Assembly: GCF_013283835.1 (NCBI RefSeq)
Contig: NZ_CP054052.1
Span: forward strand, 1,364,001 to 1,428,000
Reading direction: 5' to 3'
Source: Poseidonibacter lekithochrous
GTDB taxonomy: Bacteria; Campylobacterota; Campylobacteria; Campylobacterales; Arcobacteraceae
DNA length: 64,000 bases
Part shown: positions 1 through 64,000 of the stretch, piece by piece
Layout of the letters: each line of letters opens with the position of its first letter
How positions within the stretch are numbered: position 1 is the stretch's first letter
Made by a program: the position numbers and the translations under genes
Notes under the pieces: generated by a model
Told to the model about the DNA's origin: nothing
What the model saw: the letters and a program-made list of their open reading frames with translations, nothing else
Database searches by the model: none

Positions 1-276
1 GCCCACCAACATCAAGAGAAGTTTGATGGTTCAGGTTATCCTCAAGAGTTAAAGGGTGATGGAATTCATATTTATGGACGAATTACAGCTTTAGCTGATG
101 TATTTGATGCATTAGGTAGTGATAGAGTTTATAAAAAAGCATGGGAAGATGAAGAAATCTTTGATTATTTTAAAGCGCAAAGAGATAAACATTTTGATCC
201 AATTTTAGTAGATATCTTCTTTAAAAACTTAGATGAATTCCTAATTATTAGAGATAAATTCAAAGATACCTTATAA
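1..276 (+). CDS. HD-GYP domain protein, C-terminal fragment
   Basis: The window opens inside a reading frame of 91 codons before a TAA. The translation carries the end of an HD-GYP domain, the family of cyclic-di-GMP phosphodiesterases: a HHE-like start (HQHQEKFDGSGYP), then YGRITALADVFDAL and the end motif HFDP followed by a short tail. HD-GYP proteins hydrolyse c-di-GMP, so this is probably a signalling enzyme whose N-terminal sensor or receiver domain lies outside the window. Specific partners cannot be judged. The family call is firm from the GYP and ADVFDAL motifs. Confidence 0.85.
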   Translation, partial: AHQHQEKFDGSGYPQELKGDGIHIYGRITALADVFDALGSDRVYKKAWEDEEIFDYFKAQRDKHFDPILVDIFFKNLDEFLIIRDKFKDTL

Positions 277-354
277 TTGTAAAAAAATTTTTACTATTAT
301 TAAGAGGTATTTTATACAAGATATATTAATATTCCATTATAAATTAGCATATAG

Positions 355-369
355 ACCTAAGGTTTAGGT
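355..369. promoter_or_regulatory. Inverted repeat upstream of the transporter operon
   Basis: ACCTAA and TTAGGT form perfect 6-base arms around a 3-base spacer, 75 bases before the binding-protein start. Just upstream (341-352) is AAATTAGCATAT, which also forms the right part of the palindrome before fdhD. This could be an operator; no regulator is identified. Confidence 0.3.
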
Positions 370-444
370 TGGACATAAAGTATGATTTATCTACATTATT
401 AACTTTATTTCTTCATTATTGCTTCAAAAAATTTGAGGTTTTTT

Positions 445-1290
445 ATGAAAAAAATTCTTTTCACACTATTTGTACTTTCACAAGTACTGTTTTCACAAAC
501 ATTTACATTTACTGCAATTCCAGATCAAGATGAAACTAAATTAAAAGAGAGATTCTCTAAGTTAGCTGTTTATCTTACTAAAGAATTAGGTGTTGACGTT
601 AAGTTCGTTCCAGTTAAGTCATACTCTGCATCAGTTGCAGCATTTAGAAACAACCAAGTTCAATTAGCATGGTTTGGTGGATTTTCAGGTGTTAAAGCTA
701 GAAAATTAGTTAAAGACTCACAAGCAATTGCACAAGGTGTTGAAGATCCAAACTTCTACTCTTATATTATTGCTCATAAAAGTACAGGAATTAACAAAGC
801 AGAAAAATTATCTGATGCAGTAAAAGGTAAAACTTTTACATTTGGTTCAAAAGGTTCTACTTCTGGTAGATTAATGCCTGAGTATTATATTAGAGAAACT
901 TTTAATGCTTCTCCAAATGATGTATTTAAAAAAGTTGGTTTTTCAGGAAATCACTCTAAAACAATCTCTTTAGTTCAAAGTGGTGCTTATGAATTAGGTG
1001 CTGTTAACTATAAAGTATGGGATAGAGAATTAAAAGCTGGAAATATTGATACTTCTAAAGTAAAAGTTATTTACAGAACTCCTGATTACTATGATTACAA
1101 CTTTACAATTAGATCTGACGTTGATAAAAACTATGGTGCTGGATTTATTAAAAAAGTACAAAATGCTATCTTAAAACTTGAAGACAAAGAGATTTTAAAT
1201 GCTTTCCCAAGAGCTAAGTTTGTTGAAGCAAAAAACTCTGATTATGACAAAGTTTATGAAACTGCTAAAAAAATTGGATTAATTGACTAA
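445..1290 (+). CDS. Putative selenate (phosphonate-type) ABC transporter substrate-binding protein
   Basis: 281 residues with a signal peptide (MKKILFTLFVLSQVLFSQ) and a PhnD-type periplasmic binding fold. Clade-like motifs are TAIPDQDE near the mature start, AWFGGFSGVKA, FGSKGSTSGRLMPEYY and YYDYNFTIRSD; from memory these match the family named putative selenate ABC transporter periplasmic protein rather than true PhnD. The ligand is inferred, not shown. An upstream TTG at 433 is open, but GAGG at 435-438 sits six bases before ATG 445, so I use the ATG. It is the first gene of a three-gene operon with the ATPase starting on its last base. A selenium role fits the two selenoproteins in this window; phosphonate or phosphite transport is the alternative. 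Confidence 0.75.
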   Translation: MKKILFTLFVLSQVLFSQTFTFTAIPDQDETKLKERFSKLAVYLTKELGVDVKFVPVKSYSASVAAFRNNQVQLAWFGGFSGVKARKLVKDSQAIAQGVEDPNFYSYIIAHKSTGINKAEKLSDAVKGKTFTFGSKGSTSGRLMPEYYIRETFNASPNDVFKKVGFSGNHSKTISLVQSGAYELGAVNYKVWDRELKAGNIDTSKVKVIYRTPDYYDYNFTIRSDVDKNYGAGFIKKVQNAILKLEDKEILNAFPRAKFVEAKNSDYDKVYETAKKIGLID

Positions 1291-1949
1291 TGATTTTTAA
1301 TTTAGAAAATGAAACAATCTCATACGAGAACAATAAAGTTTTAGATTCTATTAACTTATCAATCAAGAAGGGCGAAAAAATTGCTCTTCTTGGGTCAAGT
1401 GGTAGTGGGAAATCTACATTACTTAAAAGATTATATGAATTAAAAAGCGAAGAGGTATCTTATTTACCTCAAGATTTAGGTTTAGTAAATAATCTTTCTT
1501 CATATCACAATATCTATACTTCTAAACTTCAAAATAATTCAACGATTTATAATTTAGTAAATCTAATAAAACCATTTAAAAAAGAGTTAAATGAAGTTAC
1601 AAAGATTTTAAAAGAGCTTGAAATAGATGATAAGCTTTTAACAAAGTCTTTTAACTTATCAGGTGGACAAAAACAAAGAGTTTCAATTGCAAAATCAATC
1701 TACTCAGGTAAAAATATACTTTTAGCAGATGAACCAATTTCTGCATTAGATGAGTATATTTGTAAAAAGTCTATTGATATTATGCATAATTCTTTTGATA
1801 CTATTATTTGTGCAATGCACAATGTAGATTTAGCACTAGAGTCTTTCTCTAGAGTTATTGGTATTAAAAATGGAGAAATATTACTTGATAAACAAACTTG
1901 TGACATTACTAAAGATGATGTGAGTAGGCTTTATTATGTTACTACTTAA
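1290..1949 (+). CDS. ABC transporter ATP-binding protein (PhnC-like)
   Basis: 219 residues. Walker A is GSSGSGKST near residue 36, the signature is LSGGQKQRVSIAKS, and Walker B is ILLADEPISALD, followed by an H-loop (AMHNVD). It powers uptake by the preceding binding protein and the following permease. It is somewhat shorter than typical PhnC (about 250 residues), with little beyond the core domain. Start and stop overlap both neighbours, which indicates translational coupling in one operon. Confidence 0.88.
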   Translation: MIFNLENETISYENNKVLDSINLSIKKGEKIALLGSSGSGKSTLLKRLYELKSEEVSYLPQDLGLVNNLSSYHNIYTSKLQNNSTIYNLVNLIKPFKKELNEVTKILKELEIDDKLLTKSFNLSGGQKQRVSIAKSIYSGKNILLADEPISALDEYICKKSIDIMHNSFDTIICAMHNVDLALESFSRVIGIKNGEILLDKQTCDITKDDVSRLYYVTT

Positions 1950-3432
1950 CAGTTCAAAAGAGTTAAATGTAAGTTTAATTTTTATTGCTGTTTTTATCTT
2001 CTCCTTGTTTTTTGCTGACTTAGAGATTTCTGCATATGAACCATTTTTAGAACTTAGTAAATTTGTAACTTCAATAAAAGATATCAACTTTTCATCTATT
2101 GATTTATTAATAGATGCGGCACTTCAAACTATTTATATTGCTACAATGGCAATAGTTTTTTCTGCTATTTTAGGTTTTATATTATCCTTTTATTTTAGTA
2201 ATATTATTGTTAGAACAATACTTGCTTATATTAGAGCAATTCATGAGATATTTTGGGCTTTAATATTTTTACAAGTATTTGGTCTAAGTACAGTTACCGC
2301 AATCCTTGCGATAGTTTTACCATATAGTGCAATTTTAGCAAAAGTATATGCTGAAATATTAGAAGAATATGACACTTTTGATAAGAGAACTGTATCAAGA
2401 GAAGCTTCAAGAGTTTCATTGTTTTTTTATACTAAATTACCAAATGCAATGCCACATATAATTTCATATACATTATACAGATTTGAATGTGCCATGAAAT
2501 CATCTGCAATTTTAGGATTTGTTGGTATTACAACTTTAGGTTATTATTTATCTTCATCTTTTAATGAAGGTTTATATAATGAAGTATGGCTAATGCTTAT
2601 CATTTTTTATATTCTAATTGCAAGTATTAAATTTTGGTTCAATAAGTTTACTATTTTGGTTTTATTTGTAGTTTCACTAATTCAAATGCCACTCTCTTTA
2701 AACTCTTTTTCTAGTGAGAATCTATCTAGATTTCTTTTTGAAGACATTGTTCCTAGTCCTATAAAAAATGACTATACAGTTATAGAAGGGTTAACTTGGT
2801 TTTATAAAATCTTCATTAATGAGATAGTTCCAGGTATTTTTAACACTATTGTTTTAACACAAGTTTCACTTGTTGCAACTGCTGTATTAGCATTAGTTTT
2901 ATTTCCTTTGATTTCATATAAATTTGTGGGTAAGTTTGGAAGGTTTTTCTCTCATATATTTTTAGTAGTTTTAAGATCAACTCCTGAGTATATTTTAGCT
3001 TTTTTATTTTTATCAATATTTGGTGCTTCGATGCTTCCTGCAGTTGTTGCTCTTATGCTTCATAATGGTGCTATTATTGCTTTTATTATTGGTAAGCAAT
3101 CAAATGAGATTGATTATGTTTTAGATAAATCAACACACCTTAATTTATATACTTATGAAGTATTACCAAAACTATATAACTCTTTCTTAGCATTTCTTTT
3201 TTACAGATGGGAAGTAATTATGAGAGAATCAGCAATCTTAGGTATGTTAGGTGTTGCTACACTTGGGTTCTATATTGACTCAGCTATTGCTGATATTAGG
3301 CTTGATAAAGTTGTTATTTTGTTGTTTTTTACTGCTTTATTAAATATTACAATAGATTTAATCTCAAAAAAAGTAAGAGATTACCTAAAAACCGATGCTT
3401 CTATCACTACATGTGGGTGTGAATTAAAATAA
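1936..3432 (+). CDS. Fused double permease of PhnE-type ABC transporter
   Basis: 498 residues forming two tandem PhnE-like permease halves (about residues 1-245 and 285-498). Each half carries an EAA-type coupling loop: one with KLPNAMPHIISYTLYRFE then SSAILGFVG, the other with VLPKLYNSFLAFLFYRWE then ESAILGMLG. Ordinary PhnE is about 260 residues and dimerises, so this gene supplies both halves of the membrane pore in one chain. It overlaps the ATPase gene by 14 bases and ends the operon. The C-terminus ends in CGCELK; the paired cysteines are noted without a function. Confidence 0.87.
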   Translation: MLLLNSSKELNVSLIFIAVFIFSLFFADLEISAYEPFLELSKFVTSIKDINFSSIDLLIDAALQTIYIATMAIVFSAILGFILSFYFSNIIVRTILAYIRAIHEIFWALIFLQVFGLSTVTAILAIVLPYSAILAKVYAEILEEYDTFDKRTVSREASRVSLFFYTKLPNAMPHIISYTLYRFECAMKSSAILGFVGITTLGYYLSSSFNEGLYNEVWLMLIIFYILIASIKFWFNKFTILVLFVVSLIQMPLSLNSFSSENLSRFLFEDIVPSPIKNDYTVIEGLTWFYKIFINEIVPGIFNTIVLTQVSLVATAVLALVLFPLISYKFVGKFGRFFSHIFLVVLRSTPEYILAFLFLSIFGASMLPAVVALMLHNGAIIAFIIGKQSNEIDYVLDKSTHLNLYTYEVLPKLYNSFLAFLFYRWEVIMRESAILGMLGVATLGFYIDSAIADIRLDKVVILLFFTALLNITIDLISKKVRDYLKTDASITTCGCELK

Positions 3433-3439
3433 AAAATTG

Positions 3440-3445
3440 TATAAT
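3440..3445 (+). promoter_or_regulatory. Probable extended -10 box (TGTATAAT)
   Basis: TATAAT preceded by TG lies just after the transporter operon and 41 bases before the TTG start at 3486. No -35 box is evident, as is usual for sigma-70 promoters in this phylum. Confidence 0.5.
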
Positions 3446-3485
3446 TCATATAAATTAGGTAGGTTCCAAGCAAAGGGATAATAAA

Positions 3486-5690
3486 TTGATCAAAATAGTT
3501 ACTAGTACATTATTTTTATCTTCTATATTAATGACTGCAAACGCAGCTAATAATTACACTTATGTATTTACTAGCACGTCAAATATAGATAATGCAAAAT
3601 CATTTATTAATACACACCTACAACACAATACTCAAGATATTTATATTATAAAACACAAAGATCGATATAGAGTTTCTTATGGAGCTTTTGATAATAGATC
3701 TGAAGCTAAGTATTTCAAACGAAATCTTCCTTTTAAAATAAAAAAACTTGATAAATTTTTAGTAAAAAATACTTTTGATTTAACTAGTGAGTCTTCTAAA
3801 ATTATTGAAGTTATTAAGAGTAAAAATCCTGTAATAATAAAAAAAGAGAAAAAAGTAGAGTACAAGAAGAAAGTTGTAAAAGCAAAAAGCATCTCTTCTT
3901 CTATGAATAATTACTCTTTTGTATTTTTTAATACAAGCAAAATATCAAATGGTAAAAAGTTTGTAAAAAACTTTATGAGCAAAGCAAATGAAGATATATA
4001 TTTTGTAAAACACAAAAACAATTATAGAGTATCTTATGGAGCTTTTTCATCTAAAAAAGAAGCTTTAGCTTTTGAGAGAACTCTTCCTAAGCATATTAAA
4101 AAATTAGATAAGTTTCTTGTAAAAAATAGTTTTGATTTACCAAGTAATGATACAAAAGTTGCTTATGTAATTAGAGTAAAACCAAAAGCAACAGTTCAAA
4201 GTAATGAACCAGAGTTTGAAACAAGAATAGTACAAAGTACTAATATTCTTAAAGAACCTATAATTAAAAAACCTGTTGTAAAAGAAAAAGTAGTAAAAAA
4301 AACTGTAGTAGTTAAATCTAAAAAGCCTGTATTAGTTAAAAATAAAAAAGCACCTGTAAAAGTAAAAAAAGTTAAACCAGTTTTTTCTGCTCAATCAAAA
4401 AAGATTCCAACAATTACAAAAAGAGAAGTTGTAAAAGCACCAGCAAAAAAAGTTGCTAAGAAGGTAATTGTAAAACCAAAGTTAATTAAAAAACCTGTAA
4501 GTAAACCAGTAAAAAAAGTAGTTAAAAAAACTATTAAAAAAGCTATCACACCAATAAAAATAGATAATAGATTTAAGAATTATACTTATGTATTCTCAAG
4601 TATGAGTAATCTTAAAAATGCTAAAGCTTTTGCTTCTAGACATCTAAAAGATCATAAGGAAAATATCTATATAGTTAAACACAATAAAAGATATAGAGTA
4701 TCTTATGGTGCTTTTGCTAATAGAAAAGAAGCATATGCATTCAAAAAATCCTTACCTTTAAATATTAAAAAGATGGATAACTTTTTAGTAAAAAATGGTT
4801 TTGATTTAAATAAAGATAAAAAGAATGTTATTGAAATCATTAGAACAAAAGAAGAGCAAGAACTAATGAAAAGAATACTTCTTGAGCAAAAGAAGAAGAG
4901 TGTTTTATTAGCAAAAAAAGATGATAAAAAAACTATTAAAACTGTAAAACCAGTAAAAGCAATAGAGACAAAAGAGAAGAAAAAAGAAGATAAAAAACCT
5001 AAAAAGAAAAGCACAAAAGAAGAAAAAGCAGTATTAACAAGAGAAAACAAATCAAAGATTACTTTTGGAATGGATTCTAAAGTAGCTGCATTAGATGTGG
5101 ATAATGATTTTGTATATGGGCAAGGTGGAACAAACTTCTCATTAAAAAGCAAAAGTACTACTTTGATTCCTAAAGTATTCTTAAATTATGGAGAACATAC
5201 TATTTTAGCTTCATATTTAGGAATGGAGGCTGATGGTTCAAGTACTTTAGCTTCAGATTTAACTTTTGGTGGTACAACTTTTAGTGCAGGTGATAGCATA
5301 AGTTCATCTTACAAAACAGATTGGTTTACTACAGGTTATAGATATAAATACAAAGATATGAATCTTGGTGTTGATATCCATGATTATTCAAATAAGTTTA
5401 ATATTAATGGCTCTGAAGTTACTAGAGACTTTTTATTCCCAGCATTAGCTATAGATATGAAAAAGAACTTCAAGAAGAAGTATAATGTTTTATATGGTGC
5501 TAGTATTGGTCTTAACTCTGAGATGTCTTATTATGATTATTATCTAGGTTTTGGAATAAAGGATTTAATCTTACCAACATCTAATTTATCTATAGGATAT
5601 AAAAGCCAAAACTTTGATATAAATGATAATACTTATGATGGAAAAACTTCTTATAATAGTGGTTATTTTAACTTCAAAAAAGAGTTCTAA
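3486..5690 (+). CDS. Triple SPOR-like repeat outer-membrane protein
   Basis: 734 residues. A signal peptide (about 1-20, ending TANA) is followed by three copies of a roughly 77-residue unit at about 23-98, 142-218 and 366-442. Each copy begins NY(T/S)(Y/F)VF, contains YRVSYGAF, and ends KFLVKN.FDL (NFLVKN in the third); RVSYGAF resembles the SPOR-domain motif, which binds denuded peptidoglycan. Lys/Val/Pro-rich linkers separate them, the longest about 140 residues. From about 545 to the end the sequence alternates in the manner of a beta-barrel and ends in Phe, as outer-membrane proteins do. I infer a protein bridging peptidoglycan and outer membrane. The start is TTG, eight bases after AAGGG. 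No named family is recognised for the full architecture. Confidence 0.7.
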   Translation: MIKIVTSTLFLSSILMTANAANNYTYVFTSTSNIDNAKSFINTHLQHNTQDIYIIKHKDRYRVSYGAFDNRSEAKYFKRNLPFKIKKLDKFLVKNTFDLTSESSKIIEVIKSKNPVIIKKEKKVEYKKKVVKAKSISSSMNNYSFVFFNTSKISNGKKFVKNFMSKANEDIYFVKHKNNYRVSYGAFSSKKEALAFERTLPKHIKKLDKFLVKNSFDLPSNDTKVAYVIRVKPKATVQSNEPEFETRIVQSTNILKEPIIKKPVVKEKVVKKTVVVKSKKPVLVKNKKAPVKVKKVKPVFSAQSKKIPTITKREVVKAPAKKVAKKVIVKPKLIKKPVSKPVKKVVKKTIKKAITPIKIDNRFKNYTYVFSSMSNLKNAKAFASRHLKDHKENIYIVKHNKRYRVSYGAFANRKEAYAFKKSLPLNIKKMDNFLVKNGFDLNKDKKNVIEIIRTKEEQELMKRILLEQKKKSVLLAKKDDKKTIKTVKPVKAIETKEKKKEDKKPKKKSTKEEKAVLTRENKSKITFGMDSKVAALDVDNDFVYGQGGTNFSLKSKSTTLIPKVFLNYGEHTILASYLGMEADGSSTLASDLTFGGTTFSAGDSISSSYKTDWFTTGYRYKYKDMNLGVDIHDYSNKFNINGSEVTRDFLFPALAIDMKKNFKKKYNVLYGASIGLNSEMSYYDYYLGFGIKDLILPTSNLSIGYKSQNFDINDNTYDGKTSYNSGYFNFKKEF

Positions 5691-5716
5691 ATATAAAATT
5701 AGAATAAAATCTTAAA

Positions 5717-5736
5717 AAGTAAAGTATATTTTACTT
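5717..5736. promoter_or_regulatory. Inverted repeat upstream of a response regulator
   Basis: AAGTAAA and TTTACTT are perfect 7-base arms with a 6-base spacer, about 55 bases before the response-regulator start. It is a candidate operator, possibly autoregulatory. It has no U-run and is a poor terminator. Confidence 0.3.
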
Positions 5737-5790
5737 ATTTAATAATAATATTAGGTATAATTTAATAAAAATAACTTTATGGAATCCCTC

Positions 5791-6444
5791 ATGTCACTTG
5801 CGAATATCTTAATTATTGAAGATGAAACTATTTTGTCTTTACATATTGAAAAAGTTTTAAAAAAATTAAAAGTAAATATTGTTGGGGTTGCTAGAAATTC
5901 AAAAGATGCTTTAGCATTATCCGAGAAAAATAAAATTGATATAATTATTTCAGATATTAATATTGACGGGGATTTAGATGGAATTGAAACATCTAAAATA
6001 ATTCAATATCAACATGGTAGTCAAATAATCTTTCTTACTGGTTTCCAAGATGAGGAGACTACAACAAGAGCTTCTGAAGTAGAATTCATAGGGTATTTAC
6101 TTAAACCTTTTAGAGAAGATCAATTAATTGTTTTAATTAATATAATCATTCAAAAGTATCACTTTAATAATGATGATAAACTTATTAAAATTAATGAGTA
6201 TCATGATTACAATAAAAGCAAAGGGCTTTTATATCTAAATGAAAAAGAGTTGTATTTATCAAGAGTTGAAAATACTTTGTTTAGAACATTATTTGCGTCA
6301 ATAAATATGCCAGTGTCTTATGGTGATTTTGATTTTGAAGAGAGTAGAAGAAAAACTATAACTTCTAGTTTAAATACAAAACTAAAAGGTTTAGTTGTTC
6401 GAGATTTAAAAGAAGATGATTCACTTCTTCTAACATTTAAATAG
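5791..6444 (+). CDS. Response regulator with C-terminal DNA-binding-like domain
   Basis: 217 residues. The receiver domain (about 1-120) has the acidic pair ED at 10-11, phospho-acceptor D55 (IIISDINIDG), T83 in LTGF and K105 in LLKPF. The last 85 residues look like a degenerate OmpR-type winged helix (a strand-rich start, then NTKLKGLVVRDLKEDDSLLLTF). ATG 5779 is also open, but GGA at 5781-5783 places the ribosome site before ATG 5791. No kinase is adjacent on this strand. It converges with the phosphatase gene, overlapping its end by eight bases. Confidence 0.82.
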   Translation: MSLANILIIEDETILSLHIEKVLKKLKVNIVGVARNSKDALALSEKNKIDIIISDINIDGDLDGIETSKIIQYQHGSQIIFLTGFQDEETTTRASEVEFIGYLLKPFREDQLIVLINIIIQKYHFNNDDKLIKINEYHDYNKSKGLLYLNEKELYLSRVENTLFRTLFASINMPVSYGDFDFEESRRKTITSSLNTKLKGLVVRDLKEDDSLLLTFK

Positions 6445-7117
6445 TTATATCTTTTTTATTTAAAACAACTTGTGTAACTTTTAAATTACCTAAGTTTAAA
6501 GCTGTTAATTTATTCCCATAAACACAACCTGTATCAATACATAAATAGTTTTCCGATTTTACTATTTCATCGCTATTTTCATGACCATAGATATTTAATA
6601 AATCATAATCTTTCCAATTCTCTTCCCAATCCCATAGCCATTCTTCTTCATCACTAACTCTATTTACCATCATTGCATGGGATTTTTCTTTATCATCTCT
6701 TCTTTTGTAATAAGGCATACAAAAAGCATGTGTAATAAAGTATTTTTCTATTTGAATATATTGAGGTAAAGTTTTTAACCAAGAGATATGCTCTTCAATG
6801 ATTAAATTATCACCTTTATAGTTTGCTATAGTTTCTCTTCCACCCATATACTCTTTTATATTCCATCTAACTTTTGCGCCATTTAGACACTCTTTTAGAT
6901 GTTCAATCATATAAAAGTCATGATTACCTAAGATACAAGTATGATTGTTTGATTTTACGTACTCTATAACTTCTTTTGAGTATAAACCTCTATCACATAA
7001 ATCACCTACAAAAATAAGTTTAGCATCTGAGGGAAGTTTTTTGATTAAGTCAAGAAGTGAGAAGTAACACCCATGAATATCACTAATTACATAGGTGTTT
7101 TCTAATGTGTCATTCAT
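6437..7117 (-). CDS. Calcineurin-type metallophosphoesterase (Ser/Thr phosphatase family)
   Basis: 226 residues. The three metal-binding motifs are DIHG (13-16), GDLCDRG (38-44) and GNHD (64-67), with later TH (ITHAF) and GH (YGHEN) histidines, so the active site looks complete. The family covers protein phosphatases (PrpA/PrpB-like) and ApaH-like Np4A hydrolases; the length and GDLCDRG fit the small PrpA-type enzymes. The true substrate cannot be told. It lies one base downstream of a response-regulator gene and may share its transcript. Confidence 0.85.
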   Translation of the reverse strand: MNDTLENTYVISDIHGCYFSLLDLIKKLPSDAKLIFVGDLCDRGLYSKEVIEYVKSNNHTCILGNHDFYMIEHLKECLNGAKVRWNIKEYMGGRETIANYKGDNLIIEEHISWLKTLPQYIQIEKYFITHAFCMPYYKRRDDKEKSHAMMVNRVSDEEEWLWDWEENWKDYDLLNIYGHENSDEIVKSENYLCIDTGCVYGNKLTALNLGNLKVTQVVLNKKDITI

Positions 7118-7118
7118 A

Positions 7119-7781
7119 TTATAAATTATCTAAAGCTGCTTCATTAAACCTATAAGTTTTATGTTGTACTTTAACAAGAATATTTTTTTCTGCAAGTTCT
7201 TTAAATAACTTGATAAGTGTTGGTTTTGATATAGAAATTTCTTCCATAATATCACTATACGAAGCTGTAAATTGGTTTTCATTATTTAGGTTATTGATTA
7301 TAAACTTGATAATATCTACTTGTTTACTATCTGTAATAGCTGAAATAGTTTTGATTACATTAATATTTCTTTGAATCTCTTTTTGTTGTACTATTGGAAG
7401 TAATACATCATGAAGTGTATTCAATAACTCTTTGATATTAATAGGTTTTACTATGTAGTTTTCAACCTTTAGTTTAATAGCTTCAAGTAAATATTTTGTA
7501 TCAGTATGTGCAGTTGTAAGAATAGTAGGAAGGTTAATATTCTTCTCTTTAATATGTTTTAGAAAGTCAATACCATTTTCATTTTCTAATAATATATCTG
7601 AAATGATAATATCAACTTTTTTATTTATTAATATATCTAGTGCTTCTTTAGAAGTTTTAACAGCATAAATATTATTTACAAAATCTTCTAATACATCTTG
7701 CGTATGTTTTAATAAATTTACATCATCTTCTAAATATAAGATATTAAATTGTTGTAAGATATTCAAATCTTTATTTTGCAT
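7119..7781 (-). CDS. Response regulator with winged-helix output domain
   Basis: 220 residues. The receiver has D62 (IIISDILLE) and K112 (YIVKPIN); the C-terminal 90 residues form a helix-turn-helix (ISISKPTLIKLFKELAEKN) with a small wing. ATG 7781 is preferred over TTG 7784 because an AAGG lies at proper spacing. It overlaps the end of the histidine kinase gene by 11 bases, so the two form a two-component pair. The periplasmic-binding-protein gene upstream probably feeds the sensor. Confidence 0.85.
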   Translation of the reverse strand: MQNKDLNILQQFNILYLEDDVNLLKHTQDVLEDFVNNIYAVKTSKEALDILINKKVDIIISDILLENENGIDFLKHIKEKNINLPTILTTAHTDTKYLLEAIKLKVENYIVKPINIKELLNTLHDVLLPIVQQKEIQRNINVIKTISAITDSKQVDIIKFIINNLNNENQFTASYSDIMEEISISKPTLIKLFKELAEKNILVKVQHKTYRFNEAALDNL

Positions 7782-9363
7782 CAATAACCTTTTTGTTTGA
7801 AGTTGGGATCTTTATTGTAAATAGTGAACAATTATAGTTTATATCATCTTCTTTAATCTTATGTACAATATTCTTATAAGAAATAGAACCATTCATATGT
7901 TTTTCTACAATCTGTTTAGACATATAAAGACCAATACCAGTACCTGCACTTTTATACTTAGTAGTATAATAAGGTTCAAATATCTTAGGAACAATATCTT
8001 CTTGTATTCCACCACCATTATCAATCAAGTTAACAACAGCTTTATCTTTATATTTATTTACAATTATTTTGATAATTCTATCATCTTTATTAGAAGTACT
8101 ACATAAAGCATCTTTTGAATTAGAAATAATATTTAAAAATACATGAGATAACTCATTATAATAGGTATTTAAAGGTACATTATCTTTGATTTCTAGTTTT
8201 ACAGTAATATTTTCTTTTTCAAGTAAGTATTTTGATAACTCAACTGAGTGATCAATACACTCTTTAATATTAAATTCACTTTTTGATTTATCCGGGCTAA
8301 AGAAGTTTTTAAAATCATCTAAAGTCATAGACATATTATTTGCAAGAAGTAGGGCATCATGTACTTTCTCATCTACAAACTTTTCTGTAAGTTTTCCATG
8401 TAACATCTTTGTCTGGAAACTTTGAATAATCATAGTAATAGAACCCAAGGGTTGTCTCCACTGATGGGCAATATTATTAAGCATCTCTCCAAGACTTGCA
8501 AGTCTTGCTTGTTGAAACATGATAATGTCTTTTTTTCTATTCATTGATACTTCTTTTGAAATTTTCACTTCAAGATAAGCATTTAGCTCTGTGAGCTCTT
8601 TTGTTTTTTCTTCTACCTTTTGTTCTAATGAATTATGTAGTTTTCTAAAGTTATTTATAATAAATACAGATAAAACAATTGAGAATAAAAACACTAAAAC
8701 AATAGAGATAATTGAAAAAATCATTATAGTATTAAATACTTTTTGGGTATTTCTTTTTTCATTAATAGCTAGTGATAAATCATAATTAATCAAACTAGTA
8801 ATATAAATAGAAATTGCATTAATTTCTAGATTTAAAGTAGAGAAATCATTTTGTTTTTTCTGTTTTATTACATGGTTTAGTTCTTCTTTAATTTTATAAA
8901 GTTTTTTATCAATATTATTAATGATACTTTTTTTAAGAATATCATTTTCAAAATAATTCTCTTGAGTAATCAAAAACTTTTTTATAAAAGCACTAATATA
9001 AAAAGTAGACTCATCAAATAAAATCTCTTTCTTATAAGAGTTCCAGTTTTTATTTATTAGTTGTTGTGCTAATAATAAAACTTCCACAGCTTGATTCATA
9101 TTGATTTCATTGTTATGCACATCTGTTAATGTATCTTGAATATTTACATTATATGTATCTTTTATATGTTCAAGTTTTATTAGACTTTTTGTTCTTTTAT
9201 CAAACAGTACATCAAAATCCTGTTTGATTGTAAATGTTGAGATTTGAGATAATACAACAATACACAACATTCCACCTGTGATAATAAATACAAGGAAAGA
9301 TGTTTTATATTTAAAACTTAAATTATCAAAATATGAAATGACACTTTTTATTTTTTCTTTCAT
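7771..9363 (-). CDS. Membrane sensor histidine kinase
   Basis: 530 residues. Transmembrane segments at about 21-40 and 213-236 enclose a helical periplasmic domain. A coiled coil (about 243-275) leads to the H-box LGEMLNNIAHQWRQPLGSI with H300, then N-box (FLNIISNSKDAL), G1 (DNGGG), F-box (FEPYYTTKY) and G2 (GTGIGLYMSK). This is the HWRQP-type kinase family common in Campylobacterota. Its gene starts inside the stop of the binding-protein gene (ATGA overlap) and overlaps the regulator, so all three are translationally coupled. Confidence 0.9.
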   Translation of the reverse strand: MKEKIKSVISYFDNLSFKYKTSFLVFIITGGMLCIVVLSQISTFTIKQDFDVLFDKRTKSLIKLEHIKDTYNVNIQDTLTDVHNNEINMNQAVEVLLLAQQLINKNWNSYKKEILFDESTFYISAFIKKFLITQENYFENDILKKSIINNIDKKLYKIKEELNHVIKQKKQNDFSTLNLEINAISIYITSLINYDLSLAINEKRNTQKVFNTIMIFSIISIVLVFLFSIVLSVFIINNFRKLHNSLEQKVEEKTKELTELNAYLEVKISKEVSMNRKKDIIMFQQARLASLGEMLNNIAHQWRQPLGSITMIIQSFQTKMLHGKLTEKFVDEKVHDALLLANNMSMTLDDFKNFFSPDKSKSEFNIKECIDHSVELSKYLLEKENITVKLEIKDNVPLNTYYNELSHVFLNIISNSKDALCSTSNKDDRIIKIIVNKYKDKAVVNLIDNGGGIQEDIVPKIFEPYYTTKYKSAGTGIGLYMSKQIVEKHMNGSISYKNIVHKIKEDDINYNCSLFTIKIPTSNKKVIDAK

Positions 9364-10505
9364 TGTAACTCTTTAAATTTTAAATCTTTGTATTCAAAAA
9401 GATAAGTATTATTTAGAAGTTGAGAATTCTCAAACTTCATATATAAGCCATCCAACATTTCTGGGGGAGTTGTTTTTAGAGTATGAAGAAGTTTTTCTCT
9501 TGTCATATCACCTTTTATTCTTGATATTGCATTTACTAATACTTTTGAAGCTAGAAATGCTTCTAGTGAAATAAATCCAAGTTTTTCATTTGGATAATAT
9601 TTTTTCATTAAAGCTTGATACTCTTGAATAACTGGAATTTTAGTATTCAAATAGTTTGGAACAACTTGAGAGAAGATTAGGTTGTTTGAATCTGTTTTCA
9701 TCTTATCAAGTTCACTTATCATTGCATTTGCATCACCAAATGAGATATTACAAAAGATTGTATCTTTCATTGATTCACTCTGTTTTGCTTTTTTGATAAA
9801 TAAGGCGTTTGTTTTATAAGCTCCCACCATTATAATAGCTTCTGGTTTTGCATGTTGTATTTCATTAAAAGCGTGAGTAATTGATAAGGTATTTCTTTTA
9901 TATGAACCCTCAGCACTTAATGAAAGTTTTCTTTTCTCTAATGATTCTAATAAAGATACATAACCTTCTTCTCCATAATCATCATTTTGATAAAAAACGG
10001 CAATTTTACTTAAACCTTTTTTATCATGTAGATAGGATACAAGTTTTTCAACTTCTTGTTTGTATGAACTTCTAAAGTTAATAAAGTTGTCATTCTTTTT
10101 ATTTCTCAAAAATGAAGCACCTGTAAATGCAGCAAAAAAAGGAATGTCTTCATCATATAAAATTGGTAATATATTTTTAACTGTTGGTGTTCCAACTAAT
10201 CCAAATAATGCATAAACCTTGTCAGTAAATATTAACTTATTAATATTATCAATAGTTAATTCTGGTTCATATTTATCATCATAAATCAAAAAATCAATTT
10301 TTTTATCTTTTAACATATTAGTTTCATTTACATAATTAAAATATGAGTTTGCACCAGCAGTTACTGATGAACCCCAACTTTTAATGATACCACTCTTAGG
10401 CAGGGACGTACCTATCTTAATTTGGTTGTTAGAAAAGATTTCATCTTTGAAATAAACGGATATTATAATTAGTATAAATATTAGTATTGGTATTCTTTTT
10501 ATCAT
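9360..10505 (-). CDS. Leu/Ile/Val-type periplasmic binding protein of a sensor operon
   Basis: 381 residues with an N-terminal membrane anchor or signal (about 5-18, then YFKDEIF) and a type-I periplasmic binding fold: KIGTSLPKSGI at the mature start, AVFYQNDDYGEEGYVSLLE, and AIIMVGAYKTNALFIKKAK. No transporter permease or ATPase is present; instead it heads an operon with a histidine kinase and response regulator. It therefore likely acts as a ligand-binding sensor partner rather than a transport component. The ligand is unknown, with an amino acid or small amide the usual range for this family. Expression starts from the divergent region shared with the fdh operon. Confidence 0.83.
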   Translation of the reverse strand: MIKRIPILIFILIIISVYFKDEIFSNNQIKIGTSLPKSGIIKSWGSSVTAGANSYFNYVNETNMLKDKKIDFLIYDDKYEPELTIDNINKLIFTDKVYALFGLVGTPTVKNILPILYDEDIPFFAAFTGASFLRNKKNDNFINFRSSYKQEVEKLVSYLHDKKGLSKIAVFYQNDDYGEEGYVSLLESLEKRKLSLSAEGSYKRNTLSITHAFNEIQHAKPEAIIMVGAYKTNALFIKKAKQSESMKDTIFCNISFGDANAMISELDKMKTDSNNLIFSQVVPNYLNTKIPVIQEYQALMKKYYPNEKLGFISLEAFLASKVLVNAISRIKGDMTREKLLHTLKTTPPEMLDGLYMKFENSQLLNNTYLFEYKDLKFKELQ

Positions 10506-10607
10506 ACTAGATTTTACACAAATCTGGACAAGAAAAAGCTTTAATTTATAACATCAATAATAATTATCATAAAAATTAGTGATAATAAGTAACATGCATA
10601 AAATAAA

Positions 10608-10676
10608 AGGTAAAATATATTTTAACATTTAAGTTTAGTTTAAAAATAAGTATATAGAATTAGGTAAAATATATTT
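10608..10676 (+). promoter_or_regulatory. Direct repeats in the fdh operon promoter region
   Basis: AGGTAAAATATATTT occurs at 10608-10622 and exactly again at 10662-10676, 54 bases apart, the second copy ending 20 bases before the first fdh gene. The region lies between two divergent operons, so these may be activator or repressor sites. No regulator is assigned. Confidence 0.4.
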
Positions 10677-10696
10677 GACCAATTAAAGGCATGTTT

Positions 10697-12394
10697 ATGC
10701 AAGAATTTATTTACTATAATCCAAATGGTTTAGACTTTCCCCTAAATGAGGAGATTCTAGTTACTAATAATATAGAAGATGTTAAAGAACAAGACTTTCT
10801 AATCTCTAATACTAGCGATGTAAATGCAGAAGTAAATGCAGATGAGATTGATTTTTATCTAAAAAATACAAAAGACCCAGTAGCAACACAAATTGAAAAT
10901 ATTTATAAACTATACGAAATTGCTGCGAATAAGTATGATTTAGCTCAAGATATTTCATACTCTCAAGAAGTATCAAAACAATTACTTCTTATTACAAACT
11001 CTCAAGACTCATACAATGATTTTTTAGCCTGTATTAACCCTGAAGACTTTGAACTATTCTTTATTAAAGAAGAAATGGTAAAAAGTATTTCAGGAATGAT
11101 TGGTAATTTAAATGTAGTTGTAGATGATGAAGGTAAGGATGTTGATTTAAATGTCTCTCAAATCGTATGGTTTGATGCTAAAAAAGAAGGTATGAAACAA
11201 AGTGGTTGTTTTGATCCTTTAGAGTCATCTATTGAAGAAGTAGTAAGTCAATTAAAAGAAAATATCAACGAATATTCATACAAAAAATTCACTACTTATG
11301 ATAGCTCTATTTGTCAATACCATGAAAGAAGAGAAGAAATCTGTTCTAAATGTGAAGAAGTTTGTCCAACAGTAGCTATTACAAAAGATGACAAAACAAA
11401 AACATTAGGTTTCTCTCAAATTGATTGTCATGGTTGTGGTGGATGTATCTCTGTATGTCCATCAGGTGCTATGGATTATGCTCCATCAAATAGAAATTCT
11501 ATTTATGAAATGAGTAAGTTTTATAAAAACACTCATCCTTTAGTAATTCCAGAAAAAATGAATATGAAAGATTTAAGTGCAGACTTAAAAGAAAATGTTC
11601 TTCCTTTCTCTATTGAGGGTGAGAAATTCTTAGATGAATCTACATTCTTAACTTTACTTCAATTATCTGGTTCACAAGTTATTTTCTATTCTGATTTTAT
11701 TTCAAAAGGTTCTGGTGATGCAATCAGAATTGTAAATGATATTTACCAAAAGAAATATGGAAAAGATGCAATTATTATTGCAATGGATGAAAAAGAATTA
11801 GAAGAAGCATTAAAAACAGTATCTTTTGTTGAAGATACATATTTCAACTTCAATCAAGACGATCTTAGAAAAAGAGAAGTTTTCTCTCATAGATTACAAA
11901 AAATTGTAGGAGATGAAGACTTAGGGCAAGTTCAAACTGGTGAACATGTGCATTACGGACAAGTAAAAGTAAATGAAGACACATGTACTTTATGTCTTGT
12001 TTGTGTGGGTGCATGTAATGTTGATGCCTTACAAGCAGATGCTAGTGATAATACTCTAAGATTAAACCCATCTTTATGTACATCATGTGGATATTGTGAA
12101 GTTTCATGTCCAGAAGCTGATTGTCTTACTATTGAAAAAGATGTAATCAATCTTCAACCAGCATGGTTTAAAGAGAGTGTTTTAGCTCAAGATGAATTAT
12201 TCCCATGTGTTGAATGTGGAGTTGAATTCGCAACTAAAAAATCAGTTGAAAAAATTGCAAAAATGATGGCACCAATCTTCTCTGCAGATCCAGTAAAAGA
12301 GAGATCTCTTTACTGTTGTGCAGATTGTAAACCAAAAATCATGATGCAAAACTACTATGACCAAAAAAATCAAGGAATGACAAATGCAAGATAA
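10697..12394 (+). CDS. Multi-cluster 4Fe-4S ferredoxin-like protein of the fdh operon
   Basis: 565 residues, cytoplasmic (no signal). Two cysteine-rich ferredoxin units lie near residues 217-262 (CSKCEEVCP, CHGCGGCISVCP) and 440-490 (CTLCLVCVGAC, CTSCGYCEVSCP), giving up to four 4Fe-4S clusters. A C-terminal CVEC and CCADC set could bind a further metal. It heads the operon and its stop overlaps the FdhM start. ATG 10691 is only one base after AAAGG, so ATG 10697 is chosen. Such a protein is seen beside fdh genes in related bacteria; it may pass electrons or help assembly, but its role is not established. Confidence 0.72.
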   Translation: MQEFIYYNPNGLDFPLNEEILVTNNIEDVKEQDFLISNTSDVNAEVNADEIDFYLKNTKDPVATQIENIYKLYEIAANKYDLAQDISYSQEVSKQLLLITNSQDSYNDFLACINPEDFELFFIKEEMVKSISGMIGNLNVVVDDEGKDVDLNVSQIVWFDAKKEGMKQSGCFDPLESSIEEVVSQLKENINEYSYKKFTTYDSSICQYHERREEICSKCEEVCPTVAITKDDKTKTLGFSQIDCHGCGGCISVCPSGAMDYAPSNRNSIYEMSKFYKNTHPLVIPEKMNMKDLSADLKENVLPFSIEGEKFLDESTFLTLLQLSGSQVIFYSDFISKGSGDAIRIVNDIYQKKYGKDAIIIAMDEKELEEALKTVSFVEDTYFNFNQDDLRKREVFSHRLQKIVGDEDLGQVQTGEHVHYGQVKVNEDTCTLCLVCVGACNVDALQADASDNTLRLNPSLCTSCGYCEVSCPEADCLTIEKDVINLQPAWFKESVLAQDELFPCVECGVEFATKKSVEKIAKMMAPIFSADPVKERSLYCCADCKPKIMMQNYYDQKNQGMTNAR

Positions 12395-13160
12395 TCAAGC
12401 AGTAAACAAAGCAAGAGCTTTATATTACAACCTTTTTGCAAACTTTTTTGTTTCATCAAAAGAGTTAGGAAACTACTTAGAATTAGTATCTTTAGTAAAA
12501 ATGCTAAAAGAAAACCCACTTGATGCATCATCTGGAAAAGCATTAGAAAATATCTCTACTGCTTTAGACCCAATATCAAATGTAGTTTTATTACAAGAGT
12601 TTGATGATTTATTCCATAATCCAACAACTAAAAAAATTAGACAAACTGCTTCATTTTATGATGAGGGTGTTGAGTCTGGTAAAAAAAGAGTTGAGATGAT
12701 TCAATTTGTTGCTAAAACAAAAATCAGAAGAGATGAAAAAGCATATTTTGAATATGAAGATTCAGTTGGTTTTATTTTTTCACTTATGGCTGAATTAACT
12801 GATTTAGTTGCTCAAGATGAAAAAGAGTATGAAAATACAGTTCATTGTATTTTTGCACAAGTTATAAATGACTTTATTGATGAGTTTGCAAAAGACACTT
12901 ATGAGCATGAAAGTGCAGTAATTTATAAAGACTTAATGGTTGTATTACATTCATTTGTTGCTTTTGAAAGATTATACTTAGAAGTTTCAAAACCAGCAAT
13001 TAAAGAGAGAATCAAAAAAGTAGAATCTTGTGATGCTATTTCTGATGAAGAGATGGAAAGACGTGCAAGAAATAAAGCTATGAAAGCTTTAGGACCAAAA
13101 AATAAACAAGATCAAGATGAGCCAAAAGATATGGCTTATGATGTTGAGGATGAAATTTAG
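12384..13160 (+). CDS. fdhM: TorD-family formate dehydrogenase maturation chaperone
   Basis: 258 residues, all-helical by appearance, with the TorD/DmsD-type central region (LQEFDDLFHNP, then TASFYDEGVESGKKRVEMI). TorD proteins bind twin-arginine signal peptides and hold the molybdoenzyme until its cofactor is inserted. In C. jejuni the gene at this position (Cj1514) was named fdhM and is needed for FdhA. The acidic Asp/Glu-rich C-terminus is a small extension. It overlaps the ferredoxin-like gene by 11 bases and is followed by two strong hairpins before the TAT peptide gene. Confidence 0.82.
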   Translation: MQDNQAVNKARALYYNLFANFFVSSKELGNYLELVSLVKMLKENPLDASSGKALENISTALDPISNVVLLQEFDDLFHNPTTKKIRQTASFYDEGVESGKKRVEMIQFVAKTKIRRDEKAYFEYEDSVGFIFSLMAELTDLVAQDEKEYENTVHCIFAQVINDFIDEFAKDTYEHESAVIYKDLMVVLHSFVAFERLYLEVSKPAIKERIKKVESCDAISDEEMERRARNKAMKALGPKNKQDQDEPKDMAYDVEDEI

Positions 13161-13181
13161 TAAAAGGTTTACCTTTTGCTA

Positions 13182-13229
13182 AAGAGATTTTACAAAGGAA
13201 GTACGTAGCCTTCCTTTGTAAAGTCTCTT
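13182..13229 (+). other. Long RNA hairpin between fdhM and the TAT peptide gene
   Basis: Arms 13182-13201 and 13210-13229 pair over 20 positions with one G-U wobble and an 8-base loop. There is no U-run, so it is probably an RNA stability or processing element setting the ratio of chaperone to enzyme mRNA. Confidence 0.6.
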
Positions 13230-13238
13230 AAATAGTGC

Positions 13239-13265
13239 CTTTTAAAAACTTTTTGTTTTTAAAAG
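13239..13265 (+). other. Second RNA hairpin before the TAT peptide gene
   Basis: CTTTTAAAAAC and GTTTTTAAAAG form a perfect 11-base stem with a TTTTT loop, ten bases after the first hairpin and 26 bases before the Shine-Dalgarno sequence. It could shield the 5' end of the downstream mRNA. Confidence 0.5.
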
Positions 13266-13303
13266 TGTACTTCTGGGGCTTAATTTCTATAAGGAGGTCA
13301 GTC

Positions 13304-13516
13304 ATGCAACAAAGCAGAAGAGAATTCGCTAAGAAAACTGCAATTGTGACTGCTGGTGCGGCTGTTGTTGGCGGTACTAGCGTATTGGCTGCTACTGGTA
13401 ACTCATCTGTTCAAGATGATTCGAATAATGGTGTTGTTGTAGGAAGCTCTAATAAAAAAGAGATTCTATACAAAAAAACTGCGGCTTGGGAAGAATTTTA
13501 CAAGAACGCTAAATAG
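13304..13516 (+). CDS. Formate dehydrogenase region twin-arginine signal peptide protein
   Basis: 70 residues. It opens with a twin-arginine signal (SRREFAKK) and a hydrophobic alanine/valine stretch, then a short polar tail ending AAWEEFYKNAK. This matches the small family described as the formate dehydrogenase region TAT target, always found just before fdhA in this phylum (Cj1513 in C. jejuni). It may be a small exported subunit or assembly partner of FdhA; the function is not known. An upstream frame from 13235 is open, but AAGGAGG at 13291-13297 fixes the start at ATG 13304. Confidence 0.85.
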   Translation: MQQSRREFAKKTAIVTAGAAVVGGTSVLAATGNSSVQDDSNNGVVVGSSNKKEILYKKTAAWEEFYKNAK

Positions 13517-13539
13517 TAAAAAAATAGTAGGAGAAGCAT

Positions 13540-16371
13540 ATGTCTGCAAATTCATATGAAACTCTAAATGCTAAAGTTGGTAGACGGTCATTTATGAAAA
13601 TGGCTGCAGTTGCCACTGCATTTGGAGTTACGTCATCTTTTGCTAGTACTACTGCGACGAGAAAAGCTACTGAGGAAGAGATTAAAAATCCATTCCCTGG
13701 TTCTAAGATGGTTAAATCTATCTGTACAGCTTGTTCTGTTGGTTGTGGTGTAATAGCTGAAGTACAAAATGGCGTTTGGGTAAGACAAGAGGTTGCTCAA
13801 GATCACCCTGTATCACTTGGAGGGCACTGTTGTAAAGGTGCTGACATGATTGATATGGTTAGATCTGAAGTAAGACTTAAACACCCAATGGTTAAAAGAG
13901 GTGGAAAATGGCAAAGAATTTCTTGGGATGAAGCTTTAGATGGAATTGCATCTAAATTAGAATCTTTAAGAAAAGAAGATGGGCCAGATTCAACAATGTT
14001 TTTAGGATCAGCAAAATTTAATACTGAGCAATCGTATTATTTTAGAAAATTTGCTGCAATGTTTGGAACGAATAATATAGATCATCAAGCTAGAATTTGA
14101 CATAGCTCAACAGTTGCCGGGGTGGCAAACACATGGGGTTATGGTGCTATGACAAATTCTCTGGGAGATATCCAGAATTCAAAAGCAATCATTATATTTG
14201 GAGCGAATCCAGCGGTTAATCACCCAGTAGGATTCCAACATTTTTTAAAAGCAAAAGAAAGAAATAATACAAAAATTATCGTAGTAGATCCTAGATTTAC
14301 TAAGACTGCGGCAAAAGCAGATTATTTTGCACAAATTAGACCTGGTACTGATATTCCATTTATGTATGGAATGTTAAATATCATTTTCAAAAACGGATGG
14401 CATGACAAAGGCTTTATCAAAGATAGAGTTTATGGAATGGAAGATGTAATGAAAGAGGCTAAAAATTGGCCAATTGAAAGAGTTGCAGATGTGACTGGTG
14501 TTGATGCGGATTTAATTGTACAAATTACTAAGCATTATGCACAAAATACTCCAGGTACTTTAATCTGGGCTATGGGTCTTACTCAACATACAAATGGTTC
14601 GTCAAACACAAGAATGGCACCAATCTTACAACTTGCTCTTGGAAACATGGGTGTTGCTGGTGGTGGATGTAATATTCTTAGAGGTCATGATAACGTTCAA
14701 GGTGCTACTGATATGTGTTGTTTATCACACACATTACCAGGTTACTATGGATTAAGTGATGGTTCTTGGAAATATTTCGCTAAGTCTTGGGGTGTTGATT
14801 ATGAATGGCTAAAAGGAAGATTTAAAGATCCTTCTTGGATGAACAAAAAAGGATTCACACTTGCTAGATGGTGGGCTGGAGTTCTTGGTGGTAATCCAGG
14901 TGAAGATGCAATTCATAATGCAGGAACTAGATTAAAAGCATTATTCGTAATGGGTAATGGTATTACTTCTACTGCACAAACTAAAAAAGTAAAAGAAGCA
15001 TTAGATAATCTTGATATTGCAGTATTCTGTGATCCTTTCGTAAATGAAGGTGCAATTATTACTGATAAACAAGATGATGTTTATATTTTACCAGCTGGTA
15101 CTCAATTTGAAACTTCAGGTTCAGTTACAGCAACAAATAGATCTGCTCAATGGAGATCTGAAATTATCAAACCAATGTATGAGTCAAAAGCTGACCAAGA
15201 CATTATGTTTGAATTAGCAAAAAGACTTGGATTCTATGACGAATTAACAGCTGGTATGTTAATTAGAGAAAACAAGAAAGAGTACAAATGGCCTGAGGAT
15301 TGTACTGATGAGATTGCAAGAATTATCAAAACAATTGGTTTAACTGGTTGGACTGCGAAAAGACTTAAAGCGCATCAAGAAAACTGGCATATGTTTGATG
15401 AAGTATCTGGAAGAGGATACGGAAAAATGACTGGTGAGTACTATGGTTTACCATGGCCTTGTTGGACAGAAAAACATTCAGGTTCGCCTTTACTATACAA
15501 CATTAACAGATCTGTTAAAGATGGTGGTATGGGATTCAGAAATAGATTTGGTTTAGAGCACGATGGTGAAGATTTACTTGCGGGTAAAGGTTCAGCTCCA
15601 AAAGGTTCTGTAAACAAAGATGGTTATCCTGAAATTACTAGAGATAACATCGAAGAAGTTTTAAAGATCAAGTTAACTGAAGAAGAAAAGAAAAAAATAG
15701 GTAAAAACTGGAAAGTTGATACTTCAAATATTATTGCTGAAAAATGTATGGAACAAGGTATGGCACCTTATGGAAATGCAAAAGCAAGAGCAAAAGTATG
15801 GACATTCGCAGATCCGATTCCTTTACATAGAGAGCCATTACACTCTCCTAGAGCGGATTTAACGAAGAAATATCCAAACTTTGCTGATAAGAAAAACCAT
15901 TATAGAGTTGATACAAGATATATCTCTGAGCAAACTGCACAAGATTGGGCGAAAGACTTCCCTGTTAACTTAGTTACAGGAAGATTAGTAAACATGAATG
16001 GTGCTGGTATGGAAAATAGAGCATCTAAATATCTTGCAAAATTAACTCCAGAAATGTTCTGTGACATTAATCCTGAATTAGCAGGAAGACATGGAATCAG
16101 AGATGGTTCAATGATGTGGATTCATTCACCTCAAGGAACAAAGATTAAAGTGAAAGCTAAATATTCATTTAGTGTATCAGAAGACAGAGTATTCTTACCA
16201 TTCCACTTTGCTGGTGTTATGGAAGGAGAAAGTCTATTACATAAATACCCAGATGGAACTGCACCATATGCAATTGGTGAAAGTGCTAATACTGTTACTA
16301 ACTACGGTTATGACATTGTTACTCAGATTCCTGAAACTAAAGGTGGTTTATGTCGGATAGAAAGAGCGTAG
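13540..16371 (+). CDS. fdhA: Formate dehydrogenase catalytic subunit, selenocysteine-containing
   Basis: 943 residues read through an in-frame TGA at 14098-14100 (residue 187), which is selenocysteine: it sits in the canonical motif HQARI-U-HSSTVAG. It is a periplasmic Mo/W-bis-MGD enzyme oxidising formate to CO2. A twin-arginine signal (GRRSFMK, residues 14-20) leads, then a 4Fe-4S site with C62, C65, C69 and C97 or C98. The C-terminal molydopterin dinucleotide-binding domain (about 805-943, from NLVTGR) is intact. A plain translation splits it into two pieces, but the continuous homology and a hairpin after the TGA show one gene. The start has AGGAG six bases upstream. fdhB follows ten bases later. 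Adjacent TupABC makes tungsten a plausible metal. Confidence 0.95.
14098..14128 (+). promoter_or_regulatory. SECIS-like element of fdhA
   Basis: After TGA 14098-14100, arms TTGCC (14114-14118) and GGCAA (14124-14128) enclose a GGGGT loop. The loop GGT begins 20 bases after the TGA; in E. coli fdhF the corresponding distance is 18. This is where SelB would bind. Confidence 0.75.
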
Positions 16372-16380
16372 GGGAGTAAC

Positions 16381-16995
16381 ATGAGTAATAATAATGTAGA
16401 TTATTCTAGAATGAAATTTTACTGCGATGAAAACAGATGTATTCATTGTGATGGTTGTTCTGTTGCTTGTGCCGAAGCTCACGAGTTACCTGTAGAAATT
16501 AGTAGAAGAAAAGTAATAACAGTAAACGAAGGTAAGCAAGGAATGGAGTTTTCTCTTTCTGTAGCTTGTATGCATTGTACTGATGCACCTTGTGAGCAAG
16601 TATGTCCAGTAGATTGTTTCTATATCAGACAAGACGGAATCGTTTTACATGATAAAGATAAATGTATTGGTTGTTCATATTGTTTATATGCTTGTCCATT
16701 TGGAGCTCCTCAGTTCCCAAGTGACGGTGCATTTGGAACAAAAGGTGTGATGGATAAGTGTACTATGTGTGCTGGTGGACCTGAAGAAACTAACTCTGAA
16801 CATGAGAGAGAGTTATACGGTCAAAACAGAATATCAGAAGGAAAAGTTCCTGTTTGTGCTGCAATGTGTTCTACGAAAGCCTTATTAGTTGGAGACTCTG
16901 AGTCTGTTTCTAATATTTATAGAGAAAGAGTTCTTTCTTTTGGCCATGGAGTACAGTCAATGCCTTACGGATGGGATAAAGCGTATGGAAAATAA
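16381..16995 (+). CDS. fdhB: Formate dehydrogenase iron-sulfur subunit
   Basis: 204 residues with four 4Fe-4S cysteine sets: CIHCDGCSVAC near the start, CMHCTDAPCEQVCP, CIGCSYCLYACP and CTMC with a later CAAMC. This is the electron-transfer subunit linking FdhA to the cytochrome b subunit. It has no own signal peptide, so it presumably crosses the membrane with FdhA by the TAT route. It starts ten bases after fdhA with GGGG upstream, and its last codons overlap the fdhC start. Confidence 0.93.
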   Translation: MSNNNVDYSRMKFYCDENRCIHCDGCSVACAEAHELPVEISRRKVITVNEGKQGMEFSLSVACMHCTDAPCEQVCPVDCFYIRQDGIVLHDKDKCIGCSYCLYACPFGAPQFPSDGAFGTKGVMDKCTMCAGGPEETNSEHERELYGQNRISEGKVPVCAAMCSTKALLVGDSESVSNIYRERVLSFGHGVQSMPYGWDKAYGK

Positions 16996-17944
16996 GAGTT
17001 TTCTTAGCGAGTATAAAGCTTATTTTATAATAGGCTTTATATTTATGCTTCTTACTTATTGGTATTTTTGGTTAGCAACAATTGCTGACATTAGTTATGT
17101 ATATAACTTTTTAATGCAAATGATGCAAGGTAATATATCTGGTAATGTGGTTCCTGTTGATTCTCTAACGAGATATGAACAAATGGAAGTTGCATTATTT
17201 GGTCCAGATTATAATGCTATTGCACCTGAAGTTATTAGAGCATTTGAAGAAAGACAACACTTACTGCCAATAGTATTTACGGTGGAGTTTTTCTTATTCC
17301 TAACAATGTTCATTGTAGCAAAGGGTAGAAAACAAGCTGAGATTACTAGAGAGAATGACAAAGTACAAGTTTACTCTGTTTTTCAAAGATTAGTAATTTT
17401 ACTTAATATAGTAATTATGATTTATTTATTCATTACTGGTTTCTCAATTACATTTGGAAATTGGACTGGTGGTGGTGAACTTGCAAGATTAATGAGAGCA
17501 ACACATGAAATGGTTGGACTTGGATGGATTCCAGTTTGGTTAATCATGACTTTAATTGCTTTTAAAGATCACAAGTTTTTTGTAAGACCAAGTATGAAAC
17601 TTTGGAATAAGATTTTCCTGAGAGGGAAATATCAACACATGGATAGAATCAACTACTATATGTATGTTGCATTTGGTGGAAAATTAGTATTAAGTGGATT
17701 TATCATTTGGTACTTATTCCCTGATGCTTCAACGCATGCAGAGACGATTCAATTCAAAAGATTTATTCTGTTTATTCACTTTATGGGAAGTGCGATTATT
17801 TCGTTCTTTACATTTGAAACAGTTTATTCTTACTTTGTATCTGTTAAAGGATACATTCCTGGAGTTATCACAGGTAAATTACCAGTAGAGTATCTAGAGC
17901 AATTAAGACCAGATGTTCTAGAAGAAGAAGATTTAAGAAAATAA
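16985..17944 (+). CDS. fdhC: Formate dehydrogenase cytochrome b subunit
   Basis: 319 residues. About four to five membrane segments are visible (near residues 14-35, 105-125, 140-165, 180-200, 230-255 and 270-290 as hydrophobic stretches), with histidines in ATHEMVGLGWIPVW and FIHFMGSAIISFFTFETVYSYF typical of the FdnI-type haem b subunit. It anchors FdhAB and passes electrons to menaquinone. A longer open frame reaches back to 16889 inside fdhB, but the ATG overlapping the fdhB stop gives the family-like N-terminus (MENKSFLSEYKAYF). A terminator follows at once. Confidence 0.9.
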   Translation: MENKSFLSEYKAYFIIGFIFMLLTYWYFWLATIADISYVYNFLMQMMQGNISGNVVPVDSLTRYEQMEVALFGPDYNAIAPEVIRAFEERQHLLPIVFTVEFFLFLTMFIVAKGRKQAEITRENDKVQVYSVFQRLVILLNIVIMIYLFITGFSITFGNWTGGGELARLMRATHEMVGLGWIPVWLIMTLIAFKDHKFFVRPSMKLWNKIFLRGKYQHMDRINYYMYVAFGGKLVLSGFIIWYLFPDASTHAETIQFKRFILFIHFMGSAIISFFTFETVYSYFVSVKGYIPGVITGKLPVEYLEQLRPDVLEEEDLRK

Positions 17945-17953
17945 GTTAAGCAA

Positions 17954-17991
17954 AAGTAACTTCGAAAGAAGTTGCTTAGCTTTTCTTTTTT
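17954..17991 (+). terminator. Rho-independent terminator after fdhC
   Basis: AAGTAACTTC and GAAGTTGCTT form a 10-base stem with one G-U pair and a GAAA loop, followed by a T-rich tail to 17991. It separates the structural fdh operon from the fdhD operon. Confidence 0.85.
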
Positions 17992-17999
17992 ATCTATTA

Positions 18000-18018
18000 A
18001 TGTGCAAAATTTGCATAT
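18000..18018. promoter_or_regulatory. Palindromic operator candidate, copy 1
   Basis: ATGTGCAAAATTTGCATAT: TGC and GCA arms around a 7-base AT spacer. It is nearly the same 19-base element as the copy at 18149, with a start-to-start distance of 149 bases. Confidence 0.5.
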
Positions 18019-18148
18019 TAGTTTTTTCTAAGAGTAACTCGTTGCTCTCTTTAGGATTTGTTTCTTTAACTGGAATTTATTTCCAGTGCTAAAAGAAAAT
18101 AAAAAAAGATGTTACCTTAAAAAAATCATAATTTTTTTAAGAATTTAA

Positions 18149-18167
18149 ATATGCAAAATTAGCATAT
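18149..18167. promoter_or_regulatory. Palindromic operator candidate, copy 2
   Basis: ATATGC and GCATAT form perfect arms around a 7-base spacer, 20 bases before the fdhD start. With copy 1 it brackets the presumed fdhD promoter. The ModE-like protein encoded in this operon is a natural candidate to bind it; that is inference. Confidence 0.55.
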
Positions 18168-18187
18168 TAGAAAAGAGAAGAGAAGAT

Positions 18188-18976
18188 ATGGAAAACGCCA
18201 AATATTTAAAAACAGTAGTAATAGACAAACTTATAGAAAATGAAGCAACTGAAGTAGAAGATGTGACGATTGATGAGTCACGATTAAATTTATATTTAAA
18301 TGGCGAAAAAACAATATCAATGATGTGTATTCCAAAAGACCAAGATGCTCATGCAGTTGGTTTTTTAATGAGCGAAAATGTAATCACAAGTATTGATGAT
18401 ATTGAAGAGTTAAAAGTAAGTGAAGATGGATTAAGAGTTGATGTAAAAGCCTCAATAAATGAAGATTCACTACAAAATTTATATAAAGAAAAAACACTAA
18501 CAAGTGGATGTGGTGGGGGAGTTACTGGTACTGCTGATGGAAATTTAGAAATACCATTCAACCAAACATCATTCAAAATCAAACCAGAAACAATCTCTTC
18601 AGAGGTAAAAATATTTTATAGAGAAAGCGAACTTTATAATTTAACTGGTTGTGTTCATAAAGCAATGATTTATTTACTTGATGGAACAACAGTAACAGCT
18701 GAAGATATTGGAAGACACAATGCAATTGATAAAGCTATTGGAAAGTGTAAATTACAAGGCTTAGATACTACTAAGTCGGTTTTATTTGTATCTGGAAGAT
18801 TAAGTTCTGAAATGGTTACAAAAGCTGTAATGCATAGAATTCCTGTGATTGTATCTAGAACTGCACCTACATATTTAGGTGTACAAACTGCACATAAACA
18901 TGGAATTACAATGATTGGTTTTGCAAGGGGTAGAAAGATGAATCTTTATACTCATCAAGGAAGAATTGATGTCTAA
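18188..18976 (+). CDS. fdhD: Formate dehydrogenase sulfurtransferase/accessory protein FdhD
   Basis: 262 residues. FdhD carries sulfur from a cysteine desulfurase to the molybdopterin cofactor of FdhA, which is required for activity. Family motifs are TSGCGGGVTG (105-114), AEDIGRHNAIDKAIG, LFVSGRLSSEMVTKA and PVIVSRTAPT. Of the CxxC pair used by the E. coli protein only the first cysteine (C108) is present; the second position is glycine (G111). It leads an operon that starts after the fdhC terminator and continues at least to moeA by overlapping genes. Confidence 0.93.
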   Translation: MENAKYLKTVVIDKLIENEATEVEDVTIDESRLNLYLNGEKTISMMCIPKDQDAHAVGFLMSENVITSIDDIEELKVSEDGLRVDVKASINEDSLQNLYKEKTLTSGCGGGVTGTADGNLEIPFNQTSFKIKPETISSEVKIFYRESELYNLTGCVHKAMIYLLDGTTVTAEDIGRHNAIDKAIGKCKLQGLDTTKSVLFVSGRLSSEMVTKAVMHRIPVIVSRTAPTYLGVQTAHKHGITMIGFARGRKMNLYTHQGRIDV

Positions 18977-19364
18977 ATTAGACAATGCGCAAAAAGAATT
19001 ATTAATGACAAATTTAGACGAAGATGGGAAACTATCTTGTCTAAAGGCGTTTAAAGTTGCAAGACTTATAGGGAAAAACCCAAAAGAGATGGCAAGTATT
19101 ACTAGTGATTTAGGAATCAAAATTACAAATTGTGAACTTGGTGTTTTTGGAAAACTAAAGTTTAAGAACCCAAATGAAAAAGTTTATAACAGATTACAAG
19201 AAAACTACATGGGGCATAAAAAACTTGATTGTAAAGTATTGTGGGATGAGGCTCAAAAATCAACATTAAGAATAGTTGGCTCGACAGTTAAAAATTCTGA
19301 TATTGAAGTTACTCATTGTCAACTTGGAGTTTTTAGAAATAAAAAGGATATCCATGGATGTTAA
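18969..19364 (+). CDS. Unknown protein of the fdhD operon with internal repeat
   Basis: 131 residues, soluble. Not recognised as a named family. The sequence is built of two similar halves: both end in an ITNCELGVFGK / VTHCQLGVFR unit (C-x-L-G-V-F), near residues 53-60 and 115-121. The first half could fold as a helix-turn-helix (KAFKVARLIGKNPKEMASITSDLG). It overlaps the fdhD end by eight bases and the next gene's start overlaps its stop, so it is made with FdhD and the ModE-like regulator. The repeated cysteines suggest metal, cofactor or redox sensing in formate dehydrogenase maturation or its control, but this is a guess. ATG 18969 is used rather than TTG 18966. Confidence 0.7.
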   Translation: MSKLDNAQKELLMTNLDEDGKLSCLKAFKVARLIGKNPKEMASITSDLGIKITNCELGVFGKLKFKNPNEKVYNRLQENYMGHKKLDCKVLWDEAQKSTLRIVGSTVKNSDIEVTHCQLGVFRNKKDIHGC

Positions 19365-19731
19365 AGTAAAAATTTGGATCGAAGATGGAGAAGATAATTT
19401 AGTTTTTGGTGGTGGAAAAACTGAGGTTTTAAAACTAATAGATGAAACAGGTTCTATTTCAAAAGCAGCCCAAAGGGTTGGAATGAATTATAAAAAAGCT
19501 TGGTCTCATATTAAGATACTTGAAAATCATATTGAAGATGAATTAGTTCATACTAAAAAAGGTAGAGGGGAAGATAGTGGTAGTTCACTAACTCCTAAAG
19601 CTCGAGAGATTATTCAAACTTATGAAATCTTACAAGATGATATAAAAAAGTATGCACAAAGTAGATTTGAAGAGCTGTTTTTGAAAGATAACAAAGAAAT
19701 TATAAATGTAAAAGGAGAATCAAGTGATTAA
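19354..19731 (+). CDS. modE: ModE-like winged-helix regulator lacking the molybdate-binding domain
   Basis: 125 residues. The N-terminal winged helix has the ModE/LysR pattern (TGSISKAAQRVGMNYKKAWSHI), ending KKGRGEDSGSSLTPKAREII. E. coli ModE is about 260 residues with a di-Mop domain; that domain is missing here. C. jejuni has a ModE-like protein beside fdhD (Cj1507) reported to control molybdate and tungstate transporters, so the same role is likely here. The open frame reaches upstream to 19276, but AAAAAGGA precedes ATG 19354. The gene overlaps both neighbours. Confidence 0.85.
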   Translation: MDVKVKIWIEDGEDNLVFGGGKTEVLKLIDETGSISKAAQRVGMNYKKAWSHIKILENHIEDELVHTKKGRGEDSGSSLTPKAREIIQTYEILQDDIKKYAQSRFEELFLKDNKEIINVKGESSD

Positions 19732-20713
19732 GCTGAATTCTTTACAGTACAAAAACGATGGAGATTTAGAAATATCTAATGATTTATCACTGCAAACACT
19801 TAGTAATAATGATGTATTCGAAAGACTTGAAAAAGAGTTTTTATCAAAATACTCTTTTGAGAACTTAAGTACTTTTTCTTTTTGTAAAGATGGATTTTTA
19901 GGTCTATTATTACAACTTGGTAAAAAAGGAAAAATTGCAATTTCAGTTGGTGAAACACAAGCTTTATTTGAAGCAGGGAAGACTTATGAGTCTTTAGGTT
20001 TTGAATTAATATGGATTGAATTAGAAAAAAATGGTCAGGTAAATAAAGAGCAAATAAAAGAAGCTAGTGCTGATTTTGTTTTTATTTCATCTTATGTAAT
20101 GGACACATTTGTAAAAACAAATCTTGAAGAGATCAAAGCATTAAGTTCAGCTGTAATTATCTCAAATGCAAGTGCTGATTTTTGTCAAGATAGTGATGCT
20201 GTTTATTTTGATTCTTATAAATTAACTGGTTTTTCTACATCTTCTGTATTACTTTTCAATAAAGAATTATTTGAAGAAAAAAGTTTTGGTTTTATTGATT
20301 CAATTGCTGTTAATACAGTATTTAAAGCTTTAGAGAACCAAAGCTTTGAGAATGACTTACAAGAAGAGTTTAAATCTAAATTAGAAGAAGTATTCTCTGA
20401 GAACATCTACTTCTTTGTAGATTACAAAGATACTCTATCTTACACATTACATTTTGCATTAAAAGATATTAAAGCAAGAGAGATGATAAGAACACTAGGT
20501 CTTGACGAAATTCATATTACAAATGGTGAAGGATGCTCACTTGGACTTTCTAAACCATCAAGAATTATTCAGGCTATGGGTTATGACGAGCTTACAAGTA
20601 GAAATGCTTTATCACTTACATTTTGTGAGAAACTAGATAGTAAAACAATAGAAAAAATAGCAAAAACTTTTGCTAAAAAATATAGACAAATAAAGGTTTT
20701 AAATGAGCAATAA
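19724..20713 (+). CDS. Divergent cysteine desulfurase-like PLP protein
   Basis: 329 residues, fold-type I PLP enzyme. K166 in DSYKLTGFSTSSVLLFN matches the NifS/IscS PLP lysine region, and C271 in GEGCSLGLSKPSRIIQAMG matches the catalytic cysteine loop. It is about 50-60 residues shorter than typical NifS/IscS and the N-terminal half is poorly conserved. It would remove sulfur (or selenium) from cysteine. Located between the ModE-like regulator and moeA in the fdhD operon, it is best explained as the sulfur donor to FdhD. GTG 19724 start with AAGGAG six bases before; the stop overlaps moeA. Confidence 0.75.
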   Translation: MIKLNSLQYKNDGDLEISNDLSLQTLSNNDVFERLEKEFLSKYSFENLSTFSFCKDGFLGLLLQLGKKGKIAISVGETQALFEAGKTYESLGFELIWIELEKNGQVNKEQIKEASADFVFISSYVMDTFVKTNLEEIKALSSAVIISNASADFCQDSDAVYFDSYKLTGFSTSSVLLFNKELFEEKSFGFIDSIAVNTVFKALENQSFENDLQEEFKSKLEEVFSENIYFFVDYKDTLSYTLHFALKDIKAREMIRTLGLDEIHITNGEGCSLGLSKPSRIIQAMGYDELTSRNALSLTFCEKLDSKTIEKIAKTFAKKYRQIKVLNEQ

Positions 20714-21950
20714 ATTAACATACTTAGATTTTGAAGAAGCATCAAAAAGAAGTCTAGATTTAGCAGATGCTACAACTTTAACAGAGATTGTTCCTTTAGG
20801 ATTATCTCTTGGTAGAGTAGTGTCACAAGATATTATTTGTGTGAAAAATCTACCTGCTTTTAATAACTCTGCAATGGATGGATTTGCTTTTAAAGCTAGC
20901 GATGCTGGTAAAACACTAAACATAAATAAAATCATTTATGCAGGTGACAAAGGTGAGGCGGTAAAGGCATCTCTTTGGGATAATGAATGTTACAAAATTA
21001 TGACAGGTGCAAAGGTGCCAAGTGATGCTGATACGATTATTCCTATTGAGAATTGTTTAGATGTTACAGATAAAACTGTAAAAATCCCAAGTGATATTAA
21101 AGTAGGTGCAAACCTAAGACTTAAAGGGGAAGAGCAAAAAGAAGGAAATGTATTGTTTAAAAAAGGTGAGGTTATCAATGCTTCACATATTACACTTCTT
21201 GCTTCTCAAGGTCTTACAATGATTGAGGTTTTCAAAAAAATCTCTATTGCCGTTGTATCAACTGGAAATGAACTAAAAGAACCATGGGAGCAATCAAGTG
21301 ATGAAGAGATTTATAACTGTAACTCTTATGCTTTAGTTTCTCTTCTTGCTGAAAATGGTTTTGAGGCTACATATAGTGGGGTGATTCCTGATAATTTAGA
21401 AGCTTCTACGAAGTTTATCTCAAATCTTAAAAACTATGATGTGATTATTACTACTGGTGGAATTTCTATGGGAGATGCTGATTTTGTTGGACAAGCATTT
21501 CTTGATAATGGATTAGAAACTGCATTTCATGGAGTGAATATTAAACCTGGTCGTCCTATTATGATGGGAAAAATGTCAAATACAGTTGTGATGTGTTTAC
21601 CAGGTAATCCATTAACAGCAATGGTAAATATGTATTTATTTGCAGTTCCTGTGTTACATAAGATTCAAGGGAGTGCATACTTTCATCACGATGTAACGTT
21701 TGCAATGAATCATGAGCAATTCAAAACAAAACAAGGACGAGTAAATGTGGTTCTTGGAAATTTAATTAATGGAGGGTTTAAAGTAACTAGAAACAATAAA
21801 TATGGATCAGGAATGATTACAGCTTTATTTGAAAGTAATTCTATTCTTGTAACAAAAGAAGAAACATCAAGTATAGATGCTGCAAGTGAAGTTTATGCTA
21901 TTAAATTTAATAGTAAGTTAGTAGAAACAAAAACAAATATATTCAATTAA
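20703..21950 (+). CDS. moeA: Molybdopterin molybdenumtransferase MoeA
   Basis: 415 residues. MoeA inserts molybdate (or tungstate) into adenylylated molybdopterin. Motifs are NSAMDGFAFK near residue 58, GEVINASHITLLASQG, VVSTGNEL, GGISMGDADFVG and PGNPLTAMVNMY, and the C-terminal domain is complete, giving normal length. It overlaps the upstream gene and precedes tupA by 24 bases. Position next to a tungstate transporter suggests a dedicated copy for tungsten, since such bacteria often have more than one moeA; this is inference. Confidence 0.93.
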   Translation: MSNKLTYLDFEEASKRSLDLADATTLTEIVPLGLSLGRVVSQDIICVKNLPAFNNSAMDGFAFKASDAGKTLNINKIIYAGDKGEAVKASLWDNECYKIMTGAKVPSDADTIIPIENCLDVTDKTVKIPSDIKVGANLRLKGEEQKEGNVLFKKGEVINASHITLLASQGLTMIEVFKKISIAVVSTGNELKEPWEQSSDEEIYNCNSYALVSLLAENGFEATYSGVIPDNLEASTKFISNLKNYDVIITTGGISMGDADFVGQAFLDNGLETAFHGVNIKPGRPIMMGKMSNTVVMCLPGNPLTAMVNMYLFAVPVLHKIQGSAYFHHDVTFAMNHEQFKTKQGRVNVVLGNLINGGFKVTRNNKYGSGMITALFESNSILVTKEETSSIDAASEVYAIKFNSKLVETKTNIFN

Positions 21951-21974
21951 ATTAAAAAAACAAGGAAGCAAAAA

Positions 21975-22793
21975 ATGATTAAAAAAACATTAGTAACATT
22001 AGGACTATCTGCGGTATTAGCAGCAAGTTTATCTGCAAAAGATTCTTTAATGATGGCGACAACAACAAGTACAGATAATACTGGATTATTAGATTACTTA
22101 GCACCAAAGTTTGAAAAAGATACTGGAACGGCTCTTAAATGGGTAGCAACTGGTACTGGAAAAGCTTTAAAAATGGGTGGTAATTGTGATGTTGATATCT
22201 TATTTGTTCATGCACCAGCATCTGAAAAGAAATTTATCGCTACTGGATTTGGTGGAGATAGAAAGCAAGTAATGTACAATGATTTTGTAATCGTAGGACC
22301 AAAAAAAGACCCAGCATCAGTAAATGGAATGGCTCCAAGTACTGCACTAAATGCAATCAAAGAAAAACAAGCTAAGTTTTTCTCAAGAGGGGATAACTCT
22401 GGTACTAATAAAAAAGAATTATCTTTATGGAAAAATGCAAAAGTTGATGCAAAATCTGCTTCTTCTTGGTATGTTCAAACTGGTCAAGGAATGTTAAGAA
22501 CTATCAACATGGCATCTGAAAAAAATGGATATACAATGACTGATAGAGGTACTTGGATCAAGTATATGTCACAAAAAGGTGATAAAAACATGATGAAAGT
22601 AGTAGTTGAGGGTGATAAGTCATTATTTAATCAATACTCTGTTGTTTCTATTAATAAAGAAAAATGTTCAAACGTAAAACCACAATTAGCAAAACAATTT
22701 ACTCAATGGGTAACTAAATCTGAAACTCAAAAAACAATTGCTGATTTTAGATTATTAGGGCAAGCATTATTCATCCCTAATGCAGATAAGTAA
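21975..22793 (+). CDS. tupA: Tungstate ABC transporter substrate-binding protein
   Basis: 272 residues with signal peptide (about 1-21, ending SLSAK). The mature N-terminus carries TTTSTDNTGLLDYLAP, the TupA hallmark, then GTGKALKMGGNCDVDILFVHAP and FSRGDNSGTNKKELSLW. TupA binds tungstate tightly in preference to molybdate. In C. jejuni the tup system supplies the formate dehydrogenase. It follows moeA in the same direction with AAGGAAG before the ATG, and is followed by the permease and ATPase. Confidence 0.93.
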   Translation: MIKKTLVTLGLSAVLAASLSAKDSLMMATTTSTDNTGLLDYLAPKFEKDTGTALKWVATGTGKALKMGGNCDVDILFVHAPASEKKFIATGFGGDRKQVMYNDFVIVGPKKDPASVNGMAPSTALNAIKEKQAKFFSRGDNSGTNKKELSLWKNAKVDAKSASSWYVQTGQGMLRTINMASEKNGYTMTDRGTWIKYMSQKGDKNMMKVVVEGDKSLFNQYSVVSINKEKCSNVKPQLAKQFTQWVTKSETQKTIADFRLLGQALFIPNADK

Positions 22794-22824
22794 TAAACAA
22801 AAAAATTTAAGGTTAGAGTAGAGA

Positions 22825-23520
22825 ATGAATCTTTTTACAGATGGCTTCAACGAAGCAATAGACTTACTAATATCAGGAAACGAGAGTGTTTACTCTGCTA
22901 TTAGTACAACAATAACAGTATCATCATGGTCATTATTAATAAGCTTAATAATTGGTCTTCCTTTGGGTTTTGCTCTTGGGTACTACAACTTCTTTGGTAA
23001 AGCGGTTGTTAGAACTATAGTTGATACTTTATTGGCATTGCCTACTGTTGTAATCGGACTTGTGGCATATACTATGTTATCACAAGCTGGGCCATTTGGA
23101 CAATATGATTTATTATTCTCACAACAAGCAATAATCATAGGACAGATTGTATTAGGTCTGCCTATTATTATTGCGCTAACTGCTACACAAGTAGAAGCTG
23201 TTGATAAGAGGTTATATACTTCTTTGAAGGGTTTAGGGGCTCATCCTCATCAGATTTTAGTGGCAACTTTGATTGAAGCTAGATTTGGGATTATGACTGC
23301 TGCTATGACTGCTTATGGGCGAATCATTACTGAAATTGGTATTTCAATGATGGTTGGTGGAAATATCAAATACCATACAAGAACAGTAACAACTGCAATT
23401 GCTTTAGAGACAGGTAAAGGTGAGTTTGTTACAGGTATTGCTCTTGGATTGGTTTTATTTGCTGTTGCATTGATGGTAAATATTGCATTATCACAACTGA
23501 AAAGGAAATGGACACAATGA
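22825..23520 (+). CDS. tupB: Tungstate ABC transporter permease
   Basis: 231 residues, with about five membrane segments and the coupling loop LKGLGAHPHQILVATLIEARFGIMTA. High similarity in pattern to TupB (ALPTVVIGLVAYTMLS; GRIITEIGISMMVGGNI). It makes the membrane channel with TupA and the ATPase. Its stop overlaps the ATPase start as ATGA. Confidence 0.92.
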   Translation: MNLFTDGFNEAIDLLISGNESVYSAISTTITVSSWSLLISLIIGLPLGFALGYYNFFGKAVVRTIVDTLLALPTVVIGLVAYTMLSQAGPFGQYDLLFSQQAIIIGQIVLGLPIIIALTATQVEAVDKRLYTSLKGLGAHPHQILVATLIEARFGIMTAAMTAYGRIITEIGISMMVGGNIKYHTRTVTTAIALETGKGEFVTGIALGLVLFAVALMVNIALSQLKRKWTQ

Positions 23521-24542
23521 TGAATAGTTTATATGAATTAAATAATATAGAACAACATTATGATGGAAGAAAAGTATTAAATATTGAAAATCTTAGATTA
23601 GATGAAAATCAAATCATCGGTTTCTTTGGTCCAAATGGTAGTGGTAAATCAACACTATTTTCATTACTTTCTTTTGTAGATAAACCTAGCTTTGGAGAAA
23701 TCTCTTTTAATGGTTTGTGCAATAAAAAAATGGATTTAGAGACTAGACAAAGTGTAGTGATGGTACCTCAAAATCCTTACCTTTTAAAACGAACAGTTTA
23801 TGAAAATGTATCTTATGGTTTGAAGCTTCGAAAACAAACTGATAATTTAGATGCAAAAGTGTTGGAAGCTTTGGCTTTAGTGGGGCTTGATAGTTCATTT
23901 TCTCAGAGGAAATGGAGTCAGTTATCTGGTGGTGAGGCTCAAAGAGTAGCTCTTGCTGCAAGACTAATACTAAAACCAAAGGTTCTAATCTTAGATGAAC
24001 CAACAAGTGGTGTAGATACAAACTCAGCACAACTAATCAAAGAAGCAATTCTTTGTGCAAAACAAAAATACAATACTACAATCTTTATCTCAAGTCACGA
24101 CCATAACTGGCTAAATCACATCTGTGATAGAAGGGTAGCACTGTTTCAAGGAAACTTGGTTGAGAGTGGAAGTGTAAACTTACTTTTCGCACCTTGGGAG
24201 AAAAATAGTGAGGGAAATCTTGTAAAAGTATTCATGGATGGACAAAGATTGGTTATTCCCAATAGTGAAGAAAAAAAACGTGATTCTGTTGTAATGATAA
24301 ATAGTGATGATATTATTATCTGTAGAGAAAACTGCGAACATATGAAAAACGAAAATACACTAATTGGTGAAGTACAATCTATAAGACAACAACCATCAGG
24401 AAATCATCTACTAATAGAGTTTTCAGTAGGGGGAGTGAGCTTCAGCTCTAGGCTAACAAGAGAAGAGATGCAAAAGCAAACTCTTCTTCCTGGGGATAAG
24501 ATTCATGTGAATATTGATACGTGTGGGGTTTGTTGGATTTAG
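23517..24542 (+). CDS. tupC: Tungstate ABC transporter ATP-binding protein
   Basis: 341 residues. Walker A GPNGSGKST, signature LSGGEAQRVALAARL and Walker B VLILDEPTSGVD are present. The C-terminal about 70 residues (ENTLIGEVQSIRQQPSGNHL to the end) form a TOBE/Mop-like domain that may sense oxyanion, compensating for the domain absent from the ModE-like regulator. ATG 23517 overlapping the tupB stop is chosen since AAGGAAA would be too close to ATG 23508. The gene ends two bases before the convergent toxin gene, and no terminator is obvious. Confidence 0.9.
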   Translation: MMNSLYELNNIEQHYDGRKVLNIENLRLDENQIIGFFGPNGSGKSTLFSLLSFVDKPSFGEISFNGLCNKKMDLETRQSVVMVPQNPYLLKRTVYENVSYGLKLRKQTDNLDAKVLEALALVGLDSSFSQRKWSQLSGGEAQRVALAARLILKPKVLILDEPTSGVDTNSAQLIKEAILCAKQKYNTTIFISSHDHNWLNHICDRRVALFQGNLVESGSVNLLFAPWEKNSEGNLVKVFMDGQRLVIPNSEEKKRDSVVMINSDDIIICRENCEHMKNENTLIGEVQSIRQQPSGNHLLIEFSVGGVSFSSRLTREEMQKQTLLPGDKIHVNIDTCGVCWI

Positions 24543-24544
24543 AT

Positions 24545-24811
24545 TTATTTAAATAATTGACTATGAGTTCCAAGTCTTTGTAAATATAAAACATCATCGA
24601 TAACAGTATATATTAGTAACATATCCCCACCTAGATGAAATTCTCTCATACCTTTATAATCACCAAGTAAGGCATGATCTCTAGATTCACTTGGTAATTC
24701 CTTACCTTGTAGTATGCATGATAAATACTTAATTCTCTTAGTATATTGTTCATCAGTAAGTTTTACTTTTATCTCATCTTTTCTAAAATATTTATGTCTT
24801 TTTAGAAGCAT
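24545..24811 (-). CDS. YafQ/RelE-type mRNA interferase toxin
   Basis: 88 residues. The sequence fits the YafQ subfamily: basic N-terminus, PSESRDHALLGDYKGMREFHLGGDMLLIYT and the terminal GTHSQLF with the catalytic-type His. Toxins of this family cleave mRNA on the ribosome. It starts on the last base of the antitoxin stop, the usual coupled arrangement. Confidence 0.9.
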   Translation of the reverse strand: MLLKRHKYFRKDEIKVKLTDEQYTKRIKYLSCILQGKELPSESRDHALLGDYKGMREFHLGGDMLLIYTVIDDVLYLQRLGTHSQLFK

Positions 24812-25059
24812 TATTTATTTAAATCCTCTAATCTTATATCTTCATAGTTTTCACCAGTTTCTATATCTTTCATAGTTTCTAATGTCATATCATTTGGAAT
24901 TTTAACTTCAAAAGGTAAACCTCTATTAAATACAGATTGAGCTAAAAACATATTAACTGCTTCACTAAGACTTAATCCATAGTGTTTATATATTTCTTTT
25001 GCTTGCTCTTTTAAATTTGTATCTAAATAAACATTTGTTCTTGATTTTTCTACTACCAT
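24811..25059 (-). CDS. DinJ/RelB-type antitoxin
   Basis: 82 residues. It has a ribbon-helix-helix N-terminus (RTNVYLDTNLKEQAKEIYKHYGLSLSEAVNMFLAQ) followed by the DinJ-like GLPFEVKIPND and an acidic tail that would neutralise the toxin. AAGG precedes the ATG. It lies next to a palindrome at 25084-25100, which is the probable autoregulatory operator. Forms the upstream half of the YafQ-type pair. Confidence 0.9.
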   Translation of the reverse strand: MVVEKSRTNVYLDTNLKEQAKEIYKHYGLSLSEAVNMFLAQSVFNRGLPFEVKIPNDMTLETMKDIETGENYEDIRLEDLNK

Positions 25060-25083
25060 AACAAAGCCTTTTTAATTTATTAT

Positions 25084-25100
25084 AACACAAAGATTGTGTT
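25084..25100. promoter_or_regulatory. Operator palindrome of the DinJ/YafQ-type pair
   Basis: AACACAA and TTGTGTT are perfect 7-base arms around AGA, 25 bases upstream of the antitoxin start. Ribbon-helix-helix antitoxins bind such sites to repress themselves. Confidence 0.65.
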
Positions 25101-25154
25101 TTGTAAAGTTACTGTGTTTTTAGTTTCCCTAATATAAAATACTTATTCCTTGTC

Positions 25155-26039
25155 TTACTTTTCAAAATGAAAGTCATCATCTACAATCTCTTTAATCATT
25201 GTTTTTATTTCTTCTTTTGATTCAGATTTTGAAAGAAAATATATCTGTAAGTTTACTTTTTTTAATTTATTATAGTTCATGAAACATATAGTAATAATTT
25301 TTAGTTTTGTATATACATTTAATTTTGAGTTTGATTGAAAATTATCTATAAAAACAAAGATAGTTTCATATTTAAATATTAATATCAATATATAGTAAAA
25401 TGGTAGATAAAATACTGTTAATAAAAATGGTAAAAAGAACTTTTTAACTAAATCAATCAATACAATATTTTGGTAATTATCATGGATACTATCTATTGTT
25501 AAATAAGTAACTAATATTACAAAAAAAGCTAATATAAAACTTATAAAGTTTTCTGCAGATTCAGTATTTTTATCTTTCTCTTGATATTGCATAACTATTT
25601 GAATTAATATTAAAAAAGTGACTATCGTAGTCATGATAAATTCAAAAATGAAATTAAAAGTATAAAGATTAACTATAAATTGATAAACTACAAAAAACTT
25701 TAAATTATCCATTAAGATTGTTTTAACAAAATGCTCTTTGTTTATTAAGTCCTGATGTTTAATTATTAATATAAAAGCGGTAATTATCCATAGTATGGTA
25801 TCTTTGAGATATGAAGTATTCCAATAAAAGAAATTACTTAAGATAATAATTTCAATAAAAATATAAAATAAAAGATATAGTATTATTACTAATATCTCTT
25901 TTTTGAAAAATGATTGAATTAATGTATGTATAGAATCAAATAGACTCTGTCTATCATCAGCTTTATAAAAAATATAAAGTATTACCATTGTAAATAATAA
26001 TATTGATGATAGTTCTCTATTGTTAAATATTTCAGTCAA
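25155..26039 (-). CDS. Polytopic membrane protein of the TIR/SLATT module
   Basis: 294 residues and not a recognised family. About seven hydrophobic segments (near 10-27, 48-72, 80-97, 112-130, 132-150, 167-188 and 202-225), very rich in Ile/Phe/Leu, then a cytoplasmic C-terminal tail of about 60 residues that is Lys/Glu-rich. It is the last gene of the TIR-SLATT operon, 25 bases after the SLATT stop. The start at TTG 26039 is uncertain: only a weak AAGAA precedes it, and the next in-frame ATG is 17 codons further. It may be a partner or membrane accessory of the SLATT effector; function unknown. Confidence 0.65.
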   Translation of the reverse strand: MTEIFNNRELSSILLFTMVILYIFYKADDRQSLFDSIHTLIQSFFKKEILVIILYLLFYIFIEIIILSNFFYWNTSYLKDTILWIITAFILIIKHQDLINKEHFVKTILMDNLKFFVVYQFIVNLYTFNFIFEFIMTTIVTFLILIQIVMQYQEKDKNTESAENFISFILAFFVILVTYLTIDSIHDNYQNIVLIDLVKKFFLPFLLTVFYLPFYYILILIFKYETIFVFIDNFQSNSKLNVYTKLKIITICFMNYNKLKKVNLQIYFLSKSESKEEIKTMIKEIVDDDFHFEK

Positions 26040-26064
26040 TTTCTTATATTATTCCAAGATGATA

Positions 26065-26946
26065 TTAATCAAGTTTTCTAGCAACCCATTGAGTATGTTC
26101 TCTTGAGAATGCATTTTCGCTATTTAATACAAAATCAGAAAGCTCTTTTTCATCTTTTATATATGAAGATTCACCTTTTATAATAGTAATTTCATGAGCA
26201 GTTAAAGTATAAGAGGAAACAAGTTCATTATGTTTTTTTGCTTGTATCCATGTAAATACAGCAGTTGCCATAGTAGCAATTACATCAACAGGAAGACTTA
26301 ATTCAGGGTCTTTAATTCTAAATAATAAAAATCCAATGGCAAGAACATGTAATAAAATTGATACTATAAACCAAAACTTTGCTTTCTTTTTATTATAATT
26401 AGCTTTTTTACTATACCATTTGGATTGATCTAAAATTCTTTGTTTTGTGTATATCTCTAACCTATCTTCAAAACTCAACTTTCTAATTTTTTTCATAGTT
26501 TCAGAAATAGGTTCATTCGGTGTTTCATCATCATGTATTGTTTTAGATAAGTTTTTATTTTGGTCTAAGATACTTTTTAAATCACCCATAAACTCTTTAG
26601 AAACTATTTGAATATCAACATTATCAAGATATGGTTCGGCACGCATACACCATCTCCAAGACCTAGTTTTAACAGATTCTGCTACAGCTCGGCCATTATA
26701 CCATTGATCATCAGGTTTAAAATATTTTAATGCAATTAAAATACCAAGTGTAATAAAAAAGAAACTAGCAGATATGATCGCTCCCATAGCATCTTTAGGA
26801 AAATAAAAAGATACACTAACTGCAATAATTACTAGAAATAAATATGCTCCAAGGCTTAAAAAATAATTTTTTTGAGAACTACTTGACGCATCACTTGCAA
26901 GTTTATGTAATCCAGGAAGTGTCTTACTGTTTAACTCTAAATCCAT
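26065..26946 (-). CDS. DUF4231/SLATT-type membrane effector
   Basis: 293 residues with two pairs of membrane segments: about 28-48 and 54-75, then 190-210 and 217-235. The region after the first pair (WYNGRAVAESVKTRSWRWCMRA, about 82-102) and the C-terminal FSREHTQWVARKL (280-292) are typical of the DUF4231/SLATT superfamily. SLATT proteins were predicted by comparative genomics to be pore-forming effectors in nucleotide-signalled conflict systems. The gene starts on the last base of the TIR gene's stop, so it is translated with it. I infer that a TIR-made nucleotide opens or activates this protein in the membrane. Confidence 0.78.
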   Translation of the reverse strand: MDLELNSKTLPGLHKLASDASSSSQKNYFLSLGAYLFLVIIAVSVSFYFPKDAMGAIISASFFFITLGILIALKYFKPDDQWYNGRAVAESVKTRSWRWCMRAEPYLDNVDIQIVSKEFMGDLKSILDQNKNLSKTIHDDETPNEPISETMKKIRKLSFEDRLEIYTKQRILDQSKWYSKKANYNKKKAKFWFIVSILLHVLAIGFLLFRIKDPELSLPVDVIATMATAVFTWIQAKKHNELVSSYTLTAHEITIIKGESSYIKDEKELSDFVLNSENAFSREHTQWVARKLD

Positions 26947-27356
26947 TATGAATGTGTTCTTATTGCATTAATAATACTGCTTCTATTCCATCCTACTGGT
27001 TCACATATTGATGCATCTCGAACACTTTTGGGCACTCTTTCTTGACCCCAAGGTTTTACACCAATGATAGTTTTACCAAGTCTTTGAGCTTCTCTTATTT
27101 CATAATCAATCCATGCACTATGAGTTGCATACATTCCACCTAAAATAACTACAACATTTGTTGGGTTTATTTGTCTCGTCATTCCACGACTTAAACCAGC
27201 GGATGTTTTATCAGGTAAGGCTTTACTACTAGGAACACTATAGTTACTCCATGAGAAGTTTGGTTCTTCATTAAACCAATTAACTAATCTATCATAGTGA
27301 GCATTATATCCCCAAGCATGACTAATGAATATTGCTCTATTTTTAAGGTTTGGCAT
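26946..27356 (-). CDS. MTH538/ThsB-like TIR domain protein
   Basis: 136 residues, a single TIR-like domain (DUF1863 family). Motifs are FISHAW (10-15), an SVPSSKALP loop (40-48), VVVILGGMY (68-76) and WIDYEIREAQRLGKTIIGVKPWG with E86 at the catalytic-type position. ThsB of the Thoeris phage-defence system belongs to this family and makes a cyclic-ADPR-type signal from NAD+ on infection. No ThsA partner is present; a SLATT membrane protein takes that place. AAGGAAA precedes the ATG. It heads a three-gene operon. Confidence 0.85.
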   Translation of the reverse strand: MPNLKNRAIFISHAWGYNAHYDRLVNWFNEEPNFSWSNYSVPSSKALPDKTSAGLSRGMTRQINPTNVVVILGGMYATHSAWIDYEIREAQRLGKTIIGVKPWGQERVPKSVRDASICEPVGWNRSSIINAIRTHS

Positions 27357-27597
27357 TTAATTTCCTTTTAAATTTAATTAATAATATTATATTACTTATC
27401 AACTTAATATGTAAAATAATATTATTTTATTGATGGTTATATGATAACTTTAACTTATATTTAAATATAAGTTGATACTAATAAGAAATAACACCTTAAA
27501 ATTACACCACAGGGGTTGAATTCCCATTTTTAGTAATAGAAAATAGAAAAGTATTTTTTTATATAGCAGTATTTGTAGGGACTGATAAGTTTATAAC

Positions 27598-27885
27598 TTA
27601 ATCAAACCTACTATCTAAAAGCTTATAAATCTTGTCGTTTTCTCTTTTTCCCACAGCTAAAACAATAACAAATATTTCTTCATCTTTTACTTGGTATGCT
27701 AGTCTAAATCCTGCATTTCTTAGTTTGATTTTATATACATCTTCAAAACCTGATAGTTTGTCTTTTTGAACTTTTGGATTTTCTAGTCTTTCTTTTAGTT
27801 TCTTTTTGAATTGTTCTTTGATTTTGGAATCAATTTTATCCCATTCTTTTAGGGCTTTTTTATGAAATTGTAGTTTATAAGTCAT
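27598..27885 (-). CDS. relE: RelE-family toxin
   Basis: 95 residues. The RelE pattern is clear: FHKKALKEWDKIDSKIKEQF, then LSGFEDVYKIKLRNAGFRLAYQV and VIVLAVGKREND. RelE toxins cleave mRNA in the ribosomal A site. It overlaps the antitoxin gene by 11 bases. It is the second toxin-antitoxin pair flanking the TIR/SLATT genes. Confidence 0.9.
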   Translation of the reverse strand: MTYKLQFHKKALKEWDKIDSKIKEQFKKKLKERLENPKVQKDKLSGFEDVYKIKLRNAGFRLAYQVKDEEIFVIVLAVGKRENDKIYKLLDSRFD

Positions 27886-28126
27886 CTAGATTTACTTCTA
27901 CAAGTTCATCTGTATCTTCAATTCTTTCTTTTACTTTATTTGCAAGCATATAGTCATCTACTATTTCCATTAACTTTTCGTATGTTTGTGCTGGTACTAG
28001 GTAGGCACTAGCTTTGTTATGGTTTAGTATTGCTACTGCTTCATCTCCTGCTTCTTCTATTATAGAAGAGGGTGATTTTTTTAGTTCACTTATACTTGCT
28101 GAATAGTTTGATAAAATAGCATTCAT
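27875..28126 (-). CDS. Phd/YefM-type antitoxin
   Basis: 83 residues. It has the Phd/YefM/StbD-like N-terminus (YSASISELKKSPSSIIEEAGDEAVAILNHNKASAYLVP) and a C-terminal acidic arm (ERIEDTDELVEVNLDDL). It pairs with the RelE toxin downstream. The upstream region is AT-rich, without an operator palindrome I could fix. Confidence 0.88.
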   Translation of the reverse strand: MNAILSNYSASISELKKSPSSIIEEAGDEAVAILNHNKASAYLVPAQTYEKLMEIVDDYMLANKVKERIEDTDELVEVNLDDL

Positions 28127-28307
28127 TTTAAAACCTTTTTTAGTACTTTATTTAGTATATTATATGATATTTATTTTATCGTGTCAAGAATATAATTAAA
28201 ACTCAAAAAACAATTTTTCAAGAAAGATTTTAGTCTACGCCTTTAGCTGATAAAATTCAATCCTTGATTGGGCTAGATTATCGAAAGTAAAATAAATAAA
28301 AATTAAT

Positions 28308-28331
28308 AATTAGGTATACTGTCCCCTAATT
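28308..28331. repeat. Inverted repeat at the edge of the accessory island
   Basis: AATTAGG and CCTAATT form perfect 7-base arms around a 10-base spacer between the antitoxin gene and the next forward gene. It could be an operator or hairpin, or an island boundary element; nothing distinguishes these. Confidence 0.3.
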
Positions 28332-28393
28332 TTACGTGACAATACAAAATCAAAAAATATATTAGCAAATATAAATACTAAGGAATTATTAAA

Positions 28394-29062
28394 ATGGAAA
28401 CAATTTATTCAAAAAAAAATCATCTAGAAATTAACACTAGTGTTTTATTTAAATCTTCTGAATTTAAAGAGAGTGTAATGAAGGAAACTGCAGAAAAGTT
28501 TGTACTTATATCTTGTACTACAAGATATATGCCAGAGATAGTTCACAAAGGAGATTCACTTAATATAATTTCCTTTTTTGACAAAATGAAAGAATTATAC
28601 TTCAGCGATAATTCTATTAAAAATATAACTAATATGTCATCAACTTCGTGTTCTATCGACACAGAAACTCAAGTTTCATTTTTAACTCCTCTATATCACA
28701 TGGGTTACTTTTTACTTTTAGCAAATATTTCAAATAATAAAGATTTAAAAAATAAACTTAAAAACAGAGCTTCAAGCTTTTTAAGAACTTACTATAAATT
28801 AGAAGAATATAAAGCTATTATTGCTGATAAAGATGATAAAAAAGTAAATATTAAATCTTTAACTTTTACAGAGCTAATAGCAGAATGGATGTCTTTTATT
28901 AATTCATTTCTAAGTGATTTTTCTGTTTATTTAATCAAATCTAAACAAAAAATAACTTTGCAAAATAAAGATGAAGTAGTGTTAAATTTTAAAAATTTAA
29001 TGAAAGATATTAAGCCAAAACCTCTTAATATTAGTGAAGAGATTTTGACTTACTTAAAATAA
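28394..29062 (+). CDS. Hypothetical cytoplasmic protein
   Basis: 222 residues with no signal or membrane segment. Not recognised. The middle contains a hydrophobic helix (SFLTPLYHMGYFLLLANI, about 95-112), and the rest is Lys/Ser-rich and probably helical. It is followed 63 bases later by a lipoprotein esterase gene in the same direction and lies next to the toxin-antitoxin/TIR island, so it could be part of the accessory region. The start is the first ATG, after a weak AAGGAA. Confidence 0.6.
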   Translation: METIYSKKNHLEINTSVLFKSSEFKESVMKETAEKFVLISCTTRYMPEIVHKGDSLNIISFFDKMKELYFSDNSIKNITNMSSTSCSIDTETQVSFLTPLYHMGYFLLLANISNNKDLKNKLKNRASSFLRTYYKLEEYKAIIADKDDKKVNIKSLTFTELIAEWMSFINSFLSDFSVYLIKSKQKITLQNKDEVVLNFKNLMKDIKPKPLNISEEILTYLK

Positions 29063-29125
29063 AGTTTCGGGGATTTGTTCTATGAATATAATATTTTTAA
29101 ATCTAGAAAATTAAATAGGAAATAA

Positions 29126-30715
29126 ATGATAAAAGTAATTTTTTTAAACTGCTGCTTAATTCTTATTCTAACATCATGTAGTTATATAAAATACTCTAGT
29201 ATTCAAGCAAACTATTCAAAGATACAAAAATCAGATCCAAGCCAAGTAAATTTGAAACATATGATAGATCGAGAAACTTTTTTTGTTTTAGGGAAGACAA
29301 TCGATAAAACAAAAAAATATTCAAATAGACCTATGGCTATTGCCGCTTATTCTAGTAAATTTAGAAAAAATGAGCGTGTTGATACAATGTTCATTGAAGG
29401 AACAGAAACATATTATGGTTTAACTCTTCCAGAGGGTACATATACTTTATTAATCTATGCAGATATCAACCAAGATCAAATTTTTCAACAATCTGAAATA
29501 GTTGGAAAAAAAGAATTGATTTTGAATACAAACAAATTTCCAGAAAGAATTGTTAAACATAAAAATATAGAATTAACAAATAATTTCTTAATAACTTGGG
29601 CTGAAACTATTCCACTACCCAAAAAAGTAAAAATCAAACAATCTTTATACTATCCAACAGGTACAATTCGTAGTTTAACAGACCCAATATTTGATGAAAG
29701 AATTTCAATAATGGGAATGTATGACCCTGCATCTTTTATGAAAGCTGTACCAACAATGTTCTATGCAACACAAGAAGATGTTTCACATAAGATTCCAGTA
29801 GTCTTTGTTCATGGAATTGGAGGAAGTCCAAGACAATTTAATCCAATTATAAAACATATTGACAAGGATCGTTATAAATTATGGTTTTTCTATTATCCAT
29901 CAGGTGGGGATTTAGATCAATTATCAGATTTATTTTATACTTTATTTCTATCTGGTGATGTTATCTCTTTAGGAAAAATGCCTTTAGTAGTTGTTGCGCA
30001 TAGTATGGGAGGATTAGTAGTTAGAAAATCATTTAATAAATATGAAGGTAATACTAATGAGAATAAAGTTGAATTATTTGTAAGTATTGCTAGCCCCTTT
30101 GGAGGTCATCCAGCTGCTGAATCAGGCGAGAAATATGGATTAATTGTACTTCCATCATGGAAAGATTTAAATCCAAATAATCAATTTATAAAAGAGTTAT
30201 ATAAGAAGCAATTGCCAAAGTTTGTAAATCATCAACTTTTTTATGCTTATAAAAATCCCAGTATATTGAAAGTTAAATCAAACAATGATGGGGTGGTACC
30301 TTTATCTAGTCAGTTACATTCAGAGGCTCAAATGCAATCTCAAAATCAATTTGGATTTAATAGTAGTCATAATGATATACTAGAAAACAAAAATATGATT
30401 GATCTTTTATTAAAAAATATGGCTGGAGTGCAAAGTAAATTTCCAAAATCACATATGAAAATACTTGAGAATGGTGGTTTTAATGTAAAGTTAGATGATA
30501 AGTATAGTCCTCATACAAAATATTTAATTAACTATGCAGGAAGGTACATCATGTTATTAGTTAATGGTATGATTGAACCTATAAGTCCACAACAAAAACA
30601 ATTTATCCAAGTTTTACAAGGGAAGAAAACACCAACTAACGATGTTGAAAAAGAGTTCATTCAGTTTATGAAAGAGTATTCTAAAGTCATTGAAACTGTT
30701 TTAAATGATAAGTAA
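29126..30715 (+). CDS. Lipoprotein alpha/beta-hydrolase (esterase/lipase)
   Basis: 529 residues. The lipobox LTSC at 16-19 marks a lipoprotein. The N-terminal about 190 residues look like a beta-rich domain (EGTYTLLIYADINQDQIFQQSE resembles a calcium or structural motif). The alpha/beta-hydrolase domain begins at VVFVHGIGGSPRQF, with nucleophile Ser in VVAHSMGGLVVRKSF and a later SNNDGVVPLSSQ and SSHNDIL providing probable Asp and His. This fits PGAP1/lipase-type esterases. The substrate is unknown. Not evidently co-operonic beyond the upstream hypothetical. Confidence 0.82.
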   Translation: MIKVIFLNCCLILILTSCSYIKYSSIQANYSKIQKSDPSQVNLKHMIDRETFFVLGKTIDKTKKYSNRPMAIAAYSSKFRKNERVDTMFIEGTETYYGLTLPEGTYTLLIYADINQDQIFQQSEIVGKKELILNTNKFPERIVKHKNIELTNNFLITWAETIPLPKKVKIKQSLYYPTGTIRSLTDPIFDERISIMGMYDPASFMKAVPTMFYATQEDVSHKIPVVFVHGIGGSPRQFNPIIKHIDKDRYKLWFFYYPSGGDLDQLSDLFYTLFLSGDVISLGKMPLVVVAHSMGGLVVRKSFNKYEGNTNENKVELFVSIASPFGGHPAAESGEKYGLIVLPSWKDLNPNNQFIKELYKKQLPKFVNHQLFYAYKNPSILKVKSNNDGVVPLSSQLHSEAQMQSQNQFGFNSSHNDILENKNMIDLLLKNMAGVQSKFPKSHMKILENGGFNVKLDDKYSPHTKYLINYAGRYIMLLVNGMIEPISPQQKQFIQVLQGKKTPTNDVEKEFIQFMKEYSKVIETVLNDK

Positions 30716-30745
30716 AGATTCTACAATGACATTATAAAATTAAAC

Positions 30746-30774
30746 TAGCAATTATTCATAGAGTATAGTTGCTA
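30746..30774. terminator. Convergent hairpin between esterase and kinase genes
   Basis: A 10-base stem with one G-U pair and a 9-base loop lies between two convergent stops. The U-run is weak on both strands, so it is a likely but imperfect bidirectional terminator. Confidence 0.45.
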
Positions 30775-32685
30775 ATTAATAGGCAATCTTATTTCAAAAC
30801 ATGCACCAATATAACTTTCGTATATGTATTTATATTCACAATTCTCTACTTCTAGAAAACCACCCATATTCTTCTCTATAATCTCTTTACACATATAAAG
30901 ACCAACACCTGTACCTTGACTTTGATGTTTTGTTGTAAAATATGGTTCAAAGATACGATTTTTCAGAGATTTAGGAATTCCTCCTGCATTATCTTTAATC
31001 ATAATTTTTACGTATTTATTATCTTCTTTTACTTCTATAAAAATTAGTTTTTTACTATTTTGATCTTTTTTTGTTAGTTCATCTTTTGCATTTCTTATTA
31101 TGTTGATAAGTACTTGTATAAATTCATTTTCATAATTAGTTATTGTAATATCACCAATATTTTTAATTATTTTAATATCTAGATTATATAGTTCTGAACG
31201 GCATAATGATAATGATTTATTTATAACATCTTCTATAGTAAAATCTGTTTCTTTTTTATTTGTCTTAAAAAAGTTTCTAAAATCATCAATTGTTTTTGAT
31301 AGGTATTGTGCAGTATTATTGATTCCACTTAGTCCCTCAATTAAAAAATCATCGTTTAAGACATTCATCTCTTTTTGAATTTTTAGTCCCGTTGCAGTTG
31401 CTGTAATTGTAGATAATGGTTGTCTCCATTGATGTGCGATGTTTCCTATCATTTCTCCCATTGCTGCCATCTTAGTTTTTTGTGCCATTATATTTTGTTG
31501 TTTTGTATTTTTATCAATATGTGCTTTAATCTCACTTTTGTATCTTATAAACTTTTTTTGTAATATTCTAGAAAAATAAATTGATAGTATTAATAGTACT
31601 ATTGTAATTAATCCAGTAACTTCTAAGCTCTTATAAACATAGAGTTCAAATTTTTTATCTAATTCTTTTCTTTTTTGAATAATTGCTGTATTCATATCGT
31701 CTTCATAAAAACCTGTGCCAATCATCCATGACCAGCTATCTAATCCTTTTATATAACTCACTTTTTTAGTTGGTAGGTCATTTCCTGGTTTTTTATTTTG
31801 AATGTAGGTGTAATAGCCTTCGCCTTTTTTTGCTATTTTTAGAAGATTATTGATTACCTTTTTTGTTTCTACTGTATCATTGATTTTAATTGCATTCTTT
31901 CCTATATAGTCTTTTCTAATATGGCTTATGTAAATTAAATCAAAATCTATGATAAAGATATAATCATTTCTGTTTGAGTTTATATTATCTATGTAATCTA
32001 ATATTTTTTCTTTTGTCTCAACTTCATATTCTTCTATATATTCACCAGTACCTATAAACCAGTTAAAAGGTTTGAAGTTACGAACAAGACCAATCTTTGT
32101 TTTTTGTTTATCAGGTTTAGTTGGGTTAAACCAATACCATTGATAAAATGACTCCTCAGTATTCTTCAAAAGATTTACCATATCTTGAATAACATAAGCA
32201 CCTTTTGAATCTTGGTGATTCCAAAAGTTTTCACCTTCACGCTCTGGATTATGTGGAAGTAAAATATTTTCACCAGTATTTTCATAGATAAAAAAATAAC
32301 CTCTATTTTTGTTAAATCTAATATTTCTAAGAGCATCAACAATTAATTTTTTTATGAAAACTGGGTCTTTATCTAAGTTATTTTGATATATGGTATTTGC
32401 AATTGCATAGGCATTATCAACTGCACTTGTTAGGGATTCTTTTAGTTCTTTTTTTGTAGATTGTTGTTCTTTTTTTATGAAATTGTATATTTCATTTGTT
32501 TCTTGTTTTATTCTGTTTTTATTTCGGATATTAAATTCAGTTCTGATTTTTTCTTTTTCAATTTCAAAAGTTCTATTATTTTCTACAAACTGAATAGTTA
32601 AAATTATGATAGAAATAGTGAGTACAAAAATACTTGGAGTATACTTTATTATTTGTAATAATTGTTTTTCATTTTGAAATATCAT
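30772..32685 (-). CDS. Double-Cache membrane histidine kinase
   Basis: 637 residues. A first membrane helix (about 14-28) and a second (about 355-370) flank a periplasmic double Cache region: GYFFIYENTGENILLPH and NWFIGTGEY in the first, IYISHIRKDYIGKNA and SWMIGTGFY in the second. The kinase has H-box MGEMIGNIAHQWRQPLSTI, N-box INIIRNAKDEL, G1 DNAGGIP, F FEPYFTTK and G2 GTGVGLYMCKE. Cache domains of this type bind small carboxylates or amino acids in many bacteria. No response regulator is adjacent, so it is an orphan. Confidence 0.9.
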   Translation of the reverse strand: MIFQNEKQLLQIIKYTPSIFVLTISIIILTIQFVENNRTFEIEKEKIRTEFNIRNKNRIKQETNEIYNFIKKEQQSTKKELKESLTSAVDNAYAIANTIYQNNLDKDPVFIKKLIVDALRNIRFNKNRGYFFIYENTGENILLPHNPEREGENFWNHQDSKGAYVIQDMVNLLKNTEESFYQWYWFNPTKPDKQKTKIGLVRNFKPFNWFIGTGEYIEEYEVETKEKILDYIDNINSNRNDYIFIIDFDLIYISHIRKDYIGKNAIKINDTVETKKVINNLLKIAKKGEGYYTYIQNKKPGNDLPTKKVSYIKGLDSWSWMIGTGFYEDDMNTAIIQKRKELDKKFELYVYKSLEVTGLITIVLLILSIYFSRILQKKFIRYKSEIKAHIDKNTKQQNIMAQKTKMAAMGEMIGNIAHQWRQPLSTITATATGLKIQKEMNVLNDDFLIEGLSGINNTAQYLSKTIDDFRNFFKTNKKETDFTIEDVINKSLSLCRSELYNLDIKIIKNIGDITITNYENEFIQVLINIIRNAKDELTKKDQNSKKLIFIEVKEDNKYVKIMIKDNAGGIPKSLKNRIFEPYFTTKHQSQGTGVGLYMCKEIIEKNMGGFLEVENCEYKYIYESYIGACFEIRLPIN

Positions 32686-32715
32686 TATCTACCAATGTTT
32701 TAGATTTTGTACTAG

Positions 32716-32721
32716 TATAAT
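32716..32721 (+). promoter_or_regulatory. Probable -10 box of the pseudouridine synthase gene
   Basis: TATAAT in CTAGTATAATAGC, divergent from the kinase gene and about 100 bases before the preferred start at 32822. Confidence 0.45.
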
Positions 32722-32821
32722 AGCTAAATATAATAATGATATGAGAAATCTAAGTATACGAAATAATGAAGAGTTTTATGATAAAATTCGATTTAAGTTA
32801 AACATCATTATTAGGAACAAA

Positions 32822-33421
32822 ATGCAAACAGAAGCACTACCAAACCACCATCACTACAAAATATTTAAACCACATGGTTTTTTAAGTCAGTTTGTACCTG
32901 AGAAAATGAAGAAAAAAAAGCTATTAAGTGAACTATCTGATTTCCCAGATAAAACAATGGCAATAGGGCGATTAGACCATGATTCTGAAGGATTATTATT
33001 ACTTACAACTGATGGTATGATGAGCCATAAAGTAAGAGATAAGGGTATCGAAAAAGAATATTATGTTCAAGTAGATGGAGAGATTACACAAGAGGCAGTA
33101 TCACTACTTCAAAATGGTGTAGAGATTACTGTAAGTGGGAATAAATATCAAACCCTTCCTTGCAAAGCATTTGCTCTTGAATCTGAACCCAATCTTCCAT
33201 CTAGAGGTCGTAATATACGAGACCCAAGACATGGTCCTACTAGTTGGATATCTATCACTATTTGTGAAGGGAAAAAACGTCAGATTAGAAAAATGACAGC
33301 TTCTGTAGGTTTCCCAACACTGAGATTAGTAAGAGTTCGTATTGGTGATATTCATATTGATAATATGAATCCCGGTGATGTTATCGAACTGCCTAATTTT
33401 GATGATGTACTTAATGACTAA
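32822..33421 (+). CDS. rluE: RluE-type rRNA pseudouridine synthase
   Basis: 199 residues. YKIFKPHGFLSQF, the catalytic Asp motif AIGRLDHDSEGLLLLTTDG, EYYVQV and GKKRQIRKMTASVGFPTLRLVRVRIG define the RsuA/RluE subfamily (E. coli RluE modifies 23S rRNA U2457). An earlier ATG at 32741 would add 27 residues, but AGGA at 32813-32816 favours ATG 32822, which gives a family-like N-terminus. Single gene between a divergent kinase and a convergent gene. Confidence 0.88.
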   Translation: MQTEALPNHHHYKIFKPHGFLSQFVPEKMKKKKLLSELSDFPDKTMAIGRLDHDSEGLLLLTTDGMMSHKVRDKGIEKEYYVQVDGEITQEAVSLLQNGVEITVSGNKYQTLPCKAFALESEPNLPSRGRNIRDPRHGPTSWISITICEGKKRQIRKMTASVGFPTLRLVRVRIGDIHIDNMNPGDVIELPNFDDVLND

Positions 33422-33430
33422 GATTAAGTA

Positions 33431-34231
33431 TTATAAATCATAATCTTTTTTGAATCTATCACCTTTAAATTCTATATTATCTTTCAAGTTTAGTTGAAAC
33501 ATAATATTAGGATTTGTATTTATATCTTTTTTCTTTATATAGTACTGACAATCCACATTTGTCATACTCACTAGATATTTACTACCAATGTTAAAATCAG
33601 ATAGTCTTGATTTCATAGTCAATAGATATTTATTATTTGTTTTCTTTATTGTATAGTTTTTATTTATTAGGTCTAACTGCTCTTTAAAATCTGCTATATC
33701 TTTACCTGGTATTTGAGTATTCCCAGATTTTTTTCTTCTAAATACTAGGCTAATATCAAAATACTTTTCTATCTCATCTACTGGAATAAAAAGTAAATCT
33801 TTTAAAGTCAATTTATTGAACTTTTTTGAAGATATAATCCATTCTACATTTTTTTCATTATAGATTGTTTTAACCCAATTGAATAGTATATTCTTATCAA
33901 TATCAACGTGAATATTTGCAGTATTTGAGCCTTTGAATAATGAATAATTAGAGTTTAAATATTTTATAATTTCATTAGTATATTTGTTCTCATCATTTTT
34001 ACTTTGCTCACAAAAATAAAATTTATTACCCTCTGGTGATAATACAATCTGTCCTGCGTCTGTTGAATCAAACTTTGCTTCAATATTTGTAAGAGTTCTG
34101 ATTGATTCTCTCACTGTTATATAAGATGTTGTTACGTGATAACCACCATCCATTTTAAAGTTAGCATTAAAATAATTATTTAAAAAATCTGTTGCTTCTT
34201 CTTGGAATATTTCCCACTTTTGTAATGCCAT
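33431..34231 (-). CDS. Hypothetical protein, possibly nuclease-like
   Basis: 266 residues, soluble. Not recognised with confidence. Near residue 54 the sequence TNIEAKFDSTDAGQIVLSP has an E-x-K arrangement like PD-(D/E)xK nucleases, followed by strands and a FYFCEQSKND; the rest is Lys/Asn-rich. It might be a solitary restriction-type or DNA-repair endonuclease, but the pattern is too weak to rely on. The ATG at 34231 is preferred over that at 34288 because AAAGGCAAG precedes it. No methyltransferase is adjacent. Confidence 0.6.
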   Translation of the reverse strand: MALQKWEIFQEEATDFLNNYFNANFKMDGGYHVTTSYITVRESIRTLTNIEAKFDSTDAGQIVLSPEGNKFYFCEQSKNDENKYTNEIIKYLNSNYSLFKGSNTANIHVDIDKNILFNWVKTIYNEKNVEWIISSKKFNKLTLKDLLFIPVDEIEKYFDISLVFRRKKSGNTQIPGKDIADFKEQLDLINKNYTIKKTNNKYLLTMKSRLSDFNIGSKYLVSMTNVDCQYYIKKKDINTNPNIMFQLNLKDNIEFKGDRFKKDYDL

Positions 34232-34512
34232 TGTCTTGCCTTTAAAATTAATGGGGGAATTATAGCTTATAAGTCTTATTATTCTCACTTTTTCTTTAAT
34301 TTTTATACCTAAAAATTCTAGGATACTTTACTTAATTATTAAGAAAACAAATATAATTTCTCCCAATGATATAAATAAGTCTAATTTGGGAATGCTTTAT
34401 TAATTTTTAAACTTAGAAACGATGAAAATCAAAAGATAATATAATTTTAGAGTTTTTTTTAAGGTTTTAAATATATAATTAAAATATATATTAAATTTTT
34501 TTAGGATTTAAA

Positions 34513-36138
34513 ATGAACTTATTTTTATCAAAAATGCTTTCTAGTATGGTGACACGCTTTTTATTTTTAGCAATTATAATAGTAGTGATAGTGACATCTA
34601 TTAGATATTATGTAGTAAATGTACAGCTTAGAGGTGAATTTGAAAAGATTGTACAAACTCAACAAATAGCTCTTGCTTCGAGTATGGCATTAAATGTAAG
34701 TTATAAAATCACTCAAAGAAAAGAGTTTTTAAATAAAATAGCTTCTTCCATTCCAATTGAATTATTGAACAAACCTAAAGAGTTATCAGCATGGATACAA
34801 GAACGGCAAGATATCTATCCTATCTTTTCTAATGGAATATATTTTATCTCACCTAAAGGTTTTATAGTTCCTAGTTATTCAGACTTTAATACAAATTTAT
34901 CTAAATCTAATTTTTCTAATAAGGATTATTTTAAAGGTGCATTTTCTAAAAATATATTTGTTGGTAAACCCACAAAAGGGATACTTTCAGATGAAGTTGT
35001 TATTCCAATATCAATAGCTATTAAGAACAAATCAGGGGACACCGTGGCAATAATAGTAGGTGAAAGTGCTTTATTGGCTCCTAAATTCTTAGATATGATA
35101 AATCAAGGGAAGATTGGAGAAACAGGAGGTTACTTATTAATTTCTAGAAGTGAAGAGATGTTTATTGCAGCTAGTAAAGAAATATTAATACTAAAAAAAA
35201 CAGCAAAAATTGGGGTAAACAAACTTCATGATGAAGCGATGAAAGGTATTAATGGCAGTGGTATAACAAAAAATGCTCAAGGAATTTATGAAATGATTGC
35301 ATTTCAAACTGTTCCAAATATTAAAGACTGGTTTATAGTAAGTAGAATACCTGTTAAAGAAGCATTTAAAGTGTTAGATAATTGGGAGAATATGTTAATT
35401 CGTGTTACATTTATTTCAATTCCTTTTATCTTGTTGATTATAATAATAGCCTTTATAGATATATTTAGACAACTATTTTTTGCAGTTAAACAAACAGAGA
35501 GAATGTTACTTGATGAGATTCCTTTAGATAGGCTTCCTATAAAAAGGATGGATGAGGTAGGACATTTAATGGCAGCTTTTAATCAATTGATAATAATGCT
35601 AAAGTCCAATCAAGAGGTATTAAAAGAACAAGCACATCATGATAATCTAACAGGACTTCCCAATCGTCTTTTGTTAGAAGATAGACTGAACCTTGAATTT
35701 TTAAGGGCAGACCGTAATAGTACTTATTTTGCATTGCTTTACCTTGATTTAGATGGCTTTAAACTTATCAATGATTCCTTGGGTCATGATGCTGGAGATA
35801 TGGCATTAATAGAGGTTACGAAGAGATTTAAAACTTGTATAAGAGAAAGTGATACACTAGCAAGAATTGGTGGTGATGAGTTTGTTATAGTAGTGGGTAG
35901 TATAAAAAATAATCTGACAAATGCCCAAAAAGTGGCCGCTACAGTTGCTAATAAATGTATTGATATCTTAAATGAACAAATAAAAATTAAAGAGAATAAT
36001 GCAAACCTTGGCGTATCAATTGGTATATCAATAGGTAATGGTCAAAGTTCACTTGATAAGCTTAGAAAAAAAGCAGATTTAGCAATGTATAAAGCTAAAG
36101 AATCTGGAAAAGGAAAGTATGTAATTGATAAAGGTTAA
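34513..36138 (+). CDS. Membrane diguanylate cyclase with Cache sensor
   Basis: 541 residues. Membrane helices at about 15-32 and 295-320 bracket a periplasmic dCache domain (QDIYPIFSNGIYFISPKGFIVP). A HAMP-like segment leads to the GGDEF domain from about 375: DNLTGLPNRLL, FALLYLDLDGFKLINDSLGHDAGD, and RIGGDEF intact, with an inhibitory site RESD five residues before it. Such enzymes make cyclic-di-GMP. No EAL domain is present. Monocistronic. Confidence 0.92.
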   Translation: MNLFLSKMLSSMVTRFLFLAIIIVVIVTSIRYYVVNVQLRGEFEKIVQTQQIALASSMALNVSYKITQRKEFLNKIASSIPIELLNKPKELSAWIQERQDIYPIFSNGIYFISPKGFIVPSYSDFNTNLSKSNFSNKDYFKGAFSKNIFVGKPTKGILSDEVVIPISIAIKNKSGDTVAIIVGESALLAPKFLDMINQGKIGETGGYLLISRSEEMFIAASKEILILKKTAKIGVNKLHDEAMKGINGSGITKNAQGIYEMIAFQTVPNIKDWFIVSRIPVKEAFKVLDNWENMLIRVTFISIPFILLIIIIAFIDIFRQLFFAVKQTERMLLDEIPLDRLPIKRMDEVGHLMAAFNQLIIMLKSNQEVLKEQAHHDNLTGLPNRLLLEDRLNLEFLRADRNSTYFALLYLDLDGFKLINDSLGHDAGDMALIEVTKRFKTCIRESDTLARIGGDEFVIVVGSIKNNLTNAQKVAATVANKCIDILNEQIKIKENNANLGVSIGISIGNGQSSLDKLRKKADLAMYKAKESGKGKYVIDKG

Positions 36139-36260
36139 TGATATTGATATTATATATATTAAGGAAATCATTACTTAAGATATATAAGTTAATCTTTAAA
36201 CATTATTTTATTTTTAAAGGTATTATGTTAGGATTAATAAGCTTCTAAAAGGAGTTTATT

Positions 36261-37292
36261 ATGAGATTAAAAAACCTAATACTAATCATTTGTTCTTTTC
36301 TTTTAATCATCAATACTTTACAGGCAGAAGATAAAAAAGTTGGTGAATTCTTTGGCGCAAAAAACACCCATATGCCTTCATGGTTTCTAAATAGTTTTTT
36401 AGATTTGGGCGAAGATATTGAAGACTTAGCATCTAATAACAAAAGACTTATACTTTATATACATCAAGATAATTGCCCCTATTGTTATAAGTTCATCACA
36501 GAAAATCTAAGTGATAAAACTACAAAAAATAAAATCTTGAAAAACTTCGGCATAGTTGAATTTAATATGTTTGGAGATAGAGAAATTATAGATATTGATG
36601 GGGAAGAATATACTGAAAAAGAGTTTGCTATAAAATATAAAGTTCAGTTTACTCCTACTTTGATATTTTTTGATGAAGAGGGAAAACAACTCTTAAGGCT
36701 GAATGGTTATATAAATATAAAAGATTTCAATTTAGCCTTAGATTATATCAAGGATAAAAAAGAAAATAGTTTATCTTACAAAGAGTATATAAGAGTTAAA
36801 AAGAATGAAAAACAAAATATGACTTTGATAGATGAACCAGATTTATTTACAAAGACTAGAAGTTTTGTAAGAGAAAGTGATTCTAAAAAAATGGCAATAT
36901 TTTTTGAATCAACAAATTGTAATGAGTGTAAAACCCTACATAATAAACTACTAAAAGATGAAAGAACAAGAGCCTTACTAAAAAAGATGGATGTATATCA
37001 AGTAGATATAAATTCACCAAAATCAATAGTAACACCATCTAAACTAATCACAAAGATAAAAGATTGGACTAGTGAGCTGAATATCACTCATATTCCTACT
37101 GTTATCTTTTTTGATGAAAAAGCGCAAGAGATTATCCGAATCGAATCAAATTTCAAAAACTTTCATTTCCAAAGTATTGTGGATTATGCCGTAAGCAATG
37201 CTTACAAGGATGAAAAAGAGTTCCAGCGATATCTTACTAAAAGAGCAGATGATATTAGAGAAAAAGGAATAGATGTTAATATTTGGGATTAG
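36261..37292 (+). CDS. Periplasmic protein with two thioredoxin-like domains
   Basis: 343 residues with a signal peptide (about 1-22). The first domain has CPYC at 72-75 and cis-Pro FTPT (about 130-133); the second has CNEC at 220-223 and THIPTVIFF. Each is a SoxW/DsbD-gamma-like thioredoxin fold. Two active-site pairs in tandem suggest a reductase or electron-relay role in the periplasm; the partners are unknown. A strong AAAAGGAG precedes the ATG. The next gene starts 40 bases downstream on the same strand. Confidence 0.78.
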   Translation: MRLKNLILIICSFLLIINTLQAEDKKVGEFFGAKNTHMPSWFLNSFLDLGEDIEDLASNNKRLILYIHQDNCPYCYKFITENLSDKTTKNKILKNFGIVEFNMFGDREIIDIDGEEYTEKEFAIKYKVQFTPTLIFFDEEGKQLLRLNGYINIKDFNLALDYIKDKKENSLSYKEYIRVKKNEKQNMTLIDEPDLFTKTRSFVRESDSKKMAIFFESTNCNECKTLHNKLLKDERTRALLKKMDVYQVDINSPKSIVTPSKLITKIKDWTSELNITHIPTVIFFDEKAQEIIRIESNFKNFHFQSIVDYAVSNAYKDEKEFQRYLTKRADDIREKGIDVNIWD

Positions 37293-37332
37293 TCAATAAT
37301 AAGTAAACTTTATTAATAAAGGAGAAAAGAAA

Positions 37333-37749
37333 ATGAACACAATTCAAAAAATAGCAAAACAGTTTTTTGAGGCATGTGAAGAAGGAAAAGGCTGGGATGA
37401 ATGTAGTTCATACTGTCTTCCTGATGCTACATTCTCATCACAAACTATTGTATTAGCGGAAATATCTACTCTTGAAGAATATACTGAATGGATGAAAGGT
37501 TTATTTACTCCTATTCCAGATGGTAATCATGAAGTGAAGTTTTTTGCTGCTGATGAAGAACAAAAATCAGTACTAGCTTTTGCAGTTTTTCATGGTACTC
37601 AAACTGGTGAGGGAGGTCCTGTGCCACCAACTGGTAATAGTATTAGTGCTGATTATGTTTATCATATAGAATTTGAGGGTAAACGTATAAAACATATGAC
37701 AAAAATATGGAATGATTCCATAAGTCTTCAACAGCTTGGATGGGCTTAG
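37333..37749 (+). CDS. SnoaL/NTF2-like protein
   Basis: 138 residues. The pattern of an NTF2-like fold is visible: FFEACEEGKGWDECSSYCLPDATF, EYTEWMKGLF and DYVYHIEFEGKRIKHMTKIWND. Members are small enzymes or binding proteins of varied function; nothing here narrows it. It has a strong Shine-Dalgarno (AAAGGAGAAAAG). Confidence 0.7.
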   Translation: MNTIQKIAKQFFEACEEGKGWDECSSYCLPDATFSSQTIVLAEISTLEEYTEWMKGLFTPIPDGNHEVKFFAADEEQKSVLAFAVFHGTQTGEGGPVPPTGNSISADYVYHIEFEGKRIKHMTKIWNDSISLQQLGWA

Positions 37750-37805
37750 TGCCTGCTCAAGTTTTTTAATCACATATATGTTTTGCTTCTTTTAATACAA
37801 AATTG

Positions 37806-37811
37806 TATAAT
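37806..37811 (+). promoter_or_regulatory. Probable extended -10 box of the SelW-like gene
   Basis: TATAAT preceded by TG (TGTATAAT) lies 28 bases before the ATG at 37839, giving a short leader. Confidence 0.5.
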
Positions 37812-37838
37812 AATTAATTATTACAAAAAGGATTCCAA

Positions 37839-38066
37839 ATGAATGTAGAAATATTCTATTGTGGAGTTTGAAACTATTTGCCAGAAGCTTCTAGGTTAGA
37901 AGAGGAATTAAAAGGTAATTTTTCAGATATAAACATAAAATTAAATGAAGGCTCAGGTGGTATTTTCAAAGTGATTATTGATGATACTGTTATTTTTGAT
38001 AAGTTAGATGTAGAACATAGATTTCCAAATGATGGGGAAATTATTGAAAGAATAGATAAGTTATAA
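37839..38066 (+). CDS. SelW/Rdx-family selenoprotein (in-frame UGA)
   Basis: 75 residues when the TGA at 37869-37871 is read as selenocysteine. The N-terminus MNVEIFYCGV-U-NYLPEA gives a C8-x-x-U11 redox pair at the family position, followed by ASRLEEELK and GSGGIFKV, the Rdx/SelW signature. A plain reading would start only after the TGA and miss the active site. AAGGA sits six bases before ATG 37839. The TGA is followed by a hairpin with a GGT loop. SelW-like selenoproteins are known in C. jejuni. Function of the family is probably thiol redox; the natural partner is unknown. Confidence 0.88.
37869..37902 (+). promoter_or_regulatory. SECIS-like hairpin of the SelW-like gene
   Basis: CTTCTA (37888-37893) and TAGAAG (37897-37902) form a perfect stem closing a GGT loop, 22 bases after the TGA. 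Its loop resembles the GGT loop of the fdhA element. Confidence 0.65.
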
Positions 38067-38117
38067 AAAATATAAGTCAAATTTCATTAGAATACCCATA
38101 ATATTTAAAGGATTTAA

Positions 38118-38678
38118 ATGAATAAAGAATTTGACAAGTTCAAACAGTGGCTTACTCACAATTATAGTGATGGTTTATTAGATTTGAATCCTCCTGCAAG
38201 TGATGATGAAATAAAAGAACTTACATCTACTCTTGGGGTTGAATTACCAGAAGATTTTATAAGTGTACTAAAAATACATAATGGTCAAAAAGGCGAAAAA
38301 GCTTGGCTTTTTGACTCACAAGAGTTTTTATCAACTCATCGTATTATTGAAGAGTTTAATACTTGGAAAAAACTACAAGTAACAAAACTTCAAGATAAAG
38401 TCTCAATGCCTGATGATGGAGTTAGAAGTGACTGGTGGAATATAAATTGGATACCATTTACAAGTGATGGTTGTGGCGATCACTATTGTATTGATTTAAA
38501 CCCAAACTCTTCAGGAACAAAAGGTCAAATTATTACATTATGGTTTGAATCACCTGAGAGAGAAATAGTATCTACTAGCTTTTCACAGTGGTTTGAAGAG
38601 TATCTAGAAGAATTAAATACAGGTAATCTTGTGTATTCAAAAGAGTACAACTCTATAGTTCATAAAGATGAATTATAA
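38118..38678 (+). CDS. SMI1/KNR4-family protein
   Basis: 186 residues. NPPASDDEIKELTSTLGVELPEDFISVLKIHNGQ and WIPFTSDGCGDHYCIDLNP match the SMI1/KNR4 (SUKH) fold. In bacteria many members are immunity proteins to contact-dependent or polymorphic toxins, but stand-alone copies are also common. No toxin gene is adjacent. It follows the SelW-like gene in the same direction with AAGGA upstream. Confidence 0.83.
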   Translation: MNKEFDKFKQWLTHNYSDGLLDLNPPASDDEIKELTSTLGVELPEDFISVLKIHNGQKGEKAWLFDSQEFLSTHRIIEEFNTWKKLQVTKLQDKVSMPDDGVRSDWWNINWIPFTSDGCGDHYCIDLNPNSSGTKGQIITLWFESPEREIVSTSFSQWFEEYLEELNTGNLVYSKEYNSIVHKDEL

Positions 38679-38692
38679 AAAAGGAATAGTTT

Positions 38693-39040
38693 ATGAACGA
38701 AAATATGATATATATATTTATTGCATTACTAGCTTTTCTAGCTTACAAAAAATATAGTCAATACCAAGTATTAAAACTTGTTCCAGATTTGCTAGCGCAA
38801 GGTGGACAAATAGTTGATGTTAGAAGTGAAGAGGAATTTGCCTCATCTTCAAAAGATGGAAGTATAAATATCCCATTACATTCACTTAAAAAAAGAATGA
38901 ATGAGTTAGATAATAAAAAGCCTATAATTCTTTGTTGTGCAAGTGGAAGTAGAAGTGGTTTAGCAAAACGTACTTTGACAGCACAAGGTTTTGAGAATGT
39001 TCACAATGTAGGAACATGGAGAGCTCTTAGAAAGTTTTAG
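38693..39040 (+). CDS. Membrane-anchored rhodanese-like protein
   Basis: 115 residues. A hydrophobic N-terminal helix (about 5-18) anchors a single rhodanese domain: DVRSEEEF, INIPLHSLKKRM and active-site loop CCASGSRSG. Such proteins carry sulfane sulfur or act in thiol homeostasis; the substrate is unknown. The stop lies in a perfect terminator hairpin. Confidence 0.85.
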   Translation: MNENMIYIFIALLAFLAYKKYSQYQVLKLVPDLLAQGGQIVDVRSEEEFASSSKDGSINIPLHSLKKRMNELDNKKPIILCCASGSRSGLAKRTLTAQGFENVHNVGTWRALRKF

Positions 39041-39060
39041 TAAACTTTCTAAGCTTTTTT
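39026..39060 (+). terminator. Terminator overlapping the rhodanese stop
   Basis: A perfect 12-base stem (39026-39037 and 39042-39053) with a TAGT loop that includes the stop codon, then a T-run. Confidence 0.85.
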
Positions 39061-39071
39061 AAGACTAGTTA

Positions 39072-40286
39072 TTAATCTAACTTACTAGTTAGACTCTCAC
39101 CAAATGCTTCTTCAATATATGGAGAAATTTGCCATTCGTTTTTGAACTCTTTATATTGATTTACTGTCTTTTTAATATTTGTATTATCTTCAAAGAATGC
39201 TCTAATCATTACATTTTTAGGTGTATGTTCCATATCAATAAACTCTAATACTTGTGTTCTATAACCCATAATTTCTAATACATTTGCTCTTACACTATCA
39301 GTTAGTAAAGTTGCAAGTTTTTCTTTGATAATTCCATATTTCATCATAGGAATCATTTTTTCATTTTTGATTTTCTTTAGGAATTCATGTTGACAACAAG
39401 GCACTGCTAAAATAACATTTGCTCCCCAGTTTACAGCTTTTGCTAAAGCTTCATCAGTTGCAGTATTACAAGCATGAAGTGAGATAACCATATCTACATC
39501 TGTAAATTGATCAAAACCTTTAATATCCCCTTGCTCAAATCTTAAATCATCAAAGTTTAGTTTCTTAGCTAAGTTAGAACAGAATTCAATAACATTCTCT
39601 TTTAAATCAAGACCTACAATCTCTACGTTATATCCCATTTTTAAAACAAGATAATCATATAAAGCAAAAGTAAGATATGCTTTTCCACATCCAAAATCAA
39701 TAATTCTAATAGTTTTGTTTTTATCTAAATAGGGAATACAATCAGCAACTAGTTCTAAATAACGATTGATTTGTTTGAACTTATCGTATTTAGCATTTAC
39801 GATTTTTCCTTGTTTAGTCATGATTCCAAGTTCTATTAAGAAAGGTGTTAATTCACCTTCATTTAGAATGTATTTTTTCTTTCTATTATGTGATGCAATT
39901 TCAGCTTTTTTACTTGCAGCTTTTTTCTTTATATTTGCCTCACCTTTTTTACTAATTAGTATATGATAATCAGCATCTACAGTGTTTATAAGTACTTGTT
40001 TAAAATATGTTTTAGTTAGATTATACATTTCAACAAAAGTCTCATCATTGTCTAAGTTCTTATGTTCTACATTTTTATCATAGATATACTCAAACTGGTG
40101 TTTTACTTCATCTTTGATAGTTACTTTTTTGATAGTTACTTTATTGAAAGTTTTCTCTGATTTATTTTTTACGCCACTAAAAACCGCATAAATTATGCTT
40201 TCTTCGTTGATTATTTTTTCCATTAATTCAGTTAGGTTCTGCATAATGTTTAAAACTCCTGTTTTTAGATTTATTTTTCGTATCAT
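39072..40286 (-). CDS. SAM-dependent methyltransferase
   Basis: 404 residues (390 if ATG 40244 is used). The C-terminal half is a class I methyltransferase: IRIIDFGCGKAYLTFALYDYLVLKMG (SAM motif I), EIVGLDLKENVIEF, DMVISLHACNTATDEAL and AVPCCQHEFLKK. The HAC and PCCQH motifs resemble the METTL25/RRNAD1-like group, suggesting an RNA or protein substrate; this is not proved. The N-terminal 150 residues have a Lys-rich region. Neither start has a well placed ribosome site. Single gene facing the rhodanese. Confidence 0.78.
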   Translation of the reverse strand: MIRKINLKTGVLNIMQNLTELMEKIINEESIIYAVFSGVKNKSEKTFNKVTIKKVTIKDEVKHQFEYIYDKNVEHKNLDNDETFVEMYNLTKTYFKQVLINTVDADYHILISKKGEANIKKKAASKKAEIASHNRKKKYILNEGELTPFLIELGIMTKQGKIVNAKYDKFKQINRYLELVADCIPYLDKNKTIRIIDFGCGKAYLTFALYDYLVLKMGYNVEIVGLDLKENVIEFCSNLAKKLNFDDLRFEQGDIKGFDQFTDVDMVISLHACNTATDEALAKAVNWGANVILAVPCCQHEFLKKIKNEKMIPMMKYGIIKEKLATLLTDSVRANVLEIMGYRTQVLEFIDMEHTPKNVMIRAFFEDNTNIKKTVNQYKEFKNEWQISPYIEEAFGESLTSKLD

Positions 40287-40352
40287 ATCTAAAGATACTT
40301 CCTTTATATATTAATCAAACAATTCAAATTTGGGATAACAAAAAAATTATTA

Positions 40353-40358
40353 TATAAT
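40353..40358 (+). promoter_or_regulatory. Probable -10 box of the second rhodanese gene
   Basis: TATAAT in TATATAATCC lies 24 bases before ATG 40382, giving a leader of about 17 bases. Confidence 0.5.
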
Positions 40359-40381
40359 CCTAGTAATTAATAGGAGAAAAT

Positions 40382-40774
40382 ATGAATGAACAAATAAAAC
40401 ACTATGAAGACAAGCTAAAATATGAGATGGATTCTTGGGATTTAAGTGTTGCATTAAAAAACAATGAAAATGTAATTGTTATAGATGCAAGAGCTTCAAA
40501 TGCCTATAAATATGAAAGAGTTCCAAATGCTATTAATATACCTCATAAAACAATGAATATAGATACTACAAAAGATTTAGATAAAGACGCAGTATATATA
40601 TCATATTGTGATGGAATAGGGTGTAATGCCTCAACAAAAGGCGCTTTAAATATGGCTAAACTTGGATTCCAAGTAAAAGAGCTTATTGGAGGACTTGATT
40701 GGTGGATTAGAGATGGTCACGAAACACACGGAGAAAATGCTAGAAAATCTACTGGTGTATCTTGTGCTTGTTAA
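40382..40774 (+). CDS. Cytoplasmic rhodanese-like protein
   Basis: 130 residues, one domain: VIDARASNAYKYERVPNAINIPHK and the active-site loop YCDGIGCNAS, then GGLDWWIRDGH. The C-terminus ends in CAC. It is a sulfur-transferase fold without a clear partner. AGGAG precedes ATG. It stands alone between two minus-strand genes. Confidence 0.83.
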   Translation: MNEQIKHYEDKLKYEMDSWDLSVALKNNENVIVIDARASNAYKYERVPNAINIPHKTMNIDTTKDLDKDAVYISYCDGIGCNASTKGALNMAKLGFQVKELIGGLDWWIRDGHETHGENARKSTGVSCAC

Positions 40775-40802
40775 TTAAAACTATTTTACAATTTTATAAA
40801 AC

Positions 40803-41381
40803 TTAAAAGTATAACTTTATATTTCTTTCTAACATTTCATATCTAATATTATGAATTTTTAATAGATCAGTTATACTAATAAGTTCTTTAATATGATTAG
40901 CTGAACCTTTATTTAGAATAATTTCTTTTGTTTCTCTATTAAAAGAATACGAGATAAATTGTTTGAAAATATCATCCATAATTGCTGAAATCTCATTTGA
41001 ATCAGATGAGTATTTACACAATAAATTATCGAAATTTTGAATATATAAAATTAAATGATGCACATTTATTGGTTTTAATAGTAATTTCCTATCAAAAATA
41101 TCTGCACATTGTTTACATGTAAATGTATGATTATATGTTAATGTCTTACTTATAACTAGTATCTTTTGTTTTGGAACTGTATTTGTAATATGCTGAAAAA
41201 GTTTTTCTCCAATCTCATTTGTAACGTCTATTATGATTAAAGAATCTTTAGAGACTTTTTTATAATGTAAATAGAAGTCTTCTTCTGTTGTTGTTTTAAT
41301 AAAGTTGATATTTAGATGTTTTGCAACAATATCATAAATATCTTGATTTGTACTTTCTGTATCGTAAATTAATATTTCCAT
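40803..41381 (-). CDS. Degenerate response-regulator-like protein
   Basis: 192 residues. A receiver-like fold covers about 1-115: D53 (IIIDVTNE) and K103 in LLLKPIN are at the right places, but the usual N-terminal acidic pair is only D7 and T8. A TCKQC motif (about 88-92) is unusual for this fold. The C-terminal 75 residues are not a recognised output domain. It may be a sensing or anti-regulator protein. No kinase is adjacent. Confidence 0.6.
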   Translation of the reverse strand: MEILIYDTESTNQDIYDIVAKHLNINFIKTTTEEDFYLHYKKVSKDSLIIIDVTNEIGEKLFQHITNTVPKQKILVISKTLTYNHTFTCKQCADIFDRKLLLKPINVHHLILYIQNFDNLLCKYSSDSNEISAIMDDIFKQFISYSFNRETKEIILNKGSANHIKELISITDLLKIHNIRYEMLERNIKLYF

Positions 41382-41816
41382 TCCGAATTATCTCCAAATA
41401 AATATTATATATAACTAAATAATTTATTTTTATAGGTTTTGAACTGATAAAAATTACTTTTATTAATATGAAAAAAATTAAAATACTATAAGAATAATCA
41501 TAACTATATCTTATTCAATTTTCTGAAATATTTGTAAGATTTGATATTTGGCTTTAAGTATTATGAATAATTTAGAAATATAATATATAAATTAAATCAA
41601 ATATCTTTAAAATCTTTATTATTTTATATATTAAATAAATTATACCCCTATAATAACTATATAGCAGTAATCTTATTCATTATTTATATATTATTAAATC
41701 TAGAAAAATCAATTAATTATATCTATTAAATACTATTTGTATTATTTTGATATGGGTCAAGAAGAATTTTAAAGTATTTAAATATACTTCGACTACTTTA
41801 AATGAAAGGACAGAAT
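41382..41816. other. AT-rich intergenic region without a gene
   Basis: No credible reading frame on either strand. It holds AT-rich stretches, a TATAAT at 41649-41654, and an inverted repeat AAGTAT/ATACTT (41772-41789) 28 bases before the next gene. Confidence 0.6.
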
Positions 41817-42044
41817 ATGAAACAAAATTTCATAAGAGTAGTATTATCTTTACTTATAATATCTGCGGCAAATGCTGGTAATAAATTCAATGATCTAACT
41901 GAAGCTTATTTAACAGAGAAAGCATCTTTAGATGTAAGAATGACAATTGCTAAAGATCCTGAAACTTCTTTAAAGGTATTAAAAGTATTAACTCAAGATA
42001 GTAATTCAGAAGTTAGTAAACTAGCTAAAGAAGCTATCAAATAA
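41817..42044 (+). CDS. Small exported protein with one HEAT/LRV-like repeat
   Basis: 75 residues. Signal peptide (about 1-20, ending ANAG) and one repeat SLDVRMTIAKDPETSLKVLKVLTQDSNSEVSKLAKEAI, which looks like a leucine-rich-repeat-variant or HEAT unit. AAAGGA places the start at ATG 41817 rather than 41802. A hairpin follows. Function unknown. Confidence 0.7.
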   Translation: MKQNFIRVVLSLLIISAANAGNKFNDLTEAYLTEKASLDVRMTIAKDPETSLKVLKVLTQDSNSEVSKLAKEAIK

Positions 42045-42078
42045 TAATTATCAACTCCTACAATTGATGATTATAAAT

Positions 42079-42104
42079 AATAGGTAGCGTATTTGCTATC
42101 TATT
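42079..42104 (+). terminator. Hairpin after the small exported protein
   Basis: A 10-base stem with one G-U pair closes a GTATTT loop, with a weak T tail; a probable terminator. Confidence 0.5.
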
Positions 42105-42164
42105 GTTTGTATCTCATATATCTTACTAATATTTTTTTTACTATAATACGCTAAAAAGAATATA

Positions 42165-43412
42165 ATGCAAACACTTGAACAATTAAACAATGATGAATTA
42201 AAAGGCATCAAACAACTTACTATTTCAGAAGATTTATGTGAATTTCCTCAAAAAATATTTGAACTAGCAGATAGTTTGGAAATGTTAGATTTAAGTAATA
42301 ATAAGCTTACACATATACCAAATCTAGAAAAACTTACTAATCTGAAAATTGCTTTTTTTTCATACAATCTTTTTACAGAACTACCAAATGCTTTTAAAAA
42401 CTGTAAAAATTTATATATGTTGGGACTTAAAGGTAATCAAATTGAAGTTATTAAAGAGGATATTTTACCTCATAGTATTTCATGGCTTATTTTAACTGAT
42501 AATAAAATCAAAACACTTCCAAACTCTATTGGTGATTTAACTAAACTTCAAAAATTTCCATTAGCAGGAAACCTTTTAACAACTTTACCTAATAGTATGC
42601 AAAACTGTAAAAACTTAGAGTTATTAAGATTATCAGCTAATAATTTAAAAGAGATTCCTTCTTGGCTTCTTAATCTTCCAAAGCTTTCATGGTTGGCATT
42701 TTCAGGTAATGATTGTTCTGTTCAACCACAAGTTGATTTAGAAAAAGCTTCTTTAGAAAAACTACAGATTCAAGAGCAATTAGGTGAGGGCGCTTCCGGT
42801 ATGATATATAAAGCCTTTTGCTCAACACAAAAAAAAGATGTAGCTCTTAAACTTTTTAAAGGGGCAATTACTAGCGATGGTTATGCTGTTGATGAAATGA
42901 ATACATATATGTCAATAGGAAAACACAATAATCTTATTAATGTTATTGCAAAAATTGATGAGGATGAAAAACTAGGGCTTTTACTTGATCTTATTCCTAA
43001 AAGTTATGAAAACTTAGGTTTCCCACCAAACTTTGATACTTGTACTAGAGATACTTTTGCTAATAACCATACAATGACAAGTAAAAGTATTTATGAAGTA
43101 GTAAAACATATTCAATCAGCTGCAATTCATTTACATGAAAAAAATCTTATGCATGGAGATTTATATGCTCACAATATTTTAATAAATGAAGATAATCACT
43201 GTTATTTAGGTGACTTTGGGGCAAGTAGTTTTTATGATAATAAAGCTTATGAAAAAATTGAAGTTCGTGCTTTTGGATGTTTAATTGATGATTTACTTAA
43301 CATTTGTTCTGATAAAGAGAATACTTGTTTTGAGACTTTGCGAACTGTTTCACAAACTTGTATGAATGAAGATGTAAATTCAAGACCTTTATTTAATGAG
43401 ATTAATTTTTAA
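42165..43412 (+). CDS. Leucine-rich-repeat protein kinase
   Basis: 415 residues, cytoplasmic. Leucine-rich repeats fill about 14-190 (LEMLDLSNNKLTHIP, LYMLGLKGNQIEVI, LELLRLSANNLKEIP). A eukaryotic-like kinase domain follows: glycine loop GEGASG (207-212), K229 in VALKLF, E244, HGD with D332 and N337, and DFG (350-352). The C-lobe is short but ends with NSRPLFNEI, similar to the kinase terminal helix. All catalytic residues appear present. It is monocistronic and has no phosphatase partner nearby. LRR-kinase fusions are rare in this phylum to my knowledge. Confidence 0.85.
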   Translation: MQTLEQLNNDELKGIKQLTISEDLCEFPQKIFELADSLEMLDLSNNKLTHIPNLEKLTNLKIAFFSYNLFTELPNAFKNCKNLYMLGLKGNQIEVIKEDILPHSISWLILTDNKIKTLPNSIGDLTKLQKFPLAGNLLTTLPNSMQNCKNLELLRLSANNLKEIPSWLLNLPKLSWLAFSGNDCSVQPQVDLEKASLEKLQIQEQLGEGASGMIYKAFCSTQKKDVALKLFKGAITSDGYAVDEMNTYMSIGKHNNLINVIAKIDEDEKLGLLLDLIPKSYENLGFPPNFDTCTRDTFANNHTMTSKSIYEVVKHIQSAAIHLHEKNLMHGDLYAHNILINEDNHCYLGDFGASSFYDNKAYEKIEVRAFGCLIDDLLNICSDKENTCFETLRTVSQTCMNEDVNSRPLFNEINF

Positions 43413-43490
43413 ATAATATAAAATCTTGACATATTTCAATGATTTAAATTCAAATTATCTATATACTTAAAATAAAAAATGGATGGTTCA

Positions 43491-43736
43491 ATGAAAAAAT
43501 TAATTTTAACAATTGTATTTACTGCTTTTATTTGTACTTTATCAGTGCAAGCTTCACCAAAAGTAGAAGTTATGGAAAAGAATACTTCAACAAAAAAAAT
43601 GAATGATGATAAGATAAAATTAACACTAGAAATGTGTAAAAAGAAAATAGGTATTGATAACTATAATTTTATGAAAGATATTTTCAATGATGAAAATATT
43701 GTAATGACGAAATGTAAAGAAGCACTTATGAAATAA
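43491..43736 (+). CDS. Small exported hypothetical protein
   Basis: 81 residues with a signal peptide (MKKLILTIVFTAFICTLSVQA) and a charged mature part that contains two cysteines (MCKKKIG and MTKCKEAL). GGATGG favours ATG 43491 over 43479. A perfect hairpin follows. No family recognised; the cysteine pair could form a disulfide. Confidence 0.65.
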   Translation: MKKLILTIVFTAFICTLSVQASPKVEVMEKNTSTKKMNDDKIKLTLEMCKKKIGIDNYNFMKDIFNDENIVMTKCKEALMK

Positions 43737-43744
43737 CTTTGCTT

Positions 43745-43772
43745 ATCATAGATAGTTTTTACTATCTATGAT
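43745..43772 (+). terminator. Hairpin after the small exported protein
   Basis: A perfect 11-base stem (ATCATAGATAG and CTATCTATGAT) with TTTTTA loop just after the stop. A weak T tail follows. Confidence 0.55.
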
Positions 43773-43969
43773 TTAGACTTAAAAAGAGCAAAAATATAAA
43801 ATACTATAAAAAGCTTGCATTTATTTTTATTTTATGTTATATTGTTCGCACTTAGGATGAATACGAGTTTCATCTGTTACATGTACTATATTAATTCGCC
43901 TTTCATTGATATTACCCATTTTGAACAAACAAACTCATTTTTATTTTTAAATTCAAAAAAAGGACTACT

Positions 43970-44113
43970 ATGTCAATTACAAATATTAAAACAAGCAAAA
44001 AAATTGAAGTGCTTTTAAGACTTTTAGACAGAAACGAAAGCTTATCAGACGCAACTTCAAAAGCAGGATTAGATATAAAAAAAGTAAAACAAATTATTAG
44101 AAAACAATATTAA
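43970..44113 (+). CDS. 47-residue helix-turn-helix-like protein
   Basis: 47 residues (MSITNIKTSKKIEVLLRLLD to IIRKQY), too short for most gene finders. AAGGA lies six bases before the ATG and a perfect 13-base terminator follows, which together support a real gene. The middle resembles a helix-turn-helix (LLRLLDRNESLSDATSKAG). A small DNA-binding or antitoxin-like role is possible, not proven. A different frame (43815-44018) overlaps and is not a gene. Confidence 0.6.
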   Translation: MSITNIKTSKKIEVLLRLLDRNESLSDATSKAGLDIKKVKQIIRKQY

Positions 44114-44129
44114 TATTTAACTTATTCAT

Positions 44130-44160
44130 TTCTCAAACATTTAAACCAAATGTTTGAGAA
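44130..44160 (+). terminator. Terminator after the 47-residue gene
   Basis: Perfect 13-base arms (44130-44142 and 44148-44160) with an AAACC loop; downstream is AT-rich with a modest T content. Confidence 0.7.
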
Positions 44161-44253
44161 TATATCTAAAAATAAATCCTAACATTACCACATACTTTTC
44201 ACATGTTTTTCCAATATAGTTTAAAAATTTATTTTAATGTATAAGGAATCAAT

Positions 44254-44592
44254 ATGGAAATTTCAAATCATGATTTAAAGAATACTATGAATAATAGTAG
44301 TTCTCTAAATTTAAAGAAACAAGAAAAAGTAAATAAAAAAGAAGATTCACACTCTTTAGAAAACAATTACACTCATCTAAACATAAATAATAATAACTCC
44401 TCTAATATTGAGAAAACTGCTCAAAAATTAGAAGAGTTAAACAAACAAAAAGTAACTACTAGTTCTTTAGAAGAAGTAGTTGTTGAATTAAAAAAAGATG
44501 ATGGTTTTACAGAGATTAAACCAGAACAATTCAAAGGAATTTCTAAAATGGTAAATAGTGATATTATTATAATAAAGATTCTGAAAAAATAA
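44254..44592 (+). CDS. Hypothetical low-complexity protein
   Basis: 112 residues, Asn/Lys/Ser-rich and hydrophilic, with a likely helix near 53-75 and an ordered tail EIKPEQFKGISKMVNSDIIIIKIL. No family recognised. AAGG is present before ATG 44254. It converges with the MocR gene. Confidence 0.5.
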   Translation: MEISNHDLKNTMNNSSSLNLKKQEKVNKKEDSHSLENNYTHLNINNNNSSNIEKTAQKLEELNKQKVTTSSLEEVVVELKKDDGFTEIKPEQFKGISKMVNSDIIIIKILKK

Positions 44593-44615
44593 ATAAATTT
44601 TTAAACAACTAAAAC

Positions 44616-45995
44616 TTATTTCTTAATACATTTATACCAAATTATAGAAAATAGATCTATTGCTTTTTCTAGGTCTTTTTCTTTTATTCCTCCAAATCCC
44701 ATCATTAGAGCTTGCCAATTATCACCACATCTAGGTTTTGCAAAGTGTAATTTTATTTTTTCTTTTATTGCTAATATTTCAAGTTTTTTATAATCTAACT
44801 CTTTTGTAGGCTGTATTAATATTGCTAAACCTCCACCTTGATTAACTATTTTCATACTGTCCTTTAGTTTTGATTCTAAAAGAGATTTTAGAAGATTATG
44901 TTTCTTTTTGTTTATAGTTCTTATTTTACGTAAATGTTTATCCCAATACCCTTGCTCTATAAAACTTGCTAATGTATTTTGAGTCATTAAAGATACTCCT
45001 GAATCATAATAAGAAAACTTCTCTTTATAAATTTCAAGTAAATGATTTGGTAAAACCATATATGAAACTCTAAGAGAAGGGGAGAGGGCTTTTGAGAATG
45101 TACCAATATATACAACTCTTTGATTATTATCTAGACCCTGTAGAGAAGGTATTGGTCTATTAATATATGAAAGTTCAGTATCATAATCATCTTCAATAAT
45201 CAAAGCATCGTTTTTATTAGCCCAATCTAATATTTTTAATCTATTAGATATGGGTATTGCTACTCCTGTTGGATATTGATGTGATGGCGTTAAATATGCT
45301 AGTTTTGATTTTGTTTTCTCTAAGGCTTCTATGTCAATTCCATTTTTATTGACTTGAATTCTGTCTATTTTATAGTTATGATTTTCATATACTTTTCTTA
45401 TTACATGATATCCTGGTTCTTCAATAGCTATACTATTGTGTTCATCATTTAGAAGTAGGGCTAATAAACTAATTGAACTAATAAATCCATTTCCTATAAT
45501 AATTTGTTCAGTATTACATTTAACTGCTCTTGATTTGTTTAGGTATTGTGCTATTTGAACTCTTAGTTCATATTCACCTTGCCTATCTCTGTACGCTCCA
45601 AAATCTAAAGAGTCATTAATATTTTTATTAAATAGCCTTTTCCATATTTTTAATGGAAAACTAGAGCTTTCTAATCTAGCAGGAAAAAAATCATAAAGTA
45701 TTTCATCTTCTTTCATATCATTAGATATATCACAAGGAAATTGTGAGCTAAAATCACTAAGACTATTTTGTATTACAACATATCCGCTTTTAGGAATACT
45801 ATCTATATATCCTTCTACTACTAATTGAGAATAGGCAGATTCTACGGTGTTTTTACTAAGATTATAAATACTTGCTACTTTTCTAATAGATGGTAATTTT
45901 TCATCTATTTTATAGTTTGTTAATATATCTTCTTTTATTTGTTTAAAAAGCTGTATGTGAAGAGGTATTTCACTATTTTGTTCTAGGTAATACAT
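44616..45995 (-). CDS. MocR/PdxR-family transcriptional regulator
   Basis: 459 residues. An N-terminal GntR winged helix (SIRKVASIYNLSKNTVESAYSQL, about 40-62) is fused to a fold-type I aminotransferase domain with a PLP lysine in IGTFSKALSPSLRVSY and the IIEDDYDTELSY motif. MocR proteins sense PLP or related ligands and control genes divergent from them. It faces a pyridoxamine-oxidase-like gene, the usual target pairing. Direct repeats lie in the gap between them. Confidence 0.9.
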   Translation of the reverse strand: MYYLEQNSEIPLHIQLFKQIKEDILTNYKIDEKLPSIRKVASIYNLSKNTVESAYSQLVVEGYIDSIPKSGYVVIQNSLSDFSSQFPCDISNDMKEDEILYDFFPARLESSSFPLKIWKRLFNKNINDSLDFGAYRDRQGEYELRVQIAQYLNKSRAVKCNTEQIIIGNGFISSISLLALLLNDEHNSIAIEEPGYHVIRKVYENHNYKIDRIQVNKNGIDIEALEKTKSKLAYLTPSHQYPTGVAIPISNRLKILDWANKNDALIIEDDYDTELSYINRPIPSLQGLDNNQRVVYIGTFSKALSPSLRVSYMVLPNHLLEIYKEKFSYYDSGVSLMTQNTLASFIEQGYWDKHLRKIRTINKKKHNLLKSLLESKLKDSMKIVNQGGGLAILIQPTKELDYKKLEILAIKEKIKLHFAKPRCGDNWQALMMGFGGIKEKDLEKAIDLFSIIWYKCIKK

Positions 45996-45998
45996 AAA

Positions 45999-46032
45999 CT
46001 GTCCCTTAATAATTTTAATAAATTGGCCCTTG
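45999..46032. promoter_or_regulatory. Candidate MocR operator (two direct repeats)
   Basis: TGTCCCTT (46000-46007) and TGGCCCTT (46024-46031) stand as direct repeats 24 bases apart in the divergent promoter gap. MocR regulators generally bind direct repeats. Confidence 0.4.
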
Positions 46033-46086
46033 TGATGAGGTCAAATGTCTGTTATATTATCACAATTAAAAGAAGAAAGGAAGAAA

Positions 46087-46683
46087 ATGAGAAAAGTTTA
46101 TGAGATAAAAGATGAAGAGTTAATAAAAAATATTTTAGAAAATACAGAGTTTGGAACACTAGCAATTTGTATGGATAATAAACCTTATTCTGTTCCTTTA
46201 AACTTTGTGGAAATAAATGGAGAGATATTTATACATGGAGCAAAAAAAGGTAAAAAAATAGAAATTATGAATAACAATAATAATGCAAGTTTTTCAGTCG
46301 TTGAGTCTTATTCTTTATTACCATCATATTTTAGTACAGATGATGGGAGAGCAAGCCCTGCAACACATATGTTTAAATCTATTATATTAGATGGTCATAT
46401 TGAATTCATAGAAGATTATGATGTAAAAGCAAATGCCTTAGAAATGTTAATGCAAAAGTACCAAAAAGAGGGCGGATACAAAGCTTTAACTGATGTTATA
46501 TACAAAAAGATAATAAATGCAACATGTATTTATAAATTAGTTCCATCTCAAAGTAGCGCTAAATTTCATTTAGGACAGGATTATAATGAACAAAGATTTG
46601 CAAGAGTAAAAGAGCATCTTTTAAAAAGAGGAACAAAAAAAGATTTAGATACTTTAAAATTAATGGAAAGCCTAAGAGTATAG
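46087..46683 (+). CDS. Pyridoxamine-5'-phosphate-oxidase-family protein
   Basis: 198 residues, an FMN-binding split barrel: FGTLAICMDNKPYSVPLNFVEINGEIFIHGAKKGKK, then THMFKSIILDGHIEF. Related proteins (NimA-like) bind FMN or act on nitro compounds. AAGGAAG favours ATG 46087; a longer frame from 46045 exists. It is divergent from the MocR gene and probably under its control. Confidence 0.85.
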   Translation: MRKVYEIKDEELIKNILENTEFGTLAICMDNKPYSVPLNFVEINGEIFIHGAKKGKKIEIMNNNNNASFSVVESYSLLPSYFSTDDGRASPATHMFKSIILDGHIEFIEDYDVKANALEMLMQKYQKEGGYKALTDVIYKKIINATCIYKLVPSQSSAKFHLGQDYNEQRFARVKEHLLKRGTKKDLDTLKLMESLRV

Positions 46684-46742
46684 ATTAATAAAATATTATA
46701 AATAATTGCTATATCATTACAAAAAATTTGAAGGCATTATTT

Positions 46743-47273
46743 ATGAATAAATTAAAAAAACTATTTGAAAAAGTACCAGAACTAAAAGAACAATATGAAT
46801 TATTTGAAAATACAATTTTAAATGAAAATTCTTTAGATAAAAAATATATAAAGTATGTGGCATTCTCAAGTGCCATTGCTTTAAAAGAAAAAGACTTATT
46901 CTCTTTAGTAGAAGAAAAGTTGGGAAAACTAGAAGAATCTGAACAAAAAGCTATTTTTTTAGCTTCTAGTAGAATGGCCACAACGAACCCATACTTTATG
47001 GCTAGAAATGTTCATCCTTTAAAAGCTGGAGGTTCTTTAGAGTCTTTAAATATGAGTGTAATTCAAAACCTTGGGGTGAAAGATATGACAGCATATCATT
47101 ATTCTTGTATATCAATATCATCAATAAACTCAGGTTTTGTATGTTTTAATAGTCATCTAAGTAATCTAAAAGCTCATAGCCAAAGTGATAACTCAATAGA
47201 TCAAGCAATGAGAATTACAGCATCTTTAAACTCATTAAAACAATTACTTTTTAATATATCTTTATTAGATTAA
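46743..47273 (+). CDS. AhpD-like (carboxymuconolactone decarboxylase family) protein
   Basis: 176 residues, all-helical. KYIKYVAFSSAIALKEK and ITISSINSGFVCFNSHLSNLKAHSQSDN-like regions fit the CMD fold; the actual site reads SISSINSGFVCFNSH. Classic AhpD has CxxC; here only the second Cys remains with the His, so peroxidase activity is doubtful. ATG 46743 with AAGG is preferred to TTG 46728. It lies downstream of the PNPOx-like gene and may belong to the same unit. Confidence 0.7.
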   Translation: MNKLKKLFEKVPELKEQYELFENTILNENSLDKKYIKYVAFSSAIALKEKDLFSLVEEKLGKLEESEQKAIFLASSRMATTNPYFMARNVHPLKAGGSLESLNMSVIQNLGVKDMTAYHYSCISISSINSGFVCFNSHLSNLKAHSQSDNSIDQAMRITASLNSLKQLLFNISLLD

Positions 47274-47320
47274 CTTTTAATTTATATATACTATACTTCT
47301 AATAATAAAAAAGGAAATGA

Positions 47321-47611
47321 ATGTTCATAGTATCATTAACATATATTTGTGATTTAAAAGAAGTTGATAATCATTTATCATCACATGTGGAATATTTAGA
47401 AAAACAATATGAAGAGGGTAATTTTATTGCTTCTGGGCGTAAGGTTCCAAGAACTGGTGGAATAATATTATCTAAACTTGATAGTCTTGAAAAACTAAAT
47501 AAAGTTTTAGAAAAAGATCCTTTTTATCAGAATAATCTGGCAAAATATGATATTCAAGAGTTTATACCAACTATGACTTCGAAAGATTACGAAAATTTAA
47601 AAGAGGAATAA
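47321..47611 (+). CDS. YciI-family protein
   Basis: 96 residues with the YciI-like pattern: an N-terminal strand (VSLTYICDLKEVDNHL), EEGNFIASGRKVPRTGGIILSK and YQNNLAKYDIQEFIPT. These ferredoxin-fold proteins have poorly known functions. AAAGGAAATGA precedes ATG. Confidence 0.8.
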   Translation: MFIVSLTYICDLKEVDNHLSSHVEYLEKQYEEGNFIASGRKVPRTGGIILSKLDSLEKLNKVLEKDPFYQNNLAKYDIQEFIPTMTSKDYENLKEE

Positions 47612-47615
47612 TTTA

Positions 47616-48113
47616 ATGGCTTCATCATTTACGAAACTAATTACAACTTATATTAATGCAAAAGACTCTAATAAACCACACTTAATGAATAGAGTATTCT
47701 CAAAAGATGCTACTTTAAATATGATAGTAAATTCTGAAAATATATCTTTTCCTTCTAAAGTAACAGGACTTGATAATATTACAGTAACACTTGTAGAAGA
47801 TTTTTCAATGAAGTTTGAAAATGTTTATACTATTTGTTTGGAAGATACTATTCAAAGAGATGATGAAAAGTTTTTCTGTCAATGGTTAGTAGTAATGAAT
47901 GATAAAGTTACAAAAGAAGTCAAAGTAGGTATTGGAGAATATGTTTGGATTAGAAAAGATTCTTTAATTACTTCTTTGGATATTAAAATTAAAGAAATGA
48001 GTATTGTTGATGCTAAGTACCAAAATGATGTTTTAGACTTAGTATCATCTTTTCCCTACCCATGGGCAAATGCACATCAAATAAATGATATACATAAGTA
48101 TTTATTTGTTTAG
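47616..48113 (+). CDS. NTF2-like hypothetical protein
   Basis: 165 residues. Starts like a SnoaL/NTF2 protein (FTKLITTYINAKDSNKPHLMNRVFSKDATLNM), with a central FFCQWLVVMND strand. It has no catalytic motif I can name. It begins four bases after the YciI gene and ends on the last base of the convergent regulator gene. Confidence 0.7.
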   Translation: MASSFTKLITTYINAKDSNKPHLMNRVFSKDATLNMIVNSENISFPSKVTGLDNITVTLVEDFSMKFENVYTICLEDTIQRDDEKFFCQWLVVMNDKVTKEVKVGIGEYVWIRKDSLITSLDIKIKEMSIVDAKYQNDVLDLVSSFPYPWANAHQINDIHKYLFV

Positions 48114-48757
48114 CTTTTAATTTTTTTGATATATCTATAAATAGATGGTTCGGACATTTGTAGTTTAGAAGCTACTTCTTGTACTGAACCTCTAATATTA
48201 AATACCCCACAGTCATTTAGTGCTGTAATTACTTCTGTTTTTTCATCTGTTGTCATTCTATTTGGAACAATATCAAATTCATTTAAAATTGCATCAATTT
48301 TATTAAGTGTTAGCTCTTGTGGATCTGTATTTAGGTTTTCTTTTATATTATTAAGTGATAAAACTTTATCATCAACATAATTTGGAAGTAATGAAGTTAA
48401 AAATGATAATGATTTTTTCACTTCATGGTAATCAGAATTTAAACCCAAAGCTCCGACTATTTTATTATCGTCATCTCTAATAAAATATGTAGATGAATAT
48501 AAAAGTTTTCCTTCTATACTTTTTGAGTTGTAATTAGATATAAATTGTTTATTTCCCTCAGACTCAGCTGCAATAAATTCTAAAATTAAATCAGTAGGAC
48601 GTCCACCTATTTTTCTATTACTTATATGTCCATTTATTATATAAACGATTGATTCTTCATAGTTAGTTAAATCATGTAGTATTATTTCTGTATTACTTCC
48701 TAGCACTTCCCCTAAGAAGTCTGCAATTGTAATAAATCTTTTGATATGTTGATTCAA
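48110..48757 (-). CDS. DauR/YheO-like transcriptional regulator, copy A
   Basis: 215 residues: an N-terminal YheO-type PAS domain (ADFLGEVLGSNTEIILHDLTNYEESIVYIINGHISNRKIG) and a C-terminal HTH (SVQEVASKLQMSEPSIYRYIKKIKS). DauR of Pseudomonas represses the D-arginine dehydrogenase operon. The next gene is a close paralogue (about 85% identical by eye), and alignment places its start at TTG 48757, with AAGGA five bases before; the open frame runs further to 48814. The divergent D-amino-acid genes are the likely targets. Confidence 0.83.
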   Translation of the reverse strand: MNQHIKRFITIADFLGEVLGSNTEIILHDLTNYEESIVYIINGHISNRKIGGRPTDLILEFIAAESEGNKQFISNYNSKSIEGKLLYSSTYFIRDDDNKIVGALGLNSDYHEVKKSLSFLTSLLPNYVDDKVLSLNNIKENLNTDPQELTLNKIDAILNEFDIVPNRMTTDEKTEVITALNDCGVFNIRGSVQEVASKLQMSEPSIYRYIKKIKS

Positions 48758-48822
48758 ATATATCCTTAATATATTATATTTTTTTATTATAAGAGAATAA
48801 GGAAATATTGTCAAATTACAAT

Positions 48823-49470
48823 TTAACTTTTTATTTTTTTAATATACCTATAAATTGAAGGTTCTGACATCTGTAATTTTTTTGCAACTTCTTGCACTGA
48901 ACCTCTAATATTGAAAACACCACAGTCATTTAGTGCTGTAATTACATTTGTTTTCTCATCTGTTGTCATTCTATTTGGAACTACATCAAACTCATTTATT
49001 ATTGCATCTATTTTACTAAGTGTTAATTCTTGTGGATCTGTATTAAGGTTTTCTTTTATATTATTGATTGATAAAATTTTATCATCTACGTAGTTTGGTA
49101 ATAAAGAAGTTAAGAATGATAAAGACTTTTTAACCTCATGATAATCAGAATTTAGACATAAAGCCCCTACAATTTCATTATTATCATCTCTGATAAAATA
49201 TGTAGAAGAGTATAAAAGTCTACCTTCTATTGTTTTAGAATTGTAATTAGAGATAAACTGTTTATTACCTTTAGATTCACTTGCTATAAACTCTAAAACT
49301 AGGTCAGTTACTGGGTCGCCAATCTTTCTATCACTGATGTGACCGTTGATTATATGGACAATTGACTCTTCATAATTTGTTAAGTCATGTAGTATGATTT
49401 CTGTATTACTTCCTAGTACATCACCTAAAAAATCTGCAATAGATATAAATTTTTTAATATGTTTGTTCAC
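48823..49470 (-). CDS. DauR/YheO-like transcriptional regulator, copy B
   Basis: 215 residues with the same architecture as copy A: a YheO PAS domain and an HTH. It starts at GTG 49470, with AAGGA seven bases upstream. It faces the RidA/DadA operon and is the nearer of the two regulators. Most differences from copy A are conservative, pointing to a recent tandem duplication. Confidence 0.85.
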   Translation of the reverse strand: MNKHIKKFISIADFLGDVLGSNTEIILHDLTNYEESIVHIINGHISDRKIGDPVTDLVLEFIASESKGNKQFISNYNSKTIEGRLLYSSTYFIRDDNNEIVGALCLNSDYHEVKKSLSFLTSLLPNYVDDKILSINNIKENLNTDPQELTLSKIDAIINEFDVVPNRMTTDEKTNVITALNDCGVFNIRGSVQEVAKKLQMSEPSIYRYIKKIKS

Positions 49471-49546
49471 AAATATATCCTTAATAGCTTATGTATATTC
49501 TTATTATAAGGTATTAATAAAAAATTGTCAAATCAATAATAAATTG

Positions 49547-49641
49547 TTATCATAATAAAAATTTATTAATTTGTGATAAAAACTCTTTACATTGATAAAA
49601 TTTTATTATATACTGATTCCAATGAAAAAAAATTATCATAA
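49547..49641. promoter_or_regulatory. Repeated TTATCATAA in the D-amino-acid promoter region
   Basis: TTATCATAA occurs at 49547-49555 and 49633-49641, the second just before the Shine-Dalgarno of ridA. It could be the DauR-like binding site. AT-rich composition lowers the weight of this. Confidence 0.3.
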
Positions 49642-49653
49642 AAGGGACTTAAT

Positions 49654-50028
49654 ATGAACGCTATTAATTCAACAAAAGCACCAAGTGCAATCGGACCATA
49701 TTCACAAGCAGTAGAGAAAGATGGATTTACATTTGTATCAGGACAATTACCAATAGATGAAACTACAGGTGAGTTTGCAGGAGATGATATTGCATCACAA
49801 GCAAAACAATCTTTAGAGAATACAAAATATATTTTAGAAGAAGCTGGATTACAAATGAAAGATGTTGTTAAAACTACTATTTTATTAAAAGATATAGAAG
49901 ATTTTGCAGTAGTAAATGAAATTTATGGACAATATTTTGAAGCACCATTTCCAGCAAGAGCAACATATGAAGTTTCAAGACTACCAAAAGATGCTCTAAT
50001 TGAAATAGAATCAATTGCAAAAAAATAA
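49654..50028 (+). CDS. ridA: RidA-family enamine/imine deaminase
   Basis: 124 residues: [28 protein letters not shown], the central [17 protein letters not shown] with the conserved Arg. RidA hydrolyses reactive enamines or imines such as 2-aminoacrylate, products of amino-acid oxidation, which fits its place as first gene before D-amino-acid dehydrogenase. AAAGGGAC precedes ATG. Confidence 0.92.
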
Positions 50029-50070
50029 TATAATATAACTTGATAATATAAGAAAGCGGAGAACAAGAAA

Positions 50071-51309
50071 ATGAAAAAAGATATTGTAGTTGTAGGTGGT
50101 GGTTGTATTGGACTTATGTCAGCTTATTGCTTACAAAAGAGTGGAAGAGATGTTACTGTTATTGAAAAGGGTGACATTACTGATGGAACTTCTTTTGGAA
50201 ATGCAGGATTATTATCAGCATTTAAAAAAGCTCCATTAAGTGCTCCTGGAGCAATTTTTGATACTTTAAAATTAATGCTAAAAGGTGAATCACCTGCTAG
50301 TGTTCATCCTACTTTTGATTTACATTTATTTAAATGGCTTTTAAAATTTGCTGCTAGTACAACAGAAGCTAGACTAAAAAGAACTTTAGCCTTATTTGAA
50401 AGATATGGACGAATTAGTTTAGATATGTATGAAACAATGGTAAAAGAAGATGGAATGGATTTCCATTTTTGTAAAGATGGTTTACTAATGATTTATACAG
50501 AACAAAAAACTTTTGATGAAAAAGCGGCACATTGTACAAATCCTGAGGCTTACGAAATACTTTCTAAAGATAGAACAAAAGAGTATATGCCTATTTTAAA
50601 TGATAAAGTTATAGGTTCAATTCTTTTAAAAGAGAATGGTCATGTAGATCCAGGTGAATTTATGCTTGAACTAAAAAGATACCTAGAAGAAAAAGGTGTT
50701 GAGTTCTTATTAAATGAAGAAGTAGAGAGATTAGAATTTGAAGGTTCAAAAGTAAGTAAAATAAGAACATCAAAAGGTGTTTATGAAGCTGAAACTTTTG
50801 TATTATCTACTGGTGCTGATGATACACTAGCAAGGCAAGCAAAAAATAGATTCCTAATGACTCCTGCTAAAGGATACAGTATTACATTTAAAATGGATGA
50901 TGCTTTAAAACCAAAAACATCTTCATTATTTGCCGATTTATTTATTGCAATGACACCAAGAAGAGATACAGTTCGAATGACTTCTAAACTTGAGTTAGGA
51001 ACTACTAATCCTGATGTTGTAAAAAAACAAATAGATAGTATTCACAAAAACTTATCTTTATATACAAATGATTTTGTAAAAGAAGATATGGTTGAATGGT
51101 CTGGATTTAGGCCTCTTACTCCAAATGACATACCAATTATTGGATATGACGAAAACTACAATAATCTAGTTCATGCTACAGGGCTTGGATGGTTAGGGAT
51201 TACTTTTGCACCTGCAATTGGAAAAATCGTTAACGACGTTATTACTATAGACAAAAAGAATAATACAAACGCTGACATTTTATTATTCTCATCATTTTAT
51301 CAAGGCTAA
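50071..51309 (+). CDS. dadA: D-amino acid dehydrogenase (FAD-dependent)
   Basis: 412 residues. The N-terminal FAD motif VVVGGGCIGLMSAYCL is followed by DITDGTSFGNAGLLSA, with a C-terminal GFRPLTPNDIPIIGYDENYNNLVHATGLGWLGITFAPAIGK typical of DadA and related DAO-type dehydrogenases. It oxidises D-alanine and other D-amino acids to keto acids and passes electrons to the quinone pool. It is followed by a strong terminator, an alanine symporter and alanine racemase. Confidence 0.9.
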   Translation: MKKDIVVVGGGCIGLMSAYCLQKSGRDVTVIEKGDITDGTSFGNAGLLSAFKKAPLSAPGAIFDTLKLMLKGESPASVHPTFDLHLFKWLLKFAASTTEARLKRTLALFERYGRISLDMYETMVKEDGMDFHFCKDGLLMIYTEQKTFDEKAAHCTNPEAYEILSKDRTKEYMPILNDKVIGSILLKENGHVDPGEFMLELKRYLEEKGVEFLLNEEVERLEFEGSKVSKIRTSKGVYEAETFVLSTGADDTLARQAKNRFLMTPAKGYSITFKMDDALKPKTSSLFADLFIAMTPRRDTVRMTSKLELGTTNPDVVKKQIDSIHKNLSLYTNDFVKEDMVEWSGFRPLTPNDIPIIGYDENYNNLVHATGLGWLGITFAPAIGKIVNDVITIDKKNNTNADILLFSSFYQG

Positions 51310-51312
51310 TCA

Positions 51313-51350
51313 TTAAATGAAGAGTTAATCTCTTCATTTAACATTTTTTT
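51313..51350 (+). terminator. Terminator after dadA
   Basis: TTAAATGAAGAG and CTCTTCATTTAA form a perfect 12-base stem with a TTAAT loop, then a run of T to 51350. Confidence 0.9.
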
Positions 51351-51478
51351 ATTGGTTTACTTATTATATTAATTGATGAATTAATATTGTAATTAAACAT
51401 TGGTTTAGTTAGCTACGTAATTTAAAAATTATAATATAAAATGAGATTAAATTATATTATAAAAAAGGGGAGAAACTT

Positions 51479-52990
51479 ATGAATAAATTTAGAAGTATGC
51501 TTTTTTACATGGTAATGTTATGTGTACCAAGTATTAGTTTTGCTGAAGAAGTTGTAGGTATTGATCAAAAAATTGATCAATTTTTCACTACTTACTTTGG
51601 TTGGTTTGCAAGTGCAATTTTCTATGGTGCTAAAGTTGAAGATGGGGTAACATTTCCATTAATTGTTGGTTGGTTATTTGTAGCTGCAATAATCTTTACT
51701 TTCTATTTTGGTTTTATTCAATTTAGAAAATTTAGATTATCTTTAGACATTGTAACTGGGAAATATTCAGATCCTAAAGATAAAGTGCCAGGGGAAGTTT
51801 CACACTTTAGAGCACTTACAACTGCTTTATCAGGAACTGTTGGTCTTGGTAATATTGCAGGTGTTGGGGTTGCTATTGCAATTGGTGGTCCTGGGGCTAC
51901 ATTTTGGATGATTGTTTGTGGTTTATTCGGAATGGCTTCTAAATTTACAGAGTGTACTCTAGGTGTAAAATATAGAAATGAGAATCCAGATGGTACAGTT
52001 TCTGGTGGTCCAATGTATTATCTATCAAAAGCGTTTAAAGAAAAAGGTCATGCAAGAATTGGTAAATTCTTAGCAGTTGGATTTGCAATTATGACAATAT
52101 TCTCGACATTTGGTGCAGGGAATATGTTCCAAGGGAATCAAGCAAATGCAATGATTGTTCAAACATTTGGAATTGCTCCTGGTTATGGTTGGGTTACAGG
52201 TATTATTTTAGCAATACTAGTAGCATCTGTTATTATTGGTGGTATGCCATCAATTGGTTCAGTTACATCAAAATTAGTTCCATTTATGGCGGCTTTATAT
52301 ATTGGTATGGCACTTATTGTATTAATTTCTCATTATGATCAAATTGGGGGTGCAATAGAACAAATCTTTGTTGGAGCATTTACTGGTGCTGGAGTTGCTG
52401 GTGGATTTATTGGTGCGCTAATACAAGGTCTAAAAAGAGCAACATTCTCAAATGAAGCTGGTGTTGGTACATCAGCAATTGCTCATGCTGCGGTAAAAAC
52501 AAAAGAACCAGTTACAGAAGGTTTAGTTTCATTACTTGAACCATTTATTGATACGGTTATTATTTGTACAATGACAGCTTTAGTTATTACAATTTCAGGA
52601 ATGAATACTGGAGAGTTAAGTGGTGTTAATTTAACATCTGCTGCATTTACTGAAACATCATTTATTTTTGAATATATCTTAGCCATTACAGTAGTTATGT
52701 TTGCATTCTCAACAATGGTTTCGTACTCATACTATGGTTTAAAAGCTTGGACTTACCTTTTTGGTGAAAGCAAAACTAATGAAATTGTTTATAAAACTAT
52801 ATTTTGTTTATTTGTAATTGTTGGAACAAGTATCAGTTTTGGTGCTGTTATCGACTTCTCAGATGCTGCAATGTTTGCAATGTCTATCTTTAATATCATT
52901 GGATTATATTACTTAATGCCAATTGTAAAAGAAGAATTAAACTCTTTCCTTGCAAGAGTAGATTCTGGTGAAATAAAAAAATATAAATAA
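51479..52990 (+). CDS. Alanine/glycine:cation symporter (AGCS family)
   Basis: 503 residues, about 10 or 11 membrane segments. Family motifs GTVGLGNIAGVGVAIAIGGPGATFWM and RATFSNEAGVGTSAIAHAA are present. The N-terminus looks like a signal-like helix (MNKFRSMLFYMVMLCVPSISFA). AGCS carriers import alanine or glycine with sodium. With the adjacent racemase and dehydrogenase, it would supply alanine for conversion to D-alanine and oxidation. GGGGAG precedes ATG. Confidence 0.9.
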   Translation: MNKFRSMLFYMVMLCVPSISFAEEVVGIDQKIDQFFTTYFGWFASAIFYGAKVEDGVTFPLIVGWLFVAAIIFTFYFGFIQFRKFRLSLDIVTGKYSDPKDKVPGEVSHFRALTTALSGTVGLGNIAGVGVAIAIGGPGATFWMIVCGLFGMASKFTECTLGVKYRNENPDGTVSGGPMYYLSKAFKEKGHARIGKFLAVGFAIMTIFSTFGAGNMFQGNQANAMIVQTFGIAPGYGWVTGIILAILVASVIIGGMPSIGSVTSKLVPFMAALYIGMALIVLISHYDQIGGAIEQIFVGAFTGAGVAGGFIGALIQGLKRATFSNEAGVGTSAIAHAAVKTKEPVTEGLVSLLEPFIDTVIICTMTALVITISGMNTGELSGVNLTSAAFTETSFIFEYILAITVVMFAFSTMVSYSYYGLKAWTYLFGESKTNEIVYKTIFCLFVIVGTSISFGAVIDFSDAAMFAMSIFNIIGLYYLMPIVKEELNSFLARVDSGEIKKYK

Positions 52991-53005
52991 TATTTAAGAG
53001 AGAAT

Positions 53006-53030
53006 TATAAGGAAGTTTTACTTCCTTATA
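53006..53030 (+). terminator. Hairpin after the symporter gene
   Basis: TATAAGGAAG and CTTCCTTATA pair perfectly over 10 bases with a TTTTA loop, just after the stop. The downstream T-run is weak. Confidence 0.55.
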
Positions 53031-53039
53031 GTGATTATA

Positions 53040-53093
53040 TTTTTATAGAGGTATTAGGAGTATTGTGCTACTTTTTTAATATCTCTATAAAAA
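53040..53093 (+). other. Large hairpin before the alanine racemase gene
   Basis: Arms 53040-53056 and 53077-53093 pair over 17 positions with one G-U wobble; an inner loop of 20 bases may form a short extra stem. It lies 41 bases before the racemase start. Confidence 0.55.
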
Positions 53094-53134
53094 TATAAAG
53101 TAATAACTTAGCATTAAAAATAGGAGAGGGATAA

Positions 53135-54319
53135 GTGAAATTATCAAGACCAGTTTGGGCAGAAATCAATTTAGACAATTTAGCTCATAATATGAGAGAA
53201 ACAAGACGAGTTGTTAATGATAATACTAAAATAACTGCAGTAATAAAAGCTGACGGTTATGGCCATGGTGCGGTTTGTATTGCACAAACTTTACTTGACA
53301 ATGGAGCTGACAGATTTGCAGTGGCAACACTTAGTGAGGCTATACAATTAAGAGCAACTTTTTCTGATGTTGAAATTATGGTTCTTGGATATACTCCTGA
53401 TTCTTTAGCTAAAGATATTATTCAAAATAATATAATTCAAACAGTTTATACCCTAGAGCAAGCAATAGAATTTTCAAAAGTTGCCGTTGAGTTAAATGAG
53501 AAACTAACTGTTCATATTAAAATAGATTCAGGAATGAATCGTTTAGGTATGCAAGATAATGAAAATACTATTTCTGAAATATTACAAATGAGTAAACTTG
53601 ATGGATTATTTATTGAAGGTATATTTACTCACTTTGCTATGGCTGATGAATTAGATAAAGAATATACAATCAAACAAGTGGAAAAGTTTAATAAAATTGT
53701 TGATACTTTAAAAGAAAATGGACTAGATATTCCAATTAAACATGTATCAAATAGTGCTGCTATTATTGATTTACCACAATTTAACATGGATATGGTTCGT
53801 GCAGGAATTATGTTATATGGATTATATCCATCAAAAGATGTAAATCATAGTAATGTAGAATTAAAAGAAGTTATGTGTTTAAAAGCTAATATTTCACAAG
53901 TGAAAGATATTGAAGCGGGTTGTGGAGTTAGTTATGGTTTAAAACATAAATGTGAAAAAAAATCAAAAGTCGCTACTTTACCTATTGGTTATGCCGATGG
54001 TTTCACTCGTATGTTATCAGGAAAAGCAAATGCAATGTTAGGTAATAAAATAGTTCCTATTATTGGAAATATTTGTATGGATCAATGTCTTATTGATGTT
54101 ACTAATCTTGATGTTAAACTTGGAGATGAGGTAGTTTTATTTGGTGGTAATAATACAAATGGAATTTCTATTGATAGTGTATCTGAATTACTAAATACAA
54201 TTAATTATGAAATTGTTTGTATGGTTGATAAACGAGTACCTAGAGTATATATTCAAAATGATAAAAAGATTACTTCAAAAGATTATGTATTAATTATAAG
54301 TGATAAAAGTACAAAATAA
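53135..54319 (+). CDS. alr: Alanine racemase
   Basis: 394 residues. The PLP lysine is K38 in VIKADGYGHG, and the second-site tyrosine lies in CGVSYGLKHK; HIKIDSGMNRLG and IGNICMDQCLIDVT are family motifs. It interconverts L- and D-alanine. Placement after dadA and the symporter suggests a catabolic DadX-type role; it might also be the only racemase for cell-wall synthesis. GTG start with AGGAGAGGG upstream. Confidence 0.92.
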   Translation: MKLSRPVWAEINLDNLAHNMRETRRVVNDNTKITAVIKADGYGHGAVCIAQTLLDNGADRFAVATLSEAIQLRATFSDVEIMVLGYTPDSLAKDIIQNNIIQTVYTLEQAIEFSKVAVELNEKLTVHIKIDSGMNRLGMQDNENTISEILQMSKLDGLFIEGIFTHFAMADELDKEYTIKQVEKFNKIVDTLKENGLDIPIKHVSNSAAIIDLPQFNMDMVRAGIMLYGLYPSKDVNHSNVELKEVMCLKANISQVKDIEAGCGVSYGLKHKCEKKSKVATLPIGYADGFTRMLSGKANAMLGNKIVPIIGNICMDQCLIDVTNLDVKLGDEVVLFGGNNTNGISIDSVSELLNTINYEIVCMVDKRVPRVYIQNDKKITSKDYVLIISDKSTK

Positions 54320-54343
54320 TAAGAGTAAACTCTTATTATTTTG
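54312..54343. terminator. Bidirectional terminator between alr and lysE-type gene
   Basis: A 14-base perfect stem (CAAAATAATAAGAG and CTCTTATTATTTTG) with TAAA loop overlaps both convergent gene ends. Confidence 0.85.
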
Positions 54344-54971
54344 AAAATGCGATTGTTATCCCCAGTGAGATAAGCACAACTCCTACGGTTCTATCGAACC
54401 ATTTTCCAAAGTTATTAAAAAATCTTCTTACCTTGTCTTGACTTAAAACCAATGATAGGAAAGTAAACCATGCCATTGTTGCAAAGATACAAAATACTCC
54501 ATATATAGACTGGATGTATATTGGTGTATCAATACTAATTATTACTGTAAATAAAGATAAGAAAAACAATGTTGCTTTTGGATTTAGTGCATTACACAAG
54601 AATCCCATCATAAATGATTTCTTATTACTTACTTGTTTTACAGTATTAGTTTGATCTGCTTGCAGTTCAAAGCCTGAAGATTTAAGACTTTTATATCCAA
54701 TATATATTAGATAAAAAGCACCAAGAAATTTAACTATACTAAACAAAACAATTGATTTTGAAATAATAAGTCCAATTCCTAAAATTGTATATACTACATG
54801 TACAGAGATTCCTAATCCTATACCAATGCTTGAATAAATGGAAGCTTTTCTTCCTTGTGTAACACTTTGTTTTAACACCATTGCAAAATCTGGTCCTGGT
54901 GATAGTAATGCTACAAACATAGCAAAAGCTACAATTAGAAATTCGTTAAAATATGGTGAAAAATTCAACAT
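54336..54971 (-). CDS. LysE/RhtB-family amino-acid exporter
   Basis: 211 residues, about six membrane segments: FAMFVALLSPGPDFAMVLKQSVTQGRKA is the LysE/RhtB hallmark, then GFLCNALNPKATLFFLSLF. Such proteins export amino acids. The AraC-type regulator encoded just upstream on the same strand probably controls it. The context of amino-acid metabolism fits. Confidence 0.9.
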   Translation of the reverse strand: MLNFSPYFNEFLIVAFAMFVALLSPGPDFAMVLKQSVTQGRKASIYSSIGIGLGISVHVVYTILGIGLIISKSIVLFSIVKFLGAFYLIYIGYKSLKSSGFELQADQTNTVKQVSNKKSFMMGFLCNALNPKATLFFLSLFTVIISIDTPIYIQSIYGVFCIFATMAWFTFLSLVLSQDKVRRFFNNFGKWFDRTVGVVLISLGITIAFSK

Positions 54972-55041
54972 ATTAACTCCTTAATCTAAATTAATACAAG
55001 AATATTAACTAAGTAAAGAGTTTTCGTATAGTACCAGATTG

Positions 55042-55872
55042 CTAAAGAAAGAATTTTTGATATTCTCCAGGTGTAATTCCAACTACTGCTTTAAATCTTT
55101 TTGTTAAGTGACTTTGGTCATTAAATCCACAAGAATAAGCAACATCTACAAGTGAGTGGCCTTTTTGTAAAAGCTTTTTTGCTTTTTCTATTCGTTTTAA
55201 CATCAAATAAGCATGGGGTGAAAAAAAAGTATGCTCTTTGAATAAACGTAAAAAATGATATTTTGATATATCAAGTTGCTCCGAGATATTATCTAGTGTT
55301 ATGTCATTATCTAGATTATCTTGCATAAATTCTTTTGCTCTAAAAATTGCTAAATCATGTTTACTTAGAGTTTTTTGCTCACTAGCTGTTGTATTAATTA
55401 ATAGTATTTTATTTAGTATTTCTACTAATTGACACTCAAAATCTAGTGATGATAAATCACCTTTTTCATAAGCTGAAGTTAGCGATAAAAATTCATTAGC
55501 TAATGCTTCATTTTCTATAAGCCCTGATTTAAAATGAACAGGTTTAGATTTGAAATTCTCTTCTAGAAGTGTTGATAAGAAAGAGGGATTTAAATATAGT
55601 GCAGATTGTGAATATGCACTATTGTCATGAGCCCAGTTTGAATGTGCAGTATCAGGATTTATAGTCATGATTGATGACTTGTTTATTATCTTTGTACTTC
55701 CATCTACAAAACCATCAATACATCCTTGTTCTATAACACCTATAGCATACTCCTCATGGATATGTTTTTCAAAGCCATAGTTTTGAAATAGGGATTTATT
55801 TAATATGATATCATTTTGAGGAATCGGTCGCCAAAATTTTGATTGATAAACTGAATCATTTTTCTTTTTCAT
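55042..55872 (-). CDS. AraC-family transcriptional regulator
   Basis: 276 residues. An N-terminal cupin-like domain (HEEYAIGVIEQGCI) and a C-terminal double HTH (ITLDNISEQLDISKYHFLRLFKEHTFFSPHAYLM, then LVDVAYSCGFNDQSHLTKRFKAVVGITPGEYQKFF). The arrangement with a LysE-type exporter downstream is common. The ligand is unknown. Confidence 0.9.
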   Translation of the reverse strand: MKKKNDSVYQSKFWRPIPQNDIILNKSLFQNYGFEKHIHEEYAIGVIEQGCIDGFVDGSTKIINKSSIMTINPDTAHSNWAHDNSAYSQSALYLNPSFLSTLLEENFKSKPVHFKSGLIENEALANEFLSLTSAYEKGDLSSLDFECQLVEILNKILLINTTASEQKTLSKHDLAIFRAKEFMQDNLDNDITLDNISEQLDISKYHFLRLFKEHTFFSPHAYLMLKRIEKAKKLLQKGHSLVDVAYSCGFNDQSHLTKRFKAVVGITPGEYQKFFL

Positions 55873-55945
55873 TATTCATTATAACATAGATAAAAGTAGT
55901 GGTATTGTATTAAATTGCTATTTTAAAGAGTATATTTTGTAGGTT

Positions 55946-55980
55946 AAAGCTAGCTCTTTATGAACTAGCTTTTTTGGTTT
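55946..55980 (+). terminator. Hairpin with T-run between regulator and aldolase
   Basis: AAAGCTAG and CTAGCTTT pair over 8 bases around an 11-base loop, with T-rich DNA after it on the plus strand. It lies 20 bases past the aldolase stop and may end its minus-strand transcript less well. Confidence 0.5.
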
Positions 55981-55992
55981 TTTAGCTAAAAA

Positions 55993-56961
55993 TTATTCAG
56001 CTAATAAGTTTCTATAGAATTCTCTATAGTTATCATCTTTTTCATCCCTAGCTTTCATAGCTGGTCTTGGATGTTCGTTTAATTGTCCAGTTAACATGTA
56101 TGGAATTGAGTAACCCCAGTCTAGTTCTTTTTCTAATGGGATTATAAATTCTTCAATGAATTTTAATACTGGCATTAATTTATATTTTGGATTTTTTAAG
56201 AATCCGATTAATAGTTCCATAGGACAGTTTCCAGCACCTCTTCCTAATCCAGAAATAGTTACGTCTAAGTAGCTAGTTCCGTATGTTAAGGCTTCAATAG
56301 TATTTGCATATGCTAATTGCATATTGTTGTGTGCATGAATACCAATTTTTTTACCCTTAGCTTCTGCAATTTTTAAATACTTTTCAGTTAGTCTGTTGAT
56401 TTGCTCAGGGTAGAATGAACCAAAACTATCAGCAATGTAAATAACATCAACACTTGAGTTACTAACTGCTTCTAATACTTCATCTAACTCTTGATCAAAT
56501 GATTTTGAAATAGCCATAATATTAATAGTTGTTTCATAACCTTTTGCATGGGCTTCTTCAACAAGTTCAATTGCTGCTGGGATTTGGTGAATGTATGTTG
56601 CGATTCTAATCATATCTACAACACTTTCTTCTTTTGGAAGAAGTTCAGAGTTTACTGTTCTACCAATATCAGACATAACAGCTATTTTCATATTAGTATC
56701 ATTTTCACCAACGATTTTTCTAATATCTTCTTCTTTACAGAAATTCCATTTACCAAATTCTTCTTCACTCATAATCGATGGAGAATTGTTTTTTCCAATT
56801 TCCATATAGTCAACACCAGCAGCTACACAAGTTTCGTAGTGTGCTTTTACAAAATCATCTGTAAAGTGGAAATTGTTTACTAATCCACCATCTCTAATAG
56901 TACAATCAAAAACTTTGATGTCTTCTCTTACTGTAAGTATTGAACCTTTTCTCTCAATCAT
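55993..56961 (-). CDS. HMGL-like aldolase (DmpG/HMG-CoA lyase family)
   Basis: 322 residues. The TIM-barrel begins with DCTIRDGGLVNNFHF (metal-binding Asp and Arg), then YMEIGKN, YIADSFGSFYPEQI and IGIHAHNNMQLAYANTIEA, LDVTISGLGRGAGNCPME with the metal His pair in HAHNN. It is a class II metal-dependent aldolase related to 4-hydroxy-2-oxovalerate aldolase. The substrate is unknown, and no aldehyde dehydrogenase partner is adjacent. Single gene. Confidence 0.85.
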   Translation of the reverse strand: MIERKGSILTVREDIKVFDCTIRDGGLVNNFHFTDDFVKAHYETCVAAGVDYMEIGKNNSPSIMSEEEFGKWNFCKEEDIRKIVGENDTNMKIAVMSDIGRTVNSELLPKEESVVDMIRIATYIHQIPAAIELVEEAHAKGYETTINIMAISKSFDQELDEVLEAVSNSSVDVIYIADSFGSFYPEQINRLTEKYLKIAEAKGKKIGIHAHNNMQLAYANTIEALTYGTSYLDVTISGLGRGAGNCPMELLIGFLKNPKYKLMPVLKFIEEFIIPLEKELDWGYSIPYMLTGQLNEHPRPAMKARDEKDDNYREFYRNLLAE

Positions 56962-57070
56962 AAATGTATCCTAATTCTTTTCTATTTGTTTAATAATTTA
57001 AAATAATATCTTAATTGAGTTCAAATCACCTTAAAATTATAGTGTTAGCCTTTATTTTGGGCATAAAAAA

Positions 57071-57096
57071 AGACAAGTCAGTATTGACTTATCTTT
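57071..57096 (-). terminator. Terminator downstream of the MOSC gene
   Basis: On the minus strand an 11-base stem with one mismatch and a 4-base loop is followed by a T7 run. Its tail sequence is repeated after the cold-shock gene. Confidence 0.75.
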
Positions 57097-57129
57097 TAGT
57101 TTCATATTAATTATTATAAAGTTAGATTA

Positions 57130-57597
57130 TTAAACTTCAACTTGTGAAGTCATATCAATACTTCCACCTTTTATAATTGTAGCTCTTAATCCAGCTTTAT
57201 CTGACATACTATCTACTAGTTTTTCATTACCAAGTTTATCAGATAAGTACTCACAAGGTTTACATAATCTTACACCTTTTAATACTACTTTTCCTATTTG
57301 AAACTCTTTATCAACTAAATTATTTAAGTCACAATTTGAAATAACTATATTTCTTCTGAAATCTTCACCTGTAAGACTTTCATCAAATTGTTTATTAAAC
57401 TCATCAATATTCTCAACCTCAATTAAAGTAACATCTCTGTCAGGTTGTACTTTGCCTTCTGTTGAAAAAGTTCCTTTTTGTTCATAGTATCTATCACCAA
57501 AGATACCTTTTCCTTCTTCTAAAACAATTTGGTTAACTTTTTGCATTGGGCTTTTAACATCTTTTGAAATAAGAAGACTTACTATTTTACCTGACAT
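57130..57597 (-). CDS. MOSC domain protein
   Basis: 155 residues. GKGIFGDRYYEQKGTF, DRDVTLIEVENI, GEDFRRNIVISNCDLNNLV and RLCKPCEYLSDKLGN are MOSC motifs with the cysteine at CKPC. MOSC proteins carry or use sulfur with the molybdenum cofactor and reduce N-hydroxylated substrates. It might relate to the formate dehydrogenase cofactor pathway, but it lies 33 kb away. A terminator follows. Confidence 0.87.
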   Translation of the reverse strand: MSGKIVSLLISKDVKSPMQKVNQIVLEEGKGIFGDRYYEQKGTFSTEGKVQPDRDVTLIEVENIDEFNKQFDESLTGEDFRRNIVISNCDLNNLVDKEFQIGKVVLKGVRLCKPCEYLSDKLGNEKLVDSMSDKAGLRATIIKGGSIDMTSQVEV

Positions 57598-57651
57598 TGA
57601 ATATCCTTTTTTTTGTTTTTTTAAGTATAACCAAATTTATACTTATAACTA

Positions 57652-57885
57652 CTAATGTCTTCTATAATATCCTCTGTGAGGTTTATAATATTTTTTGTGA
57701 TACTTTTTATGGTGTTTATAATAATGATGTTTATTGTAATTATGGTGGTAGTTATACTTATGATGATATGTTGCATTTACATGTCTTGTTTTTACAATGG
57801 GTACATAAACTCCTATGCTATGATGAGAATGACATCCTGTAAAAAGAACAATTGAAGCAACAATAATTAGTATTGCTTTTCTCAT
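57652..57885 (-). CDS. Histidine-rich small lipoprotein
   Basis: 77 residues. The lipobox LFTGC is at 14-18. The mature 60 residues contain 15 His with many Tyr and Lys (repeats like YHHKYNYHHNYNKHH), which suggests metal binding (Ni, Zn, Cu) or a sticky surface protein. No homologous family is recognised. It precedes the MOSC gene on the same strand by about 55 bases. Confidence 0.6.
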   Translation of the reverse strand: MRKAILIIVASIVLFTGCHSHHSIGVYVPIVKTRHVNATYHHKYNYHHNYNKHHYYKHHKKYHKKYYKPHRGYYRRH

Positions 57886-57968
57886 AATTTATCCTTTTTT
57901 GTTTTAAGTATATGTATTTAAAGTAGATGAATTGTGAGAGTAAATTCTTATCTCTAATGAAAAACTAG

Positions 57969-57974
57969 TATAAT
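57969..57974 (+). promoter_or_regulatory. Probable -10 box of the REC-kinase gene
   Basis: TATAAT in CTAGTATAATG lies 31 bases before ATG 58005. Confidence 0.5.
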
Positions 57975-58004
57975 GATAATAGAAATTCTTATTAAAGATT
58001 TGCC

Positions 58005-59183
58005 ATGAGAAATGAATTTATAAAAGACATTGTTTTATTATATGTTGAAGATGATGATCTTATTAGAACAGAATTAGAATATTATTTGAGATCTAATGTT
58101 GAAAAAGTAATTGCAGCTTCTAATGGTAAAGAAGGTTATGAATTATATAAAAAACATAAACCTGATATTATAATTACTGATATCAAAATGAATATTATGA
58201 GTGGATTAGAAATGAGTTCGCTTATTCGAGAAGAAGATAAAACTACTCCAATTATTATAACATCTGCATATTCAGATAATAAATATTTACAAAAAGCTAT
58301 TGAAATAGGTATTAACACTTTTTTATTAAAACCATTAAATCTAATGCAACTTTATTGTACTATGAAAATCACAAGTGATAATATTAAACTACAAAGAGAA
58401 AACACCCAAACAATTAATGAATTAAATGAAACTCAATCTCGTTTAGTTAAAGCTGATAAAATGGCTAACCTTGGGAAGTTAGTAGCTGGTGTAACACATG
58501 AAATAAATACCCCCATTGGTGTTGGATTTACAAGTGTTTCCCACTTAGAAGAGATCACTAGAAGAATAAAAAAATCTTACTCAAATGAGGAAATGACTCA
58601 AGAAGATTTTGAAGCTTATTTATCTTCCTCTGAAGACTTATCAAAAATGATTTTCTTGAATTTAAAAAGAGCATCAAAACTAATTTCTTCTTTTAAAGAA
58701 GTAGCAGTAGATCAAACCCACGATGAAAAAAGGGAATTTAAAGTAAAAGAGTATTTAGATGAGGTTATTTTTAGTTTAAATTATATTATCAAAAAAACTC
58801 ATTTAGTAGTAAAAGTGCATTGTGATGAAAAGTTAGTGATAAACTCTTTTCCCGGTGCATTTTCACAAGTTTTTACTAATTTTATTATGAATTCAATTAA
58901 TCACGCTTACAGTAAAAATGATAAAGGATGTATTACTATTGATATTGAAATAATTAATGATAAAGTACAAATTATCTATTGTGATGATGGAAAAGGCATT
59001 TCTTCTGAAAAATTGGAAAAAATATTTGTACCTTTTTATACAACACGAAAAAAATCTGGCGGTACGGGACTTGGTCTAAGTATTGTAAAAGACATAGTTA
59101 ATATAACACTAAAAGGGAATATATCTTGTTCTAGTATTGAAAATAAAGGTACTAGTTTTACAATAGAAATTCCATATAAATAA
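58005..59183 (+). CDS. Receiver-histidine kinase hybrid, cytoplasmic
   Basis: 392 residues in the order REC then kinase. The receiver has EDDD (16-19), D58 (IIITDIKMN) and K109 in LLKPLN; a coiled-coil linker follows; the H-box is LGKLVAGVTHEINTPIGVGFTSVSHLEEI, then N-box NFIMNSINHAY, G1 DDGKGIS, F VPFYTTRKK and G2 GGTGLGLSIVK. It has no membrane segment. A receiver at the N-terminus means phosphorylation may regulate the kinase; the upstream phosphodonor is unknown. Confidence 0.88.
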   Translation: MRNEFIKDIVLLYVEDDDLIRTELEYYLRSNVEKVIAASNGKEGYELYKKHKPDIIITDIKMNIMSGLEMSSLIREEDKTTPIIITSAYSDNKYLQKAIEIGINTFLLKPLNLMQLYCTMKITSDNIKLQRENTQTINELNETQSRLVKADKMANLGKLVAGVTHEINTPIGVGFTSVSHLEEITRRIKKSYSNEEMTQEDFEAYLSSSEDLSKMIFLNLKRASKLISSFKEVAVDQTHDEKREFKVKEYLDEVIFSLNYIIKKTHLVVKVHCDEKLVINSFPGAFSQVFTNFIMNSINHAYSKNDKGCITIDIEIINDKVQIIYCDDGKGISSEKLEKIFVPFYTTRKKSGGTGLGLSIVKDIVNITLKGNISCSSIENKGTSFTIEIPYK

Positions 59184-59216
59184 TCAAAATTAAAAAATAA
59201 ATATAAAAGGTTAATA

Positions 59217-59969
59217 ATGAATTCACATGAAATAGATTACACGATTATAGGCTCTGACATTCAAGCAGTTGAAGTTGAACTAGACCCAAATGAAACAGTT
59301 ATTGCAGAAGCTGGAGCTATGTGTTGGATGGATTCTGGCATAAGATTTGAAGCAAAAGCTGGAGATGGTTCAGATATGGATGAGGGAATATTTTCTAAAA
59401 TGTTTGGCATGGGTAAAAGAATGATAACTGGGGAATCTTTATTTCTAACTCATTTTACAAATGAAGGTGAGGGTAAAAAAAGAGTGACTTTTAATGCTCC
59501 TTATCCTGGAAAAATAATACCAATTGACTTATCAGAAAGTGGAAAATTAATATGTCAAAAAGATTCTTTTTTATGTGCTGCTCGTGGTACAAAAATAGAT
59601 GTTACTTTTTCTAAAAAAATTGGAGCTGGATTATTTGGAGGAGAGGGTTTTATTCTTCAATCTATTCAAGGTGATGGAAATGCTTTTATTCATGCAGGTG
59701 GTGCAGTTGTTGAAAAAGAGTTAAAGGGTGAGAAACTAATAGTTGATACTGGATGTTTAGTAGCTTTTGAAGATGGAATTGATTATGATATTCAAGCTGC
59801 TGGAAATCTTAAGTCTATGATTTTTGGTGGGGAGAGTGTATTTTTAGCTACTTTAGAAGGTCACGGAAAAGTATATTTACAATCTTTACCATTCTCAAAA
59901 TTAGCAGATAGAGTATTGCAAAATGCTTCTAGTGATGGTATGTCACATGTTGCAAAAGAGATAGATTAA
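59217..59969 (+). CDS. AIM24/TIGR00266-family protein
   Basis: 250 residues. [33 protein letters not shown] and later [37 protein letters not shown] are hallmark motifs. Function in bacteria is unknown. AAAGG precedes ATG. It follows the kinase gene by 33 bases. Confidence 0.88.
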
Positions 59970-59975
59970 TAAACT

Positions 59976-60001
59976 AAACATAACCTAAAAAGGTTATGTT
60001 T
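59976..60001. terminator. Bidirectional terminator between AIM24-type gene and RNase H
   Basis: An 11-base stem (AAACATAACCT and AGGTTATGTTT) with an AAAA loop, with T or A runs on either side, between convergent stops. Confidence 0.75.
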
Positions 60002-60831
60002 TAGTAAGATGTTAATGAAAGAACATCTTGTATTTGATTATAAGAGAAAAACTCATAGTTTTTATTTTTAGCTTTAATTGTATGAACTGCCATTCTATCG
60101 GCTAATTCATTACCTTCAATTCCTGCATGACCTTTTACATGTTTTATTTCGATTTTATCTTTAATCTTTTCATATAAACCATGTGCAGATTTAATAAGTT
60201 CAAGATTTTTAATCTCTCCACTTTTTTTAGTCCAACCTTTAGCTTTCCAGCCATAAGCCCAAGTAGTAATACAATCAATACTATATTTTGAATCAGAGAA
60301 TATAGAGATGATATTTTCACTATGAGTTTGTTCAGCAATAATTAAAGCTTGATGTAATGCATTTAACTCAGCAGTATTATTTGTACCATTTTCTTCATAA
60401 GCTCCATGGAGTAATACAGGGTTTCTTTCATTTGAATATATAGCTAATCCACTACCAGATTTTCCAGGGTTTCCAGAACAAGCTCCATCACAATATATTC
60501 TTACATATTCATGATTCTCGTCTATTTGTGTAGATGGTTCTGAAGTAGGAGCTACTTTTGTTGTTTTTAACTCTTCTGTTTTTTTAGTTTTAATATTATT
60601 AAACTCTAAAACCATAAGATAGTTTTTTATAATTTGTTTTTGTGCAGTTAGGGCTAATTTCCCCTTTAACAACATTAGCATATTTGCATCATTTCTTGAT
60701 ACTTCTTTTTGTAATGCTAATTCTTTCCAATTCTCTAAAGCAGGGAATGGCAAATCTAGGATCTTGAATTGCTCTTTGTTTAAAGTATCATCATGAGATA
60801 TTAACTCAATAAATTTATTATCAATATTCAT
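60001..60831 (-). CDS. rnhA: RNase HI with N-terminal extension
   Basis: 276 residues. The C-terminal RNase H domain (about 125-265) has all catalytic acids in IYCDGACSGNPG, TAELNALHQAL, IFSDSKYSI and ELADRMAVH. It cuts the RNA strand of RNA-DNA hybrids. Residues 1-120 are a unique helical domain absent from normal RNase HI (about 155 residues), perhaps a hybrid- or protein-binding part. ATG 60831 lies two bases after the upstream stop; ATG 60858 in the overlap is possible too. Confidence 0.87.
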   Translation of the reverse strand: MNIDNKFIELISHDDTLNKEQFKILDLPFPALENWKELALQKEVSRNDANMLMLLKGKLALTAQKQIIKNYLMVLEFNNIKTKKTEELKTTKVAPTSEPSTQIDENHEYVRIYCDGACSGNPGKSGSGLAIYSNERNPVLLHGAYEENGTNNTAELNALHQALIIAEQTHSENIISIFSDSKYSIDCITTWAYGWKAKGWTKKSGEIKNLELIKSAHGLYEKIKDKIEIKHVKGHAGIEGNELADRMAVHTIKAKNKNYEFFSYNQIQDVLSLTSY

Positions 60832-60832
60832 A

Positions 60833-61072
60833 TTAGTCTTCTCTATGTCTTCTACCATTAAATTTGATAACTAAATCAAGTCTAACTTTTTCTTTTGTTT
60901 CTAATACTAAAAACTCTTTTCCATCTACTACTTCCATAGTTTTAACTATACCTTCTAAAGTAAACTGTTCTTCATTAGTTTCATTTTCTAAATAGATTAT
61001 TGTTGATGGTATTTTTCTTTGCATTGCAACATTTAGTTGATCAAAGAAATCACATGATATTGGATTGTACAT
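60833..61072 (-). CDS. rof: Rof-like Rho-binding antiterminator
   Basis: 79 residues. YNPISCDFFDQLNVAMQRK near the start and EFLVLETKEKVRLDLVIKF match the small Rof (YaeO) family, which binds Rho and blocks its RNA-binding site. It is directly upstream of RNase H on the same transcript. Family match is from motifs only, so moderately sure. Confidence 0.7.
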   Translation of the reverse strand: MYNPISCDFFDQLNVAMQRKIPSTIIYLENETNEEQFTLEGIVKTMEVVDGKEFLVLETKEKVRLDLVIKFNGRRHRED

Positions 61073-61298
61073 TGTTATCTTTCTTTATAATTTAAAATAT
61101 ATTTTGTAGTATACTAAAAAATACTATATAAATTAATTCATCGAAAATTAAATCCTTGCAATAAGAGTATTATTCAGATAAAATTCCTTTACTTTTATGG
61201 AATAAACTTCCATCTGTTATATTCATTTTATTAATTATCTATCATTAATTTCATTATGAAAAAACGAAATCACTATAAAAATATTATTAGGAGAAACC

Positions 61299-61730
61299 TT
61301 GGCAAAAGGGAAAAAAACGGTAATCAAAGAGATTACTAGAATAAATGACAACGAAATTTCTATAAATGGTAAAGAATACATTTTATTAGAAAAAGTAGAT
61401 AATGTTGAATCTGCTACAACAATGAAAATCTCTTCAAATGGAAATAGAATTCTAAGATTTGAAGATGAAAGTAAAAAAGCTAGAATTGATGTAAAAAGAA
61501 ATATTGATATTATAAAAATCACATTTACTGATGTTCAAAGAGCTGTTAAGTTTAAAAAAGGACAAGATAAATCTTTAATAACTGGAAAAGATAGTAAAAA
61601 AGTTATTGATACAGCATCATCTTTTTCAAGTGCTAGAGATATCATAAATACTTACACTACAAAAGGTGGAGATAATTATGATTCTTTATCTGGAAAAGCT
61701 ACTTTTTATTTATACGAAGAAGTTAAATAG
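61299..61730 (+). CDS. Hypothetical protein
   Basis: 143 residues, soluble, Lys-rich; TMKISSNGNRILRF, TFTDVQRAVKF and DNYDSLSGKATFYLYEEV look like beta-strands. Not recognised. TTG start with AGGAG five bases before. It converges with the acyltransferase gene across a small terminator. Confidence 0.65.
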   Translation: MAKGKKTVIKEITRINDNEISINGKEYILLEKVDNVESATTMKISSNGNRILRFEDESKKARIDVKRNIDIIKITFTDVQRAVKFKKGQDKSLITGKDSKKVIDTASSFSSARDIINTYTTKGGDNYDSLSGKATFYLYEEVK

Positions 61731-61740
61731 ATTTATATAA

Positions 61741-61761
61741 AAGGTAGTATTTTACTACCTT
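61741..61761. terminator. Hairpin between convergent genes
   Basis: AAGGTAGTA and TACTACCTT pair over 9 bases with a TTT loop; T-rich flanks on both sides. Confidence 0.65.
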
Positions 61762-62445
61762 CTATTTTATATTAAATCTATTTTTATAGTTTTCTTCTAA
61801 AGGTGTTTTATCTTTATACTCAATAATATCACCAATCTCAATTTGAATACTTAAATTTTCTGTTCTATTTATAATTGCTTCTTTTAAAACATCATGTGCA
61901 TTACTTTTTATAAATACAGGAAGAAGGGGAAGTCTATTTTTTAAGGCTATAATTCGTGAACCTTCTTTAAATTCCCCAATTACATTATCTGTTTTATTTC
62001 TTGTTCCTTCTGGAAAAATATAAATGGATTTTCCTTGTTTAACTACTTCTTTTGTATCTTTGAAGAATTTTGACATATTAGAAGCTTCTCTATCAAGTAA
62101 AATTGAACCTGCATTTCTAGTGAAGGCTCCAAAAAAGAAAGAGTTATATAGCTCTTTTTTTGCAACCCAAGAACCAGTTATATTTGAGTCTTGAAGAGCT
62201 ACTTCTACAATAAGTGGGTCAAGTATACTTCTGTGATTTGATACTAGTAAGTACTGCCCATCTTTTGGTATTTTTTCTTTATTTATAACATCAATAGTAA
62301 TATTTAATTTTGAAAGTAAGATTGTTGCATATTCATATCTTAATTTTATTTTTTCTTCTTCATTTCTTGCTTTTTTTAGTTTAAATCCATATTTATTTGT
62401 TAGGTAAGTTGCATATATAGCTATGCTTATTTGTTTGAAATTCAA
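61762..62445 (-). CDS. plsC: 1-acyl-sn-glycerol-3-phosphate acyltransferase
   Basis: 227 residues. NHRSILDP (the HxxxxD acyltransferase motif), AGSILLDREA, FPEGTRNKTD and LPLLPVFIKS are the four family motifs. It acylates lysophosphatidic acid in membrane lipid synthesis. The start is TTG 62445 with AGGA five bases upstream. It follows the ATP-grasp gene on the same strand by about 105 bases. Confidence 0.88.
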   Translation of the reverse strand: MNFKQISIAIYATYLTNKYGFKLKKARNEEEKIKLRYEYATILLSKLNITIDVINKEKIPKDGQYLLVSNHRSILDPLIVEVALQDSNITGSWVAKKELYNSFFFGAFTRNAGSILLDREASNMSKFFKDTKEVVKQGKSIYIFPEGTRNKTDNVIGEFKEGSRIIALKNRLPLLPVFIKSNAHDVLKEAIINRTENLSIQIEIGDIIEYKDKTPLEENYKNRFNIK

Positions 62446-62550
62446 TCTAATCCTAGTTAATTTTTGCTATTGTATCTAATTGCATATATAAAGCAATTTT
62501 TTTATGAGTGAATATTAGATAAATATCAAAAAATATAACTAGTATAATAA

Positions 62551-63477
62551 TTATATATTTAATGAAGTTTTGTGATCTATTAATTCAACTATATGTTGGA
62601 TTTTTTTATCATTAAAACTAAGCCCTAAAGATTCTTGTTCTTGTGTTGCAAAAGCTGGGATACCATTTACTTCTAAAACAACATATTGTTCTTTTTCTCT
62701 ATCATATAATATATCAACACCGGCAATTTCTAAACCTGTGATTTTTGCAGCTTTAAGTGCAAGGTTTATTACATCGTCTTCTGGTTCTCTTAAAAAAATT
62801 GAACCCCCACTTGTAATATTTGTTTTCCAATCACCTTTTTTTGCTTTACGTCCATAACAAGCTATATAATTTCCATCAACTATATCTACTCTATAATCTG
62901 TATTATCATAGTCAATAAGTTTTTCTATATATACTTTTGTTAAATCTAATTGTTCTAGACTTTTCTTTAGAAGTAAAATATCAGAATTATGATCAATTTT
63001 TGTAAGACCTTGACCACCCCATCCATTAAGAGGTTTACATACTAAACTTGACCATTTATCCATAATAGTCTCTAAATGTAAATGATTGTCTTTATGAAAA
63101 AATTCATAATCAGCAGTTGCTATACCATTGTTTTTTAATAAAAATGATGTTTGAAATTTATCTTCTGTTAGCATAAATGCTTCATAGTTATTAATAGTTG
63201 GCATTAATTTATCTAGGGCTTGATAAAGATAAGTTTGATAAGGAGTTTGCTCACCCGCATTATAAGAAAAAAATAGATCAATACTACTTTTTAAATCATA
63301 ATTACAATTGCCATAAGTGTCACATAATATGGATCCATTACTTACAATTGCTTTATTTAAATCTACACCTGTAATTGAATCTATTTCTCGTTCAAGTAGT
63401 TTGTTTCTTAGTTGGTTTTCAATTTCTTTTCCACCACCGTTTTGGTAAATCCACATTCCTATAGTTCTTTTTTTCAT
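62551..63477 (-). CDS. RimK-like ATP-grasp ligase
   Basis: 308 residues. ATP-grasp motifs: LVCKPLNGWGGQGLTKI, RVDIVDGNYIACYGRKAK, TNITSGGSIF, EIAGVDILYD and VLEVNGIPAFATQEQ with the metal-binding E and N. RimK-type enzymes add glutamate or similar acids to proteins, peptides or cofactors. The particular acceptor is unknown; no partner gene is adjacent. ATG start at 63477. Confidence 0.82.
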   Translation of the reverse strand: MKKRTIGMWIYQNGGGKEIENQLRNKLLEREIDSITGVDLNKAIVSNGSILCDTYGNCNYDLKSSIDLFFSYNAGEQTPYQTYLYQALDKLMPTINNYEAFMLTEDKFQTSFLLKNNGIATADYEFFHKDNHLHLETIMDKWSSLVCKPLNGWGGQGLTKIDHNSDILLLKKSLEQLDLTKVYIEKLIDYDNTDYRVDIVDGNYIACYGRKAKKGDWKTNITSGGSIFLREPEDDVINLALKAAKITGLEIAGVDILYDREKEQYVVLEVNGIPAFATQEQESLGLSFNDKKIQHIVELIDHKTSLNI

Positions 63478-63572
63478 ATTAAGCCTTATATTATGAATTG
63501 GTAGAATTAAAGAATAATAAAATTAAGTGTTAAAATTGTGGTTAAGAGTAGTAGTTAGTAAATTTTGGGCAT

Positions 63573-63606
63573 AAAAAAAGGGAGAAGATAAATCTTCTCC
63601 CTCTTT
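63573..63606 (-). terminator. Terminator after the cold-shock gene
   Basis: GGGAGAAGAT and ATCTTCTCCC pair over about 9-10 bases, followed on the minus strand by a T7 run. The tail is the same 19 bases as after the MOSC gene. Confidence 0.9.
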
Positions 63607-63622
63607 TAGAAAAAAGTGCTTA

Positions 63623-63841
63623 TTATAAAGCAGTAACGTTAGTAGCTTGAGGACCTTTTTGACCATCTTCTACTTCGTAAGATACTTTTTGACCTTCAGC
63701 TAATGAAACTCTACCGTAACCACTTCTGTTAACTTGTTTGAAATGTACGAATACATCTTTGCTTCCATCTTCTGGTTGGATAAAACCAAAACCTTTTTCA
63801 TCATTGAACCATTTAACAGTTCCGTTATTTAAATCTGCCAT
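63623..63841 (-). CDS. cspA: CspA-family cold-shock protein
   Basis: 72 residues, one OB-fold domain: [29 protein letters not shown] with RNP1 (KGFGFI) and RNP2 (DVFVHF). It binds single-stranded RNA/DNA as an RNA chaperone. The upstream region to the window edge (63842-64000) is AT-rich with no gene I can support; a TATGAT sits about 50 bases upstream. AAAGGAA precedes ATG. Confidence 0.95.
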
Positions 63842-64000
63842 GCAAATTCCTTTTATTGTAAAAATTACTTTATCATAAATAAAGCTTGTGTCAAAATATA
63901 AATTGAGCGTATTCTATAGGTAGTTATACTGTTGTGGTTCAACAAACATATTCCTAAGATGAAACTCCAATCATCTTTCAATTGCCAATATCATAACAAA

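Follow-up and report, generated by a model that had tools for sequence, protein, structure and literature searches.

The DNA analysed here, a stretch of 64,000 nucleotides that we call the window, comes from Poseidonibacter lekithochrous, whose 3.57-Mb genome is assembled as one contig. The interval under study runs from a Phd-type to a YafQ-type gene, and gene calls recover in it every gene named in the initial annotation, at its coordinates and on the minus strand. At one end lie a Phd/YefM-type antitoxin (27875-28126; Pfam PhdYeFM_antitox, 6.7e-13) and a ParE/RelE-type toxin (27598-27885; Pfam ParE_toxin, 2.8e-15), and at the other a RelB/DinJ antitoxin (24811-25059; Pfam RelB, 1.5e-12) and a YafQ-type toxin (24545-24811; Pfam YafQ_toxin, 3.5e-22). 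Pfam thus bears out the earlier description of two flanking toxin-antitoxin (TA) pairs, one YafQ-type and one RelE-type. The three genes between them encode a ThsB-like TIR protein of 136 aa (26946-27356, Pfam ThsB_TIR and PADLOC ThsB), predicted to act as sensor and NAD+-processing signal synthase; a membrane protein of 293 aa with a SLATT_3 and a SLATT_1 domain in Pfam (DUF4231; 26065-26946), the predicted effector; and a third membrane protein of 294 aa with a TTG start and five hydrophobic segments by hydropathy (25155-26039). The TIR and SLATT genes have one base in common and the third membrane gene begins 25 bases past SLATT, so both spacings and the coordinates first assigned to this same-strand trio are correct.

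The interval occupies a variable island (24544-28330) between tupC (23508-24542) and a conserved gene at 28394-29062. Compared with genus relatives, conserved DNA stops near 24541-24569 and restarts near 28331. In one genus relative the slot is taken by a TA pair and a PtuA-like ATPase; in another, AbiJ_NTD4 and trypsin-like proteins are encoded there together with an integrase and a defence-candidate helicase. Among further relatives, one carries a rhodanese gene at this place and one has as its cargo just one gene, roughly 0.7 kb long. Because the cargo differs from relative to relative, we read the slot as a defence hotspot. SLATT itself is found in one of the ten genus members searched, P. 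lekithochrous, and is absent from the other nine.

Upstream of the TIR gene lie several candidate regulatory sites. A promoter-like site on the minus strand, TTTACA-18-TATAAT (27386-27415), matches at 11 of 12 positions and precedes the TIR start by some 30 bases; similar sites precede the RelB/DinJ antitoxin (25079-25107, 11 of 12) and the Phd/YefM-type antitoxin (28159-28187, 12 of 12), and such sites occur over the region at chance level (30 found, 29.5 expected from shuffles). Just upstream of the TIR gene is also a perfect 22-bp palindrome, AACTTATATTTAAATATAAGTT (27452-27473), the longest in the window, where palindromes with arms of at least 11 bases are expected 0.1 times per 64 kb. 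An 18-bp palindrome (27412-27429) lies over the -35 element of the TIR promoter-like site. These palindromes are a possible operator. Elsewhere in the window (42165-43412), a protein of 415 aa is a fusion of leucine-rich repeats and a eukaryotic-like protein kinase domain.

The identification of the TIR protein as ThsB-type is well founded. Residues 10-106 match Pfam ThsB_TIR (PF08937) with an E-value of 5.7e-16 and 59.2 bits, against a cut-off of 21.2, and PADLOC assigns the protein to ThsB (E 1.4e-11). Its AlphaFold model (pLDDT 88.9) has the TIR fold and finds EcThsB (8wcf) as the top match in the PDB, with E 1.5e-4 and probability 1.00; nucleotide N-glycosidases of related fold are also among the matches. 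The catalytic glutamate, which the initial annotation had placed at residue 86, is indeed E86 and is invariant across 27 aligned sequences. The structure comparison proposed there returned the TIR fold, the closest match expected and the active-site glutamate, as judged on the model, the EcThsB match and the conservation of E86. The enzyme probably makes a signal from NAD+.

The partner protein is a SLATT protein as claimed, and a double one: SLATT_3 spans residues 11-162 (1.1e-32) and SLATT_1 residues 166-287 (1.9e-35), with DUF4231 matched in addition. Hydropathy places hydrophobic segments at residues 29-47, 55-73 and 191-209, and the predicted model is all-helical (pLDDT 84.9); profile matches and hydrophobic transmembrane helices thus agree in placing it in the SLATT family. 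Searches of the PDB by sequence and by fold give no significant match (best E 0.16), and weak matches to alpha-pore-forming toxins (E 0.16 and above) were set aside. PADLOC has no label for the protein, and no SLOG, Macro, SAVED or other recognisable signal-binding domain is found in it. Since it has neither such a domain nor a PDB match, the proposal that it is activated by the TIR product is built on the linkage of the two genes and on a published prediction. In that prediction, SLATT proteins are effectors of membrane permeability regulated by ADPr derivatives (PMC9503650; also PMC7159879), and formation of a pore upon activation is likewise predicted.

TIR and SLATT genes recur together far beyond this genus. 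Among 21 relatives of the TIR protein drawn from bacterial genomes of many phyla, SLATT is adjacent in 12. Five of these carry a double SLATT (L006, L009, L010, L011 and L015), which overlaps the TIR gene by 4 bases or lies within 2 bases of it, and seven a single SLATT (L012, L017, L018, L020, L022, L024 and L025). The TIR gene stands beside a caspase, the layout of type IV Thoeris, in three (L019, called by profile; L021 and L026, called by near-identical sequence), near a TPR-S gene with no SLATT nearby in three more (L007, L013 and L014), and in a TGT-like cluster in one (L016); two loci end at a contig edge (L008 and L023). A second set of 17 TIR relatives from viral contigs has SLATT in 12, with two of the 17 cut by contig ends. 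The reverse search, seeded with SLATT, finds a ThsB-type TIR nearby in 10 of the 11 loci inspected. In nine of them it lies at most 350 bases away (L027, L028, L030, L031, L117, L074, L075, L076 and L077); in L029, a fragment, it lies 2.35 kb away, beyond two IS elements, and in L078 no TIR was detected nearby.

Of the plasmid records, 81 have SLATT and 99 have TIR, and the two counts match in Citrobacter, Klebsiella, Salmonella, Enterobacter, Escherichia and Vibrio. The genes can run in the same direction and overlap, the arrangement found in P. lekithochrous, or they can be convergent, which is how they lie in enterobacteria and Vibrio. Convergent pairs with a double SLATT are seen on enterobacterial plasmids, on plasmids of 5.2 kb and within an integrative element of E. 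coli (L122, 3308-5291; L030, 2927-4221; L117, 4318-5609). An apparent SLATT-TIR fusion in Halorubrum was rejected, its N-terminal part not being SLATT. The two genes are truly linked: their linkage is conserved from phylum to phylum and extends to phages, to plasmids and to an integrative element.

The same TIR family also changes partner. Two Campylobacterota genomes (G047 and G305), Clostridia and a plasmid of Thiolapillus have it together with caspases, and the P. lekithochrous TIR is 46% and 44% identical to two caspase-linked TIRs (L019 and L026). A tree of 44 TIRs requires 13 changes of partner label and has caspase in two separate places. The P. lekithochrous TIR falls in a strongly supported clade of mostly double-SLATT and TPR-S loci, in a tree with several long branches in which fine placement is uncertain. 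A swap of caspase and SLATT beside one TIR family is what a diffusible signal predicts. It is also the pattern of Thoeris, which leads us to read the locus as a two-gene Thoeris-like module.

Type I Thoeris consists of ThsB and a SIR2-SLOG ThsA that respond through 3'cADPR, and in type II the signal is His-ADPR and the effector a TM-Macro ThsA. The P. lekithochrous TIR resembles that of type I as a ThsB-type protein with its catalytic glutamate, and no protein of the interval matches SIR2 or SLOG. With type II the locus shares a TIR signal synthase and a membrane effector, but SLATT takes the place of the Macro domain, for which no protein of the interval has a match. The TM-macro effector of type II acts by membrane perturbation, and type IV pairs a TIR with a caspase-like protease through the signal N7-cADPR; in both types, a TIR of this kind passes its signal to an effector that has a gene of its own (PMC12847820). 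The present locus has the same TIR family as type IV and the same two-gene operon, but SLATT where type IV has a caspase, which Pfam does not find in the interval. Like Thoeris in general, it joins a TIR gene and a distinct effector gene in one operon, by a 1-base overlap and a linkage kept elsewhere.

We therefore consider it likely that the locus is a two-gene, Thoeris-like, abortive-infection module of TIR and SLATT, with the third membrane gene as a passenger and the TA pairs as separate cargo. Under this model the ThsB-type TIR would sense phage infection and, by means of E86, turn NAD+ into a signal derived from ADP-ribose. This would activate the co-expressed SLATT_3-SLATT_1 membrane protein, whose hydrophobic helices may permeabilise or depolarise the inner membrane, and the infected cell would halt before phage release, which would give protection. 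The SLATT protein probably responds to the TIR-made signal. That the TIR product triggers SLATT in place of ThsA, as the initial annotation proposed, is a reasonable model given the TIR fold, the glutamate and the conserved linkage. In the literature searched we found no phage, NAD+ or membrane assay of a TIR-SLATT pair and no functional test of any SLATT protein.

The catalytic glutamate would also suit a TIR that depletes NAD+ directly, with SLATT as its anchor or regulator and not a signal-gated pore, and TIR NADases that work independently of an effector do exist, SpbK being a NADase (PMC12847820). Two observations make this reading improbable: the relatives of the TIR pair with effectors as unrelated as caspase and SLATT, an arrangement more in keeping with a diffusible signal than with a fixed complex, and the TIRs of type IV Thoeris make N7-cADPR (PMC12847820).

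The role of the third membrane gene in the TIR-SLATT module is judged here from its relatives. Searches of Pfam, NCBIfam, PADLOC and PHROGs assign the protein to no family, and the group of its relatives occurs in two of 397 genomes of the class, P. lekithochrous itself and one other (G127, 434 aa). Other relatives, of 427-440 aa, are on one Salmonella plasmid and two Arcobacter plasmids. These rare relatives are about 140 residues longer than the 294-aa copy, which matches them over the N-terminal membrane part but is without their C-terminal domain; by this alignment the copy appears to be shortened at its C-terminus and to belong to a rare family of membrane proteins. The neighbours of the relatives are AbiEii with NERD/SEC-C, or an AAA_13 ATPase with DUF3800, or an integrase. 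Class-wide searches with a single sequence and with a profile, and searches of plasmids, phages and viral contigs, place none of the relatives beside TIR or SLATT, and none of the other TIR-SLATT loci examined has the third gene. A conserved TIR-SLATT-membrane trio was rejected on these searches. The initial annotation had taken the three genes for one system: its expectation of co-occurrence holds for TIR and SLATT, in the proportions given above, and fails for the third gene, whose relatives never adjoin either of them in the genomes, plasmids, phages and viral contigs searched. We conclude that the gene is probably a passenger, co-transcribed or incidental.

Its position on the same strand, 25 bases after SLATT, together with an intact frame over five hydrophobic segments and an N-terminus that aligns to the relatives, could also be those of a working third part, such as a regulator, a second pore subunit or an immunity-like brake, in a Campylobacterota-specific TIR-SLATT system. 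Such a role is unlikely for a gene missing from the other TIR-SLATT loci examined, shortened relative to a family of 427-440 aa that the searches never place beside TIR or SLATT, and belonging to a family found in so few genomes of the class, one of them P. lekithochrous. In its narrower form, as a genuine third component that modulates SLATT in a Thoeris variant of three genes peculiar to the present lineage, we hold it to be quite unlikely.

The TA pairs seem to be cargo in their own right, outside the TIR-SLATT module. They are placed tightly at the two ends of a single inserted segment, and in another member of the genus this slot contains a PtuA-like ATPase and, with it, a TA pair, as would be expected if the whole stretch from Phd to YafQ were one coordinated conflict island in which the pairs guard or stabilise TIR-SLATT. 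TA pairs were not regular neighbours of the other TIR-SLATT loci inspected and each pair here has a promoter-like site of its own, which makes this very unlikely; a role of the pairs in the system is not supported. Least probable of all is a decayed or non-functional locus, a thought raised by the truncated look of the third gene and by the nine genus members without SLATT, for TIR and SLATT are full length with their invariant residues intact, and a promoter-like site and palindromes stand upstream of TIR.

The two-gene TIR-SLATT module is not a new system, as the initial annotation had suggested it might be, since a 2022 publication (PMC9503650) already describes a conserved neighbourhood of TIR and SLATT, in firmicute phages. 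There too a TIR gene stands next to a SLATT 2TM gene, whose product is predicted to be a membrane effector regulated by an ADPr derivative, and the adjacency described there is the one that recurs in both of our TIR-seeded sets and in the SLATT-seeded loci. In our own searches, firmicute-phage loci of that type have a single SLATT upstream of TIR, whereas P. lekithochrous has a double SLATT downstream of it, on a Campylobacterota chromosome. A systematic survey of TIR signalling systems is also available as a 2025 preprint (cited in PMC13232231), which to judge by its title likely covers TIR genes with diverse effectors, and a 2026 preprint that cites the 2025 TIR-signalling preprint gives the name of a type VI Thoeris. 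What is new here is a Campylobacterota member of the TIR-SLATT group with a double SLATT downstream of the TIR gene.

SLATT is widely predicted to be a bacterial immune effector. The exchange of SLATT and caspase within one TIR family means that TIR-SLATT pairs make it possible to test directly whether an ADP-ribose signal opens SLATT, and which one. On one enterobacterial plasmid, TIR and double-SLATT genes lie next to sul1, qacEdelta1 and qnrB6. The presence of TIR-SLATT on enterobacterial antibiotic-resistance plasmids and on an integrative element may affect phage susceptibility there.

Further genes keep company with TIRs of this family. TPR-S (TRAFs-binding) proteins recur near them, sometimes where SLATT is missing (L007, L013, L014, L016 and L122), and TPR-S may be a sensor partner. 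The three TIR relatives that have TPR-S and no SLATT indicate that some loci may require an additional sensor; the P. lekithochrous locus has no such gene. On a Synechococcus plasmid (L120, 3001-3929), a related TIR gene overlaps the gene of an octameric membrane protein of the 8xMP family, a possible further type of effector. Another related TIR (L016, 252-4639) is clustered with a TGT-family gene, a gene that is QueC-like by eye, a second TIR and TPR-S, which suggests a nucleic-acid-modification defence locus.

Follow-up and report, generated by a model that had tools for sequence, protein, structure and literature searches.

A predicted SelW-type selenoprotein gene with an in-frame UGA codon in an Arcobacteraceae genome

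In the 64,000-nucleotide stretch of DNA analysed here (hereafter the window; positions 1364001-1428000 of a 3.57 Mb genome in one contig), a short reading frame is interrupted by one TGA codon, which raises the question of whether this codon ends translation, reflects an error or a decayed gene, or is decoded as selenocysteine (Sec). Judging from its sequence, the locus is almost certainly a selenoprotein gene of the SelW type (Rdx family) that stands alone, and in it the UGA at 37869 would be decoded as Sec. The features concerned are listed in Table 1.

Table 1. Coordinates of the selW-like gene, its signals and the other selenocysteine-related genes. Positions are those of the window unless a contig (C1) is given.
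Feature	Location	Strand	Details and evidence
selW-like gene, Rdx/SelT/SelW/SelH family	37839..38066	+	75 aa plus stop; PF10262 and TIGR02174 matches
In-frame TGA, predicted to be read as selenocysteine (residue 11, CxxU)	37869..37871	+	TGA in 18/18 Rdx genes; Cys in PDB homologues
Shine-Dalgarno AAGGA, 6 nt 5' of ATG	37828..37832	+	Sequence; AAGGA-like motifs ahead of nearly all homologues
Apical hairpin of bacterial SECIS type (6-bp stem, GGT loop)	37888..37902	+	Covariation, frozen synonymous sites, RNAalifold
fdhA, formate dehydrogenase alpha subunit, TGA at 14098	13531-16371	+	Second selenoprotein in the window
selB	C1:1348090-1349904		298 bits, cut-off 242
selA	C1:1349931-1351250		563 bits, cut-off 268
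tRNA-Sec (selC), anticodon TCA	C1:1351318-1351412		
selD, one in-frame TGA	G000 C1:1352543-1353463		347 bits, cut-off 125

A SelW-type reading frame across the TGA

The gene and the position of its UGA are established by the sequence itself. The frame opened with an ATG at 37839 and closed with a TAA (38064-38066), the TGA being its sole interruption, and with this codon read as U the product was MNVEIFYCGVUNYLPEASRLEEELKGNFSDINIKLNEGSGGIFKVIIDDTVIFDKLDVEHRFPNDGEIIERIDKL. A preliminary description of this DNA had proposed that the in-frame UGA gives C-G-V-U in an Rdx/SelW protein and that a Shine-Dalgarno sequence lies six bases ahead of the ATG; its coordinates proved exact, the Rdx match ran across the TGA, and the AAGGA motif was found where expected. 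C8-G-V-U11 forms a CxxU motif near the N terminus, of which C8 and position 11 were invariant among homologues.

With Cys standing in for Sec, the product matched the Pfam family PF10262 (Rdx) with 67 bits over residues 2-74 (cut-off 22.6) and the NCBIfam family TIGR02174 with 56.2 bits (cut-off 34.2). The score against NF041051 (SelTWH_Campy), also with C for U, was 87.2 bits, 0.8 bits under the curated cut-off of 88. Alignment to Cys-bearing Rdx members, suggested in the preliminary description, placed a Cys at the UGA position in two solved Rdx structures (PDB 3dex and 2fa8); these proteins belong to the same Rdx/SelTWH family by sequence and carry a CxxC at the position of the CxxU, differing in having Cys where a UGA-encoded Sec is predicted here. 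By analogy with its family, the product is most likely a small thiol/selenol oxidoreductase. It is very improbable that the selenoprotein differs from the known SelW type in having a lineage-specific role in Arcobacteraceae, such as one tied to the neighbouring redox or rhodanese genes.

The distribution of the gene was surveyed in 120 genomes, comprising that of the window and 119 relatives; 102 of the 120 were of good quality. An Rdx gene was present in 18 of the 120, with exactly one in-frame TGA in each, and all 18 genes kept the N-terminal strand and the Y-C-x-x-U-[NG]-Y motif. Since the CxxU part upstream of the TGA was found in every case, the possibility raised beforehand that homologues begin only after the UGA was excluded. 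A SelW 99% identical to the one in the window was encoded by the MAG Arcobacter sp. UBA7394, which marks the source of the window as Arcobacter-like rather than C. jejuni, a difference with no bearing on the selenoprotein reading. A SelW with UGA, 55% identical to the window SelW, was also observed on a contig labelled Candidatus Neomarinimicrobiota (L036, JAOLAV010000001.1), possibly through transfer or as a mis-binned contig; its frame contains another TGA close to the C-terminal end, probably the true stop.

The genes around selW encoded a SnoaL-like protein upstream and SUKH-1 and rhodanese proteins downstream. No conserved gene adjoined selW in 15 relatives, so that selW stands alone and its context gives no lead on a substrate. 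A search of a plasmid collection gave no match. Two rhodanese genes were located near selW in the window (38693-39040 and 40382-40774, + strand); of the 15 relatives, only one, from another genus (G011, L051), shared these two genes near selW, where they lay on the opposite side. Two genes upstream of selW, the window encoded a 343-aa protein (36261-37292, + strand) in which two thioredoxin-like domains were recognised.

A conserved hairpin downstream of the TGA

The GGT-loop hairpin that the preliminary description placed 3' of the TGA was present as CTTCTA-GGT-TAGAAG (37888-37893, 37894-37896 and 37897-37902), with the stem beginning 16 nt 3' of the TGA, and its conservation with compensatory changes was established among homologues. 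In an alignment of 21 distinct homologues, pairing was kept in 95.2% of hairpin cells and changes on both sides were seen in 4 of the 6 pairs. Doubly changed cells numbered 12, compared to 2.2 ± 1.2 in shuffles, and the covariation score reached 0.361, compared to 0.137 for shuffled alignments and at most 0.146 with the 3' side slid, placing the hairpin above every shuffle and every slid control. The core four pairs were given independently by RNAalifold, and the first loop G (alignment column 26) was invariant in the 21 sequences. As for the bacterial SECIS check called for beforehand, the locus thus carried a conserved SECIS-type hairpin, with the loop G, at a suitable distance after the UGA.

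Codon usage within the hairpin was also constrained. Counted from the TGA, codons +6 to +8 and +10 (GCT TCT AGG ... GAA) showed 0 synonymous changes in 78 comparisons each among 13 Arcobacteraceae sequences, while other invariant residues varied synonymously, in 48/78 comparisons for Pro +4, 44/78 for Ile +22 and 40/78 for Cys -3. The Arg codon of the hairpin was AGG in 13 of 13 sequences, and AGG is rare: in seven neighbouring genes of the window, it accounted for 5 of the 65 codons for Arg. The hairpin was not unusually stable relative to shuffles (z = 0.61) and single-sequence folding did not pick it out; the case for the hairpin therefore rests on conservation. When the genome was searched with a covariance model made from these homologous sequences, the selW site scored 77.4 bits and the next match 23.7 bits, a ranking that is expected because the selW sequence is part of the model. 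The Rfam gathering scan of the window returned no matches.

Selenocysteine machinery and predicted decoding of the UGA

Absence of the Sec machinery had been named beforehand as grounds for abandoning the selenoprotein reading, and a look-up of selA, selB, selC and selD had been proposed; all four were found in the same genome. They formed one cluster that lies outside the window, close to its edge and at a distance of approximately 50 kb on the upstream side of selW. Among the good-quality genomes, selA was present in 62 of 102, including all 15 of the good-quality Rdx carriers (hypergeometric P = 2.7e-4, not corrected for relatedness). As many selA-positive relatives lacked SelW, the distribution of SelW is patchy. 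In two incomplete SelW-bearing genomes (G007, 86%; G025, 74%), selA was not found, which is most simply explained by the incomplete assemblies.

Two other genes carried an in-frame TGA. In fdhA, the hairpin TTGCC-GGGGT-GGCAA lay close 3' of the TGA, and a plain ORF caller broke the gene into 13540-14100 and 14122-16371; in selD, the TGA was followed by a GGTCC-GGG-GGACT hairpin, read by eye. Both agree with the selenoproteome described for Epsilonproteobacteria, namely Fdh, SelD and SelW (PMC4607533). When the two strands of the window were scanned for a TGA with a nearby Cys and a downstream hairpin, the selW site alone was returned, fdhA being missed because a Cys was demanded within 4 residues.

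A TGA read through without selenocysteine, by a near-cognate suppressor or a code in which TGA means Trp, had no specific support and is very improbable given the complete Sec machinery in the genome, the conserved SECIS-type hairpin, the family members with Cys at the equivalent position, and the TGA that selD and fdhA, both classic selenoprotein genes, also carry. As the preliminary description anticipated for a standard gene finder, the table-11 ORF list contained only a 62-aa piece 3' of the TGA (TTG start at 37878), which would suit a TGA that is a real stop codon or an error of sequencing, in a locus that is a pseudogene or encodes a protein of 62 aa. The chance of this is negligible, as the TGA stood at the same codon in 18 of 18 Rdx genes drawn from several genera and families, each of these genes retained its start codon and the N-terminal CxxU part, and codons and hairpin were under purifying selection. 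The pseudogene, sequencing-error and short-ORF readings of selW were accordingly rejected on the conserved TGA.

For the selenoprotein reading, knowledge of the family suggests both Sec insertion at UGA 37869 and redox activity of the product. Ribosomes would start at ATG 37839, and SelB carrying Sec-tRNA-Sec would bind the hairpin at 37888-37902, so that Sec would be inserted at the UGA in place of the end of translation. The predicted product would be a 75-aa protein with a thioredoxin-like fold and a CxxU redox motif.

Relation to known Campylobacterota SelW

SelW genes have been described in Epsilonproteobacteria, some of them wholly missed by annotation, together with a SECIS hairpin of 5/6 bp that is common to them and in which one G is invariant (PMC4607533). 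The preliminary description had stated that SelW homologues are established in C. jejuni, and the literature bears this out: C. jejuni SelW was listed as a short predicted selenoprotein (PMC1242214), and the full-length protein extending past the Sec site has Ribo-seq and MS/proteomic support (PMC11955535). Like the gene described here, C. jejuni SelW (CJnc60) and those of other Campylobacterota (NF041051) encode a small Rdx protein with a UGA-encoded Sec and a hairpin shortly after the UGA, and often go unannotated (PMC4607533, PMC11955535). Compared with C. jejuni SelW through its published description only, the window gene showed no difference in kind. The locus fits the published picture of Campylobacterota SelW and nothing in it departs from that picture: it belongs to a gene family already known from these bacteria, whose genes tend to be missed by gene finders.

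UGA decoding in Campylobacterota SelW is already established biology. What the present locus brings is the correction of an annotation in which the gene is probably absent or cut short, and an extension of the known family by well-supported members of Arcobacter-like origin for which SECIS covariation is seen.
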